In this document: positions 1 through 51,475 of the stretch, one piece after another
How the letters are laid out: each line of letters begins with the position of its first letter
Numbering within the stretch: position 1 is the first letter of the stretch
NCBI GenBank assembly: GCA_024680595.1
Contig: JAILCB010000155.1
Coordinates: 1 to 51,475 of the forward strand
Length of the DNA stretch: 51,475 bases
Reading direction: 5' to 3'
DNA from: Lachnospiraceae bacterium
GTDB taxonomy: Bacteria; Bacillota; Clostridia; Lachnospirales; Lachnospiraceae
Translations under genes and position numbers: made by a program
The notes under the pieces: model-generated
Databases searched by the model: none
What the model was told of the DNA's origin: nothing
What the model saw: the letters and a program-made list of their open reading frames with translations, nothing else

Positions 1-1952
1 ATACAAATGGAGAGCATAAGGTATACGTTGTATATAAAATATCTTATTCAAAATTTAAGATTATCGATGAGGCTACTTTTACAATTTCTAATATTGATAA
101 TATATCTCCTAAGATTGGTTCGGTGGAGTTTACAGGTGAAACCGGATGGGAGAAGGGATTGGCCAAGGCAAAGCTTATTATGAAGGATTGCCTGGATAGA
201 GAGTCCGGTCTTCCTGCCAATCCCTATCTTTTTCTAAAGGAAGAGGAAGCAAAGAAATATATGGACAGCGAGGGGAACTGGAATCGGGGTGCCCTGACTG
301 GCTGGCAGTCTTCCAATGAATTTGAGGTGAATGAGAATGGGACATATTATTGCCTTCTAAGGGATAATGTTCAGGGAATTGACAGCAGATACTATAACGT
401 TAAAGGATTTGACGGGGAGCCTCCTGAAATAAAGTCAGCTACGGCAGAGCTAAAAGAAGTTTCGGGTGCATATGGGAAATATGCGCTTGTCACAGTAGTG
501 GCGGAGGATAAAATCTCTGGCCTGGCGGATGAGCCCTATTCCTTTGGAGATGAGGTTATGTGGCAGAAGTCGCCGGAATATAAGGCGGAAGTGAATGGGT
601 CTCTAGTAATACAAGTAAAAGATAGGGCCGGAAATGTGGCTCAGACAAATGTGGAGATAAAAGGGGTAGATGCAGCTGCTCCGGATATGAAGCTCTCGGA
701 AGAGCAGGAAGCCAGTAACAGCGCCAATCTTCGTATCAAAATACATGCGGAGGATGCTGATTCGGGAATAGCGCTTATCTCTTATTTGAATGAGGGAACC
801 GGTATACCTATAGACTTGAAAAACTTAAGGCAGCAGGACGGCAGCGGCCCTAAGTCTGCTGATACAGAGGTCTTAATCAAAAATAATGGCAAATATATCT
901 TCTATGTGACAGATATAGTTGGCAATACAAGGGAAGAGCGTTTGAATGTGGTGAAAATCGTTAAAGAAGTCCAGGTAGACAAGGGAGGTTCGGACAGCGG
1001 TTCAGACAGCGGAGATTCAGAAGATGGAGATTCAGAAGGCGGAAGCGGCGGCTCCGGGAGCGGAAAGAAAGACGGCTCCGGAAGCGGGAGCTCCGGGAGC
1101 GGAAAGAAAGGCGGCTCCGGAGGCGGATCGGGAAGTGGAAGCGGCGGCTCCGGGAGCGGGAGCGGCAGCTCAGGCGGTGGTTCCAGTGTGGTTACCCCTG
1201 TGAACCCCGGAAGCGGTTCCGGAGGAAATAAAGATGTAGGTTCTGGGGAATCTATAGGCGTCAAAAAACCCGGAGATGACAATCCTTCTGATTCCGGCGG
1301 AAATGGCAATGGAAAGGGAAATGGCGGCTCCGGAGATTCTGCCGGCGGAAAGGGAGGAACAGGAAACGGAAGTGGAAACGGAAGTGGAAGTGGCGGGACC
1401 GGTGGTTCAGGAGATAATTCAGCCGGTAAAGCAGGCTCAGGCGGTTCCTCGGGGAAAAATGGAAATTCCTATGGCTCAGGGAAAACGGGAGCTACGTCCT
1501 CTGCTAAAGGCAAAAAGGGCCTATCTGGGAATGGGTCCGCTTATCTAATTGTGGATGATGATACAAGCCGAAAAAAGAAAGGGGTTTCAGGAAACGGCCT
1601 GTCTGAAAATGGACTTGGTTTTGGGGATGGTTCCGACAAGGGAGAAGAGAATGGAGATGGTCTCTATGCCTGGGAGGACGAGGAATATACAATTGATGAC
1701 TATTTGGCAGGTCAGGATATTAGGGCCACTGAGGAAGAACTGGATGCAGAGGCCTTGAAGGAAGATAAGGAAAAAGGCAGTCAAACCGGAATCATCATTG
1801 TTATCGTGCTTTTGCTTCTCTTATTAGTTCTTATAGTGCTCTTTGTGCTTTATCGTATGGGCAAGATAGAGCTGCCCTTCCTCAATAGAAATAAGGATGA
1901 AGATTCAGAGGATGATGAAGACGATTACGATATGGGAGGCTATGATATGTGA
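1..1952 (+). CDS. Membrane-anchored surface protein, 5'-truncated by window edge
   Basis: The reading frame is open from base 3 with no stop, so the real start lies outside the window; the GTG at 123 is only an internal codon. About 650 residues are visible. The first ~300 residues look like repeated extracellular beta-sandwich modules, with recurring segments such as AAPDMKLSEE and KDRAGNVAQTNVEIKG typical of bacterial Ig-like domains. A long Gly/Ser/Lys low-complexity linker follows (bases ~990-1500). Near the C-terminus is one hydrophobic helix (GIIIVIVLLLLLLVLIVLF, bases ~1788-1845), then a short basic stretch and an acidic Asp/Glu tail. The layout predicts an extracellular domain held by a single C-terminal transmembrane segment, with no LPXTG sortase motif. 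Function is unknown; adhesin or envelope scaffold is only a guess. Confidence 0.7.
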   Translation, partial: TNGEHKVYVVYKISYSKFKIIDEATFTISNIDNISPKIGSVEFTGETGWEKGLAKAKLIMKDCLDRESGLPANPYLFLKEEEAKKYMDSEGNWNRGALTGWQSSNEFEVNENGTYYCLLRDNVQGIDSRYYNVKGFDGEPPEIKSATAELKEVSGAYGKYALVTVVAEDKISGLADEPYSFGDEVMWQKSPEYKAEVNGSLVIQVKDRAGNVAQTNVEIKGVDAAAPDMKLSEEQEASNSANLRIKIHAEDADSGIALISYLNEGTGIPIDLKNLRQQDGSGPKSADTEVLIKNNGKYIFYVTDIVGNTREERLNVVKIVKEVQVDKGGSDSGSDSGDSEDGDSEGGSGGSGSGKKDGSGSGSSGSGKKGGSGGGSGSGSGGSGSGSGSSGGGSSVVTPVNPGSGSGGNKDVGSGESIGVKKPGDDNPSDSGGNGNGKGNGGSGDSAGGKGGTGNGSGNGSGSGGTGGSGDNSAGKAGSGGSSGKNGNSYGSGKTGATSSAKGKKGLSGNGSAYLIVDDDTSRKKKGVSGNGLSENGLGFGDGSDKGEENGDGLYAWEDEEYTIDDYLAGQDIRATEEELDAEALKEDKEKGSQTGIIIVIVLLLLLLVLIVLFVLYRMGKIELPFLNRNKDEDSEDDEDDYDMGGYDM

Positions 1953-1982
1953 GGGTTATAATGAAATAGAATGGGGTAAGAC

Positions 1983-2020
1983 TTGACGAACTTCAAAAGA
2001 TGTGTGAATATATGACACAT
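1983..2020 (+). promoter_or_regulatory. Candidate holA promoter with overlapping inverted repeat; possibly leaderless start
   Basis: TTGACG (1983-1988), a 17-nt spacer and an extended -10 TGT-GAATAT (2003-2011) would start transcription at about 2018, against the holA ATG at 2019. An in-frame TGA lies at 2013-2015 and no Shine-Dalgarno sequence precedes the ATG. A perfect inverted repeat ATGTGT (2000-2005) / ACACAT (2015-2020) spans the -10 and the start codon. The -10 matches the consensus at only three of six positions, so this is a prediction. Confidence 0.4.
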
Positions 2021-3053
2021 GAAATCTAAGGCGGAGAAAGAAAAGCAGGATGTCCAGAAGGATATCAAAAAGGATATAGCACAGGGCGAATTTAAGCGCG
2101 TTTATTTGCTCTATGGTAAAGAGGAATTTCTTCGTCATTCCTACAAAAGGCAATTGATGAAAGCCATTGTGCCGCCTGGCGACACCATGAATACGGCTGT
2201 TTTCTCACAGGATGAGGTGGATTGCGCAAGGATCATCGATCTCTCGGAAACAATGCCGTTTCTGTCGCCGAGGCGGCTTATTGTCATAGAGGACAGTAAG
2301 CTTTTCAAGCAGTCGGCGGAGGACAGTTTTGTAGACTACATTAAAGGCAACATTCCTAGGGAAACTGTTTTCATATTTGATGAAAAAGAGGTTGACAAGC
2401 GTAATAAGCTCTATAAGGCAGTCGCCTCTTCCGGCTATGTAGGGGAAGTGGAAGCGCCGCAGGAATCTACTTTGAGGAATTGGGTGCGTGGCTATGTAGA
2501 TAAGCAAGGGAAGAGAATTCAGAATTCAGCCATAAGTCTTTTGCTATCCCGTATTGGCATGGATATGCTGACCTTAAGGAATGAAATGGAAAAGCTCATT
2601 TCCTACGTGGGTGAGAGGGCTGATATTTGGGATAGGGATGTGGAGGAGATTTGTTCTGACCTGGCCTCTGATGTAATCTTTGCCATGGTGGATGCAATTG
2701 CTGACGGCAGGGGTAAGGCTGCTATGGATTTGTATTATGAGCAGGTTCAGTTTAAGGATGCGCCTATTCTGTATCTGACCCTGCTGGCCAGGGCTTTTCA
2801 CAATATTCTAAAGGCAAAAGAGGTCGAGGGACGGCGTTTAAGCGCACGGGAAGCTTCAGCTATAATAGGAATTCCGCCCTTTGCCGTAAGCAAGTACTAT
2901 GCAATTGGAAAAAAGTTCTCCTATTCAGATTTGAGCCGGGCAATCGGTGACTGTCTGGATGCCATTGAGGATGTGAAGGCAGGCAGAATGAATGATAAAC
3001 TGGCAGTCGAATTGATTATCATACGTTATTCGGGGAGAAAAGCCGGGAGGTGA
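2019..3053 (+). CDS. holA: DNA polymerase III subunit delta
   Basis: This is the clamp-loader delta subunit, which opens the beta sliding clamp during replication. The protein has 344 residues, the usual length for HolA (about 330-350). The N-terminal AAA-like domain begins near residue 25 (RVYLLYGKEEFLR) and continues through FIFDEKEVDKRNKLYKAV. The middle and C-terminal helical domains include DMLTLRNEMEKLISYVG and the closing MNDKLAVELIIIRY, both typical of the family. ATG 2019 is the first possible start, because an in-frame stop lies two codons upstream. The next gene begins immediately downstream with its ribosome binding site inside the holA 3' end, so the two are probably co-transcribed. 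Confidence 0.93.
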   Translation: MKSKAEKEKQDVQKDIKKDIAQGEFKRVYLLYGKEEFLRHSYKRQLMKAIVPPGDTMNTAVFSQDEVDCARIIDLSETMPFLSPRRLIVIEDSKLFKQSAEDSFVDYIKGNIPRETVFIFDEKEVDKRNKLYKAVASSGYVGEVEAPQESTLRNWVRGYVDKQGKRIQNSAISLLLSRIGMDMLTLRNEMEKLISYVGERADIWDRDVEEICSDLASDVIFAMVDAIADGRGKAAMDLYYEQVQFKDAPILYLTLLARAFHNILKAKEVEGRRLSAREASAIIGIPPFAVSKYYAIGKKFSYSDLSRAIGDCLDAIEDVKAGRMNDKLAVELIIIRYSGRKAGR

Positions 3054-3055
3054 CT

Positions 3056-3805
3056 ATGCGGGAAAAGCCGGTCAAGGGAGAAATATATAGGCATTTTAAG
3101 GGGGCTTTGTATGGTATAATTACCCTTGCTACCCATACAGAGACCTATGAGGAATTGGTGGTTTACTGTCCCCTAGAGGAACCGGAAAAGGTTTTCGCCC
3201 GTCCCCTTACCATGTTTATGAGTGAGGTGGATAAGGAGAAGTATCCGGAGGTTACGGCAGTCTACCGTTTTGAAAAGGTGGATAAAGAGCCATTACAGGG
3301 GACGGCGGGCCGGAGATACGGGCCGGATGAGGAATTGCTTGCCCATTCTTTCCATGAGGATAGGATCCCGGCTCTTTCTGCCGATAAACCTGAGACAGTA
3401 GGACCTGCATCGGAGAGCAAGGAGATTTCTCCTGCCACGGGGAGCGGGGAGATTTCACCTGCATCGGAGAGCAAGGAGGTTTCCCCTGCCACGGGGAGCG
3501 GGGAGGTTTCCCCTGCATCGGAGAGCAAGGAGGTTTCCCCTGCCACGGGGAGCGGGGAGATTTCACCGGATTCGGAGAGCAGAGAGATTTCACCGGCTCT
3601 TTTGGAATTTTTGGATGCGGACACTTGTGAGGAAAAGCTGGATGTCCTATATCACATAAGGAATCAATTAACAGATGAACTCATTGATGCCATTGCGGTC
3701 TCCATGGATACAGAAATTAGGGAAGGGGATATCTGGGGGCGATATGAGGAATTGAGGTCCCATTTACTCACCACCATCAAATACGAGGGAAGTAGATTAC
3801 GATAG
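3056..3805 (+). CDS. DUF1653 domain protein with nonapeptide repeat insert
   Basis: The N-terminal ~75 residues match the DUF1653 pattern: a short basic start, GEIYRHFKGALYGIITLATH, EELVVYCPLEE and FARPLTMFMSEVD. A linker with seven tandem 9-residue units alternating ASESKEVSP and ATGSGEVSP follows (bases 3407-3595). The C-terminal ~65 residues form a conserved-looking helical domain (LEFLDADTCEEKLDVL through YEGSRLR). I place the start at ATG 3056, five bases after GGAGG (3046-3050), not at GTG 3050, which overlaps that site. Family function is unknown. The repeat linker is a polymorphism-prone insert between two domains and probably flexible. Confidence 0.8.
   Translation: MREKPVKGEIYRHFKGALYGIITLATHTETYEELVVYCPLEEPEKVFARPLTMFMSEVDKEKYPEVTAVYRFEKVDKEPLQGTAGRRYGPDEELLAHSFHEDRIPALSADKPETVGPASESKEISPATGSGEISPASESKEVSPATGSGEVSPASESKEVSPATGSGEISPDSESREISPALLEFLDADTCEEKLDVLYHIRNQLTDELIDAIAVSMDTEIREGDIWGRYEELRSHLLTTIKYEGSRLR
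3407..3595 (+). repeat. In-frame 27-bp tandem repeat (7 units)
   Basis: Seven consecutive 27-bp units encode alternating nonapeptides A-S-E-S-K-E-(I/V)-S-P and A-T-G-S-G-E-(I/V)-S-P, so the higher-order period is 54 bp. The last unit has diverged (DSESREISP). All lie inside the DUF1653 gene and keep the frame, so copy-number change by slippage would alter linker length without breaking the protein. Confidence 0.9.
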
Positions 3806-3815
3806 AGAGGAAATT

Positions 3816-4832
3816 ATGAAGCATATTACAGTTGCAATTCCATGCTACAATTCACAGGATTACATGCGCCGGGGCATCGAATCCGCCATTAGCGGCGGTG
3901 AAGATGTGGAGGTTTTGATTGTGGACGATGGTTCGTCTGATTCTACCCTGGAAATAGCCAGGGAGTATGAGAGGAAGTATCCTACTATTGTCAAGGTTAT
4001 ACATCAGGAGAATGCGGGCCATGGTGGTGCTGTGAATACTGGCATGAGATATGCTACCGGGAAGTATTTTCTGGTAGTGGATTCCGATGACTGGCTGAAC
4101 CGCAAGGCTTTCCGCAAGCTTATGGATTTTCTGCGTGAAGCGGATGAAAAAGAGGACATATATGATCTTGTCATCTGTAACTATGTCTATGAGAAGGTGG
4201 GGGTTGCCAAAAAGAAAATAACGGCCTATAGGGGTGTCCTGCCTGCCGGAAGGGCCTTCACCTGGGAGGATATCGGTCACTTCAATAAGGATCAGTATAT
4301 CCTCATGCATTCCGCTATTTTTAGAACCGATCTGTTGAGGGAGTGCAAATTGAAGCTGCCGGAGCATGTGTTCTATGTGGACAATCTCTTTGTATTTGAA
4401 CCTCTTCCCTATGTAAAGCGGATGTATTACCTGGATATTAATATGTACCGCTATTTCATCGGACGGGAGGACCAATCCGTTAATGAGCATGTAATGATTG
4501 GGAGGATTGATCAGCAGCTCTTTATTAACCGTTTGATGATCGATTATATGGCAGGGAAGAATTTTGGAAGTAAAAAGCTGACCTATTATATGACCAGCTA
4601 TCTGGACATTATTACCTGTATTTCCTCTATCATGTTAATTCTCACCAAGACCGATGAGGCACTGGCAAAGAAAAAGGCTCTTTGGGATTACATTAAGGCA
4701 AAAGATTATAGGCTTTACAAAAAACTCATGAGCGGAATTCTGGGAGCCGGAGTAAATCTGCCCGGAAAGCCCGGGCGGATGATTGCTGTGGGAATCTACA
4801 AGTTTGCCCACAAAATGATAGGATTTAACTGA
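3816..4832 (+). CDS. Family 2 glycosyltransferase
   Basis: A GT-A fold glycosyltransferase of family GT2 that transfers a sugar from a nucleotide-sugar donor, probably onto a cell-surface glycan or lipid. The N-terminus shows the classic HITVAIPCYNSQDYM start, then VLIVDDGSSDST (residues ~34-44), GGAVNTGMRYATG, and the metal-binding VVDSDDW (DSDD at residues 89-92). The protein has 338 residues and a C-terminal region without clear transmembrane helices. ATG 3816 follows GAGAGGAA. It lies 10 nt after the DUF1653 gene and probably ends the holA transcript at the downstream hairpin. Acceptor and donor sugars cannot be told from sequence. Confidence 0.9.
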   Translation: MKHITVAIPCYNSQDYMRRGIESAISGGEDVEVLIVDDGSSDSTLEIAREYERKYPTIVKVIHQENAGHGGAVNTGMRYATGKYFLVVDSDDWLNRKAFRKLMDFLREADEKEDIYDLVICNYVYEKVGVAKKKITAYRGVLPAGRAFTWEDIGHFNKDQYILMHSAIFRTDLLRECKLKLPEHVFYVDNLFVFEPLPYVKRMYYLDINMYRYFIGREDQSVNEHVMIGRIDQQLFINRLMIDYMAGKNFGSKKLTYYMTSYLDIITCISSIMLILTKTDEALAKKKALWDYIKAKDYRLYKKLMSGILGAGVNLPGKPGRMIAVGIYKFAHKMIGFN

Positions 4833-4845
4833 GAATTTTTGATTC

Positions 4846-4873
4846 CGGAGGGGTAGTTCATACCCCTCCGTTT
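4846..4873 (+). terminator. Hairpin between convergent genes
   Basis: A 10-bp perfect stem CGGAGGGGTA / TACCCCTCCG with loop GTTCA is followed by a short TTT run. It follows the glycosyltransferase stop by 13 nt and overlaps the last codons of the oppositely oriented Nudix gene. The T-tract is short, so efficiency is uncertain. Confidence 0.5.
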
Positions 4874-5478
4874 AGAAATGCAAAGGGATTTCCAGGGTCC
4901 ATTTGAAGAAATTGAAACATAAGGAAAGCCCCCCTGACAGATACCTTTTCCTGGGAAAGAATTCGCCTGACCTCGGCCTTATCTGCCAGAATAGGCTGAA
5001 TCCATTCTGTGCTTTCGCTCTCCGGGTTACCCTGCAGGTCCTCTGCAAAGCCGAAAACTGCGGTTCCCGGCTCATCTGAAAAGCCCGGGGCCAGGAAGAA
5101 GGGTCTTCTGTAGAATGCTTCTCCGCCCTTATATTCCACAAAGCGGAAACCGGTTTCCTCCCGCATTTCACGGACTGCGGCTTCCCCTGCCGTTTCGCCG
5201 GGGTCTGTAAGTCCTGCCGGCAGGGCATAGACGTCATCATCAATTGGAAAACGATACTCTTTTACTAATACCAGTCTGGGATTTTCCTCGCGGGTAATTG
5301 CATATATGCATATGCCCTCTGTCTCCAGGCTGTGTGTCCTGATTTTCAGCTTGTCATCACTATTTCTGGTGCAGAAATAGTAGTCCCTGTCATTGCCGGC
5401 CCTGTCCTCAAATTCCAGATGATACATATTTAGAAAACGATTTTCAGTCTGTTTTTCGATTTTTCTTATATGACCCAT
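4858..5478 (-). CDS. Nudix hydrolase, ADP-ribose pyrophosphatase-like
   Basis: Hydrolyses a nucleoside diphosphate linked to another moiety; ADP-ribose or a sugar nucleotide is the likely substrate by similarity to the ADPRase group. The Nudix box spans residues ~89-111: a Gly, an Glu at position 95, then REMREETG, the metal-binding core. The N-terminal strand region (YYFCTRNSDDKLKI) is usual for ADPRase-type dimers. The protein has 206 residues, normal for the family. It lies downstream of glyA on the same strand, separated by two hairpins, so it may have its own promoter. The 3' end overlaps the convergent hairpin at 4846-4870. Confidence 0.88.
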   Translation of the reverse strand: MGHIRKIEKQTENRFLNMYHLEFEDRAGNDRDYYFCTRNSDDKLKIRTHSLETEGICIYAITREENPRLVLVKEYRFPIDDDVYALPAGLTDPGETAGEAAVREMREETGFRFVEYKGGEAFYRRPFFLAPGFSDEPGTAVFGFAEDLQGNPESESTEWIQPILADKAEVRRILSQEKVSVRGAFLMFQFLQMDPGNPFAFLNGGV

Positions 5479-5514
5479 ATTATTCCCCTACTTCCATTAA
5501 TTTTGGTTAAAAGT

Positions 5515-5580
5515 ACTCCCCGACCATAAAGCCGGGGAGTGATTTCACTTCTGATAATCTGTCAGGGACTCTGGCAGATT
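5515..5580 (-). terminator. Tandem hairpins after glyA
   Basis: Reading on the minus strand, the first hairpin (5556-5580; AATCTGCCAG / CTGACAGATT, one G-T wobble) lies just after the glyA stop. The second (5515-5540; ACTCCCCG / CGGGGAGT, 10-nt loop) is followed by ACTTTTAACC. The second resembles a Rho-independent terminator with a weak T-run. Confidence 0.55.
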
Positions 5581-5584
5581 ATAA

Positions 5585-6826
5585 TTAGCAGCTTAAAGGA
5601 TAGCGATCGGTCAATTCCTTTATAATGGCTCTGGCCTCGCCAACCTTTTCCTTTCCGCCCAGAACCACGAGAGAGATAGCCTCCGCCACCCTGTCGCAGT
5701 CCTCTGTATTGAATCCCCGGGTCGTCACAGCGGGGGTTCCTAAGCGGATTCCGCTGGTGACAAAAGGCTTCTGAGGATCATTTGGAATGGTATTCTTGTT
5801 TGCGGTGATATTGGCCTCATCCAAGAGAGCCTCCACTTCCTTGCCGGTCAGAGACTGGGGCACCAGATTTAAGAGCATGAGGTGATTGTCCGTACCGCCG
5901 GATACAAGGGAGAGGGACCGGTCCATAAGCCCCTTGGCCAGAGCCTGGGCGTTATCCACAATATTGCGGGCATAGGTTTTAAATGAGGGTTGAAGGGCCT
6001 CGTGGAAGCATACGGCCTTGGCGGCGATGACATGCATCAGAGGACCTCCCTGTACCCCCGGGAATACGGCTTTATTAAACTTATACTTGTCTGCAATCTC
6101 CTGACTGGAGAGAATGAGCCCACCTCTAGGCCCTCTCAGGGTCTTATGGGTTGTTGTGGTGACCACATCCGCGATTCCAATAGGAGATGGATGAACGCCT
6201 CCTGCCACCAGTCCGGCGATATGGGCCATATCCACCATCAGGACGGCACCGACTTCGTCTGCAATCTGACGGAATTTCTTGAAGTCAATGATCCTGGGAT
6301 AAGCTGAAGCTCCCGCCACAATCATCTTTGGATGGCATTCTTTGGCGATTCGCAGCACCTCATCATAGTCAAGGAAACCGTTTTCGTCCACGCCATAAGG
6401 GACACAATTAAAGTAGGTTCCGGAGAAGTTGACCGGAGAACCATGGGACAAATGTCCGCCGTGATCCAGATTCATTCCCATAAAGGTGTCGCCGGGCTTT
6501 AGAATAGCGAAGAATACAGCCATATTAGCCTGGGCTCCGGAATGGGGCTGAACATTGGCATACTCACAGCCAAAGAGCTTTTTTACCCGCTCTCTGGCCA
6601 GATCCTCTGCAATATCGACACACTCACAGCCTCCGTAATACCTGTGTCCCGGATAACCCTCCGCATATTTATTGGTGAGGGGACTCCCCATAGCGGCCAT
6701 AACCGCTTTGCTGGTCCAATTCTCCGAAGCTATGAGCTCAATGTGGTTACTTTGGCGCTCCATTTCCTGAGTAATAGCCTCGGCTATCTCCGGGTCAACA
6801 GTTCTTAATTCGTCCAATGAGTACAT
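5585..6826 (-). CDS. glyA: Serine hydroxymethyltransferase
   Basis: PLP enzyme that interconverts serine plus tetrahydrofolate with glycine plus 5,10-methylene-tetrahydrofolate, the main source of one-carbon units. Hallmarks are [20 protein letters not shown] near residue 35, [31 protein letters not shown], the PLP-lysine segment [15 protein letters not shown], and [13 protein letters not shown] near the C-terminus. It has 413 residues, the normal length. ATG 6826 lies eight bases after AAGGAGG, and a good minus-strand promoter lies about 50 bp upstream. Essentially complete and typical. Confidence 0.97.
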
Positions 6827-6875
6827 CTAGAAATTCCTCCTTAAAGATATTGTGCCCATCCTCATGTAGTGGATT

Positions 6876-6903
6876 ATTCTAATTTTTCCTGGAGAGGTGG
6901 CAA
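6876..6903 (-). promoter_or_regulatory. Candidate glyA promoter
   Basis: On the minus strand TTGCCA (plus 6898-6903) and TAGAAT (plus 6876-6881) are separated by 16 nt; each matches five of six consensus bases. It lies between the rubredoxin stop and glyA, which suggests glyA is transcribed independently. Confidence 0.55.
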
Positions 6904-6915
6904 AAAATGTTTATA

Positions 6916-7554
6916 TTACTTCTGTAACTCAAAATCCTGCTTGCCATGCTTGCACCAGGGGCAGGTCCAATCCGCCGGCAGGTCTTCGAAGGCTACACCT
7001 TCCTTATCCTCATCATAGACATAGCCGCAGATTTTGCAGACCCAAACCTTTCCTTTACTCTTGACCTCCTGGGGCTTGGGCTTCACATTTGCGTGATAGA
7101 AAGCATAGCTCATGGAAGCATTCTTGGAAAGATTCTCACCGTCCTCAACATGGGCAATGAAAAGGGTGTGGCTGCCCAGGTCGATGGTCTGCTCAACTTT
7201 TAGGGACATAAAGGCATTGCAGCCCTTCTTAATATAGGGAATGCCATTTGCTGCTGTTTCATAGGCAGCCTTATCTAGATCCGCAAACTTGTCTGCATCC
7301 CTGCCGCTTCTGAAGCCGAAATGCTGGAAGAGGCTGAATTCAGCGCTCTCGTCGATAAAAGACAGATTGAATTTGCCGCTTTTCTGAATAAGGCCTTCTG
7401 TGTAATTCTGCTTGTTTACGGTGATGGAGACCCGGTTTGGCTCCGCAGTCTGCTGAATCGCGGTGTTGATAATGCAGCCGTTAGCCTTTTTGTCATCGGC
7501 TGCTGTTAGGACGAAAAGTCCATAGGTCAGCTTAAACATAACTGTATTGTCCAT
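6916..7554 (-). CDS. High-molecular-weight rubredoxin (flavin reductase-rubredoxin fusion)
   Basis: Two-domain redox protein of about 212 residues. Residues ~1-150 are a FMN-binding flavin-reductase domain ([13 protein letters not shown] start, [16 protein letters not shown]). The C-terminal ~50 residues are a complete rubredoxin with both iron-ligating pairs, CKICGYVYD and CPWCKHG. In anaerobes such as Moorella this fusion passes electrons from NAD(P)H to flavodiiron proteins that reduce oxygen or NO, so a role in oxidative or nitrosative defence is likely. I chose ATG 7554 because AAAGGAG lies six bases before it; an in-frame TTG at 7569 overlaps that site. No flavodiiron gene is visible nearby. 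Confidence 0.9.
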
Positions 7555-7631
7555 ATTATCTCCTTTCAATCTCAGCCGTATTCCCTAAATATCGTTTTTT
7601 AATCATAGCATTAGAAATAGAATTTTTCCAT

Positions 7632-7652
7632 TACTATTTTTATACAATAGTA
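7632..7652. promoter_or_regulatory. Inverted repeat over the rubredoxin-gene -10 region
   Basis: A perfect 7-bp inverted repeat TACTATT / AATAGTA with a 7-bp spacer. On the minus strand the spacer contains TATAAA, a plausible -10 for the flavin reductase-rubredoxin gene. The placement suggests a dimeric repressor site. It does not fit the PerR or Fur consensus as I know it. Confidence 0.35.
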
Positions 7653-7710
7653 TTTGTGTTGAACTTCATAAAATTGTAATGTTTTCGTAAATAAAAAGAA
7701 GTATCGTTTG

Positions 7711-7730
7711 AGACATGTCTATGATATACT
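7711..7730 (+). promoter_or_regulatory. Extended -10 promoter with 10-bp palindrome (ABC operon)
   Basis: TATACT at 7725-7730 preceded by TGA (7722-7724) makes an extended -10. The perfect palindrome AGACATGTCT (7711-7720) sits directly upstream, in the spacer, where a repressor would block RNA polymerase. No good -35 is present at 17 nt, consistent with extended -10 use. The gene start is 112 bp downstream. Confidence 0.45.
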
Positions 7731-7841
7731 GTAAAGAATTTTAATTATAGGGGTAACTGGTCTGGGATAGGAATCTGCGGACCCATTTCCCATAATAAAT
7801 GGCTGCATGAGGATAGCTACTGGTTTTGGAGGGATGTAAAG

Positions 7842-8546
7842 GTGGACGGCGGACGTCCTGTTATTGCAGTAAAAGAGCTCTACAAGATATTCAAGCTGGG
7901 AGAGGAGAAGGTGAGGGCCTTAAACGGGGTCAGCTTCCAGATAGCCAGGGGGGAATTTGTGGCGATTGTGGGAACGTCCGGCTCCGGAAAATCCACTCTT
8001 CTCAATATGCTTGCGGGGCTTGAAAAGCCTACGCGGGGTGAGATTATAGTGGCGGGGGAACACATCGAACGCTATGGGGAGCGGGAATTGGTCCGCTTTC
8101 GCAGAGACCATGTCGGATTTATCTTTCAGGCATATAATCTGATGCCAACCCTCAAGGCAATTGAAAATGTAGAGTTACCCCTTATTTTTCGGGGTATGGC
8201 ACCGGAAAAGCGGAGACTTCTCTCTGAAATAGCCTTGCACAGGGTGGGGCTGACGGCTTATCGGAATCACCGCCCCACGGAAATGTCCGGTGGACAGCAG
8301 CAGCGGGTCGGTATTGCCAGAGCCCTTGTCTTGAATCCGGAGATTATTTTTGCAGATGAGCCAACCGGGAACCTGGATACGGCAACAACGGGTGATATAT
8401 TGAAGCTTTTACAGGAAGTCGTCCGGGAGAAACTGCAAACAATCGTTATGGTAACGCATGATAACGACCTGGCCTCCTATGCTGATAGGATTATAAGGAT
8501 TCGGGATGGCAGGCTGGTGTCAGATACCTATGGCGATGGGGGCTGA
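7842..8546 (+). CDS. ABC transporter ATP-binding protein, MacB/LolD type
   Basis: ATPase of a type VII (mechanotransmission) ABC system. Walker A is GTSGSGKST (residues 44-52). The signature is MSGGQQQRVGIARAL and Walker B plus D-loop reads IIFADEPTGNLDT, followed by the H-loop VMVTHDND. It has 234 residues, normal for the class. The GTG start follows GGAGGG by about eight bases. It precedes a membrane-anchored extracellular protein and a MacB/FtsX permease, so the three probably act as one unit. Such systems do not move small solutes; they use ATP to drive motions on the outer face of the membrane. Substrate unknown. Confidence 0.92.
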   Translation: MDGGRPVIAVKELYKIFKLGEEKVRALNGVSFQIARGEFVAIVGTSGSGKSTLLNMLAGLEKPTRGEIIVAGEHIERYGERELVRFRRDHVGFIFQAYNLMPTLKAIENVELPLIFRGMAPEKRRLLSEIALHRVGLTAYRNHRPTEMSGGQQQRVGIARALVLNPEIIFADEPTGNLDTATTGDILKLLQEVVREKLQTIVMVTHDNDLASYADRIIRIRDGRLVSDTYGDGG

Positions 8547-8689
8547 AATGGAAGGCAGGGGAGTTGTGGGGCCAAGGCCCGGTTGCAGGAACTGGCACGG
8601 CTGTTATTGCGGCCTGGCTATGAGGAGTTGGATAGAGGGAGATGGGGCAGGCGGAAATTTGCTCTCTGCCCGGTGAAAGTGTGTGGGAT

Positions 8690-10684
8690 ATGAGAAATCA
8701 AAGTCCTTATTTAAGGAAATATCAGTCGTTTTTAATGACCTTGTTATGTGCCCTGTTTTGCATTACACAGGCTTTTTCTGTCTATGGGGACGTATCCGGA
8801 GACACATCTGCCCCGGGTGCCCTAATTGCGAATAATAGCGGATCGGATACTTATGACGACAGCAGCAGTAGCAGCAGCAGCTCCAGTTCGTCTGGTACTT
8901 CTAATAGCCATGATACATACGACACGGCTACATCTACAAACCCTTTCATTTTGCCTGCATCCACTTATGTAACACCTGTCGCCACCCATGGTCAGGATGT
9001 GGCGGTGGTTTTGCCTGTTGTTAACATGTTCAAGTATAATATAACGGATGTAATAATTACACCTGTGATTTCAGCTAAGACCGATGAGTTTCCTTTTGAG
9101 ATTGATGCCACAGGTTTTACTCAAAAGATCGACTATCTCCTGGGAGAAACGGTGGATCCCAATCCTGCCTCTAGGGCCAGGAGCGTGGGCTGGACTTTCA
9201 AGACCCGGGAGAATGTGAAGACAGGTTACTATAAGTTGGATTATTCTATTACTTATACAAATCCTGCCTGTGTCATTGAAAGCTGCACCATTTCTACCTT
9301 TGTAAAGACTGTTGGAACAGAGGAGAGCGGGACCACAGACGGAGATGAGGATAAGAAAGAGGATGAGAAGAAGTCCACTCCCAGAGTAATTGTTACAGGA
9401 TTTACCACTGAACCTGAGAAGGTTCAGGCCGGAGAGGTTTTCAAATTGAATCTGACGGTTCAGAACACCTCTAATAGAACCTCCGTTAATAATATGGAAA
9501 TGGTTTTGACAGGGACTGTGACAGGAAAGGATGAGGCCAGCTCCTATGCGGCTTTCCTGCCTACCTCCGGAGCCAATAGTTTCTATCTCTCATCCATTCC
9601 GGCCGGGGGGACGGCCCAGCTTTCCATGGACTTCACGGCTAAGGCGGATTTGGAACAGAAGCCCTATGTCATGGATATCAAGATGAAATATGAGGACAGT
9701 GAGGCAAATCCCTATGAGGGGGAAGCCAGCGTCTCCATTCCCGTTCATCAGATTTCCAAATTTGATACGAGCTCAGTGGAAGTCCAGCCCTCCTCTATTA
9801 CGGTAGGGGAACAGGCCAATATCATGTTCAGCATATATAATACCGGGAAGACCAAGCTTTATAATGTATCCGTCAGTGTGAACGCACCTTCTTTGGAGCC
9901 CACCATGGCCTATGTGGGCGGTATTGATTCCGGAGGCACGGGAAATGTGGATATGATGGTGACGGGGACATCGGCCACTATGGACGAGGGGGATGTGGAC
10001 TGTCTGATTTCCTATGAGGATGAGTCCGGGAATGTTACCCTGTCAGAGAAAACGATTTCTTTATATGTTTCTGATTATGTCGAGGAGGATTTCGGCGAAG
10101 GGGAATTCATGGATGAGGAGATGGAAGAGGAAGAGGGCATGTCCCCTGCCGTCCGTAACGGGCTGATAGCCGGCGGAGCGGGAATCCTTCTTATCCTAGG
10201 TCTAATTGTCTTTCTAAAGATTCGGAATAAGAGAAAGAGGCTTTCGGAGGAAAGGGAGCTGGCCAGATTTCTAGAAGAGGAAGAGCTTGCCCGTGTTCAG
10301 GGATCCGATCAGGATTCGGATCAAAAGGTCCGGGACAAGGGACCGGGTACAGGACCTGTGCCTGCCTCCGGACAGATGGGGGAAAATGCTGTCTATGAAG
10401 AGAATGGAGCCCCTGCAGGAAAGGCGAATGAAGACGTTGGTCATACAGGAGAACTTCCTGCCAGAGGAAAGGCGGGACAGGCGTTATCAGATGAAATTTC
10501 TCCTTCACAAGAGTCACGGGATACAAGTGCAGCTCCGGACCAGGGATCTCCTGTAGGCGGAAGGACTTCTGCCGGGGATGATAGGAGTTCTGTGGATAAA
10601 GGGGGAAAAACTCAGCGGGAATCAGAGAAAAAGGGCAGAAAAGGTAGGAATGGCGGAGACAATGAGAACGGAGGAATGAAGTAA
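8690..10684 (+). CDS. Secreted membrane-anchored accessory protein of the MacB-type ABC system
   Basis: About 664 residues. An N-terminal signal sequence (basic start, then LMTLLCALFCITQAF) is followed by a Ser-rich stretch and at least two CARDB/NEW3-like beta modules, visible as EVFKLNLTVQNTSNRTSVNN and VGEQANIMFSIYNTGKTKLY. One transmembrane helix (GLIAGGAGILLILGLIVFL, around base 10170-10225) is followed by a long, charged cytoplasmic tail. The gene sits between the ATPase and the permease, so I infer it is an extracellular partner or substrate adaptor. ATG 8642 would add 16 residues but its GAGGGAG abuts the codon; ATG 8690 or GTG 8681 gives a better signal peptide. Start uncertain. Confidence 0.75.
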   Translation: MRNQSPYLRKYQSFLMTLLCALFCITQAFSVYGDVSGDTSAPGALIANNSGSDTYDDSSSSSSSSSSSGTSNSHDTYDTATSTNPFILPASTYVTPVATHGQDVAVVLPVVNMFKYNITDVIITPVISAKTDEFPFEIDATGFTQKIDYLLGETVDPNPASRARSVGWTFKTRENVKTGYYKLDYSITYTNPACVIESCTISTFVKTVGTEESGTTDGDEDKKEDEKKSTPRVIVTGFTTEPEKVQAGEVFKLNLTVQNTSNRTSVNNMEMVLTGTVTGKDEASSYAAFLPTSGANSFYLSSIPAGGTAQLSMDFTAKADLEQKPYVMDIKMKYEDSEANPYEGEASVSIPVHQISKFDTSSVEVQPSSITVGEQANIMFSIYNTGKTKLYNVSVSVNAPSLEPTMAYVGGIDSGGTGNVDMMVTGTSATMDEGDVDCLISYEDESGNVTLSEKTISLYVSDYVEEDFGEGEFMDEEMEEEEGMSPAVRNGLIAGGAGILLILGLIVFLKIRNKRKRLSEERELARFLEEEELARVQGSDQDSDQKVRDKGPGTGPVPASGQMGENAVYEENGAPAGKANEDVGHTGELPARGKAGQALSDEISPSQESRDTSAAPDQGSPVGGRTSAGDDRSSVDKGGKTQRESEKKGRKGRNGGDNENGGMK

Positions 10685-12073
10685 ATGCGTTTCTCGGATC
10701 TTCTGCGAATGAGTACCAGTTCCCTGGTGAAAAGGAAGCTCCGAACGATTCTCACCATTCTGGGTGTGGTTATCGGAATTGCCTCCATAGTAGTCATGGT
10801 ATCTCTGGGTTTGGGTCTCAATCAGCAGTCCATGGAGATGATTGAACAATACGGCGGTCTTACTACTATAACTGTGACAGAGCAATATGGCGGTTATAGT
10901 GATTCCGGGTCGGATATGGCCCTCGGAAATGGGGATCCTACATTTGGAAAGATTACGGATGCTACGGTAGAGGCGGTAAAGGCACTGGAGCATGTCAAGG
11001 TGGCGTCGCCGGTATTGAATTTTCAATGCGTGCTGCGAAGCGGTCCTTATGTCAGTGAGCCCTATGCGGCCTATGGATATTCTCTGGAAGGCCTCCGCTC
11101 CATGAATTGGAAGTTCTCGGCGGGAGGTCTGCCGGAGGAAGGGGATGAGCTGAAGTTCATCTATGGCAACCTCATACAGCAGGAATTTACCAATGCATCA
11201 ACAGGGGCAGGCTACTATGAGACCGGGGTCCTTCCGGAAATCGATTTCATGGAGTCTCCCGTTTTCACTATCTTTGATACAGAGGCCTATCATGCCAGCA
11301 AATCCTCCGGAAACTCCGAGGATTTTGGCGGTGATGCCACTGCTTCCGCGGAGAATAAAACCCCTCCCAGAAAATATATGATTCATGCCGCCGGTATTCT
11401 CTATGGTGAAGGCCAGGATGATTACAGGGATTATAGCTTTGGGGTGTATTGCGATATCGAGGCCCTGCAGAAAACCTTACAGAAGGTATTTCGGAATAAG
11501 CCCATTCCCGGTCAGCCCGTGAAAAAGAATGGCAGCCCCTATCGGAATCTCTTTTACAGTCAGATTTATGTCCGTGCGGATAGTGTGGATAATATGGAAG
11601 AGGTTCAGGATGCCATAACCGCTATGGGTTATAATGCCTATAGTAATTTCGAGTGGATCGAGGAGACAAGGGAGCAGTCCCGTTCCCAGCAGGCCATGCT
11701 GGGGGGGATCGGGGCGGTATCCCTGCTGGTGGCGGCAATCGGAATCGCTAATACAATGATGATGTCCATTTATGAGCGCACCAGAGAGATAGGGGTTATG
11801 AAGGTATTGGGCTGTGATTTGAAGGATATCCGGAGATTATTTCTCCTGGAGGCTACCCTTATCGGTGCTTTTGGAGGCCTGCTCGGGGATGTGCTGAGCC
11901 TGGCGGCATCTCATATTATAAATGCCGTAACAGAAACCACCACTTCCTTAATACCCCTTTGGCTTTATGCGGTAGGATTTGCATTTGCAATAGTGGTAGG
12001 AGTCATTGCCGGCTATTTCCCGTCCAAGAGAGCTATGCAGTTAAGCCCTCTGGCTGCCATCCGCAATGAATGA
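10685..12073 (+). CDS. ABC transporter permease, MacB/FtsX family
   Basis: A 462-residue permease with the classic MacB layout. The N-terminal amphipathic helix and first transmembrane segment read RKLRTILTILGVVIGIASIVVMVSL in part. A large extracellular MacB_PCD-type domain follows (residues ~50-330). The C-terminal FtsX domain has three helices, including GGIGAVSLLVAAIGIANTM, MSIYERTREIGVMKVLGC and the final AVGFAFAIVVGVIAGYFPS. ATG 10685 directly follows the stop of the upstream gene, with GGAGG ten bases before it, so translation is probably coupled. It works with the ATPase at 7842. Confidence 0.92.
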   Translation: MRFSDLLRMSTSSLVKRKLRTILTILGVVIGIASIVVMVSLGLGLNQQSMEMIEQYGGLTTITVTEQYGGYSDSGSDMALGNGDPTFGKITDATVEAVKALEHVKVASPVLNFQCVLRSGPYVSEPYAAYGYSLEGLRSMNWKFSAGGLPEEGDELKFIYGNLIQQEFTNASTGAGYYETGVLPEIDFMESPVFTIFDTEAYHASKSSGNSEDFGGDATASAENKTPPRKYMIHAAGILYGEGQDDYRDYSFGVYCDIEALQKTLQKVFRNKPIPGQPVKKNGSPYRNLFYSQIYVRADSVDNMEEVQDAITAMGYNAYSNFEWIEETREQSRSQQAMLGGIGAVSLLVAAIGIANTMMMSIYERTREIGVMKVLGCDLKDIRRLFLLEATLIGAFGGLLGDVLSLAASHIINAVTETTTSLIPLWLYAVGFAFAIVVGVIAGYFPSKRAMQLSPLAAIRNE

Positions 12074-12196
12074 GCCGGTCCGGTCTTAGGAATTGCAATT
12101 ATAGAGTAAAGATAGTTCGAGTCCTTTTGTCCTTCCCTTATTTCCATAAATGGTATGGACAGAAGTGATTTCATGAAAGGGAATTTCAATTTCATT

Positions 12197-13570
12197 ATGG
12201 TTTTTAGTTCACTGATCTTTCTGTTTCGGTTTATGCCGATTTTTTTTGTCATATATTACCTTGTGCCTGCGGGCTGGAAAAATCTGATACTATTTGGAGG
12301 AAGTATCATCTTCTATGCCTGGGGTGAGCCCCGTTACCTGATTCTTGTACTCCTTTCCGTTTTTGTAAACTATTTTCTGGCGACTTTTATCGTTAAATCC
12401 GGGGAAAGAGCCGGGGGAAGAAAGTTTTTTCTCTTCCTTGCCATTCTCTATAATGTAGGAATGCTATTCTTCTTCAAGTATTCGGCCTTTTTTCTCTCCA
12501 GTCTCAATGGTCTCTTTGGCTGGAAGCTGCCGGTTCCGGATATCCTGCTGCCCCTGGGTATTAGCTTCTACACCTTTCAGATCCTATCCTATATCATCGA
12601 TGTTTATCGGGGAAACTGCAGGGCTTCTAACTCAATTCTGAATCTGGGAACCTATTTAATCATGTTTCCCCAGCTCATAGCCGGTCCCATTGTCATCTAT
12701 GGGGATGTGGAGAAGGATTTAAAGAAGCGGAAGATTGAAATTATTAATGTTGAAAGAGGGCTGAAAACCTTTTCCTTAGGCCTGGCTTCAAAGGTGCTTT
12801 TGGCCAATAATCTGGGCAATATCTGGAGTGCCTGTGGTGAGGCGGGCTTTGATGATATTTCTACTCCTTTTGCCTGGCTGGGAATTATAGCCTATGGCCT
12901 GCAGCTCTACTTTGACTTTAATGGTTATTCCCTGATGGCTATTGGATTGGGTGACATGCTGGGATTCCGCTTTCCCGAGAATTTTGACTTTCCCTATTCT
13001 GCCGCTTCCGTGACGGATTTTTGGCGGAGATGGCATAAGACCTTGACAGGCTGGTTCCGGGAGTATATCTATATTCCTTTGGGTGGGAATCGGAAGGGAA
13101 AATTCCGAACGATTTTGAATATTCTCATAGTTTGGCTAATAACGGGACTCTGGCATGGGGCGGCCTGGAACTTCGTCCTCTGGGGATTCTATTATTTCCT
13201 GCTATTGGCTCTGGAGCGGCTGTTTCTGGGTAAGCTCCTGAAGGGTTCCCGGGTATTGTCGCGAATCTATACCTTGTTTTTTGTATTTTGCGGCTGGGTG
13301 CTCTTTGTTGCTTCATCCATGTCGGAGATTGGTATACTCTTCAGCAGAATGTTTGTCTGGCATCCGGGAAGTGAATATCTGGAGTATCTGACCAATTATG
13401 GGTCTGTGCTGATTGCCTCTGTAATCTTTGCGACCCCTCTTTTACGGAAATATTATAGGAATCATTCGAACCGGATGCCTGTCCTAATCTTTCTCTGCTT
13501 ATTATTCTGGGGCTCTGTGGTACAATTAGTGGATTCCGTGTATAATCCTTTTCTGTATTTCCGTTTTTGA
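12197..13570 (+). CDS. MBOAT family membrane O-acyltransferase (AlgI/DltB-like)
   Basis: Polytopic membrane enzyme that moves an acyl group, usually acetyl, across the membrane for transfer to an extracellular polymer. Family marks are the FLFRFMPIFFVIYYLVP start, FYAWGEPRYL, PLGISFYTFQILSYIIDVYR, FPQLIAGPI, FDFNGYSLMAIGLG, FWRRWH and LWHGAAWNFVLWG, whose His (about residue 320) is the expected catalytic residue. I chose ATG 12197 because AlgI/DltB proteins normally begin at this point. ATG 12155 would add 14 residues with no ribosome binding site. The next gene encodes an SGNH-type partner, the usual arrangement for polysaccharide O-acetylation. Confidence 0.9.
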   Translation: MVFSSLIFLFRFMPIFFVIYYLVPAGWKNLILFGGSIIFYAWGEPRYLILVLLSVFVNYFLATFIVKSGERAGGRKFFLFLAILYNVGMLFFFKYSAFFLSSLNGLFGWKLPVPDILLPLGISFYTFQILSYIIDVYRGNCRASNSILNLGTYLIMFPQLIAGPIVIYGDVEKDLKKRKIEIINVERGLKTFSLGLASKVLLANNLGNIWSACGEAGFDDISTPFAWLGIIAYGLQLYFDFNGYSLMAIGLGDMLGFRFPENFDFPYSAASVTDFWRRWHKTLTGWFREYIYIPLGGNRKGKFRTILNILIVWLITGLWHGAAWNFVLWGFYYFLLLALERLFLGKLLKGSRVLSRIYTLFFVFCGWVLFVASSMSEIGILFSRMFVWHPGSEYLEYLTNYGSVLIASVIFATPLLRKYYRNHSNRMPVLIFLCLLFWGSVVQLVDSVYNPFLYFRF

Positions 13571-13675
13571 GTTTCCTGGAGATTTTTGGAAATCGAATTG
13601 TGGAATTCCAGGGAAAACGTTTTTATTTCAGAATAAAAGGACACTATTTCAGAAGTGACCCGTTATGACAATTCC

Positions 13676-13704
13676 TTTCAGCGGGGGCTGTTCTCTCGCT
13701 GAAA
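13676..13704. repeat. 8-bp inverted repeat before the SGNH gene
   Basis: TTTCAGCG and CGCTGAAA are perfect inverted repeats separated by 13 bases, in the 248-bp spacer between the MBOAT and SGNH genes. There is no T-run, so it is not a convincing terminator. The rest of the spacer is GC-rich with a GGCCGGAAGAGGCC segment. Confidence 0.5.
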
Positions 13705-13818
13705 TAAATGCTCTACGGGTATGTGCAGGACATAGGGCCGGAAGAGGCCGGCTGGCGCTGACCCCAATCCCGCGCGAGGCCCCGCCAACGAGATTTGAAT
13801 GAATTAGAGGTAATATTT

Positions 13819-15399
13819 TTGAAGATTTTTTCTAAATGTCCATTTTTGATTATGACTTTGGCAATTACAGTCATCCTCTTTATTTATGGGATATTTTTGA
13901 ACCTGGGCCTGCTTTCTTCTGTGAAAACGGTGGCAGGAAGCTCAGGGGAGAACCATATGGAGGTCGCTGTGGCCGTACGGGATTTGAAAACAAGGGCCAC
14001 CGGGCTTTTCGAGGAAGAGGATGATTATGATTATACTGGAACATCGGCCCCGGCTGAATATGTCCCCAATGAAGAGCTGAAGGAAAGAATGGCCTATGCA
14101 GGTGGTGTGACTTTTCCTGAGCAAACATCCTCCACAGAGCGGGCGCCCGGGCAGGAGGACGATTCTTCCGGTGAAAAGGCGGCTAAGGAAGCGGCGGAGA
14201 GAAAGCAGAAGGCGGAAGAGGAAGCAAAAAAGAAGAAGGAAGAGGAGGAGGAGCGGCAGGAGCAGGCAAAGCGGGAGGCTAGAGAGCAGGCTAGAAGAGA
14301 GGCTGCAAGGGAGACCCAACAGGAGAATGATGCTTCTTTCACGGGTCCTTATGACGGTTTCTACGCTGTGGAGGACGGCTATTTCTCCGGTGGGGACACC
14401 TTATTTATTGGGGATTCCAGGGTAAAAGGATTCGAGGCCTATTCCGAAATTCCTGGAATTGTAGTCTATGCGGAGAAAGGATATGCCATTCACCAGGTAT
14501 TTAAGAAGAAATTTATAAGGGTGCAGCTGGATCCTCCTCCTGAAGAGGATCTCGGTAAGGTCACCCTGGAAGAGGCCATGGCCCTGCAGCCGGACAAATT
14601 CAAGAAAATATATATCAAGTTTGGTCTCAATGAGATGGGCTGGGGCAACGAGGAGATGTTTAGCAATGCCTATTACCGGCTCATTGATATGCTGAAGTAT
14701 TATCAGCCCAATGCGGTCATTTATGTGCAGAGTGTAATCTGCGTTTCCAAGGTAAAGTCCAATGGCTCCAGCCTTTTTAATAATGAGAATGTGAAGGCTA
14801 GAAATGAAGCCCTGAAGGTGGTTGCTGATAATGAACATATTTCTTATCTGGATTTGAATACAGTCTTTGCCAATGAAGAGGGATGCCTTCCATCCGACTA
14901 TACCTCAGATGGTATTCATATCAGATCCAAATATATGCAGATTTGGGTGGATTTTTTGAAGAAACATGCTGTTATCTCAGGGGAATCGGATTGGCAGTAC
15001 GTGTCCGGACTGGGGGCGGATAGTAATAAACCGGAAGCTGGTACCAGCGTCCAAATCCAGGAGGGAGGCCAGACCCAGGAGGGAGGCCAGACTCAGGAGG
15101 GCGGCCAAGTCCAGGAGGGCGGCCAGACCCAGGAAGGGGATCAGACCCAGGAAGGGGGCCAGACCCAGGAGGGAGGCCAGACCCAGGAAGGAGGCCAGAC
15201 CCAGGAAGGGGGCCAGACCCAGCAGGGCGGCCAGGCCCAGGAAGGGGGCCAGACCCAGGAAGGGGGCCAGACCCAGCAGGGAGGCCAGTCTCAGCAAGGC
15301 GGCAATGGGGACTCGGACGGCAATTCCTCTGATAAACAGGAAGAAAAGTCTTCGGAAGAGTTAATTGAAACCGATTGGGAAACAGGAGGCGGATTGTAA
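13819..15399 (+). CDS. Membrane-anchored SGNH-hydrolase-like protein with QTQEGG repeats
   Basis: About 526 residues. The N-terminal signal anchor (FLIMTLAITVILFIYGIFL) is followed by a Lys/Glu-rich charged linker. The SGNH-like domain spans residues ~190-385: FIGDSR with the nucleophile Ser at about 200, GLNEMG for block III, and the DGIHI Asp/His pair at about 364/367. The C-terminus has a 6-residue repeat. Next to an MBOAT gene, this is the likely extracellular acyltransferase or esterase that completes polysaccharide O-acylation. TTG 13819 is preferred since AGAGG lies eight bases upstream; an earlier TTG at 13795 has no such site. Confidence 0.8.
   Translation: MKIFSKCPFLIMTLAITVILFIYGIFLNLGLLSSVKTVAGSSGENHMEVAVAVRDLKTRATGLFEEEDDYDYTGTSAPAEYVPNEELKERMAYAGGVTFPEQTSSTERAPGQEDDSSGEKAAKEAAERKQKAEEEAKKKKEEEEERQEQAKREAREQARREAARETQQENDASFTGPYDGFYAVEDGYFSGGDTLFIGDSRVKGFEAYSEIPGIVVYAEKGYAIHQVFKKKFIRVQLDPPPEEDLGKVTLEEAMALQPDKFKKIYIKFGLNEMGWGNEEMFSNAYYRLIDMLKYYQPNAVIYVQSVICVSKVKSNGSSLFNNENVKARNEALKVVADNEHISYLDLNTVFANEEGCLPSDYTSDGIHIRSKYMQIWVDFLKKHAVISGESDWQYVSGLGADSNKPEAGTSVQIQEGGQTQEGGQTQEGGQVQEGGQTQEGDQTQEGGQTQEGGQTQEGGQTQEGGQTQQGGQAQEGGQTQEGGQTQQGGQSQQGGNGDSDGNSSDKQEEKSSEELIETDWETGGGL
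15049..15300 (+). repeat. In-frame 18-bp tandem repeat encoding QTQEGG
   Basis: About 14 consecutive hexapeptide units, mainly Q-T-Q-E-G-G with variants QVQEGG, QTQEGD and QTQQGG, form the C-terminal tail of the SGNH protein. The 18-bp units are nearly identical at DNA level, so the array should be length-variable between strains. Such Gln/Gly tails on surface proteins usually act as flexible spacers. Confidence 0.9.
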
Positions 15400-15421
15400 T
15401 CCGTTTCCTATAGAAGGAAAG

Positions 15422-15451
15422 GGGCAGGGAAAACTCCCCTGCCCGTTTTTT
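15422..15451 (+). terminator. Rho-independent terminator after the SGNH gene
   Basis: Perfect 8-bp GC-rich stem GGGCAGGG / CCCTGCCC with a 7-nt loop, followed by GTTTTTT. It lies 22 nt after the stop codon and closes the MBOAT-SGNH unit. Confidence 0.9.
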
Positions 15452-15452
15452 C

Positions 15453-15609
15453 AAGACTTTCTGTCGGATCGGCTCCTAAAGCGAAGGGAAATCCCTTACA
15501 AAGTGCGGAATTTCCCCTCTAAATACATCTCTTTCTATTTGCAGGCCGGAAATCCCTTACAGAGTGCGGGATTTCCGAATGCTTTTTCTTTTCCCGTTCG
15601 CAAAGTCTT
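15453..15609. repeat. 157-bp intergenic element with terminal inverted repeats and two hairpin units
   Basis: Bounded by perfect 8-bp inverted repeats AAGACTTT (15453-15460) and AAAGTCTT (15602-15609). Inside are two near-identical 29-bp hairpin units (15487-15515 and 15548-15576, two differences); the second forms a perfect 9-bp stem GGAAATCCC / GGGATTTCC. The right part carries, on the minus strand, the core GCATTCGGAAATCCCG (15567-15582), which is identical to a sequence before clpP. See the related elements at 22146, 43364 and 48456. Confidence 0.75.
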
Positions 15610-15620
15610 AGGTTACCATC

Positions 15621-16178
15621 TTAGAAAATATATTGAATCTGTCTTAGGATTTCCTCTGATTTTTCTTTTCCCAGGACTTGCTCGATGATGGCGGCGGCAA
15701 ACTCCACAGAAGTTCCCATGCCCCGTCCGGTCACAAAGGGACCATCCTTCACGGCTCCCTTGTCCATAATCACCTCTGCCCCCAAAAGCTTCTCTTCATT
15801 GCCGGGATAGCAGCAGGCCTTACGGCCCTTCAGAAGTCCCAATTGGCCCAGTACCCGGGGAGCGGCGCAAATGGCGGCCAGATTTTTACCTTCTCCGGCG
15901 GCCTTTATCAAAACTTCCTTTAGCTTGTCACATTTTTCCAGGTTCTCTGTGCCCAGACCACCGCCCGGCAGAACCAGCATGTCCATTTCATCAAAATTCA
16001 CATTCTCAAAAAGCCTATCTGCTTTCAGGGGAATTTGGTGAGAGGACATGATATCAAGTGTGTCCTTGATGGAGACTGTGGTCACTTCAATGCCGGCCCT
16101 CCTGCACATATCAACAACGGTCAGTCCCTCAATCTCCTCAAATCCATCCGCTAGAAAAACTGCTATCTTTTTACTCAT
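15621..16178 (-). CDS. DJ-1/PfpI family protein
   Basis: A 185-residue single-domain protein of the DJ-1/PfpI superfamily (YajL/ThiJ-like), a group that includes glyoxalase or deglycase-type activities and stress proteins. It shows KKIAVFLADGFEEIEGLTVVD at the start, LVLPGGGLGTENL in the middle, and the reactive cysteine in AAICAAPRVLG (Cys ~104) with the conserved Glu at ~15. ATG 16178 follows AGGAG at seven bases; an upstream in-frame start at 16235 lacks a binding site. It is the last gene of the minus-strand block starting with the LacI regulator. The exact substrate is unknown. Confidence 0.9.
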   Translation of the reverse strand: MSKKIAVFLADGFEEIEGLTVVDMCRRAGIEVTTVSIKDTLDIMSSHQIPLKADRLFENVNFDEMDMLVLPGGGLGTENLEKCDKLKEVLIKAAGEGKNLAAICAAPRVLGQLGLLKGRKACCYPGNEEKLLGAEVIMDKGAVKDGPFVTGRGMGTSVEFAAAIIEQVLGKEKSEEILRQIQYIF

Positions 16179-16265
16179 ATATTTGCTCCTTACATCAACG
16201 ACATATAAACCTGAATTAATAGTTAAACCACCCATAAAAGCAGGGGCTATTGATCTTGCCTGACT

Positions 16266-16739
16266 TTACCGTCCCAGTGCCATGACCGAATTTTTGTAGT
16301 CGGGTTTGTTTGATACATCTTCCCCGAACCATTCCGGCGGAATGTAGGACTCGGCATCCTCCTCCGTCTCAAATTCCACTTCCACAAGAACTAGGGGTGA
16401 AAGGGGAGGATCGAAAACATCTAATTCTATGTGCAAACCTTCCTCTGTGGGAATGACATATCTCTTTTTCCGTATCAGAATTCCGTCCCGCTTCTCCTTT
16501 AAGTGTTGATAGGACTCCGAATCCAGAGGCAGGTTGTATTCGCTGTGAGAAATATCTGTATTGGAAGGATCCCGCCTGGACCCCTTATAGGTCAGATAGT
16601 AGCTGTCATTTTCCTTTCTCACCCTGACCGTGGGAGAACCGCAGAGATAGGCCTGTTCAATTAGCAGACAGGGATATTGTTCCAGATTATCGGGGATTTC
16701 TTTCACAAGCCATTTTCTTTCAATTTCGCGATTTTCCAT
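16266..16739 (-). CDS. CYTH domain protein (triphosphate tunnel metalloenzyme)
   Basis: About 157 residues. The N-terminal EIERKWLV carries the ExExK signature (residues 5-9) of the CYTH superfamily. Downstream basic residues (TVRVRKENDSYYLTYKG) and acidic strands (GLHIELDVF, LVEVEFETEEDAE) build the tunnel that binds triphosphates and divalent metals. Small bacterial CYTH proteins act mostly as inorganic triphosphatases; adenylate cyclase activity is less common. ATG 16739 follows GGGAGG at a normal distance, while ATG 16757 lies upstream of that site. It lies between glgP and the DJ-1 gene on the minus strand. Confidence 0.88.
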   Translation of the reverse strand: MENREIERKWLVKEIPDNLEQYPCLLIEQAYLCGSPTVRVRKENDSYYLTYKGSRRDPSNTDISHSEYNLPLDSESYQHLKEKRDGILIRKKRYVIPTEEGLHIELDVFDPPLSPLVLVEVEFETEEDAESYIPPEWFGEDVSNKPDYKNSVMALGR

Positions 16740-16891
16740 ATCCACCTCCCAAAACAATGCTTTTCATTATCCATTCAGGTGAAAGCAAGGAGCCGGCTGA
16801 AGTCTTTCCTTTCAGGAATGCTGCAGCCGGGCTTGTCCTTTCATCCGGAATAGTCTCAGCTGAAAGCAATTGTGCCTTCACAAGCTATCAT
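16740..16891 (-). repeat. Spacer with TGAAAGGA motifs between glgP and the CYTH gene
   Basis: On the minus strand TGAAAGGA occurs twice (plus 16807-16814 and 16836-16843), and CCGGCTG / CAGCCGG can pair across the first copy. The same octamer recurs in the glgP leader and, at a regular 17-bp spacing, after cca. No terminator T-run was found, so glgP and the CYTH gene may be co-transcribed. Confidence 0.5.
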
Positions 16892-19165
16892 TTAACAATT
16901 TATTTTCCAGATGTCCTTATTGTATTCCTCTATAGTCCGGTCTGAGGAGAAGAATCCTGCCTTGGCAATATTCACCAGCATCATTCTCTTCCACTTGTCT
17001 CTGTCCTCATAGTCCTCGAAAATCCTATCCTTTGCCTTAATATAATCCTCCAGATCCAAAAGGGTCATGAACCAGTCCTTATTTAGGAGTTCGTTGGAAA
17101 GGCGGGTTAGATTTTCCTCATTGCCAACCGCAAGGGCCTCCGGACCTGTTATGAAGTCCACAGCCTCCTTGATGACAGGGGACTTCTCATAATAGTCCTT
17201 GGATACATAATCAGCCTTGGCATAATGTGAGATAACGGTATCGGAGTCCACGCCGAAAATATAGATATTGTCATCCCCTACCAGGTCATGGATTTCAACA
17301 TTGGCCCCGTCATCAGTGCCCAGAGTAATGGCCCCGTTCAGCATGAATTTCATATTGGAAGTTCCTGAAGCCTCTTTGGAAGCCAGAGAAATCTGCTCTG
17401 AAATATCGCAGGCGGGAATCAGCTTTTCCGCATAGCTCACATTGTAGTTGGTCACCATTACCACTTTCAGATAAGGGCTAACATCCGGATCCTTATTCAC
17501 GATTTCCTGTAGAACAAGAAGAAGGTGAATGATATCTCTGGCGATCACATAGGCGGGTGCCGCCTTTGCCCCAAAGATACAGGTAATGGGACGCTTGGGC
17601 AGTTTACCTCCCTTGATTTCCAAATACTTGTGAATAATATAAAGGGCATTCATCTGCTGCCGCTTATATTCGTGCAGCCGCTTGACCTGGATGTCAAAGA
17701 TGGAATCGGTATTGAGCTCCACTCCTTCCTTCTTTCCAATCTCACGGGCCAGCTCTTCCTTTTTGTCCTGCTTGATGGCGGCAATGGCATTCAGGACGCT
17801 TTCATCCTCCTTAAAGGAAAGAAGCTTCTCTAATTCATTAGCATCCTTTCTGTATCCCGTCCCTATGGTTTTGTCCAGGAGATCGGCCAGGGGGCGGTTA
17901 CACTCCAGAAGCCAGCGGCGGAAGGTAACTCCGTTGGTTTTATTATTAAATTTATCAGGATAGAGGTCGTAGAAGGGTTTCAGCTCTGTCTGTTTGAGGA
18001 TATCGGTATGGATAGCGGCAACTCCGTTTACAGAGAAACCATAATGGATATCAATATGAGCCATATGTACCCGCTTGTCCTTGTCAATGATTAGGACTTT
18101 GGGATCCTTGCAGTTTTTCTTGACCCTGTTTGCCAGTTCCTTGATGATAGGAACAAGGACAGGCACCACCTTCTCCAGATAATGAAGAGGCCATTTCTCC
18201 AGAGCCTCTGCCAGAATGGTGTGATTTGTGTAGGCACAAGTCCTGCTCACAACAGAAATGGCATCGTCCATGGTGAACTCCTCCTCCTGGGTCAGGATTC
18301 GGATGAGCTCAGGAATGACCAGGGTCGGATGGGTATCATTGATTTGAATAACAGCATGCTTGTCCAGCTCATAAAGGTCAAAGCCTTTATCCTTCATTTC
18401 CTTAATAATGAGCTGGGCCGCGTTTGATACCATAAAGTATTGCTGGTATATTCTAAGCAGATTTCCGGCCTCATCGGAATCGTCCGGATAGAGGAAAAGG
18501 GTCAGGTTCTTGTCGATATTGGTTTTGTCAAAGTCAATACCGGTCTCCACAATGCGCTCATCCACGGTCTGCAGGTCAAAAAGGTGCAGCTTGTCGATGC
18601 CGTTCTCATAACCCACCACATCGATATCGTACATTACAGACTTCACGGTTCTATCTCCGAACTTTACATTAAAGGAAGTCTTTGTTTTCTGTAGCCAGGA
18701 ACTCCGCTCAATCCAACGGTCCCGCTCGGCGCACTGCAGATTGTCTACAAACATTTGACGGAAGAGGCCGAAGTGATAGTTGAGGCCTATGCCGGCCCCG
18801 GGCAGGCCCAGGGTAGCGATAGAATCCAGAAAGCAGGCGGCAAGACGGCCCAGGCCTCCATTACCAAGGGAAGGCTCCGGCTCGTATATTTCCACCTGAG
18901 AGAGGGAAGTGCCGTGTTTCTCCAGAATAGTATTCACTTCATCATAAATGCCCAGATTAATGAGATTATTGGAAAGCAGCTTTCCAATAAGAAATTCCGC
19001 AGAGATGTAATAGACTTTCCTGTCTCCGTCAATGGCTTTCTTACCTTTAATATACTCTTTTGTGAGCTGAAGGAGCAGATAGTAGATCTCCGGTGCAGTA
19101 CATTGGCGGAGAGTTCTGCCATAACGCTGTCTAGAAAGCTCCATGAGACGTTTCTCAATCTTCAT
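16892..19165 (-). CDS. glgP: Glycogen/maltodextrin phosphorylase
   Basis: GT35 alpha-glucan phosphorylase that releases glucose 1-phosphate from glycogen or maltodextrin. About 757 residues, a normal bacterial length. Family marks are [97 protein letters not shown] in separated blocks, with the PLP lysine at about residue 606. ATG 19165 follows GAGGAGG; longer frames from 19246 run through a repeat-rich leader and are unlikely to be translated. It lies downstream of a LacI regulator and probably works with MalQ at 37.7-39.5 kb. Confidence 0.96.
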
Positions 19166-19215
19166 ACTTCCTCCTCTGCCGCGACTAGGCGGCAATCCTT
19201 TCCTTCCATAAAAAA

Positions 19216-19345
19216 CATGGGCAATGCCGCGCCCTCCTTTCATCAAGGAGACGGACCGGACACAACCCTTCCTTTCATCAAGGAGATGGGCAATGCCTCA
19301 CCCTCCTTTCATCAAGGAGACGGGCCGCACACATTCGTTCCTTTA
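19216..19345 (-). repeat. Tandem hairpin repeats in the glgP leader
   Basis: Three copies of a 17-bp unit, 19234-19250, 19269-19285 and 19303-19319. On the minus strand copies 1 and 3 read CTCCTTGATGAAAGGAG, a 6-bp stem with loop GATGA that contains both a Shine-Dalgarno-like AAGGAG and its complement. A larger ~69-bp unit (ATGGGCAATGCC onwards) is itself duplicated. They lie between the LacI regulator stop and the glgP ribosome binding site. Confidence 0.75.
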
Positions 19346-19372
19346 ATTAGGGGGATTGGTCTGCAAGTTGTC

Positions 19373-20383
19373 CTATAATAAAACATCCTCATAGCTTAGG
19401 CGGACCAGGGAATGGGGTACAATAACCCTTTTGCCAGACTCCCCGTCCATTAGGTAACGTATTTCCTCTACGGCCGCCCGGGCAATAGCATAGAAGTCCT
19501 GACGTACCGTGTAAATGGGCCGATCCAGATATCCTAGAAGGGTCAGGCCGTCGAAGCCGCAGACAGGCTTATCCTGTCCCAGTTCCTTCAGGGCCCTGCT
19601 GGCACCTGCCGCCATGAGATCCGAGGCACAGATAATGGCATCCTTATCCCGTCCGGCAGCGAGGGTAATGCCATATGCTTTCTTTTCAGAATAATCTCCG
19701 TATCGGACGGTAAGGGAAATACCCCTTTCCTCCGTGAGACGCCGGATTCCTTTTGTCCTATCAGCCGTCACATAACCGCTGCCTTTGCCGGACACATACA
19801 AAACACTTCCTATGGTTTGGCCCGGGTGATCATTTTCAAACTCTTCGATGGTTTGCCTGGCCACATCATATTGGGCGGCTTCCTGGTCAATTCCCACAGA
19901 GGAAATCAAGTCTCCATTTTCAGGGACATCTACTAAAGCTGCAGGGAGTTCTTCCTTTTCCAGAAAAAGCCGAATCCTGCGATCCTCTCTGCTGAGGCCG
20001 AAAATCACCAGTCCTCCGATTCCTAGGGACTGGAAGTATCGGGTCATATCATCTGCGTCCATGTTGGCAATCATGGAAAAGAAAAACGTCATTGCCTGTA
20101 AATCCAGCTCCCGGGCGCAGTCCATGGAGCCTAATAGGTAGCGCATATATATTTCATCCGCCACTTTTGTCTGCCTTGCCGGATCCATCATAATGGCAAT
20201 ACGGCCCGACCGCTTGGAGGACAGGGCTGCCGCAATGGAGTTTGGAACATAATTCAGTTCCCGGATGGCATTATTGACCTTCTCTTTTGTAGCATCCGAC
20301 ACATTGGGATAGTGGTTTAGGACCTTTGAAACGGTGGAAATAGCCACTCCCGCCTGCGCTGCTACATCTTTAATAGAAACCAT
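19373..20383 (-). CDS. LacI family transcriptional regulator
   Basis: A 336-residue regulator with an N-terminal LacI helix-turn-helix (SIKDVAAQAGVAISTVSKVLN, residues 3-23), the hinge helix region NSIAAALSSKRSGRIAI, and a periplasmic-binding-protein-like sugar sensor domain. ATG 20383 follows AGAGGGG. It sits directly upstream of glgP on the same strand, so control of glycogen or maltodextrin use is a reasonable inference, possibly including malQ further along. The sensor ligand cannot be read from the sequence. Confidence 0.92.
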   Translation of the reverse strand: MVSIKDVAAQAGVAISTVSKVLNHYPNVSDATKEKVNNAIRELNYVPNSIAAALSSKRSGRIAIMMDPARQTKVADEIYMRYLLGSMDCARELDLQAMTFFFSMIANMDADDMTRYFQSLGIGGLVIFGLSREDRRIRLFLEKEELPAALVDVPENGDLISSVGIDQEAAQYDVARQTIEEFENDHPGQTIGSVLYVSGKGSGYVTADRTKGIRRLTEERGISLTVRYGDYSEKKAYGITLAAGRDKDAIICASDLMAAGASRALKELGQDKPVCGFDGLTLLGYLDRPIYTVRQDFYAIARAAVEEIRYLMDGESGKRVIVPHSLVRLSYEDVLL

Positions 20384-20403
20384 GGATCCCCTCTTTCAGA
20401 AAA

Positions 20404-20426
20404 TGCCCTCGGGAGTCCCAAGGGCA
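20404..20426 (-). promoter_or_regulatory. Leader hairpin with T-run upstream of the LacI gene
   Basis: TGCCCT / AGGGCA with inner GGG/CCC pairing. On the minus strand it is followed by TTTTCTG and then the LacI ribosome binding site, 20 nt before the ATG. It resembles a weak attenuator or an RNA-stability hairpin. Confidence 0.35.
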
Positions 20427-20602
20427 CTTATTCTGAGCCAACAGAAACACTTCTATTCTAAGCGATACACCATTTAAAGTCAACGCAGACAAGGTCCGGA
20501 AGAGGCTGTCCTTTTCTCTCTTTTGGTAAATAAAAGAGCTCAGAATACCGATATTATTTTTGGAAAAAAATGAAATGCATACTAGATATTTGTGAAACGG
20601 TA

Positions 20603-20611
20603 TGCTATACT
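20603..20611 (+). promoter_or_regulatory. Extended -10 promoter for tig
   Basis: TGC-TATACT (20603-20611) is an extended -10 with the same hexamer as in the ABC operon promoter. No clear -35 is seen. The predicted leader is about 150 nt. Confidence 0.4.
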
Positions 20612-20769
20612 GCATTGGTTATGATTGCCCATAGGATGGAATTGTGTGCTTGTTTTTAGTATCCAAATTCTTAGGAACGGCGTAAATATAAGGGTTTATA
20701 GGGAACCCGGGAGGCCGGAACAGGGCAAGAAAAGCTATTTCGTAGATTTCGGAGGTAGGGAAAGGAAAC

Positions 20770-22086
20770 ATGAGCTTACAGTATGAAAAATTAGATCATA
20801 ATATGGCAAAACTGACATTGGAGGCCTCAGCGGAGGAATTGGAGCAGGCTATTGAGAGGGCATACCAGAAGAGCAAGGGAAAAATCTCGGTGGCCGGATT
20901 CCGTAAGGGTAAGGTTCCTCGTAAGGTAATCGAGCGTTTTTATGGAAAGGATGTCTTTTATCAGGATGCCGCAGAGGATCTGGTTCCCAGGGTTTATGAG
21001 AGGGAGACCAAGGATTATACTGAGTTGGACATAGTTTCCCGTCCCAGGCTTTCAGTAGAAAAGATTGAGAGTGGGGAGCCCCTGGTCTTTACGGCTGAGG
21101 TGGCCTTGAAGCCTCCTGTAGAGCTGGGCAAGTATAAGGGACTTAACTGCACAGCCATCAATACCGATGTCACAGAGGACGAGGTGAATGAAGAGCTGGA
21201 GAAGCAGAGACAGAATAATGCCCGTATCGTGGATGTAGAGGACAGACCGGTTCAGGATAAGGACTTCTGTATCTTGGATTACGAGGGAGTCTGTGAGGGA
21301 GAAGCCTTTGAAGGCGGCAAGGCAGAGGATTATAATCTTTTGATCGGTTCCCATACCTTTATTGATACCTTTGAGGATCAGCTCATTGGCCACTCAATTG
21401 GCGAGAGCTTTGACGTAGATGTGACCTTCCCTGAGGATTATCACGCTGAGAATCTGAAAGGAAAGCCTGCCACCTTCCATGTAACCATCAAGAATATCAG
21501 GGAGAAGCAGCTTTCTGATCTGGATGATGAGTTCGCATCCGAGGTATCCGATTTTGACACCTTAGAGGAGTACAAGGAGGATATCAGGAAGAAGATCCAT
21601 GATCGCAAGGATAATGAAGCAAGAGGCAAGAAGGAAGACGAGCTGGTGCTTCAGATTATTAATGACTCCAAGATGAATATTCCTGAGGCCATGATTGAGA
21701 CCCAGGGCGAGGATCTGCTGCAGGAATTTGCCTACAATATTCAGTCCAGGGGTATGTCCTTCCAGACCTATATGCAGTATACCGGCCAGACCCAGGATCA
21801 GATGATGAAGCACATGAAGGAAAGGGCTGAGCGCAATATTCAGAGCAGACTTGTGCTGGAGGCGGTAGCTGACGCAGAGGGTATCACGGTCGAGGATGAA
21901 GTCTATGAGGCGGAGCTGGACAAGATGGCCCATGATTATAATATGGGCGTTGACAGAATGAAGGAAATTATGGGAAAGAAGGAGCTTCAAAATATTAGGA
22001 AGAACCTGGCCATCCAGAAAGCAGTTGACTTCATCCTGGACAATGCCGTTGAAACCGAGCCTGAGGCAAAGGAAAACAAGGAATAA
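20770..22086 (+). CDS. tig: Trigger factor, ribosome-bound chaperone and prolyl isomerase
   Basis: A 438-residue trigger factor with all three domains. The N-terminal ribosome-binding domain carries the signature GFRKGKVPR (residues 42-50). The FKBP-like PPIase domain spans ~150-240 (DFCILDYEGVCEGEAFEGG, IDTFEDQLIGHSIGE). The helical C-terminal substrate-binding domain follows. ATG 20770 follows GGAGG. The order tig-clpP-clpX-lon-engB is the usual clostridial arrangement. A secreted paralogue-like lipoprotein is encoded at 40.5 kb. Confidence 0.97.
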   Translation: MSLQYEKLDHNMAKLTLEASAEELEQAIERAYQKSKGKISVAGFRKGKVPRKVIERFYGKDVFYQDAAEDLVPRVYERETKDYTELDIVSRPRLSVEKIESGEPLVFTAEVALKPPVELGKYKGLNCTAINTDVTEDEVNEELEKQRQNNARIVDVEDRPVQDKDFCILDYEGVCEGEAFEGGKAEDYNLLIGSHTFIDTFEDQLIGHSIGESFDVDVTFPEDYHAENLKGKPATFHVTIKNIREKQLSDLDDEFASEVSDFDTLEEYKEDIRKKIHDRKDNEARGKKEDELVLQIINDSKMNIPEAMIETQGEDLLQEFAYNIQSRGMSFQTYMQYTGQTQDQMMKHMKERAERNIQSRLVLEAVADAEGITVEDEVYEAELDKMAHDYNMGVDRMKEIMGKKELQNIRKNLAIQKAVDFILDNAVETEPEAKENKE

Positions 22087-22145
22087 CATGATTTTGGGAA
22101 GAGTCGGGGATTATGATGCCTATGGACTCTTCCAGTCTATGTGAT

Positions 22146-22200
22146 ATGACTTTCCGACTGCGATAAGGAAGCGCATTCGGAAATCCCGTGTAAGGCCGGG
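22146..22200 (+). repeat. Dispersed element copy in the tig-clpP spacer
   Basis: Starts with ATGACTTTCC (22146-22155) and carries GCATTCGGAAATCCCG at 22173-22188. The latter is identical to the minus strand of 15567-15582. Both blocks, in the same order and at nearly the same spacing, appear on the minus strand at 43444-43483. Confidence 0.7.
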
Positions 22201-22256
22201 ACGGGGTCCGAATAGGGAAAACCCGGTCGAATATAGGATAAATGGAGGTAGAAAAG

Positions 22257-22871
22257 ATGCTGGTACCTACCGTTATAGAGACTACAAACCGTGGAGAGCG
22301 GGCCTATGACATATATTCCAGGCTTCTAAAGGAGAGAATCATTTTCTTGGGAGATGAAGTAAATGATCAGACCGCCGGGCTTGTAGTCGCGCAGATGCTC
22401 TTTTTGGAGGCAGAGGATCCGGATAAGGATATTCATTTCTATATTGACAGCCCCGGAGGTTCCGTAACTGCCGGCATGGCTATTTATGACACCATGCATT
22501 ATTTGAAGTGTGACGTATCCACGATTTGTATTGGTATGGCGGCTTCCATGGGAGCCTTCCTGCTGGCAGGCGGTGCAAAGGGTAAGCGTCTCATCCTGCC
22601 CAACGCAGAGGTGATGATTCACCAGCCTTCCGGCGGTACCCAGGGACAGGCTACAGAGATTCAGATAGCCGCAAAGCACATCCAGAAGACGAAGGAAAAG
22701 CTGAACCGCATTCTCTCTGAGAATACAGGAAAGCCTTATGATATCGTGGCAGAGGATACGGAGAGAGACAACTGGATGAGTGCCGAGGAGGCTAAGGAAT
22801 ACGGAATCGTTGACGAGGTCATTGTCAGCAGAAAAGCAAGCGAGGAAGCGAAAGCAAAGGAAAATAAATAA
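22257..22871 (+). CDS. clpP: ATP-dependent Clp protease proteolytic subunit
   Basis: Serine peptidase that forms the tetradecameric barrel of ClpXP. The catalytic Ser lies in GMAASMGAF (Ser ~97) and His in [10 protein letters not shown] (His ~122); the Asp follows in TERDNW. It has about 204 residues, a typical length. ATG 22257 is chosen because GGAGG lies eight bases upstream; ATG 22242 itself contains that GGAGG. The clpX ATG follows its stop codon without a gap, so both subunits are made from one message. Confidence 0.97.
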
Positions 22872-24125
22872 ATGGCAAGAAACTTCGATGGAAAGGTAAG
22901 ATGTTCATTCTGCAATAAGACTCAGGATCAGGTCAGAAAATTGATTTCAGGCCCTAACGGTGCCTTTATCTGTGATGAATGTGTGGCTATCTGCGCTGAT
23001 ATCATAGAGGAGGAGATGGATGACAATGACGCCACTCCTAGGAATGAGCTGAATATAAATCTTTTAAAGCCTAGAGAACTCAATGAGTTTCTGAATGAAT
23101 ATGTAATCGGTCAGGAGGAGGCCAAGAAGGTTCTCTCCGTAGCTGTTTACAACCACTACAAGAGAATTCTTCATCAGGATCACTCGGATGTAGAGCTTCA
23201 GAAGAGTAATATTCTAATGCTGGGTCCCACAGGGTCTGGAAAGACACTTTTAGCCCAGACTCTTGCCAGGGTACTGAACGTGCCCTTTGCCATAGCGGAT
23301 GCCACCAGCCTGACAGAAGCGGGATATGTGGGTGAGGACGTAGAGAATATCCTCTTAAAGCTCATTCAGGCCGCTGATTATGAGATTGATAGGGCACAGG
23401 TGGGAATCATCTATATCGATGAAATCGATAAGATTACGAAAAAGGGTGAGAATGTGTCCATTACCCGGGATGTTTCCGGAGAAGGTGTGCAGCAGGCCCT
23501 CTTAAAGATTCTGGAGGGAACTCTTGCTTCTGTACCCCCTCAAGGCGGCAGAAAGCATCCTCATCAGGAGCTGATCCAGATAGATACCACCAATATTCTC
23601 TTTATTTGCGGTGGGGCCTTTGATGGACTGGACAAGATTATCGAGACCAGGCTGGATCAGAAGTCCATTGGATTTAATGCGGAGATTGGCTACAAGAAGA
23701 AGTCGGATGTGGGCGCGGCCTTCCAGAAGGTGCAGCCCGAGGATTTGACTAAGTTTGGCCTAATTCCGGAGCTGGTGGGCCGTCTGCCGGTCACCGTAGC
23801 CTTAAAGACTCTGGATAGGGCGGCCCTGATCCAAATTCTGACAGAGCCCAAGAATGCCCTGATTAAGCAGTATGTCAAGCTTTTGGATCTGGATGATGTG
23901 AAATTAACCATTGAACCAAAGGCCGTGAATGCCATTGCGGATAAGGCTTTGGCCAGAAAGACAGGAGCCAGGGGCTTACGGTCCATTATGGAGAATGTCA
24001 TGATGGATATTATGTACGATGTGCCTTCGGATGAAACCATTAGTGAGGTTATCGTGACGGAGGAATCTGTCAGCGGGGAGGGATCCCCCCTGGTGGTTCA
24101 TTTCGAACAGAAACAGGCAAGATAA
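22872..24125 (+). CDS. clpX: ATP-dependent Clp protease ATP-binding subunit ClpX
   Basis: AAA+ unfoldase that recognises substrates and feeds them to ClpP. The N-terminal C4 zinc domain has [11 protein letters not shown] and FICDECV. Walker A is GPTGSGKT near residue 117, Walker B is [10 protein letters not shown], and the ClpP-contact IGF-type loop appears as [10 protein letters not shown]. It has 417 residues, normal. The start codon directly abuts the clpP stop. A hairpin with a T-run lies 50 nt after the stop. Confidence 0.97.
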
Positions 24126-24164
24126 GGGCCGGAACAGATCTTTAGGCACAGACAATTGAGGATA

Positions 24165-24203
24165 TATAATGTAGAAATAGGGCGGCTGTTCCGCCCTATT
24201 TTT
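24165..24203 (+). promoter_or_regulatory. TATAAT plus hairpin between clpX and lon
   Basis: A perfect TATAAT (24165-24170) with a weak -35-like TTAGGC 17 nt upstream predicts a start near 24177. An 11-bp stem AAATAGGGCGG / CCGCCCTATTT (24175-24201, loop CTGTT) lies exactly there and ends in TTTTT. It can serve as the clpX terminator, as a 5'-end hairpin of the lon message, or as both. Confidence 0.5.
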
Positions 24204-24214
24204 GGTAAATAATT

Positions 24215-26650
24215 ATGAGTAAGAAAGAAGAAAACCGAGTAAAGAAGAGTCGGAAAAAAGAGAAGAGAAAAGAAAACATCCTCTTAGCTCCAATTGACCT
24301 TCCCTGTATTGTCCTTTCAGGCTTTGTGATGCTTCCAAATCTCCTTATACATTTTGACCTAAGCGGGAAAAGGGCTCTGGACACCGTGAATAAGGCCATG
24401 ATGCAGATTGAGCAGGAGGTTTTCATTACGACTCAAAAGGACATTGGCAAGGAGTCTTCAGAGGAGACAGAGGAGATATATGAAATCGGAGTGCTTGCCA
24501 AAATCCGTCAGGTAGTGAAAATGCCTAATCAGTCTGTCCGCATCCTGGTGGAGTCCGGGGAGAGGGCCCGGCTCATGGAGCTAAGTCAAAAGGATGAGTT
24601 CCTTGTGGCCAGGGTGCAGACCTTTTCCAAGGAGAAGATGATGGATCTGGAGCCTGAGGAGGCAGAGGCTATGCGGAGGGAGATTTCAGAGCGCTTCCTG
24701 GCTTTTGTCAGTTACTTTCCCAGGGTGGCAAAAGCAGCGGGCCGGCAGACCAATAATGGTACGGAAGATCTAGGAGATCTCTTGGATTCCGTGGCCGCCA
24801 ATCTGCCCATAGATCCGGAAAAGAAACAGGCTGTTTTAGAGGAAGTGCCTTATTCTTCCAGGTTCAAGCTGGTCAATGATATTCTCAAGAATGAGGTAAA
24901 TATAGCAAAGCTCCGCTATGAATTGGCAGAGAAGGTGAAGGGACGGGTTGATGAAGACCAGAAGGCTTATTTCCTGCGGGAACAGCTGCGATCTATCCGG
25001 GAGGAGCTGGGAGAGGGCAATACTGAGGATGAGGCCGACAAATACCTGAAGCAACTGGAGGAGCTGCAGGCTTCTGAGGAGGTCAAGACGCGGATAAAGA
25101 AGGAGATTGACCGTTTTCGCAATACTCCCTCCGGTTCTTCGGAGAGCGGTGTAGAGCAGATTTATATCGAGACCCTGCTGGAGATGCCCTGGGAAAAATT
25201 ATCGGAGGAGAACCGTTCCCTGGACCGGGCCGAGGAGATTCTGGAAAGGGATCATTATGGCCTGGAAAAGGTCAAGGAGAGGATGCTGGAGTTTCTGGCG
25301 GTGAAGAACCTGACAGAGAAGGGCCAGAGTCCTATTATTCTCCTGGTAGGGCCTCCCGGTACCGGAAAAACATCTATCGCCAAGTCCATTGCGGAAGCCT
25401 TAGAGAGGAAGTATATCCGTATTTCCCTGGGAGGCGTCAAGGACGAGGCGGAGATTCGGGGACACAGGAAAACCTATGTAGGCGCCATGCCGGGAGTCAT
25501 CGCCTCCGGACTGCAGCGCTGTGGTGTCAGGAATCCCCTGATACTATTGGATGAGGTGGATAAGGTCAGCTCAGATTACAGGGGGGCCACGGCCTCAGCC
25601 CTTCTGGAGGTGCTGGATTCGGAGCAGAATAAGTACTTCAGGGATCATTATATCGAGATCCCTCTGGATCTTTCCGAGGTACTCTTCATAGCAACAGCCA
25701 ATTCCACCCAAACCATTCCCGCCCCTCTTTTGGACCGCATGGAGGTGGTGGAGGTTTCAGGTTATACAGCCAATGAGAAATTTCATATTGCCCATGACCA
25801 CCTTTTGAAGAAGCAGATAGAGAAGAACGGCTTAAAGCGGGGAAATCTCAAGATATCCGATGCCGCCCTCAGAGTCATTATCGATCAATATACCAAGGAA
25901 GCGGGAGTGCGTTCCCTGGAGCGGCGGATTGGGGAAATCTGCCGGAAAACGGCTAAGGCTTTCTGTAAGGAGGGGAAGAAATCTATTAGTGTCAATCCCA
26001 AAAACCTGGAGAAATATCTGGGAAAACCCAGATATCTCCCTGAGGATGAGGCAGGAGAGGATGCCGTGGGAATTGTCAGAGGCCTGGCCTGGACTTCGGT
26101 AGGCGGCGTGACCATGGAGATAGAGGTCAATATTATGCCGGGTAAGGGTGAATTGCTTCTCACAGGAAAGCTGGGGGATGTCATGAAGGAGTCGGCCAGA
26201 GCGGGACTCACCTATATCCGGTCCATCAGCAGCCGCTATGGCATTGGGGAGGATTATTTCCGAAAGCACGATTTCCATATCCATATTCCGGAGGGAGCCG
26301 TGCCCAAGGACGGACCCTCTGCCGGTATCACCATGGCAACGGCTTTATTTAGCGCTGTAACGGATATTCCCGTGAAGGCCAAGGTGGCCATGACCGGGGA
26401 AATCACCCTAAGGGGAAGGGTACTTCCTATCGGCGGCTTAAAGGAGAAGATTCTGGCAGCCAAGACCGCGAAAATCACTACGGTGCTGGTGCCGGTTAAG
26501 AACCGCCGGGATGTGGAGGAGATTTCCGAGGAGATAAAAGGAGGCCTGGACATCCGTTTTGTGGAGCATATGGATGAGGTGCTGAATACCGCCTTAAGCC
26601 GGATGCCGGAAGCGAAGCCCAGGACAAGGGGCAGGCAGAAAAAGGCCTGA
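24215..26650 (+). CDS. lon: ATP-dependent Lon protease
   Basis: LonA-type protease of 811 residues. The N-terminal substrate-binding domain (IDLPCIVLSGFVMLPNLLIHFD) is followed by the AAA+ module with Walker A GPPGTGKT (residues ~377-384) and Walker B NPLILLDEVDK. The C-terminal protease domain has the Ser-Lys dyad: PKDGPSAG (Ser ~702) and GGLKEKILAAK (second Lys, ~745). There is no obvious Shine-Dalgarno sequence before ATG 24215, which lies only about a dozen bases after the T-run of the clpX hairpin; this is odd in a window where most genes have AGGAGG-like sites. A highly basic N-terminal extension precedes the first domain. Confidence 0.96.
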   Translation: MSKKEENRVKKSRKKEKRKENILLAPIDLPCIVLSGFVMLPNLLIHFDLSGKRALDTVNKAMMQIEQEVFITTQKDIGKESSEETEEIYEIGVLAKIRQVVKMPNQSVRILVESGERARLMELSQKDEFLVARVQTFSKEKMMDLEPEEAEAMRREISERFLAFVSYFPRVAKAAGRQTNNGTEDLGDLLDSVAANLPIDPEKKQAVLEEVPYSSRFKLVNDILKNEVNIAKLRYELAEKVKGRVDEDQKAYFLREQLRSIREELGEGNTEDEADKYLKQLEELQASEEVKTRIKKEIDRFRNTPSGSSESGVEQIYIETLLEMPWEKLSEENRSLDRAEEILERDHYGLEKVKERMLEFLAVKNLTEKGQSPIILLVGPPGTGKTSIAKSIAEALERKYIRISLGGVKDEAEIRGHRKTYVGAMPGVIASGLQRCGVRNPLILLDEVDKVSSDYRGATASALLEVLDSEQNKYFRDHYIEIPLDLSEVLFIATANSTQTIPAPLLDRMEVVEVSGYTANEKFHIAHDHLLKKQIEKNGLKRGNLKISDAALRVIIDQYTKEAGVRSLERRIGEICRKTAKAFCKEGKKSISVNPKNLEKYLGKPRYLPEDEAGEDAVGIVRGLAWTSVGGVTMEIEVNIMPGKGELLLTGKLGDVMKESARAGLTYIRSISSRYGIGEDYFRKHDFHIHIPEGAVPKDGPSAGITMATALFSAVTDIPVKAKVAMTGEITLRGRVLPIGGLKEKILAAKTAKITTVLVPVKNRRDVEEISEEIKGGLDIRFVEHMDEVLNTALSRMPEAKPRTRGRQKKA

Positions 26651-26756
26651 CGGTTTCCCGTGACAGATAGATGGCAGGAGGGAGTTCAGGCAGGAAGAGG
26701 CCTTGACGGTTTCCCGCGACAGATAGATGGCCGGAGAGATTTCGGGCAGGAAAGGG
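26647..26756 (+). repeat. Two direct 54-bp repeats between lon and engB
   Basis: Copies at 26647-26700 and 26703-26756 share roughly 46 of 54 bases, including GACGGTTTCCCG, GACAGATAGATGG and GGCAGGAA. The first copy contains the lon stop codon. No hairpin terminator was seen, so lon and engB may be co-transcribed. Confidence 0.8.
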
Positions 26757-26772
26757 ATGGACGAAAGAGGAT

Positions 26773-27363
26773 ATGGTAATTAAAACAGTAGATCTGGAAA
26801 CCGTGGTGGGAGTTACGACGAAAAAGCTGCCTATTAACGGCCAGCCTGAGGTGGCCTTTGCAGGCAGGAGCAATGTGGGCAAGTCCAGCCTGATTAATGC
26901 CATTATGAACCGAAAAAGCTTTGCCCGGGTTTCCGAAACTCCGGGAAAGACCCAGACCATCAATTATTATCATATTAATCGGGAGTTCTATCTGGTGGAT
27001 TTGCCTGGATACGGCTATGCAAAGGTGAGCCTGGACTTTAAGGCGGCCTGGGGGCCTATGATAGAGCGGTATTTGCATAAATCTAGGGATTTGAGGGCGG
27101 TATTTCAGTTAATTGATATTAGGCGGACTCCCAATCAGGATGATCTCTTGATGTATGACTGGATTTGCTCAGCCGGTTTTCAACCGATTATTATTGTGAC
27201 CAAGACGGATAAGCTGAAGCGGTCTCAAAGGGAGGCTGCCATAGAGGGTATCCGCCAGGCGCTGCCCGGGGCCGGGGACACCTTATTTCTTCCTTTCTCC
27301 GCCAAGGACAAGTCAGGCAAAGAGGAAATCTGTGAAAAGATAGATCAAATATTATCTTCATGA
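26773..27363 (+). CDS. engB: Ribosome biogenesis GTP-binding protein EngB/YsxC
   Basis: Small essential GTPase for large ribosomal subunit assembly. G1 is GRSNVGKSS (residues ~31-39), G3 is DLPGYGYA, and G4 is TKTDK. The family mark SETPGKTQTINYY is present. It has 196 residues, normal. AGAGG precedes ATG 26773. Its position after lon is the standard clostridial order. Confidence 0.96.
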   Translation: MVIKTVDLETVVGVTTKKLPINGQPEVAFAGRSNVGKSSLINAIMNRKSFARVSETPGKTQTINYYHINREFYLVDLPGYGYAKVSLDFKAAWGPMIERYLHKSRDLRAVFQLIDIRRTPNQDDLLMYDWICSAGFQPIIIVTKTDKLKRSQREAAIEGIRQALPGAGDTLFLPFSAKDKSGKEEICEKIDQILSS

Positions 27364-27369
27364 AGCGCG

Positions 27370-27401
27370 AAAAAAGGGGCTGTTGCTTTTGCAACAGCCC
27401 C
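27370..27401 (-). terminator. Strong terminator for the zinc-ribbon gene
   Basis: Perfect 11-bp stem GGGGCTGTTGC / GCAACAGCCCC with a 4-nt loop. On the minus strand it is followed by six T residues, and it lies 15 nt after the stop at 27417. On the plus strand it also follows engB, but without a T-run there. Confidence 0.9.
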
Positions 27402-27416
27402 CTAAATCATTTCAGA

Positions 27417-28016
27417 TTATGCACTGTAACCATGAGAATGGTTGTATGCGGCACAGATGCTATTTGTATTTTTAATCAGGATATTCATGGCGATGAAAGC
27501 ACCAATACCGCAGATTAAAGAACCGATAATCAGCCACATAAGAATCGTACTACCGTTTTCCTGGAAGGTCATGCCGTATCTGGGCGCATTGTCGGCAAGG
27601 CGGTTACCCAGCTTGTAGTACCAGTACCAGGAATAGATACCGCATGTCACGATGCTCAGGAGAATAAAGGCCGCCAGGCCGGCAGTCTCCTGTCCGTCCC
27701 CTCCGCAGGCCACATTCACATCCTGGGCCATTTTGTAGATGAAATAGTAGCCATAGATGCCAAGGGTGATAATGGTGAGGACAATATAGGTGATAAGGTT
27801 CCTGTCTGTTTGAAGGGGACCGCCTCCATATCCGCCTCCCTGGGTGAATGTATTTCCAATATTCTGGAACTCATTGCCCATATTCCTTTCAGCTTGATTG
27901 AAGGCGCTTTTGGCCCGGTCTCCGAAACTGTTTGCATTGGAATTAAAAGACGCTCCGCAGGAAGAGCAGAAGGCACTGCCATCGGGGATTGAGGCCCCAC
28001 ACTTTGGACAAAACAT
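27417..28016 (-). CDS. Zinc-ribbon and DUF4234 membrane protein
   Basis: A 199-residue protein with an N-terminal zinc ribbon (CPKCGASIPDGSAFCSSCG), a Gly/Asn-rich linker, and a DUF4234-type membrane region with about four hydrophobic segments, including LITYIVLTIITLGIYGYYF, AAFILLSIVTCGIYSWYWYY and a final helix. The YYF/WYWYYK aromatic motifs are typical of DUF4234. Function unknown. It follows a DUF2752 gene by 17 nt on the same strand and ends at a strong terminator, so the two probably form a small operon of membrane proteins. Confidence 0.85.
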   Translation of the reverse strand: MFCPKCGASIPDGSAFCSSCGASFNSNANSFGDRAKSAFNQAERNMGNEFQNIGNTFTQGGGYGGGPLQTDRNLITYIVLTIITLGIYGYYFIYKMAQDVNVACGGDGQETAGLAAFILLSIVTCGIYSWYWYYKLGNRLADNAPRYGMTFQENGSTILMWLIIGSLICGIGAFIAMNILIKNTNSICAAYNHSHGYSA

Positions 28017-28033
28017 ATAGACTCCTTTCTATC

Positions 28034-28408
28034 CTATCTGTGATACATTATATTTTCTAAACTCCTGAAGACAAAACCTTCAGAGGGTCTAAAAACAACA
28101 ATATCATCCGTGCCCAGAGCCATTCGCAGGGTATAAACCAAAATAAAAAGCAGAATGGCTACAAGGCAAACTAATTTATAGATCTGAGGATGTTTTTTTC
28201 GGAAAATATAGGAAATCAACCATATTTCCGGAACCATCCACAATGGGTGGTAATGAAAAGCGGAAGCAAAATCTAATCTGAGAACGGCCCTTAGGGCTCT
28301 TGTCATGCCGCAGGCAAGGCAGGAAACACCGGTCAAAAACTTAATTGGACAGCCTATTCCAACTAAATAAAAAATGAAATACAAAAAGACCACTGAAAAA
28401 ATGGACAT
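28034..28408 (-). CDS. DUF2752 membrane protein
   Basis: A 124-residue protein with the DUF2752 core GIGCPIKFLTGVSCLACGMTRA in two pieces: a first Cys, then the CLACGMTRA motif, followed by FHYHPLW. Three hydrophobic segments are visible (FSVVFLYFIFYLVG, an HPLWMVPEIWLISYIF region, and LVCLVAILLFILVYTL). Function unknown; the family is often near zinc-ribbon DUF4234 genes, as here. No Shine-Dalgarno sequence precedes ATG 28408, so the start is less certain. Confidence 0.82.
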   Translation of the reverse strand: MSIFSVVFLYFIFYLVGIGCPIKFLTGVSCLACGMTRALRAVLRLDFASAFHYHPLWMVPEIWLISYIFRKKHPQIYKLVCLVAILLFILVYTLRMALGTDDIVVFRPSEGFVFRSLENIMYHR

Positions 28409-28711
28409 TGCTGTTTGTATGTATTTTCTTCGGGCTTTATTATCCAGTTCTTTTCATTCCCCAATAAATGATAAATATTTGCATTATTATATCATTAAGA
28501 GGACATCAATTAAAGTGTTTTGATAAATATTTCTAGTATCTTAATTTGATCATAAGAATCTTTCAAGGATATATAGTAGTATCACGAATTGACAAAAAAG
28601 TCCCACTGTATTAGGATTTAGGGAAACTAAACCAATGAAGTATGTGCAGAGGGGTTATAACCGGACTGTACAGAGAGAAGGAATGAAACCGGTTCCTAAT
28701 AGGGAGGACAA
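28409..28711. other. Divergent AT-rich intergenic region before proS
   Basis: 303 bp with no plausible gene. It holds the proS promoter at 28589-28617. The leader of about 90 nt lacks a T-box signature (no AGGGTGGNACCGCG-like block), so tRNA-controlled antitermination of proS is not supported. Confidence 0.6.
28589..28617 (+). promoter_or_regulatory. proS promoter
   Basis: Consensus TTGACA (28589-28594), a 17-nt spacer and TAGGAT (28612-28617, four of six matches). The predicted start is about 88 nt upstream of the proS ATG. Confidence 0.6.
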
Positions 28712-30148
28712 ATGGCTGAAAAGAAAAAGATGGTAGAGGCGATTACATCCATGGAGGAGGATTTCGCCCAGTGGTACACAGATGTGGTGAAAAGGGCAGA
28801 GCTCATTGATTATTCCAGCGTCAAGGGCTGTCTTATTATTAAACCTGCGGGATATGCCCTTTGGGAGAATATACAGGCGGATTTGGACAGGCGCTTTAAG
28901 GAAACCGGAGTCGAGAATGTCTATATGCCCCTATTTATTCCTGAGAGCCTTTTGAATAAAGAGAAGGACCACGTAGAGGGCTTTGCCCCGGAGGTGGCCT
29001 GGGTTACGGAGGGCGGCAGCGAGCCCTTAGAGGAGAGACTCTGTGTCCGTCCTACTTCGGAGACCCTGTTTTGCGATTTCTACAAGAATAATGTCCATTC
29101 CTACCGGGATTTGCCTAAGGTATACAATCAATGGTGTTCTGTGGTACGTTGGGAAAAGACCACCAGACCCTTCCTGCGTTCCAGAGAATTTCTGTGGCAG
29201 GAAGGCCATACAGTTCATGAGACTGCGGAGGAGGCGGAGGAGCGGACAGTTCGCATGCTGAATGTCTATGCAGATCTCTGTGAAGAGACCTTGGCTATTC
29301 CCACCATTAAGGGAAAGAAGACGGACAAGGAGCGTTTTGCGGGCGCCATGGCCACCTATACCATTGAGGCCATGATGCATGACGGCCATGCCCTCCAGTC
29401 AGGTACCAGCCACAATTTTGGGGATGGGTTTGCCAGGGCTTATGGCATTCAGTTTACGGGTCGGGATAATAAGCTGCATACTCCTTTCCAGACATCCTGG
29501 GGACTTTCCACCAGGATTATCGGAGCTATGATTATGGTGCACGGAGATAATGACGGCCTGGTCCTGCCTCCCAGGATTGCACCCACCCAGGTGGTTGTGA
29601 TTCCTATCCAGCAGAGAAAGGAAGGGGTTCTGGAGGGAGCCAGGGCTCTTGCAGACTCTCTTTCCGAGTTCCGTGTAAAGCTGGATGATTCAGACAGGAG
29701 TCCCGGCTTCAAGTTTGCGGAGCAGGAGATGAGAGGCTTCCCCATCCGGGTGGAATTGGGACCCAAGGATTTGGAGAAGGGTAGCTGCGTTGTAGTTCGC
29801 CGGGATACCAGAGAGAAGTATGTTGTGGAGATTTCCAAGATCCGTGACTTTGTGGCGGAGCTTTTGGATACCATTCATACAGATATGCTGGAGCGGGCTA
29901 GAAAGCATTTAAATGAGAATATATATGAAGCCACGGATTACCGGGAGTTCAAGGATATTGCGGATAATAAGCCCGGCTTCATAAAGGCCATGTGGTGCGG
30001 TGATGTGGAATGTGAGAATAAGATCAAAGAGGATCTGTCTGTTACCAGCCGCTGCATGCCTTTTGATGACCAAACTCCTATATCGGATAAATGTGTCTGC
30101 TGTGGGAAGGCCGCAAAACACCTGGTATATTGGGGAAAGGCGTATTGA
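28712..30148 (+). CDS. proS: Prolyl-tRNA synthetase, archaeal/eukaryal-type
   Basis: Class II aminoacyl-tRNA synthetase that charges tRNA-Pro. At 478 residues it is the short (type 3) ProRS without the editing insertion of the ~570-residue bacterial form. Class II motifs include [17 protein letters not shown], the VRPTSET block, [15 protein letters not shown], and the [19 protein letters not shown] segment. The C-terminal zinc-binding region carries cysteines in WCGDVECE and [18 protein letters not shown] precedes ATG 28712. Its stop overlaps the cca start (TGATG). Confidence 0.96.
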
Positions 30149-31593
30149 TGCATATTGATTTGCCAAAAGACGTGAAAATCATAATTGGCACTCTTGAGAA
30201 CGCAGGCTTCGAGGCTTATGCTGTCGGGGGCTGCGTTCGCGATTTTATTTTGGGTAGGGTGCCAAAGGACTGGGATATTACCACATCAGCCAAGCCTTTG
30301 GAGGTCAAGAGTCTGTTCCGCAGGACGGTTGATACCGGACTCAAGCATGGCACGATTACGGTTCTTTTGGGTAAAGAGGCCTATGAGGTGACTACATATA
30401 GGATTGACGGAACCTATGAGGATTCCAGGCATCCTTCTTCAGTCACATTTACCCCGAATCTGTCAGAGGATTTGAGGCGCAGGGACTTTACCATAAATGC
30501 CATGGCCTATAATGATAGAGAGGGCCTGGTGGATGATTTCTCCGGTATGGAGGATATCCGGCTGGGAATTATTAGGGCTGTCGGTAATCCGGAAGAGAGG
30601 TTTCATGAGGATGCTTTGCGGATTCTCCGGGCCTTCCGCTTCGCGGCCCAGCTGGGCTTTAGGATCGAGGAAGAGACGGAAAAGGCCGCAAGGGATCTCA
30701 GAGAGACTTTGGGCAATATTTCTGCGGAGAGGATTCGGGATGAGTTTACCAAGCTTTTGCTATCCCCTCATCCGGAAACATTGAGGAGTCTATATCAGTG
30801 CGGGATTAGTGCAGTTATTCTGCCGGAATTTGACCGCTGTATGGAGACAGATCAGAAGAATCCCCATCATGCCTACTCTGTGGGAGAGCATACCATAAGG
30901 GCCATTCAGAATATACGGGAAATAGATGTGGCCGGGGAAAGCCCGGAAAACAGGGAGGCTTACGGGACTATCCCTTCAGAAAGCGAGGAGGATAGGAAGA
31001 GATTTCGTTATCTGAGGTTAGCCATGCTGTTTCACGATATGGGCAAGCCTGCGTGTCTGACTACTGATGATGAGGGAATTGACCATTTTTACAGGCATCC
31101 TGACCTCAGTGAAAGGATGGCGCGGACGATATTGAAGGAACGCCTCAAGGAGGATAATAAGACCGTGGATGTGGTCTGTTCCCTGGTGCGCTATCATGAT
31201 TTGAAGCCGAAACTAGACCCCGGAAATATTAGGAAGCAGATTTCAAAAATCGGAAAGGAACTATTTCCTTTACTATTCCAGGTTCAAAGGGCGGATATTC
31301 TGGCCCAGAGTGATTATCAGAGAGAAGAAAAGCTGCAATATCAGGATAGGTTTGAGGAGATCTACAGGCAAATCCTGGAAGAAGGAGATTGTGTGAGTAT
31401 GCAGGAGCTGGCAATTAACGGGAATGACCTTATCCGGGACCTGAATCTGAAGGGAGGAAAGGAGGTCGGCCGTATCCTGAATGAACTATTGGATATGGTA
31501 CTCGGGGATCCCAGCCTTAATGAGAGGGGGTTCCTATTATCCAAGGCTCAGGAGATGTGCGGTTCTGCCGATAGGAAGGAAGAGGGATCTTAA
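30148..31593 (+). CDS. cca: CCA tRNA nucleotidyltransferase with HD domain
   Basis: Adds or repairs the 3' CCA end of tRNAs. The class II nucleotidyltransferase head shows YAVGGCVRDFILGRVPKDWD with the metal-binding DWD at residues 41-43, then RRDFTINAMAYN and LRILRAFRFAAQLGF. A C-terminal HD phosphohydrolase domain follows (FHDMGKP, His ~296), found in many longer bacterial Cca proteins. About 481 residues. ATG 30148 overlaps the proS stop by one base; the longer frame from 30091 would run inside proS and is unlikely. Translation is probably coupled to proS. Confidence 0.95.
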   Translation: MHIDLPKDVKIIIGTLENAGFEAYAVGGCVRDFILGRVPKDWDITTSAKPLEVKSLFRRTVDTGLKHGTITVLLGKEAYEVTTYRIDGTYEDSRHPSSVTFTPNLSEDLRRRDFTINAMAYNDREGLVDDFSGMEDIRLGIIRAVGNPEERFHEDALRILRAFRFAAQLGFRIEEETEKAARDLRETLGNISAERIRDEFTKLLLSPHPETLRSLYQCGISAVILPEFDRCMETDQKNPHHAYSVGEHTIRAIQNIREIDVAGESPENREAYGTIPSESEEDRKRFRYLRLAMLFHDMGKPACLTTDDEGIDHFYRHPDLSERMARTILKERLKEDNKTVDVVCSLVRYHDLKPKLDPGNIRKQISKIGKELFPLLFQVQRADILAQSDYQREEKLQYQDRFEEIYRQILEEGDCVSMQELAINGNDLIRDLNLKGGKEVGRILNELLDMVLGDPSLNERGFLLSKAQEMCGSADRKEEGS

Positions 31594-31627
31594 AGGAGGG
31601 GAGGTTCTGTATCGGAAGAAGCAGTTT

Positions 31628-31705
31628 TGAAAGGACAGAGTGTCTGAAAGGACAGGAAAACTGAAAGGATGGGGCTGCTGAAAGGATGTTTCTGAGGTGA
31701 AAGGA
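31628..31705 (+). repeat. Five TGAAAGGA octamers at 17-bp spacing
   Basis: TGAAAGGA begins at 31628, 31645, 31662, 31679 and 31698, giving steps of 17, 17, 17 and 19 bp. The bases between differ, so only the octamer is conserved. It lies in the 173-bp spacer between cca and the PEGA lipoprotein. AAAGGA matches a Shine-Dalgarno core. Confidence 0.8.
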
Positions 31706-31766
31706 AGACCGGATAAAGGCAGCCCGGGCTTTATTTATACTTGTATAGGCTCCGAGGAGTTGTTTT

Positions 31767-33329
31767 ATGAAAGAAATCATGTCTGGACTGTTATCCCAAG
31801 CCGCAGAGGGGACTGGGGAATCTCAAAAAAAGCAGGGAGAGAAAGGATTAAGGATGGGAGGGAGTTTTTTCCGCAGGAGGTCCTTTCTGTCCCTTCTCTG
31901 TATGCTGCTTTCATTTTGCCTTCTCTTTTCTGCCTGTTCCGGCAGCAATGAGCCTAAGGAAGAGGCTGAGAAACCCAAGGTGGAGTTCAAGGGGCCGCTC
32001 TCGGAGAATGATTCGAAAGCGGCGGGGAGAGCTGTCCTGATTAGCGTGAATAGCCTGGAGTCCAGGCTTCATCTGTCTGACATAGAGACTGCCGATCAAT
32101 ATCAATTCTCCTATGACGAAAAGACGGTTTTCACAGATGCCTATGGAGCCGCCATGGTGGCTGAGGAACTGCAGCAGGGGGATATTGTAGATGTGGTTCT
32201 GTCCGTCCACTCCAGAGTTTTAACCCAGGTCACCGGATGCCAGGAGGTTTTCACAGTTCCGGATATTTCAGACTTCGATATTAATTTGAATAAGGGTGTT
32301 TTCAGCACAGGAGATAAGAATTACCGTATTTCCAAAAAGACAATTGTCTTTGCGGACGGCGAGCAGAGCCGGTTTCAGGACATAAGGGAGGGCGACAGGC
32401 TGACCATAAAGGGTATGGGACATGATATCTATGTCATTTACCGGGGCAGCGGAGAGGGCCATGTCCGGATTCACGGTGCGGAGTCCTTTCAGGGCGGATG
32501 GGTTGAAATCGGAGAAATTATTAAGCCCATTGAAAATGAAATGGTTTTAACCCTGCCTGAGGGCACTTATCAACTGACTGTTTCCTATCATAAGTATGGA
32601 GGTTCAAAACAGGTCACCGTCAATCGGGGCCGGGAGACCCAGGTGGATGTCAGCGATTTGAAGGGAGATCTTTTGAAGATGGGCAAGATCACTTTTAGCT
32701 TTGAACCTGTGGACGCAAATCCTGTAGTGAAGATTGACGGGGAGCAGAAAAGTGCCTATATGCCTATTGAGATAGAGTATGGTGTTCATACTCTGGAAAT
32801 CAGCGCGGAGGGATATGCCACTCTTTACCGTTATATAAGTGTAGGGGAGCCCATGGCAAATCTGGACATTAAGCTGGAGGCCAAGGAGAAGAAGGAAACT
32901 GAGAAGAAAAAGAATACTGCTTCAGATAATAAGACTCAGCAGGAGAAGAAAAATCCCGCTGACACAGGGGAATTAAAAGAAACCTTCCGGGCAGAGGAGG
33001 ATGACACGGATAAGGGAAATAAGAGTGGGAATTCTGACACTGATACACAAAAGAAGGATCCGGGGCAGGTTCAGGAGCCGGAGCCTTCCTCTGTCAGCTC
33101 CACTACAAATCAGCTTTATATAGATGCACCCATGGGGGCTGAGGTCTTTTTCGACGGTTCCTATAAGGGCGTGGCCCCCTGCCACTTTCCTAAGGTTAGC
33201 GGCACCCATGTCATTACATTAATGCGGTCCGGCTATATTACAAAAAGCTATACAGTGACTTTGGGGGCAGATAGCTCCAATGAATCCTATACCTTTAATG
33301 CGCTGGAGCCGGAAGAGCATGACGCCTAG
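31767..33329 (+). CDS. PEGA-domain lipoprotein
   Basis: A 520-residue exported protein. The basic stretch FFRRRS and a hydrophobic helix lead to a lipobox LLFSAC (Cys ~57), so it is probably lipid-anchored outside the membrane. Two PEGA domains are visible: VKIDGEQKSAYMPIEIEYGVH with HTLEISAEGY (about residues 315-355), and VFFDGSYKGVAPCHFPKV with THVITLMRSGY near the C-terminus. They are separated by a Lys/Glu/Asp-rich linker. PEGA domains are surface beta-sandwiches of unclear function. Two starts have good sites: ATG 31767 (AGGAG at seven bases) and ATG 31854 (AAAGGA at six bases); the latter gives a more normal signal peptide. Confidence 0.85.
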   Translation: MKEIMSGLLSQAAEGTGESQKKQGEKGLRMGGSFFRRRSFLSLLCMLLSFCLLFSACSGSNEPKEEAEKPKVEFKGPLSENDSKAAGRAVLISVNSLESRLHLSDIETADQYQFSYDEKTVFTDAYGAAMVAEELQQGDIVDVVLSVHSRVLTQVTGCQEVFTVPDISDFDINLNKGVFSTGDKNYRISKKTIVFADGEQSRFQDIREGDRLTIKGMGHDIYVIYRGSGEGHVRIHGAESFQGGWVEIGEIIKPIENEMVLTLPEGTYQLTVSYHKYGGSKQVTVNRGRETQVDVSDLKGDLLKMGKITFSFEPVDANPVVKIDGEQKSAYMPIEIEYGVHTLEISAEGYATLYRYISVGEPMANLDIKLEAKEKKETEKKKNTASDNKTQQEKKNPADTGELKETFRAEEDDTDKGNKSGNSDTDTQKKDPGQVQEPEPSSVSSTTNQLYIDAPMGAEVFFDGSYKGVAPCHFPKVSGTHVITLMRSGYITKSYTVTLGADSSNESYTFNALEPEEHDA

Positions 33330-33450
33330 AGCCCGGACGGTCCTACCTATTGGGGAAGGCTTAGCATAAAGCGAAAAAATCCCCATTCTGTATTGACTTT
33401 GAGATACGAATCATTCAAAATAACCTAAGATTCAAGTGGAGAGGAAAGCT

Positions 33451-34326
33451 ATGGCGGAATACCTGGCGAATGCCAAGATTAATTTAGGACTGGATATTAC
33501 GGGGGTCAGGGAAAACGGCTATCATGATTTGAGGATGGTGATGCAGACCCTGCAGCTCTCGGATATTGTAAGCGTAGAGAGAGATGGGGCAGGCCGGGAT
33601 ATTATTACGGAAACCCTAAAGGAGGGCGAGCGGGGGCTGGTTCCTGATGACAGGACCAATCTGGCCTACCGGGCGGCCAGGCTTCTTTTTGATGAGTTTG
33701 GTATTGAAGAAGGGATTCGGATTCGGATTCAAAAGAGAATTCCCATTGCAGCAGGACTGGCGGGAGGCAGCAGTGATGCCGCGGCGGTATTGAGGGCCGT
33801 CAATGACCTATTTTCCCTGGGACTCAGTCTGGAGGAGCTGCAGAGCAGGGGAGTGACCCTGGGAGCGGACATTCCCTATTGCCTGGTGGGAGGAACGCGG
33901 ATTGCTGAGGGAATCGGTGAGGAGCTGACGCCTGTGGTGCCGGCAATGCCTGTCTGTCCGGTTCTTCTCATTAAACCAAAGGCCGCCGTTTCCACAGGTG
34001 CGGTATATACAGCCTATGATAAGGGAAGACAGGACTTTCATCCCAATATAGAGAAACTTGTCTCTGCCATTAGGGACGGGGATCTGAAACTGGTGGGAAA
34101 GAGCCTGGGAAATGTGTTGGAGCAGGTGACAGTGTCCATGGTGCCGGAGATTAGGGAAGTCAAGCAGTTCCTAATGGGAGAGGGGGCTTTGGGATCCCTC
34201 ATGAGTGGCAGCGGACCCACAGTGTTTGGGCTTTTTTCTGACAGGGAGAATTGTGGTGCGGCAGAGGACAAGGCACGCAGGACTTATCCCGATATGGAGG
34301 TCATATCTACCTTCATAGCAGGCTAA
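33451..34326 (+). CDS. ispE: 4-diphosphocytidyl-2-C-methyl-D-erythritol kinase
   Basis: GHMP kinase of the MEP isoprenoid pathway; phosphorylates CDP-methylerythritol. The substrate strand AKINLGLDITGVRENGYHDL and the ATP-binding GHMP motif PIAAGLAGGSSDAAAVL (from residue ~98) are present, with MSGSGPTVFGLF near the C-terminus. About 291 residues, normal. ATG 33451 follows AGAGGAAA; a GTG at 33436 would overlap that region. Isoprenoid precursors feed undecaprenyl phosphate, which fits the nearby envelope genes. Confidence 0.96.
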   Translation: MAEYLANAKINLGLDITGVRENGYHDLRMVMQTLQLSDIVSVERDGAGRDIITETLKEGERGLVPDDRTNLAYRAARLLFDEFGIEEGIRIRIQKRIPIAAGLAGGSSDAAAVLRAVNDLFSLGLSLEELQSRGVTLGADIPYCLVGGTRIAEGIGEELTPVVPAMPVCPVLLIKPKAAVSTGAVYTAYDKGRQDFHPNIEKLVSAIRDGDLKLVGKSLGNVLEQVTVSMVPEIREVKQFLMGEGALGSLMSGSGPTVFGLFSDRENCGAAEDKARRTYPDMEVISTFIAG

Positions 34327-34399
34327 GTATTATCGATAGATTAGTTTTCGGTAATTATTGACCTATAGGAATTCATCTGAGGGGTATAGGATAGAAGAC

Positions 34400-35080
34400 A
34401 TGTTTAGTTATCAAAGTGATATTAATGAAGCCTTCCTTCCGCTTCGCGATACGGTATTTAGACAGCTGCGGATGCAGATTCTGCATGGAGAGCTGAAACC
34501 CGGAGAGAGGCTGATGGAGGTATCCCTGTCTGAAAAGCTGGGGGTCTCCAGGACTCCGGTCAGGGAGGCTATCCGTATGCTGGAGCAGGAGGGGCTGGCG
34601 GTCATACTTCCCCGAAGGGGAGCTCATGTGGCCAGTATTGAGAATAAACAGCTGGAGGACATGCTGGAGGTCAGGAGAACCCTGGAAACCTTCACGGTCA
34701 ATTTGGCCTGTTCCCGTATTACAAAGGCCCAGGTGGATGAACTCCGGGAGATTAATTCGGAGTTTGCCCAGGCAATTGAGACAGGAGATACGGTGGCGAT
34801 AGCAGATATGGATTTCCGCTTTCACGGGAACATTGCCCTGGCCTCCGGAAACAAAAAGATTGTTGAGATTCTGACCCATCTCCGGGAGCAGCTTTTTCGA
34901 TATAAGTATGAATATCTCAAGAATGCAGATAATCCCAGACATCTCATAGAGGAGCATGAGGCGATTTTGCAGGCCTTTGAAATGGGAGAGAATGATAAGG
35001 CTGTGGAGATTATCAGACTCCACGTGGATATGCAGGAGCTTGGGATTTACCACTCCCTGGAAGAGTCAAAGCAGAAGTAG
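34400..35080 (+). CDS. GntR family transcriptional regulator with FCD domain
   Basis: About 226 residues. The N-terminal winged helix shows LRMQILHGELKPGERL and VSLSEKLGVSRTPVREAI followed by RMLEQEGLAVILPRRGAHV. The C-terminal all-helical FCD sensor has the metal or carboxylate-binding pattern MDFRFHGNIALASGN and EHEAILQAFEMG. FCD regulators usually sense small carboxylic acids or sugar acids. ATG 34400 follows AGGA at eight bases; the upstream TTG 34358 has no site. Target genes are not evident; DUF1934 follows by 30 nt. Confidence 0.92.
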   Translation: MFSYQSDINEAFLPLRDTVFRQLRMQILHGELKPGERLMEVSLSEKLGVSRTPVREAIRMLEQEGLAVILPRRGAHVASIENKQLEDMLEVRRTLETFTVNLACSRITKAQVDELREINSEFAQAIETGDTVAIADMDFRFHGNIALASGNKKIVEILTHLREQLFRYKYEYLKNADNPRHLIEEHEAILQAFEMGENDKAVEIIRLHVDMQELGIYHSLEESKQK

Positions 35081-35110
35081 GCCGGGGAGACTATGATAGA
35101 AAGGAGAAAT

Positions 35111-35545
35111 ATGAGAGGTGATGTGCTAGTATCGGTCCGGGGACTGCAGATGGATGACAGTATGGAAGCGGATCCGATTGAAATTATTACTAGTGGGAAA
35201 TATACCAAGAAGGATAATAAGAGTTTTCTCCGATTTGAACAGTTTGAGGATGATACCTCGGTCACAAAGAATATATTGACTTTTGACGAGAAATCTATGG
35301 AGCTTACACGCAGGGGCGGGAGCCAGCTGCATATGAGTTTTTTTAAGGATGAAAAGACCTTAACTAATTATGGAACTCCCTTTGGAAATATTCTGGTGGG
35401 AGTGGATACGAAGAAGATTAGTGTGGATGAGTCCAAGGATCAGGTTCATGTGGCGGTAGACTATGCTTTGGAGATTAATTATGAGCATATGGCCGACTGC
35501 AAATTGACGGTGGATATTAGGCCCCGGGCAAAAGGGGCTCTCTAG
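35111..35545 (+). CDS. DUF1934 domain protein
   Basis: About 144 residues, a small beta-barrel of the DUF1934 family (related to Bacillus YwiB, calycin-like by family knowledge). Recognisable features are VLVSVRG at the start, SFLRFEQFEDD, KSMELTRRGGSQLHMSF, the TNYGTPFGNILVGVDTKKI segment and VDYALEINYEHMADCKL. ATG 35111 has AAAGGAG five bases upstream, better than ATG 35093. Function unknown. It lies between a GntR regulator and galU. Confidence 0.88.
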   Translation: MRGDVLVSVRGLQMDDSMEADPIEIITSGKYTKKDNKSFLRFEQFEDDTSVTKNILTFDEKSMELTRRGGSQLHMSFFKDEKTLTNYGTPFGNILVGVDTKKISVDESKDQVHVAVDYALEINYEHMADCKLTVDIRPRAKGAL

Positions 35546-35672
35546 GGTTCTAAGGCTATGGGGACCGGGAAGTCTTTGAGCAGTTTTCTAAGGCTGGTTG
35601 ATTTCCTTAAGTATAAGGGCACTTATGGATACACGTAAGCCCGTAAAGCGGGGTGAATTAGGAGGTAGTGTG

Positions 35673-36563
35673 ATGAAGGTGAGAAAAGCGGTTATTCCGG
35701 CAGCGGGGCTGGGGACAAGGTTCCTCCCTGTCACAAAGGCGCAGGCAAAGGAAATGCTGCCTATTGTGGACAAGCCTACAATCCAGTATATCATTGAAGA
35801 GGCTGCCGCCGCAGGTGTAGAGGATATTATTGTCGTAACCGGCCGTAATAAGCGTTCCATTGAGGATCATTTTGATCGCTCCATAGAGCTGGAAATGGAG
35901 TTGGAGAAAGGCGGTAAGGAAGAGCTTTTGAAGATTGCCCGGGCCATTCCGGAAATCGCCAATATTCATTTCATCCGTCAGAAACAGCCCTTGGGCCTTG
36001 GACACGCAGTGCTGACCGCCAGCCATTTCATTGGGGATGAGCCCTTTGCCGTGCTCTTAGGCGATGACGTGGTTATTTCCAAGAAGCCCTGCCTGCAGCA
36101 GATGGTGGAGGTTTTTAGCGAATATAAGACCTCGATTCTGGGTGTGCAAAAGGTTTCAGAGGATGTGGTACATAAGTATGGTATAGTGGACTGCAAGCCT
36201 GTGGATGACAGGGTCTTCAAGGTAAAAGACCTGGTGGAGAAGCCGCCCCGGGAGGAGGCTCCCAGTAATGTGGCCATCCTGGGCCGTTATATTCTGACCC
36301 CTGCCGTATTTAGCTATCTGGAAACTCAGGAGAAGGGGGCCGGGGGCGAAATTCAGCTGACGGATGCCCTTCGCCGCCTGGCCCATGACGAGGCCATGTA
36401 TGCCTATGTTTTCAAGGGTCACCGCTATGATGTGGGTTCCAAGATAGGCTTTTTGCAGGCTAATATTGAGTTTGGCCTCCGGAATCCGGAAATCAGTGAG
36501 GAGTTCAAGGATTATCTGGATGCCCTTCACGAAAATATGGACCAAATGCTGGACTATGATTGA
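35673..36563 (+). CDS. galU: UTP-glucose-1-phosphate uridylyltransferase
   Basis: Makes UDP-glucose from UTP and glucose 1-phosphate, the donor for cell-surface glycans; it also links glycogen breakdown by GlgP to envelope synthesis. Family marks are the nucleotide-binding AGLGTRFLPVTKAQAKEMLP (residues 11-30), IVDKPTIQYIIEEA, RQKQPLGLGHAV, LLGDDVV, and GGEIQLTDAL. About 296 residues, normal. ATG 35673 lies seven bases after GGAGG; starts further upstream lack a site. It precedes a TagA/WecG glycosyltransferase. Confidence 0.96.
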   Translation: MKVRKAVIPAAGLGTRFLPVTKAQAKEMLPIVDKPTIQYIIEEAAAAGVEDIIVVTGRNKRSIEDHFDRSIELEMELEKGGKEELLKIARAIPEIANIHFIRQKQPLGLGHAVLTASHFIGDEPFAVLLGDDVVISKKPCLQQMVEVFSEYKTSILGVQKVSEDVVHKYGIVDCKPVDDRVFKVKDLVEKPPREEAPSNVAILGRYILTPAVFSYLETQEKGAGGEIQLTDALRRLAHDEAMYAYVFKGHRYDVGSKIGFLQANIEFGLRNPEISEEFKDYLDALHENMDQMLDYD

Positions 36564-36636
36564 GAAATTTGCGGGATGACAGTAGCATCTCATGGGTCCG
36601 GAGGACTTGAGATGTTTTCTTTGAGTCAAAGTCGGG

Positions 36637-36657
36637 TAGGGGGATTGTATCCCCCTA
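36637..36657 (+). terminator. Hairpin between galU and tagA
   Basis: Perfect 9-bp stem TAGGGGGAT / ATCCCCCTA with a 3-nt loop, followed by TTCCTATG. The T content after the stem is low, so it is either a weak terminator or a leader hairpin of the next gene, whose ATG is 18 nt downstream. Confidence 0.45.
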
Positions 36658-36675
36658 TTCCTATGTAAGGGAATA

Positions 36676-37446
36676 ATGGATTTGAAAAAGGCAGCAGTGA
36701 GAGAAAAAGAGAGAAAAAGGGCATATATCCTTGGAATACCCTACGTGGTTTCGGATATTTCAAAGGCTGCGCGTTATCTGCTTCGTCATAGGAAAGACCT
36801 GTCGGGACAGTATGTCTGTTTTTCCAATGCCCATACTGCCGTGACAGGCTGGGAGGATCCTGCCTATAGGACAGTGCAAAAGGAGGCCGCCCTTGTTTTT
36901 CCGGACGGAAATTCTATTGCGGTGGAAATGAGGGCAAGAGGATATAGAAGGGCTGAGCGTATAGCCGGGCCTGATTTCATGACCATGCTCTTTTCTCTGG
37001 GATTGAAGGAAAGGGTTTCCCATTACTTCTATGGATCCTCGGAGGAAACCCTTGAGGCGCTGAGGAAATCGCTTTCCAGGACCTATCCCGGTATCCGTAT
37101 TGCCGGGACCTATTCCCCTCCCTTCCGGGAGATTTCGGAAGAGGAGGACAGGGAGCATGTGGAGAGAATAAATAAAGCCCGGCCGGACTTCGTGTGGATT
37201 GGTCTGGGTGCCCCAAAGCAGGAGAAATGGATGGCGGCCCATAAGGATCGGATAAAGGGGGTCATGCTGGGCGTGGGTGCAGGATTTGATTTCCATTCGG
37301 GCAAGGTCAAGAGGGCGGCACCCTGGATCCAAAAGCTGGGACTGGAGTGGCTGCAGCGATTGATGCTGGATCCCAAACGGCTTTTGAAGAGGTATTTGGT
37401 GACCAATACGAAATTCATCTGGTATGCCAAGATAAAGAAGAGATAA
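36676..37446 (+). CDS. WecG/TagA/CpsF family glycosyltransferase
   Basis: A 256-residue GT26 enzyme that transfers a sugar such as N-acetylmannosamine to a polyprenyl-linked precursor, as TagA does in wall teichoic acid synthesis. Family marks are YVCFSNAHTAVTGW, VFPDGNSIAVEMRARGY, ERIAGPDFM, HYFYGSSEETLEALRKSL, and FVWIGLGAPKQEKWM followed by GVGAGFDFHSG. The C-terminal basic region (LDPKRLLKRYLVTN) likely docks at the membrane. AAGGGA precedes ATG 36676. The actual donor cannot be told from sequence. Confidence 0.92.
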   Translation: MDLKKAAVREKERKRAYILGIPYVVSDISKAARYLLRHRKDLSGQYVCFSNAHTAVTGWEDPAYRTVQKEAALVFPDGNSIAVEMRARGYRRAERIAGPDFMTMLFSLGLKERVSHYFYGSSEETLEALRKSLSRTYPGIRIAGTYSPPFREISEEEDREHVERINKARPDFVWIGLGAPKQEKWMAAHKDRIKGVMLGVGAGFDFHSGKVKRAAPWIQKLGLEWLQRLMLDPKRLLKRYLVTNTKFIWYAKIKKR

Positions 37447-37447
37447 G

Positions 37448-37625
37448 AAAAGCATCGAAAAACCGGGTTTAATTGTAGGCTACGAGCCAAAGCCTCATGG
37501 GACGCCTGCGTCCCGATGAGGCCTTGGCGACAGCCCATCATCGAAGGCCCGAAGGGCCTGAGATGTGGGCGAGGCCGGAATCGAGAGGGGGTTCCCTCCC
37601 CTCTCGATGGTTTTTCAATGCTTTT
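37448..37625. ncRNA. Candidate structured RNA element E1 (three helices, 178 nt)
   Basis: A 17-bp terminal stem AAAAGCATCGAAAAACC (37448-37464) / GGTTTTTCAATGCTTTT (37609-37625), with one mismatch, encloses three helices. H1 (37486-37528) is a long hairpin with GCCAA/TTGGC, GCCTCAT/ATGAGGC and GGGACGC/GCGTCCC. H2 (37533-37570) has GCCCA-CATC / GATG-TGGGC, tandem G-A mismatches and an AGGCCC/GGGCCT tip. H3 (37580-37608) is an 11-bp stem. It starts two bases after the tagA stop. H2 and part of H3 recur at 46716. Strand is undecided; on the minus strand H2 has a C(TTCG)G loop. Confidence 0.55.
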
Positions 37626-37626
37626 C

Positions 37627-37678
37627 TTTATCGCAGAGCCGCCGGGATGAATTTGTCGGCTAAAACCGGCCGGCGGCT
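37627..37678 (+). repeat. Cruciform element F1, inverted partner of F2
   Basis: Outer stem AGCCGCCG / CGGCGGCT and inner stem around GTCGGCT-AA, lying 14 bp beyond the malQ stop. The opposite strand of 39732-39786 is nearly identical (about 49 of 53 positions). No T-run follows, so it is not a normal terminator. Confidence 0.8.
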
Positions 37679-37691
37679 TTAATGACCCCTG

Positions 37692-39494
37692 TCAGCGGGG
37701 CATTCTGCCGTATAGCTCGGACAGATCCCTAATACTGCGGGAAAGATCTTCGGACAGATAATTGGGAGCAAGCCTCCACTGCCAGTTATTGTCCTGGGTA
37801 CCCGGGAAATTGATGCGGGCCTCCTTTCCCTTGCAAAGATAGTCCTGCAGGGGAATAATACAGAGATTGGCTACAGACCGGTAAGCCTCCCGAATCATAT
37901 CCCATACAAAGCCGTTGTAGTCCGTATTCATGGAATTAATATAGCGACGGGCAAAGTAGCGCTCACCGTCATTAATTTCCTCTATCCAGGCCCTGGTGGG
38001 GGTGTTGTCATGGGTTCCCGTATAAACCACGCAGTTTTGAATATGCTTGTGATTCATGTAATAGCTGTCCCAGCTGGTAAAGGCATATTGGAGCACCTTC
38101 ATGCCGGGGAAGCCGGAATCGGCTAAAAGCTTCTCGTTCTCGGGGGTATTGGTGCCCAAATCCTCCGCAATTACATTTAGGTGGCCGATTTTCTCTTCCA
38201 TGGCGCGGAACAGATCCATTCCGGGACCCGCTTTCTGCTCTCCGTTTCTGGCGTTGCTGTCCCCGTAGGGAATGGCGTAATATTCAGCAAAACCATGGAA
38301 GTGGTCAAAGCGGATCACATCATAGAATTGGTAATTTCGCTGCATACGGCGGATCCACCAGGAGTAGCCGTCCTTTTTTAACCCCTCCCAATCGTATACC
38401 GGATTCCCCCAGAGCTGGCCGTCGCAGGAGAAGGCGTCGGGAGGGCAGCCCGCTACAGCCTTGGGACGGAGATTCTCGTCCATCTGAAACACCTCGGGAT
38501 GGGCCCAGGCGTCAGCACTGTCTGCAGAGGCGTAGAAGGGCAAATCGCCGATAATCTTCACCTTCTTCCCGTTGGCATAGTCCCGGAGCTTTTTCCATTG
38601 GCGCTGGAACTCATATTGGATGAAGCGGTAGAAATCAATGCTATCCGCAAACTCCTTCTTTGCCAGGGACATGGCCTTTTCTTCCCGCCTTCTATAGTCC
38701 TCGTCCCAGTCCTGCCAGGGCTTGCCGCCCTGATCCTCCTTTAGGGCCATGAAAAGGGCATAGTCCGTCAGCCAATAATCCTGCTCCTTTAGGAAATTCA
38801 GGTAGTCCGCCTTCATTTCCCTGGTGAATTCCGTCTCGGGGGCGGCTTCTTCCATAATTATATCCTCGAAAGAGCTGGAATTCTTTGAAGGAGAAGTCTC
38901 TTCATCGGTGGCTTTATTCTGAGTCTGTCCGGTCTTTCCTGCCATATTATTCTCTAGAGGAGCCCCGTCCTGAAGGGGGGACTCGTCTTTGAGAGAATTG
39001 CTATCTCCAAAGGCCTCATTTCGCGTTTGGACTAAAGCACCATCCACAAGGGTGACCTTATACTCAGACTCTCTTTCCGTTAATATGGGCGTTTTCTGCT
39101 TTTTCTCGCTGACCACAGGCTTCTCCCTAAGTATGTCTCTGCGGAAACGCCTATAGGCCGCCTTTAGAATGAAAAAACGGCTGTTATAAATAGCGCCGTA
39201 GTCTACTCTCTCCGGATTGGAGCCGAAATCATAGCCCTCCAGATCCTCAGGCTTTAAAAGACCTTCCTCCAATAGGATTTCAGGTGAAATGAAGTAGGGA
39301 TTTCCGGCAAAGGCGGAAAAGGGCTGGTAGGGGGAGTCCCCAAAGCCTGTGGGTCCCACGGGCAGAATCTGCCAATAGCCCTGTCCGGATCTTTCGAGAA
39401 AGTCTACAAATTCATATGCTTCCCTGGAGAAGCAGCCAATGCCATATTTTGAAGAAAGTGAAAAAATTGGAAATAGAATGCCACAGCCTCTCAT
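37692..39494 (-). CDS. malQ: 4-alpha-glucanotransferase (amylomaltase) with a ~100-residue insert
   Basis: GH77 enzyme that rearranges maltodextrins, acting with glycogen phosphorylase. Family marks are GILFPIFSLSSKYGIG at the start, YWQILPVGPTGFGDSPYQ, IIGDLPFYASADSADAW, GCPPDAFSCDGQLWGNPVYDW, VIRFDHFHGFAEYYAIP (catalytic Asp near residue 395), and VYTGTHDNTPTRAW. It has 600 residues against the usual ~500, because residues ~122-225 hold a Glu/Ser/Thr/Asn-rich low-complexity insert. AGAAAGGC precedes ATG 39494. The gene is bounded by inverted copies of element F. Confidence 0.95.
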   Translation of the reverse strand: MRGCGILFPIFSLSSKYGIGCFSREAYEFVDFLERSGQGYWQILPVGPTGFGDSPYQPFSAFAGNPYFISPEILLEEGLLKPEDLEGYDFGSNPERVDYGAIYNSRFFILKAAYRRFRRDILREKPVVSEKKQKTPILTERESEYKVTLVDGALVQTRNEAFGDSNSLKDESPLQDGAPLENNMAGKTGQTQNKATDEETSPSKNSSSFEDIIMEEAAPETEFTREMKADYLNFLKEQDYWLTDYALFMALKEDQGGKPWQDWDEDYRRREEKAMSLAKKEFADSIDFYRFIQYEFQRQWKKLRDYANGKKVKIIGDLPFYASADSADAWAHPEVFQMDENLRPKAVAGCPPDAFSCDGQLWGNPVYDWEGLKKDGYSWWIRRMQRNYQFYDVIRFDHFHGFAEYYAIPYGDSNARNGEQKAGPGMDLFRAMEEKIGHLNVIAEDLGTNTPENEKLLADSGFPGMKVLQYAFTSWDSYYMNHKHIQNCVVYTGTHDNTPTRAWIEEINDGERYFARRYINSMNTDYNGFVWDMIREAYRSVANLCIIPLQDYLCKGKEARINFPGTQDNNWQWRLAPNYLSEDLSRSIRDLSELYGRMPR

Positions 39495-39731
39495 AATATT
39501 GCCTTTCTTGATTAAAGCTCCGACCGCGAGACTCGGCGCAGGATACGGGTCAGCGTCGGCTGACAGCCTCCAAATCGAATCCCGGCGGGTTTCGCGAAGT
39601 GTTTATTTCGATGGGAGATTGGACCCCCATTGAGACGAAATTGTTATAACCTGCCCCTTAAGAAAGGGTCTTCTCTCGTTGAATAATTTTCAATTGAGTA
39701 GGGAAGATGCAAATCGCACCCTCTCGCCCAT

Positions 39732-39786
39732 GAGCCGCCGGTCGGCTTTAGCCGACAAATTTCATCTCGGCGGCTCTGCGATAAAA
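39732..39786 (-). repeat. Cruciform element F2
   Basis: Outer stem GAGCCGCCG / CGGCGGCTC (9 bp) and inner perfect stem GTCGGCT / AGCCGAC (7 bp, two-base loop), joined by AAATTTCATCT. Inverted relative to F1, 2.1 kb away. The changes in F1 largely keep the outer stem; one inner pair becomes a T-G wobble. Confidence 0.8.
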
Positions 39787-39815
39787 AATGAGTTCCACCG
39801 GGGAAGGCGGAACTC
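39783..39815 (-). terminator. Terminator after the one-helix membrane protein gene
   Basis: GAGTTCC / GGAACTC stem (39790-39815), extended by two inner C-G pairs; on the minus strand six T residues follow. It lies 33 nt past the stop at 39849 and adjoins element F2. Confidence 0.8.
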
Positions 39816-39848
39816 AAGATGTTTATATCATAAACAGTTTGGTGGACC

Positions 39849-40325
39849 TTACAGCGGCTTTGCACCGGCTTTCTTTTGAATGTCTTCCTTAAACTTGGAG
39901 AACTTGGACTGTTTTTTCTTGTCCTTAGGCTGGTCCAGACTGCCCCGGATGCCCTTTACACCTACGATGTAGAGACCGCTGACGGTGGCCTTTACTTCTT
40001 TTTTCACAGGAATAATGTCGAAAACCTTGGCATCACAGAGGAAGGTCATAATCTGGGGTCCCACCTTGCCCTTGACCACAGGCATTTTTGTCCTTCTCAA
40101 TAGCTTTGGCGTATTCTCTATCACCATAGCGGGAAGCCCGGCATCCTTGAGCCGCATTTTCTTTTTGTCAATGATCAGCATGGATACGGTCTGCTTGGTA
40201 GCCGCAATCTGTTCCTCCTGCTCCGATTGCCGCTTTTGCACCTTGCGGCCCAGGAAATAGAGCACAATCACGACAATTAAGAGTATAGCCAGTACGATTA
40301 AAAAAATTGTCCAGAACGTAGACAT
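39849..40325 (-). CDS. Hypothetical single-pass membrane protein
   Basis: About 158 residues. An N-terminal transmembrane helix (WTIFLIVLAILLIVVIVLYFLG) is followed by a charged coiled-coil-like segment (RKVQKRQSEQEEQIAATKQ), then a probable beta-rich cytoplasmic domain (VSMLIIDKKKMRLKDAGLP, KVFDIIPVKKEVKATVSG) and a very basic C-terminal tail rich in Lys. ATG 40325 lies about ten bases after AAGGAGG; a longer start at 40388 has none. I do not recognise a named family. It has its own terminator. Confidence 0.75.
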   Translation of the reverse strand: MSTFWTIFLIVLAILLIVVIVLYFLGRKVQKRQSEQEEQIAATKQTVSMLIIDKKKMRLKDAGLPAMVIENTPKLLRRTKMPVVKGKVGPQIMTFLCDAKVFDIIPVKKEVKATVSGLYIVGVKGIRGSLDQPKDKKKQSKFSKFKEDIQKKAGAKPL

Positions 40326-40469
40326 GAAATGGAACCTCCTTAAGCTGCCCTTTAGTGTTTTTTCATGGCAGCAGAAATGCTTTGTCAATAAAAAGTGAGA
40401 ACTATTTTAGCATTTTTTTAGAAATGAATCAATGCTTATTGATTTCTACTTTATGTTTACCTCAAAATG

Positions 40470-40478
40470 TGGTATAAA
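40470..40478 (+). promoter_or_regulatory. Extended -10 promoter of the trigger-factor-like lipoprotein gene
   Basis: TGG-TATAAA at 40470-40478 makes an extended -10 without a clear -35. The start codon with GAGGAGG follows 35 nt downstream. Confidence 0.45.
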
Positions 40479-40513
40479 TAGATTTACGCGCTACAAGAGG
40501 AGGATTTATTATT

Positions 40514-41770
40514 ATGGAAATATTAGAAAATGATGTAGCTTGGGACAAAGAAGAGGCAGAGATTTCTGAAGAGGAAAAAGAAATGATGAATAGCTTAGGA
40601 AGGAAGGCCCGGGGCCGCAGGATGAAAACTATCTTTGGAGCATTGGTTCTTTCGGCAGCTCTTATGACAGGCTGTGGCGGAGCAGGACAGGCAGGAAGTG
40701 GTGAAAGCGCAGGAGGGACTGTCAGCGATTCTGATTCCTCCGGTTCGCAGATTACCAGGGAAAACCTGGATCTTTCAAGCCTTGTGACACTGGGGGATTA
40801 TAAGGGACTCAAGGTGACCATTGGAAACACGGAGATTTCCGAAGAGGATTTGCAGAGCTTTATCGATAGCATGCTGGAGAGCCACAAAGTATCGAAGCCT
40901 GTCACCGATCGGGCCGTGAAGGAAGGGGATACGGTCAATATTGACTATGAAGGAAAGAAGGATGGAGAGCCCTTCCAGGGAGGTAGTGCCAAGGGCTACA
41001 ATCTGGAGATTGGCAGCGGCTCCTTTATCGATGGCTTCGAGGATGGCCTTGTGGGGGCGGAAATCGGAGAGGAGAGGTCTCTGAACCTGCGCTTCCCGGA
41101 TAATTATCACGCGGAGGACCTGGCAGGGCAGGATGTGGTCTTTGATGTGAAGGTGAATTCAATTTCCGAGAACGAGCTGCCTGAGCTTACAGACGAGCTG
41201 GTTAAGGAAATCAATTCTGAGGCCTCTACGGTGGAGGAGTTCCGGGAGCAGGCCAAGGAGGATCTGAGGGAGACCAGGACGGAATCCGTGAAGCAGTTAG
41301 CCTATACCGATCTGCTGAACCAGGTCAAGGCCAGTTCAAAGGTGGTAAGCGGGGATCAGCTTCCCGCAGATCTGGTGAAGCAGGAGACGGATAAGTATAT
41401 GGCCCAGTTCTCACAGATGCTGACGGGTTACGGTATGAATATGGAGGACTTCCTGGATGATCAGAATATGAATGAAGAGGATCTCAGGAAGGATATTGAA
41501 CAGCAGACACGGGGAACCCTGTCCCAGACCCTTGTCATATGGGCGCTTGCCAATGCGGAGAATATTGAGGTGACAGACGCCGATATGGATGCTTTCTATG
41601 AGAAAATGGCTAAGCAGTACGGGCTTCCTGACGGGAAGAGCTTCAAGGATTATGTGGCCAATTACGGGTCTCAGGATGACTATGTGGAGATGGTTCTGGA
41701 GAATAAGGTGGGAGAGATGCTTCTGAAGAATGCGGATGTAACCAATCCCGAAATGATTAGCTGGAAATAG
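40514..41770 (+). CDS. Trigger-factor-like lipoprotein, FKBP-type peptidyl-prolyl isomerase
   Basis: A 418-residue protein with a lipobox LMTGC (Cys ~54), so it is probably anchored outside the membrane. The FKBP/trigger factor PPIase domain (VNIDYEGKKDGEPFQGGSAKG, SFIDGFEDGLVGAEIGEE, FPDNYHAEDL) closely parallels residues ~160-230 of the trigger factor at 20770. A helical trigger-factor-like C-terminus follows. The ribosome-binding GFRKGKVPR segment is absent, as expected for an exported form. It probably assists folding of secreted proteins. ATG 40514 has GAGGAGG; ATG 40583 with AGAGG would give a more normal signal peptide. Confidence 0.9.
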   Translation: MEILENDVAWDKEEAEISEEEKEMMNSLGRKARGRRMKTIFGALVLSAALMTGCGGAGQAGSGESAGGTVSDSDSSGSQITRENLDLSSLVTLGDYKGLKVTIGNTEISEEDLQSFIDSMLESHKVSKPVTDRAVKEGDTVNIDYEGKKDGEPFQGGSAKGYNLEIGSGSFIDGFEDGLVGAEIGEERSLNLRFPDNYHAEDLAGQDVVFDVKVNSISENELPELTDELVKEINSEASTVEEFREQAKEDLRETRTESVKQLAYTDLLNQVKASSKVVSGDQLPADLVKQETDKYMAQFSQMLTGYGMNMEDFLDDQNMNEEDLRKDIEQQTRGTLSQTLVIWALANAENIEVTDADMDAFYEKMAKQYGLPDGKSFKDYVANYGSQDDYVEMVLENKVGEMLLKNADVTNPEMISWK

Positions 41771-41836
41771 AAGAGACAGGGACTTAGAGGACTCTCTGGA
41801 GTATAGGACCGCCATTGATGCGGCATAGGAGGAAAG

Positions 41837-43231
41837 ATGGAGAATATAATTGAAATTAGGGAGATTTTTCGCAATAAGGAAAAATATGCTGACGGGGAGA
41901 TTGTGGTAGGCGGCTGGGTCCGTTCCAACCGGGATTCCAAGGCTTTTGGCTTCCTGGTCCTGAGTGACGGCACCTTCTTTGAGCCGCTGCAGGTGGTCTA
42001 TCATGACACCATGGCTAATTTCGCGGATATTAGCAAGCTCAATGTGGGAACAGCTGTTATCGTAAAGGGAAAGCTGGTCCTGACCCCGGAAGCTAAGCAG
42101 CCCTTTGAAATCCAGGCGGAGGAGGTAAAGGTGGAGGGTCCCTCCACACCGGATTATCCTCTTCAGAAGAAGAGACATACCCTGGAATACCTGCGGACCA
42201 TGACTCATTTAAGGCCCCGTACCAATACCTTCCAGGCGGTATACCGGGTCCGTTCCGTCCTGGCCTATGCCATTCATAGGTTCTTCCAGGAGAGACACTT
42301 TATTTACGTCCATACACCCATTATCACGGGGTCTGATGCGGAGGGCGCCGGTGAAATGTTCCAGGTGACCACCCTGCCTCTGGGAGATATACCCAAGAAT
42401 GAGGACGGAAGTCCGGATTTCAGTGCGGATTTCTTTGGAAAGGCCACAAACCTCACGGTTTCCGGTCAGTTAAATGGTGAGACTTTTGCCCAGGCCTTCA
42501 AGAATATCTACACCTTTGGACCTACCTTCCGGGCGGAAAACTCCAATACTACCCGCCACGCCGCCGAATTCTGGATGATTGAGCCGGAAATCGCTTTCGC
42601 GGATTTGGAAGACAATATGAAACTAGCCGAGGATATGCTGAAGTATATTATTCAATATGTCCTGGATAATGCCCCTGAGGAAATGGAATTCCTCAATAAG
42701 TTCATTGACAAGGGCTTAATTGAGCGTCTGCAGCATGTGGTGAGTTCCGATTTCGGACGGGTCACCTATACGGATGCCATCGCCCTTTTGGAAAAGGAAA
42801 ATGATAAGTTCGAATACAAGGTTTCCTGGGGCTGCGATTTGCAGACCGAGCACGAGCGCTATCTGACGGAGAAGGTATTTAAGCGGCCCGTCTTTGTGAC
42901 AGATTATCCCAAGGAAATCAAGGCTTTCTATATGAAGCTGAATCCGGATGGAAAGACGGTGGCGGCCATGGACTGCCTGGTACCCGGAATCGGTGAGATC
43001 ATTGGCGGCTCTCAGAGGGAGGATGATTTTGATCTCCTGAAAAAGCGTATTGAGGAGCTGGGAATGACGGCAGAGCAGTACGGCTTCTATCTGGATTTGA
43101 GGAAATATGGTTCCACCCGGCATGCAGGCTATGGCCTGGGCTTTGAAAGGGCTGTCATGTATATAACCGGCATGGAGAATATCCGTGACGTATTGCCCTT
43201 CCCCCGTACAGTGGGAACCTGTGAATTATAA
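41837..43231 (+). CDS. asnS: Asparaginyl-tRNA synthetase
   Basis: Class IIb synthetase of 464 residues. The N-terminal OB-fold anticodon domain ([23 protein letters not shown]) precedes the catalytic core with [21 protein letters not shown], motif 2 in [35 protein letters not shown], and motif 3 [15 protein letters not shown] with [11 protein letters not shown]. The [11 protein letters not shown] pattern and N-type insert favour Asn over Asp. AGGA precedes ATG 41837. No T-box leader is seen in the 66-bp upstream spacer. Confidence 0.96.
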
Positions 43232-43250
43232 TTTAGAATACAGAACTTTG

Positions 43251-43321
43251 GCTATAGCAGGCAGATAAGGTATTTATCATTAATTCCATAATTAATCAGA
43301 GTAATGGGTGCCTGCTATAGC
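43251..43321. repeat. 71-bp element with 13-bp terminal inverted repeats and two inner hairpins
   Basis: Perfect inverted repeats GCTATAGCAGGCA (43251-43263) and TGCCTGCTATAGC (43309-43321). Between them are GATAA-GGTAT-TTATC (43264-43278) and ATTAATT-CCAT-AATTAAT (43279-43296), then 12 unpaired bases. Together this is a three-way junction. No T-run follows on either side. It may be a structured RNA or a small inverted-repeat transposon relic. Confidence 0.75.
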
Positions 43322-43363
43322 GGTCAAAACACCATATTTGCAGACAGTTTGAAATATTAGGGG

Positions 43364-43484
43364 ATTCCGCATTTCATCGGTAATTCGCAATACGAACCTG
43401 ACCGGGCGCTTGCGAAGCAAGAGGAGTGACCAGCAAAAGGGCGGGGGATTTCCGGATGCGCCTCCTTGCTTTTGGAAAGTCATG
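43364..43484 (+). repeat. Dispersed structured element, copy B
   Basis: The left block at 43368-43394 matches the minus strand of 48639-48665 in 24 of 27 bases. It is followed by a hairpin CTTGC-GAA-GCAAG, which corresponds to CCTGC-GGA-GCAGG in copy A: one pair changed on both sides. The right block (43444-43483, minus strand) matches the clpP-upstream element. Confidence 0.7.
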
Positions 43485-43553
43485 AGTGGCTGTCACCATC
43501 AATAGATCGGCATGTCTGCGAATAAGGATATGAGCAGCATGAGATTTTTATTG

Positions 43554-43597
43554 TGGCTGAATTAATATTTTCATATTTCGTTTTTCAGCCATATAAT
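43554..43597 (+). promoter_or_regulatory. nlpC promoter with 8-bp inverted repeat
   Basis: TATAAT at 43592-43597 with TTTTCA 18 nt upstream (43568-43573). Perfect inverted repeat TGGCTGAA (43554-43561) / TTCAGCCA (43584-43591) brackets the -35 and ends directly at the -10, an operator-like arrangement. Confidence 0.5.
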
Positions 43598-43647
43598 ATG
43601 CTTGAACCGCGCATTCCGCCCTGGTTCCGAAAGGAAAGACAGATATC

Positions 43648-45057
43648 ATGAAACACAAACAAAATAATACTAAACAAAACATGAGACGTCTTTTGCGGAG
43701 AAGGATTCCCTGCGTTTTCCTAACGTTAGTGCTACTCATGAATATGGTGGTACCTGCGTGGGCGGAACGTTCCAGAGAGGAAATCCAGCAGGAGCAGCAG
43801 GAGTCCAAGAAGGGGCTGGAGGCTGCGGAGGGAGAGGCGGCAGGCCTGGAAAGCGAAAAGGCGGAGGCTGAGGCCGCCATGAAAAAGTCTCAGCAAAGAC
43901 TGGTGGAAATCCTGGCGTCAGTCAGCATTATCGAGGAAGAAATTAACGTCAAAACCGGAGAAGTGGATGAGGCCAAGGCTCAATACGATGAGGCCAAAAA
44001 GCAGGAGGATAAGCAGTACCAGGCTATGCGCCGCCGTATTCGCTATATGTATGAGAACGGGGAATCCCTGGGACCCTATCTCCAGCTTTTCGGGGAATCC
44101 GGGGACTTTGCCGAGGCTCTGAACCGGTCAGAGTATGCTGAGGAAATCTACGAGTATGACAGAAATCTCTTGCGTAAATATGTGGAAGTCAAGGAAGAGG
44201 TCAAGCGGAAAGAGGAAAAGCTAGAGAACGAGATTGACGAGCTAAATGAGGTCAAGGACACCTATGTGGAGCAGTCTGAGGAATTAGAGGGCCTCATTGA
44301 TGAGCAAAGGCAGACAGTAGATGATTTTGCCGCTGAACTCAGTGCCGCCAGAGCCAGAGCCGCCAGTTACCGTAATGAGATTTCCAGACAAAATGAAGAA
44401 ATAAGGCAGATTGCCGCCAGAGAAGAGGCGGAGCGCAAGGCTAGGGAAGAGGCGGAACGTAAGGCCAAAGAAGAGGCCCGAAAGGCTGAGGAGGCCCGAA
44501 AGGCCGCCGAGGAAGCAGCCAAAAAGGCCCAGGAGGAGGCTCAAAAGGCTGCCGAGGAAGAGAGAGAGCGGGCAGAGGAGGCTTTGAGAAAAGCCCAGGA
44601 GGAGGCCGCAGCCGCCCAGAAGGCCGCCGAGGAGGCCGCCAAGAAGGCAGCTGAGGAAGCGGCCCAAAAGGCGCAGGAACAGCAGAAGTCTAGCGGAGGG
44701 TCCTCTGGCGGAAGCGCCAAGGGCAGTGAAATTGCCGCCTATGCAAAGCAGTTTTTGGGTAATCCCTATGTTTTGGGCGGAACCAGTCTGACCAACGGCT
44801 GTGACTGTTCAGGATTCACATTCTCTGTCTATGCCCATTTCGGCTATAGCATTCCCAGAACCTCCTGGGAGCAGAGGTCAGCCGGCAGAGGGGTTTCCTA
44901 TTCCGAGGCACAGCCCGGAGACCTAATCTGTTATGCGGGACATGTAGGACTCTATGTAGGTAACGGTACTATCTGCCATGCCTCCACACCTGCCTCCGGC
45001 ATCAAGCTGACCACAGCCACTTATCGGGAAATCCTGACTATCCGTCGAATTATTTAA
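43648..45057 (+). CDS. Secreted NlpC/P60 peptidoglycan hydrolase with coiled coil
   Basis: A 469-residue exported endopeptidase that cleaves peptide stems in cell-wall peptidoglycan. A signal peptide (VFLTLVLLMNMVVPAWA) is followed by a long coiled coil (residues ~40-235, CwlO/PcsB-like), then an Ala/Glu/Lys-rich helical stretch (~245-345). The C-terminal NlpC/P60 domain has the catalytic Cys in CDCSGF (Cys ~387), His in GHVGLYVG and a second polar His in ICHAS. PcsB-type coiled coils are typically controlled by FtsEX; no FtsEX is nearby. AAAGGA lies about 12 bases before ATG 43648. Confidence 0.93.
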   Translation: MKHKQNNTKQNMRRLLRRRIPCVFLTLVLLMNMVVPAWAERSREEIQQEQQESKKGLEAAEGEAAGLESEKAEAEAAMKKSQQRLVEILASVSIIEEEINVKTGEVDEAKAQYDEAKKQEDKQYQAMRRRIRYMYENGESLGPYLQLFGESGDFAEALNRSEYAEEIYEYDRNLLRKYVEVKEEVKRKEEKLENEIDELNEVKDTYVEQSEELEGLIDEQRQTVDDFAAELSAARARAASYRNEISRQNEEIRQIAAREEAERKAREEAERKAKEEARKAEEARKAAEEAAKKAQEEAQKAAEEERERAEEALRKAQEEAAAAQKAAEEAAKKAAEEAAQKAQEQQKSSGGSSGGSAKGSEIAAYAKQFLGNPYVLGGTSLTNGCDCSGFTFSVYAHFGYSIPRTSWEQRSAGRGVSYSEAQPGDLICYAGHVGLYVGNGTICHASTPASGIKLTTATYREILTIRRII

Positions 45058-45075
45058 TATATGTAAGTAGAGCAG

Positions 45076-45110
45076 GCAGGCCGGTTGGAAGGAAGTTCCA
45101 GCCGGCTTGC
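45076..45110 (+). terminator. Hairpin after nlpC
   Basis: A 15-bp stem with two G-T wobbles, GCAGGCCGGTTGGAA / TTCCAGCCGGCTTGC, and a 5-nt loop, followed by TTCCTCTAT. The stem is strong but the T-run is interrupted. Confidence 0.65.
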
Positions 45111-45151
45111 TTCCTCTATATGATTTAATTCTTAATTAAGAGGAGGACCAA

Positions 45152-46441
45152 ATGAACGAAGGACAGAGAATGTACGATCTGTGCTGCCGGATCTTTCCTA
45201 TCTGCCGCAGCATCATGGGAAACGGGGTCAGAGAGACCTTCCGTATCCTCCAGGATGAAATATCTGATATTCCCTTTGAAATGCACGAGGTGCCCACCGG
45301 AACCCAGGTCCTGGACTGGAAGGTGCCAAAGGAATGGAATATCAGGGACGCCTATATAGAGACTCCGGACGGCAGAAGAATCTGTGACTTTAAGGAGAAT
45401 AATCTCCATGTCCTTCATTATTCGGTTCCCACGGACAAGCTTGTCAGTCTTTCGGAATTAAAGGAGCATATAACGACATTAAAGGATCAGCCGGATCTCA
45501 TTCCCTATGCCTCCAGTTATTACAAGGAGAGATGGGGCTTTTGCCTGCCCTACAGGGATCTTGTGACCCTGCCGGAAGGGGACTATCACGCTGTCATCGA
45601 CTCCACTCTGGAGCCCGGCAGTCTGACCTATGGAGAAATCCTGATTCCCGGAGAGTCCGAGGAGGAGGTCTTTTTCTCCAGCTACACCTGCCACCCCTCC
45701 ATGGCCAATAATGAGTGCTCCGGACCCAGCCTCATAGTGGCCCTGGTCAGATATTTGAAGGATTTACCCAGGCGCAGGTACAGCTACCGGCTATTGCTGG
45801 CTCCGGAAACCATCGGAGCCCTGACCTACCTAAGCCGGAACCTGGATCATATGAAAAAGCATGTGATTGCGGGCTTTAATCTGACCTGTGTGGGGGATAA
45901 CCGGGCCTATTCCATTATCCACTCCCGCTATGGCGATACCCTGGCGGATAAGGTTCTGACCAATGTCCTAAACTATCACGACCCCGAATATCAGGACTTC
46001 CCCTATACGGCGCGGGGGTCCGATGAGAGACAATATCAGGCTCCCGGGGTGGACATCCCCCTGGTCTGCTTCTGCCGGTCCAAATACCATATTTATCCTG
46101 AGTACCATACTTCAGCGGATAATCTGGACCTCATTAGCCCAGAGGGCCTGCAGGGTTCCTTTGATGTCATGGTCAAAACGATTCAGGCTCTGGAGCATAA
46201 TTATTATTACCGCACCCAGACTCTGGGAGAGCCCCAGCTGGGCAGGCGGGGGCTGGTGCCCACCATGTCCAGTAAGGAGACCTATCAGCAGACTCTTGCC
46301 CTCAAGGATCTCATAGCCTATGCGGATGGACGGAATGACCTAATCGACATCAGCAATTGGATTCATGTCCCGACAGAGAGACTGATTCCACTTACAGAGC
46401 AGCTGCTGGAGTGCGGTTTATTCAAGGAAGAGGAGAGATGA
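45152..46441 (+). CDS. DUF4910 family peptidase-like protein
   Basis: A 429-residue protein of the DUF4910 group, related to M28/M20-type metallo-aminopeptidases, with a DUF2172 insert and a C-terminal winged helix by family knowledge. Visible marks are ICRSIMGNGVRETFRIL, DWKVPKEWNIRDAYI, SSYTCHPSMANNECSGP with metal-binding His and Glu, APETIGALTYL, GSDERQYQAPGVDIPLV, and YPEYHTSADNLDLI. The metal-ligand residues seem intact. Relatives often sit in surface polysaccharide clusters; the true substrate is unknown. AGGAGG precedes ATG 45152. Confidence 0.88.
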   Translation: MNEGQRMYDLCCRIFPICRSIMGNGVRETFRILQDEISDIPFEMHEVPTGTQVLDWKVPKEWNIRDAYIETPDGRRICDFKENNLHVLHYSVPTDKLVSLSELKEHITTLKDQPDLIPYASSYYKERWGFCLPYRDLVTLPEGDYHAVIDSTLEPGSLTYGEILIPGESEEEVFFSSYTCHPSMANNECSGPSLIVALVRYLKDLPRRRYSYRLLLAPETIGALTYLSRNLDHMKKHVIAGFNLTCVGDNRAYSIIHSRYGDTLADKVLTNVLNYHDPEYQDFPYTARGSDERQYQAPGVDIPLVCFCRSKYHIYPEYHTSADNLDLISPEGLQGSFDVMVKTIQALEHNYYYRTQTLGEPQLGRRGLVPTMSSKETYQQTLALKDLIAYADGRNDLIDISNWIHVPTERLIPLTEQLLECGLFKEEER

Positions 46442-46578
46442 GCGAGCCCTCAATCCCGTGGCCGAGAAAACAGTGCCTAAACCGGGGGAAAAGCCAGATT
46501 TAGGCACAGAATTACTGTTAGCACCTATAGGGCAGATGAGCATGAGGACAGGCTCGCTTAAATATATTATAGATAACA

Positions 46579-46617
46579 AAAACGGCCCAGTCTCTTGGTC
46601 AAAGGCTGGGCCGTTTT
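46579..46617. terminator. Bidirectional terminator
   Basis: Perfect 12-bp stem AAAACGGCCCAG / CTGGGCCGTTTT with a 15-nt loop. The A/T ends give a T-run on both strands, fitting its place between convergent genes. Confidence 0.85.
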
Positions 46618-46672
46618 CTAATCCGTAAGAAGTATCTGCGATTTAGATGGAAACTCTCTGAAATAAGTAAGC

Positions 46673-46712
46673 AATCCCCCGCTTAATGCTAATGCATTTG
46701 AAGCGGGGGATT
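46673..46712. terminator. Second 12-bp hairpin downstream of trpB
   Basis: Perfect stem AATCCCCCGCTT / AAGCGGGGGATT with a 16-nt loop. It lies immediately beyond element E2 as seen from trpB. Neither strand has a clean T-run, so it may be a terminator or part of the E2 structure. Confidence 0.5.
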
Positions 46713-46715
46713 TGT

Positions 46716-46797
46716 TGTGTAGGCTGCCCATCATCGAAGACCCGAGGGCACTGAGATGTGGGCGAGGCCCGAATCGAGGTGTCAGCTTTCTCGATTA
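46716..46797. ncRNA. Candidate structured RNA element E2 (reduced copy of E1)
   Basis: The 53-nt core starting at 46726 matches 37533-37585 in 48 of 53 bases, and TAGGCT (46720-46725) is shared just before it. Helix H2 keeps GCCCA-CATC / GATG-TGGGC and the tandem G-A mismatches; H3 is reduced to AATCGAG / CTCGATT (46772-46796). The H1 hairpin of E1 is absent. Both copies lie where two convergent genes end. Confidence 0.5.
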
Positions 46798-46870
46798 CTG
46801 TATTCAAACTAAGATATTGCAAACTTCAGGCATGAATATTGGGAAATTCCTGCTTGCTAGTCTTCCTAAA

Positions 46871-48244
46871 TCATACCTTGGGCAATGTAGCGATAGACTT
46901 CTGCAAATCCTCATCAGTGGGGATGGTATCCGTCATGAGGCCGTCATGGAACTTCTCATAGGCCACCATATCGAAGTAACCAGTGCCGGTGAGACCGAAT
47001 ACGATATTCTTCTCTTCCCCGGTCTCCTTGCACTTCAGAGCCTCATCCATAGCTACCTTGATGGCGTGGCTGCTCTCGGGGGCCGGCAGGATACCTTCCA
47101 CCCGGGCAAACTCCTCGGCGGCCTTGAAGACCTCGGTCTGCTCCACGCTTGTGGCGGAGATGAGCTTCTGGTCATAGAGCTCAGACAGAATGGAGCTCAT
47201 GCCGTGGTAGCGCAGGCCTCCGGCATGGTTGGCGGAAGGAATGAAGCTGCTGCCCAGAGTATACATCTTGGCCAGGGGACAAACCTTGCCGGTATCGCAG
47301 AAATCATAGGCGTAAACACCTCTTGTCAGGCTGGGGCAGGATGCGGGCTCCACGGCGATTAGCTTGTAATCAGCCTCGCCCCGCAGCATTTCTCCCACGA
47401 AGGGGGAGATAAGTCCGCCCAGATTGGAGCCGCCTCCGGCACAGCCGATAATCATGTCGGCCTTAATGCCGTACTTGTCCAGAGCAGCCTTGGTCTCTAG
47501 ACCGATAATGGACTGGTGGAGAAGGACCTGGGACAGAACCGAACCCAATACATAGCGGTAGCCGTCCTGGCTCACAGCGGCCTCAACCGCTTCTGAAATA
47601 GCGCAGCCCAGGCTTCCCGTGGTGCCGGGGAATTCCGCATTGATCTTTCTTCCCACCTCTGTATTCATGGAGGGAGAAGGAGTCACCTGAGCCCCATAGG
47701 TCCGCATGACCTCTCTCCGGAAAGGCTTCTGCTCATAGGAAACCTTTACCATATAAACCTGACAGTCCAGATCAAAGTAAGAGCAGGCCATGGAAAGTGC
47801 TGTGCCCCACTGTCCGGCTCCGGTTTCCGTGGTAACACCCTTGAGACCCTGCTTCTTGGCATAATAGGCCTGGGCTATGGCGGAATTCAGCTTATGGCTG
47901 CCGGAAGTGTTATTTCCCTCGAATTTATAATAAATATGGGCGGGAGTCTGCAGCTTCTCTTCCAGGCAGTAGGCCCGGACTAGGGGAGAGGGCCGGTACA
48001 TCCTATAGAAATCCCGGATTTCCTGGGGAATCTCAATCCAGGCGTCTGTATCATTCAGCTCCTGTGCCGCTAATTCCTCACAGAATATTCCTGAGAGCTC
48101 TTCCTTTGTGACAGGCTTCAAGGTGCCGGGATTCAGAATGGGAGCCGGTTTCTTCTCCATATGGGCCCGCACATTGTACCATGCTTTGGGCATTTCGCTC
48201 TCCTCCAGGTAAATCTTGTAGGGTATCTTCTTCTCTGCTGTCAT
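46871..48244 (-). CDS. TrpB-like PLP-dependent enzyme (TrpB2)
   Basis: A 457-residue fold type II PLP enzyme of the TrpB2 group, longer than standard TrpB (~400). It probably condenses indole with serine to give tryptophan. The PLP lysine is in GSHKLNSA (Lys 118), with ETGAGQWGTALSMAC and the phosphate-binding GCAGGGSNLGG following. No trpA or other trp gene is nearby, which suits the idea that TrpB2 salvages free indole. AAGGAGG precedes ATG 48244. Downstream are element E2 and two hairpins. Confidence 0.93.
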   Translation of the reverse strand: MTAEKKIPYKIYLEESEMPKAWYNVRAHMEKKPAPILNPGTLKPVTKEELSGIFCEELAAQELNDTDAWIEIPQEIRDFYRMYRPSPLVRAYCLEEKLQTPAHIYYKFEGNNTSGSHKLNSAIAQAYYAKKQGLKGVTTETGAGQWGTALSMACSYFDLDCQVYMVKVSYEQKPFRREVMRTYGAQVTPSPSMNTEVGRKINAEFPGTTGSLGCAISEAVEAAVSQDGYRYVLGSVLSQVLLHQSIIGLETKAALDKYGIKADMIIGCAGGGSNLGGLISPFVGEMLRGEADYKLIAVEPASCPSLTRGVYAYDFCDTGKVCPLAKMYTLGSSFIPSANHAGGLRYHGMSSILSELYDQKLISATSVEQTEVFKAAEEFARVEGILPAPESSHAIKVAMDEALKCKETGEEKNIVFGLTGTGYFDMVAYEKFHDGLMTDTIPTDEDLQKSIATLPKV

Positions 48245-48455
48245 TCACTTACCTCCTTAATTAATACCGAATGGTTCTCGCATTGTTCTGAAAAGAGAAG
48301 TCGGGATGGATAGTAGATGGAAGCCGGATCCTTCATATGGCCCCGGTGAAGATCCTGCCGAATTCAAATTGTCAGAACTCGTGTATTATAAAAGATTTCC
48401 AGGGATATGACAATCATTTTCCGCTTGAGAGAGCGGCCGGCCGTCTGTTGAAAAT

Positions 48456-48668
48456 TTATTTTCCGAATGCGTCAGGGAAACGCACTCGGAAGTCCCGCGC
48501 CCTGCTCGTCCCACAGCTCCAGCTGACCGTCTATATCCACCCGCGCCTCGTGCGGGACACGCACCCTGTTCCCTGGAATCAATGCCGCCGTCGGCAAAAT
48601 CAATCCCGCACCCTGCTCCGCAGGAACCTGGTCGCCTACGTATTCCGAATTTCCGATGAAATTCGTAA
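48456..48668 (-). repeat. Dispersed structured element, copy A
   Basis: One end (48482-48497) matches the 16-bp core at 15567 and 22173 in 14 of 16 bases. The other (48639-48665, minus strand) matches copy B in 24 of 27 bases. The ~140 bp between are GC-rich and copy-specific. The CCTGC-GGA-GCAGG hairpin next to the 27-bp block differs from copy B by a paired change. Confidence 0.7.
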
Positions 48669-48728
48669 ACCTGTACTTGATCCATAAATGTTGTTTTGCT
48701 ATTATAGTCATGTTTTGTAAAAATCGAT

Positions 48729-48763
48729 TTGACACGTTTTCGGATAGAAGTAAACGAGTTTAC
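48729..48763 (+). promoter_or_regulatory. Candidate promoter and operator upstream of the cofE-like gene
   Basis: A consensus TTGACA lies at 48729-48734, but only a poor -10 follows. The perfect inverted repeat GTAAAC-GA-GTTTAC (48750-48763) sits where the -10 should be, 40 bp before the start codon. Confidence 0.35.
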
Positions 48764-48803
48764 AGGTAATAGGTCAAAGAGCATTCGCTTAGGAGGATTT
48801 GAA

Positions 48804-50003
48804 ATGGCGGAGAAAGAACGCAGGGTAGGTACTGTTTCAAGGGGAATCCGATGCCCCATCATCAGGCAGGGGGATAACCTTGAGGAAATTGTGGCGGATA
48901 GCGTATTAGCGGCTGCCGAATCTGAGGGATTTGCCATTCGCGATAAGGATGTCATTTCCGTAACAGAGTCCGTAGTGGCCCGGGCCCAGGGTAATTATGC
49001 CACAGTAGATGATATTGCAGAGGATGTCCGGAAAAAGCTGGGCGGGGAAACCATCGGCGTCATTTTCCCTATTCTCTCCCGGAACCGTTTCGCCATCTGC
49101 CTCAGAGGTATTGCCAAGGGGGCAAAGAAGATCGTCCTCATGCTGAGCTATCCCTCGGACGAGGTGGGAAATGAGCTGGTGAGCCTGGACAAGCTGGATG
49201 CTGCAGGAGTAAATCCTTATAGCGATGTCCTGACCCTGGACAAGTATAGAGAACTCTTCGGCGTCAATATTCATCCTTTCACTGGAGTGGATTATGTAGA
49301 GTATTACGGCAAGCTTATTGAGGAGTGCGGAGCACAGGTGGAAATCATCTTCGCCAATCAGCCTAAGGCCATCCTTTCCTATACGGACTGCATCCTGACC
49401 TGTGATATCCATACCAGGAAGCGGACCAAGAGGATCTTAAAGGAGGCGGGGGCCAAGGTTGTCTGCGGACTGGATGAGATCCTGAACGCTTCTGTTAATG
49501 GCAGCGGCTATAATGAGGATTACGGCCTCTTAGGTTCTAATAAGTCTACTGAGGATCAGGTAAAGCTCTTCCCTAGGGACAGCCAGCCTCTGGTGAATGG
49601 GATTCAGAAACGCATTCTGGAAAAGACCGGAAAGAAAGTGGAGGTCATGATCTATGGAGACGGTGCCTTCAAGGATCCCCAGGGAAAGATCTGGGAGCTT
49701 GCCGATCCTGTGGTTTCTCCTTTCTATACCGACGGCCTTGTAGGTACACCCAATGAGTTAAAGCTTAAGTATCTGGCGGATAATGACTTCAAGGATCTGT
49801 CCGGAGATGCCTTAAAGGAGGCTATTTCAGAGAGCATTCGGAAGAAGAGCGGAAACCTGGTGGGACATATGGCATCTGAGGGTACCACACCCAGACAGCT
49901 GACGGACCTCATCGGTTCTCTCTGTGATCTGACCAGCGGCTCCGGTGATAAGGGAACGCCTGTGGTTCTGGTACAGGGATATTTCGACAATTATACGAAT
50001 TAA
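48804..50003 (+). CDS. Coenzyme F420-0:L-glutamate ligase-like protein
   Basis: About 399 residues of the F420 ligase (CofE/FbiB, PF01996-type) family, which adds gamma-linked glutamates to F420-0. Recognisable features are GIRCPIIRQGDNLEEIVADSVL at the start in two blocks, DVISVTESVVARAQGN, FPILSRNRFAICLRGIAKGAKKI in separated parts, and ASEGTTPRQLTDLIG. It is longer than archaeal CofE (~250). Clostridia of this type are not known as F420 makers and no other F420 gene is here, so the substrate may differ. ATG 48804 lies seven bases after AGGAGG; earlier frames from 48729 have no site. Confidence 0.82.
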   Translation: MAEKERRVGTVSRGIRCPIIRQGDNLEEIVADSVLAAAESEGFAIRDKDVISVTESVVARAQGNYATVDDIAEDVRKKLGGETIGVIFPILSRNRFAICLRGIAKGAKKIVLMLSYPSDEVGNELVSLDKLDAAGVNPYSDVLTLDKYRELFGVNIHPFTGVDYVEYYGKLIEECGAQVEIIFANQPKAILSYTDCILTCDIHTRKRTKRILKEAGAKVVCGLDEILNASVNGSGYNEDYGLLGSNKSTEDQVKLFPRDSQPLVNGIQKRILEKTGKKVEVMIYGDGAFKDPQGKIWELADPVVSPFYTDGLVGTPNELKLKYLADNDFKDLSGDALKEAISESIRKKSGNLVGHMASEGTTPRQLTDLIGSLCDLTSGSGDKGTPVVLVQGYFDNYTN

Positions 50004-50022
50004 GCATATTCATAATTAAAGG

Positions 50023-50067
50023 AACCCGCGGTGAAGGCTCTTTCCATAGGGACCGGCACCGCGGGTT
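50023..50067 (+). terminator. Hairpin after the cofE-like gene
   Basis: Perfect 11-bp stem AACCCGCGGTG / CACCGCGGGTT with a 23-nt loop, 20 nt after the stop codon. Only TTTC follows, so the T-run is short. Confidence 0.6.
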
Positions 50068-50099
50068 TCAATAACAGAAAGCAAAAACATAAAGCAGAA

Positions 50100-50251
50100 A
50101 CAGAAAGGAGCGGCAAAAGGCAGTGGAAAGCAGGGGCCTTGCCGCGGATATCCATAAAAGAAAGCAAAAAACAGAAAGGAGCGGCAAAAGGCAGTGAAAA
50201 GCAGGAGCCTTGCCGCAGATATCCATAAAAGAAAGCAAAAACAGAAAGGAG
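50100..50251 (+). repeat. Shine-Dalgarno-containing tandem repeats before guaA
   Basis: ACAGAAAGGAG begins at 50100, 50171 and 50241, giving units of 71 and 70 bp. The first two full units are nearly identical and each forms a GCGGCAA / TTGCCGC hairpin. The third, partial unit supplies the guaA ribosome binding site (AAAGGAG four bases before ATG 50256). Confidence 0.85.
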
Positions 50252-50255
50252 ACTT

Positions 50256-51236
50256 ATGGAGGATAATAAGAGACCTGAAAGCATGGAGAGGATCACAACA
50301 GAGGAGCTGGCCAAGGCTTTTATAGAGGAACAGCTTTCCACATTGAAAGCCCAGATTGGAGATGGAAGGGTGCTTCTGGCCCTGTCCGGGGGCGTGGATT
50401 CCTCCGTTGTTGCCGCTCTATTGAACCGTGTCATCGGACAGAACCTAGTTTGTATCCATGTAAACCACGGTCTGCTTCGGAAAGGAGAGCCGGAGCAGGT
50501 TATTGAAGTGTTCCGGAACCAGATGAAGGCAAATCTCATCTATGTGGATGCCACGGATCGTTTCCTGGACAAGCTTGCCGGAGTCAGCGATCCGGAAGAG
50601 AAGAGAAAGATTATAGGAAGTGAATTCATTGATGTCTTCCAGGAGGAGGCGGAGAAGCAGTCCGGAATCCGTTTCCTGGCTCAGGGCACCATATATCCTG
50701 ACATACTGGAGAGCGGTACAGTGAAGTCCCATCACAATGTGGGAGGTCTGCCTGAAGAGATGCACTTTGAACTGGTAGAGCCAGTGAAGTTCTTATTTAA
50801 GGATGAAGTCCGTGTCGTAGGAAAGGCCTTGGGCCTCCCGGATAGTATGGTTTACAGGCAGCCCTTCCCCGGCCCCGGTCTGGGAGTGCGCTGTCCCGGA
50901 GCCATCACTAGAGATCGTCTGGAGGCCGTCAGGGAGTCAGACGCCATCCTTAGGGAAGAGTTCGAGAAGAACGGTCTTGCCGGTAAGGTATGGCAGTATT
51001 TCACGGTGGTGCCTGATTTCAAGTCCACAGGAGTCCGGGACGGAAAGCGTTCCTTTGAGTGGCCTGTTATTATCCGTGCCGTCAACACTGAGGATGCCAT
51101 GACTGCTACTATCGAGCGCATTCCCTACGAGCTTCTGGAGCATATCGCAGACCGCATCAATCATGAGGTGCCCGGGGTAAACCGTACCCTCTATGACCTC
51201 AGTGCAAAGCCAGTGGCAACGATAGAGTTCGAATGA
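50256..51236 (+). CDS. guaA: GMP synthase, ATP pyrophosphatase subunit (no glutaminase domain)
   Basis: Converts XMP to GMP using ATP and ammonia. At 326 residues it covers only the ATP-PPase and C-terminal dimerization domains. The PP-loop is SGGVDSS (residues 44-50); VNHGLLRKGE, LAQGTIYPDILESG, RQPFPGPGLGVRC and NRTLYDLSAKPVATIEFE are typical. Ordinary bacterial GuaA has ~510-525 residues with an N-terminal class I glutamine amidotransferase; here the frame starts about 40 residues before the PP-loop, and the preceding 250 bp are repeats. This resembles the archaeal two-subunit form (GuaAb). A separate glutaminase subunit is not in the window. Confidence 0.92.
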   Translation: MEDNKRPESMERITTEELAKAFIEEQLSTLKAQIGDGRVLLALSGGVDSSVVAALLNRVIGQNLVCIHVNHGLLRKGEPEQVIEVFRNQMKANLIYVDATDRFLDKLAGVSDPEEKRKIIGSEFIDVFQEEAEKQSGIRFLAQGTIYPDILESGTVKSHHNVGGLPEEMHFELVEPVKFLFKDEVRVVGKALGLPDSMVYRQPFPGPGLGVRCPGAITRDRLEAVRESDAILREEFEKNGLAGKVWQYFTVVPDFKSTGVRDGKRSFEWPVIIRAVNTEDAMTATIERIPYELLEHIADRINHEVPGVNRTLYDLSAKPVATIEFE

Positions 51237-51354
51237 TTTTTCCGGAACTTAGATGCAGTATTTATGCGGGTTCCAAACATATTTGTTTAGGAATTGGCAA
51301 CATTTTGGCAACAAAATCAGGGTTATTCTCTGAATAATCTCATAACACAATAAT

Positions 51355-51401
51355 AAAAGACCTTACTGATTCATATTGGATGGGAATCGGTAAGGTCTTT
51401 T
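51355..51401 (+). terminator. Strong terminator after guaA
   Basis: A 12-bp perfect stem AAAAGACCTTAC / GTAAGGTCTTTT, extended past one mismatch by GATTC / GAATC, followed by a T-rich tract. Bases 51237-51354 contain no gene, only a TTGGCAACA doublet at 51295-51312. Confidence 0.9.
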
Positions 51402-51475
51402 CATTATTTTTTCTTTTTTGAAGCGTATTTTTAGGGTGAATGGAACGATAATACATTTCGCAGAGTATACAACTC

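Follow-up and report, generated by a model that had tools for sequence, protein, structure and literature searches.

A gene-less, probably mobile repeat of Lachnospiraceae that adjoins intrinsic terminators and appears to be a diverged branch of the Clostridiales-1 RNA family

The way in which short gene-less repeats spread among bacteria is mostly unproven. BOX and ERIC-type repeats are modular non-coding repeats similar in length to the units described here, and IS200/IS605 elements insert without target duplication. Clostridiales-1 (RF01699) is an RNA family of Rfam, and in the table of its discovery paper the two columns that follow RNA are said to be headed cis-regulatory and switch. The accessible part of that paper gives 'n' in both columns and names this orphan candidate once, in the table (PMC2864571). 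According to the accessible parts of other papers, REPs comprise 20–50 nt after GTAG (PMC8266576), single-strand transposons carry hairpins and insert on the same strand 3' of a short target (PMC6006769, PMC8266576), and group IIC introns insert at terminator motifs, less often at attC (PMC4424553). No repeat of the kind reported here is described in the titles and abstract openings listed among open-licence papers.

The window, the whole 51,475-nt stretch of DNA analysed here, contains at 37448–37625 what the first-pass annotation called a 178-nt three-helix element with a 17-bp closing stem. The fold is real and strong. With the outer stem included, it exceeds shuffled sequences both as RNA (z = −7.8, 0/200 as stable) and as DNA (z = −7.6 and −8.1 for the two strands). 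The stretch is not a 178-nt RNA gene, however. Genome matches mostly cover residues 27–161 of the query, the longest 16–164, and thus the outer stem lies outside the repeat, whose unit E1 is given with its helices in Table 1. The inverted repeat taken for a closing stem is present (arms of 20 nt, 95% complementary), but it is a palindrome of the host. Outer inverted flanks were rejected as a general trait of the repeat, as they were seen at only one of the 53 first units defined below, E1 itself. The type-A unit is composed of TG(T/C)AGGCT, P2, P3, the 3' strand of P1 and then PT, and the tandem G-A mismatches previously noted in one helix are located in P3. The relatives share the closing helix P1, the hairpins P2 and P3, and usually PT; the tip of P2 is GCTTGC in most of them. 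Other types follow the same plan with different sequences, the units being about 95–180 nt long and containing no gene. The window's genome contains 33 exact TAGGGG forms of PT and none of the reversed-pattern control.

Table 1. Positions of the repeat units, their parts and adjoining host features (window coordinates, or locus handles for the last row)
Feature	Position	Strand	Basis or remark
E1 proper, one repeat unit, three-helix type A	37474..37608	+	genome-match core; full-length match to model R2, E 3.1e-28
P1 5' strand, GGCT	37478..37481	+	pairs with 37573-37576; predicted fold, helix 1 of covariation test
P1 3' strand, GGCC	37573..37576	+	predicted fold
P2 hairpin (formerly H1), tip GCCTGC	37486..37528	+	predicted fold, covariation
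P3 hairpin (formerly H2), tandem G.A, C-GAA-G tip	37533..37570	+	fold, covariation
PT terminal hairpin (formerly H3), ATCGAGAGGGG..CCCCTCTCGAT	37580..37608	+	
Left arm of outer host palindrome (formerly the closing stem)	37445..37464	+	outside the repeat
Right arm of outer host palindrome	37609..37628	+	abuts the unit's 3' end
E2, P2-less unit: P1, P3, short PT	46718..46795	+	sequence match to E1 core
Host intrinsic terminator, directly upstream of E2	46673..46712	+	arms 46673-46684 and 46701-46712
Faint unit relic between two genes, degenerate PT	36536..36664	+	model R2, E 0.0029
Units below the RF01699 cut-off	L004, L244, L057, L180, L242, L013, L252, L247, L246, L250		

The reported recurrence of the core at 46726 with 48 of 53 bases is exact (46726–46778, 90.566%). 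E2 is indeed a reduced copy, with P2 missing and PT shortened, but its fold barely beats shuffled sequences, being slightly better without significance (z = −1.5, 18/200 as stable). E2 is counted as a family member because of its sequence match to E1 and because six other P2-less copies occur in the loci examined. Both copies lie between convergent gene ends as described, WecG / glycosyl hydrolase 77 for E1 and DUF4910 / PALP for E2. A second repeat, ATCGCAGAGCCGNCG.GATGAAATTTGTCGGC.., is observed with its surroundings at 37630–37685 (+, by eye) and 39751–39779 (−) of the window. Both of these copies are right behind terminators, and related stretches occur in G014, G218 and G202.

In the window's own genome (G000; 318 contigs, 3.2 Mb, 85% complete), E1 has at least 77 matches at E ≤ 10 and at least 58 at E ≤ 1.8e-6, with 40 of 151 candidates scored, and some copies at contig ends may be one physical copy assembled repeatedly. 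Head-to-tail arrays with a tandem spacing of about 138 bp are present on contigs C130 and C279, and further copies on C140, C249, C281, C7, C70 and C24, and on C280, C190, C13, C228 and C61. Within arrays, the next unit begins directly after the CTCGAT of the preceding unit, and mixed arrays hold types A, B and C together. Two contigs (end of L013, start of L017) have a common right flank behind different arrays, A-B and A, possibly strain variation.

Units of the repeat are carried by bacteria of the gut and rumen. A pattern scan of GTDB for PT detected at least 90 stretches, and most of the 80 listed belong to Lachnospiraceae or Oribacterium. Model R1 at E ≤ 1e-5 matched 7 of 120 same-family genomes (7 of 119 genera), and model R2 (seed alignment of 42 rows, two of them reverse-strand) at E ≤ 1e-6 matched 5 of 291 genomes of the class, all from the same family. 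The absences in these searches are soft, since few candidates were scored per genome. The type-A unit has no match in plasmids and phages, and the PT pattern has none in IMG/VR. Sixteen loci of the PT scan lying outside the model search gave mostly weak palindrome matches with R2; the best of them (L141, E 4.3e-6) was rejected as a unit on inspection, the P3 part being absent. Solitary PT hairpins are also found at the tips of longer host palindromes (L077 near 1501, L093 500–529, L109 3126–3155). Palindromes of 35–36 nt, TCGAGTAGGGG..CCCCTACTCGA, are seen at L092, L112, L136, L137, L141, L150 and L164, in Chloroflexi, cyanobacteria and Bacteroidota, mostly without a body by model R2.

The earlier proposal of a structured module family is borne out: whole helices are lost, as in the P2-less copies, and the helices covary. 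A covariance model built from 16 type-A units found 113 matches in 92 loci at E ≤ 0.01, and the palindromic PT caused some of these to be called on the wrong strand. The covariation set was taken from the strong matches in 27 of the 92 loci (36 matches at E ≤ 1e-7, 35 distinct). In this set, 89.9% of the cells are paired and 44 of 52 pairs are changed on both sides. The alignment was fitted to the model, a few rows being partial or reverse-strand, and the covariation score is 0.542; 500 shuffles gave 0.143 ± 0.008, and slid pairings did not exceed 0.078. These gaps are far wider than model-fitting could explain. MAFFT and RNAalifold applied to diverse units misaligned P3.

The position of the units was tested at the sites in L001–L180 that have a recognised start motif and PT, a subset of all copies. 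Merging of double starts reduced 75 sites to 63, and dropping L152 left 62, of which 9 follow a PT and 53 are first units. In the final form of the test (loops up to 14), an intrinsic terminator ends at the start of 39 of the 53 first units (17/26 in G000 and 22/27 elsewhere), compared with 4/52 downstream, 9/152 further upstream, and a mean of 7.0 (maximum 13) in shuffles. The looser-merged form of the test (loops up to 10, sites unmerged) gave 46/70 at the units, 2/68 downstream and 0/65 upstream. In other genera, 12 of 14 units start at a terminator (L257 was left out, its upstream sequence lacking). Terminator and unit are on the same strand. Further units adjoin the terminal hairpin of the unit before them on its 3' side, resulting in head-to-tail arrays, and the distance from hairpin to unit differs between terminators and PT. 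The base preceding the 53 first units is G in 29 cases, T in 20 and A in 4. E1 itself fails the test; it is preceded by TTTAAT within the host palindrome, with no T-run. One of the two failing units of the other genera, L244, is located directly behind a T-box region (90.6 bits, Rfam cut-off 93). At this locus (1243–1624), the T-box precedes a threonyl-tRNA-synthetase-like ORF, and the unit has a long, perfect P1 and no PT. The place of this unit, next to a T-box region before an ORF, suggests that terminators are targeted and not the ends of genes. The neighbouring ORFs (121 scanned of 187 candidates) gave 148 Pfam families, and no transposase is among the 25 most frequent of them.

An insertion is visible in G439, where the filled site is TTTTTTTG-unit-TCTATATCAGAG; the empty site of G553 is TTTTTTTGCCTTTATCAGAG. 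The unit is absent at this site from three relatives, G553 (96%), G516 (87%) and G544 (81%). The insertion follows T7G and there is no target duplication, the join being uncertain by 1–2 bases at this one clean site. Searches of 48 genomes gave no convincing empty site for E1, E2, L023, L027 and part of L030 (first 1776 of 3600 bases); matches crossing the L023 junction, of up to 14 bases, were discarded because they belong to another repeat. For L252 and L253, the spacers of the relatives are too different for an empty site to be found. Type B is 90–94% identical between two genera, and the type-B bodies in G245, G398 and G439 of genus g166 have 91, 92 and 88 of 98 columns identical to those of G000. 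Among 56 outliers whose start is far from PT, inspection by eye gave no convincing element with an internal gene. The family of E1 is very probably a mobile repeat.

The first-pass annotation recognised no riboswitch, 6S, SRP, RNase P or tmRNA pattern in E1. E1 itself matches no Rfam family: the window has no match at the gathering score, and 37350–37750 has none at E ≤ 10. Several relatives do match one. RF01699 was scanned against 18 other loci (E ≤ 1; cut-off 48 bits), and L249, a unit behind a terminator, matches at 97.5 bits. Ten units are below the cut-off (28.5–42.3 bits, E 4.5e-6 to 0.023; Table 1), including G000's own types B and C. Type A (L055) and others have no match at E ≤ 1. 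Thus, the kinship of E1 to RF01699 runs through the other types. Separate copies of RF01699 above the cut-off are present in L253, L118, L108, L278, L274 and L283. In genus g166, one locus upstream of a gene starting MSRLLVIGCGG was compared in 18 genomes. A whole RF01699 is present in 4 of them by Rfam score (L253, L274, L278, L283), and P1 and P2 only in 2 (41.5 bits in L275, 38.8 bits in L289). In the remaining genomes, inspection by eye showed remnants in two (L280, L294), other hairpins in two (L281, L292) and nothing in 8. The Clostridiales-1 copies at this locus have no preceding T-run. They are located at 6–172 in L253, 274–438 in L274, 2951–2787 in L278 and 2929–2766 in L283, and the closing helix extends into the stop codon of the upstream gene; in L274, the opposite strand of this helix matches an altered Arg codon.

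According to our best reading, the repeat is a non-autonomous mobile element of Lachnospiraceae from a diverged branch of the Clostridiales-1 family, and E1 is one of its copies. The unit would move as a folded single DNA strand, the strand carrying the T-run of the terminator. P1 would place the 5' end of the unit beside the foot of the terminal hairpin, and an enzyme supplied in trans, able to cleave folded single strands, would join the unit 3' of a hairpin with a T-run. The likeliest candidate for this enzyme is a Y1 HUH transposase like those of IS200/IS605 and REP elements. On balance we lean slightly towards a mobile Clostridiales-1 branch that targets terminators via folded single-stranded DNA, with the enzyme left unnamed. 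The single-stranded DNA step taken by itself is tentative, and our estimates of this step and of the whole reading were lowered a little since relatives match an Rfam RNA family; a Y1 enzyme as the mobiliser is rather unlikely. Y1_Tnp has 4 matches in G000 and is present in 6 of 10 other carriers and absent from 4, among them G010 (75% complete). No unit was found in 40 loci of candidate enzyme genes (34 Y1, roughly half of the 69 listed, 4 reverse transcriptase and 2 tyrosine recombinase), and no mobilising gene was found beside the units in the neighbour-ORF and enzyme-locus searches.

DNA on the T-run strand is hinted at by the P3 tips, by the G.A pairs of P3, which would read T.C on the other strand, and by the scarce excess of G.T, none of them decisive. 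The P3 tip is C-GNA-G or C-GNNA-G in 10 of 18 subfamilies, loop classes that were noticed after the fact; such tips form a class of extraordinarily stable DNA mini-hairpins according to the accessible text of PMC4686876. In 51 type-A copies, G.T pairs and A.C mismatches account for 46 and 35 cells, and in 31 units (5 of 36 rows dropped) for 39 and 26 of 1147 cells. A tRNA acceptor control gave 12 versus 0, with a filter that favours pairs, and the wobble count is a weak discriminator between RNA and DNA.

A same-strand site behind a hairpin without duplication is common to single-strand transposons, group IIC introns and integron cassettes. The unit may instead be transcribed, folded as RNA and copied behind terminators by a reverse transcriptase acting in trans, at sites like those of group IIC introns, which we consider unlikely. 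The shared target, the lack of duplication at the G439 site and the strong covariation are consistent with it, the kinship to RF01699 speaks somewhat for RNA, and a reverse transcriptase (PF00078) is present in 6 of 9 other carriers. Against this, RVT_1 has no match in G000 (85% complete), G010, G193 and G195, and G.T is barely above A.C in both counts given above.

The first-pass annotation considered an independent small RNA or a 3' UTR element. A functional RNA of this sort, or a leader element, kept for its use and spreading as a by-product, would suit the covariation, the convergent positions in the window and the whole Clostridiales-1 at one locus in 4 of 18 g166 genomes. We regard it as improbable, since the repeat is dispersed in high copy number, often in tandem arrays, behind unrelated genes whose 121 scanned ORFs span 148 Pfam families; the units lie beyond the terminator, vary in presence among related species at the G439 and g166 loci, and have a decayed copy within the window; and the 'n' entries after RNA in the discovery table, as far as the accessible part of PMC2864571 goes, also argue against it. 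Equally hard to credit is an integron-like process with PT acting as an attC hairpin and units added serially as cassettes by a tyrosine recombinase, which would fit the order hairpin, unit-hairpin, unit-hairpin, the mixed A, B and C arrays and the lack of duplication in G439, but none of 10 carriers has an integron integrase scoring over the curated cut-off, weak matches to it occur in all 10 carriers and all 14 control genomes alike, no attC-like box was seen by eye, and the L244 unit, which has no PT, apparently follows a terminator as well.

Returning to the mobile repeat, it would be an element able to multiply without breaking genes, and its movement is testable, as there are a defined target, an empty and filled pair, extreme covariation, and species differing at the same loci. 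More broadly, and with considerable doubt, Clostridiales-1 may not be a cellular RNA gene at heart. Its fold may instead be that of a replicon of about 130 nt without genes, which adds new copies of itself at intrinsic terminators and at its own terminal hairpin. The intermediate would be single-stranded and folded, and the enzyme would be one that has so far not been connected with a known transposon. For this orphan structured-RNA family, the repeat provides a first explanation.

The units resemble Clostridiales-1 in the closing helix, the long first hairpin with the GCUUGC tip and the second hairpin; the Rfam model differs in having no PT, terminator position or high copy number, and E1 and type A do not match it. 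REP/BIME sequences with TnpA-REP are likewise high-copy palindromic intergenic repeats in arrays, and a Y1 HUH enzyme recognises their folded single strand. Units of types A and C begin with GTAG, and GTAG or GT(A/G)G is found just 5' of the hairpin in these two types. In contrast to REPs, the units here are multi-helix and longer, and many lack GTAG. A Y1 gene flanked by units, a trait of REP/BIME, was not seen in the 34 Y1 loci (0 units). The IS200/IS605 elements and their palindrome-associated derivatives also have hairpins and insert 3' of a short target (accessible part of PMC6006769), whereas the target here is a terminator. Their fixed target can be compared at one clean site, the preceding base varies, and no ends shared with a resident tnpA element were found within the loci searched. 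Group IIC introns share insertion behind intrinsic terminators (accessible part of PMC4424553), seen here at 39/53 and 12/14 units, but the units are much shorter, and neither a group II intron RNA in the window (Rfam) nor a reverse transcriptase in G000 was matched. In kind the repeat is closest to REP and in target to the group IIC introns, but the tests applied place it in neither group.
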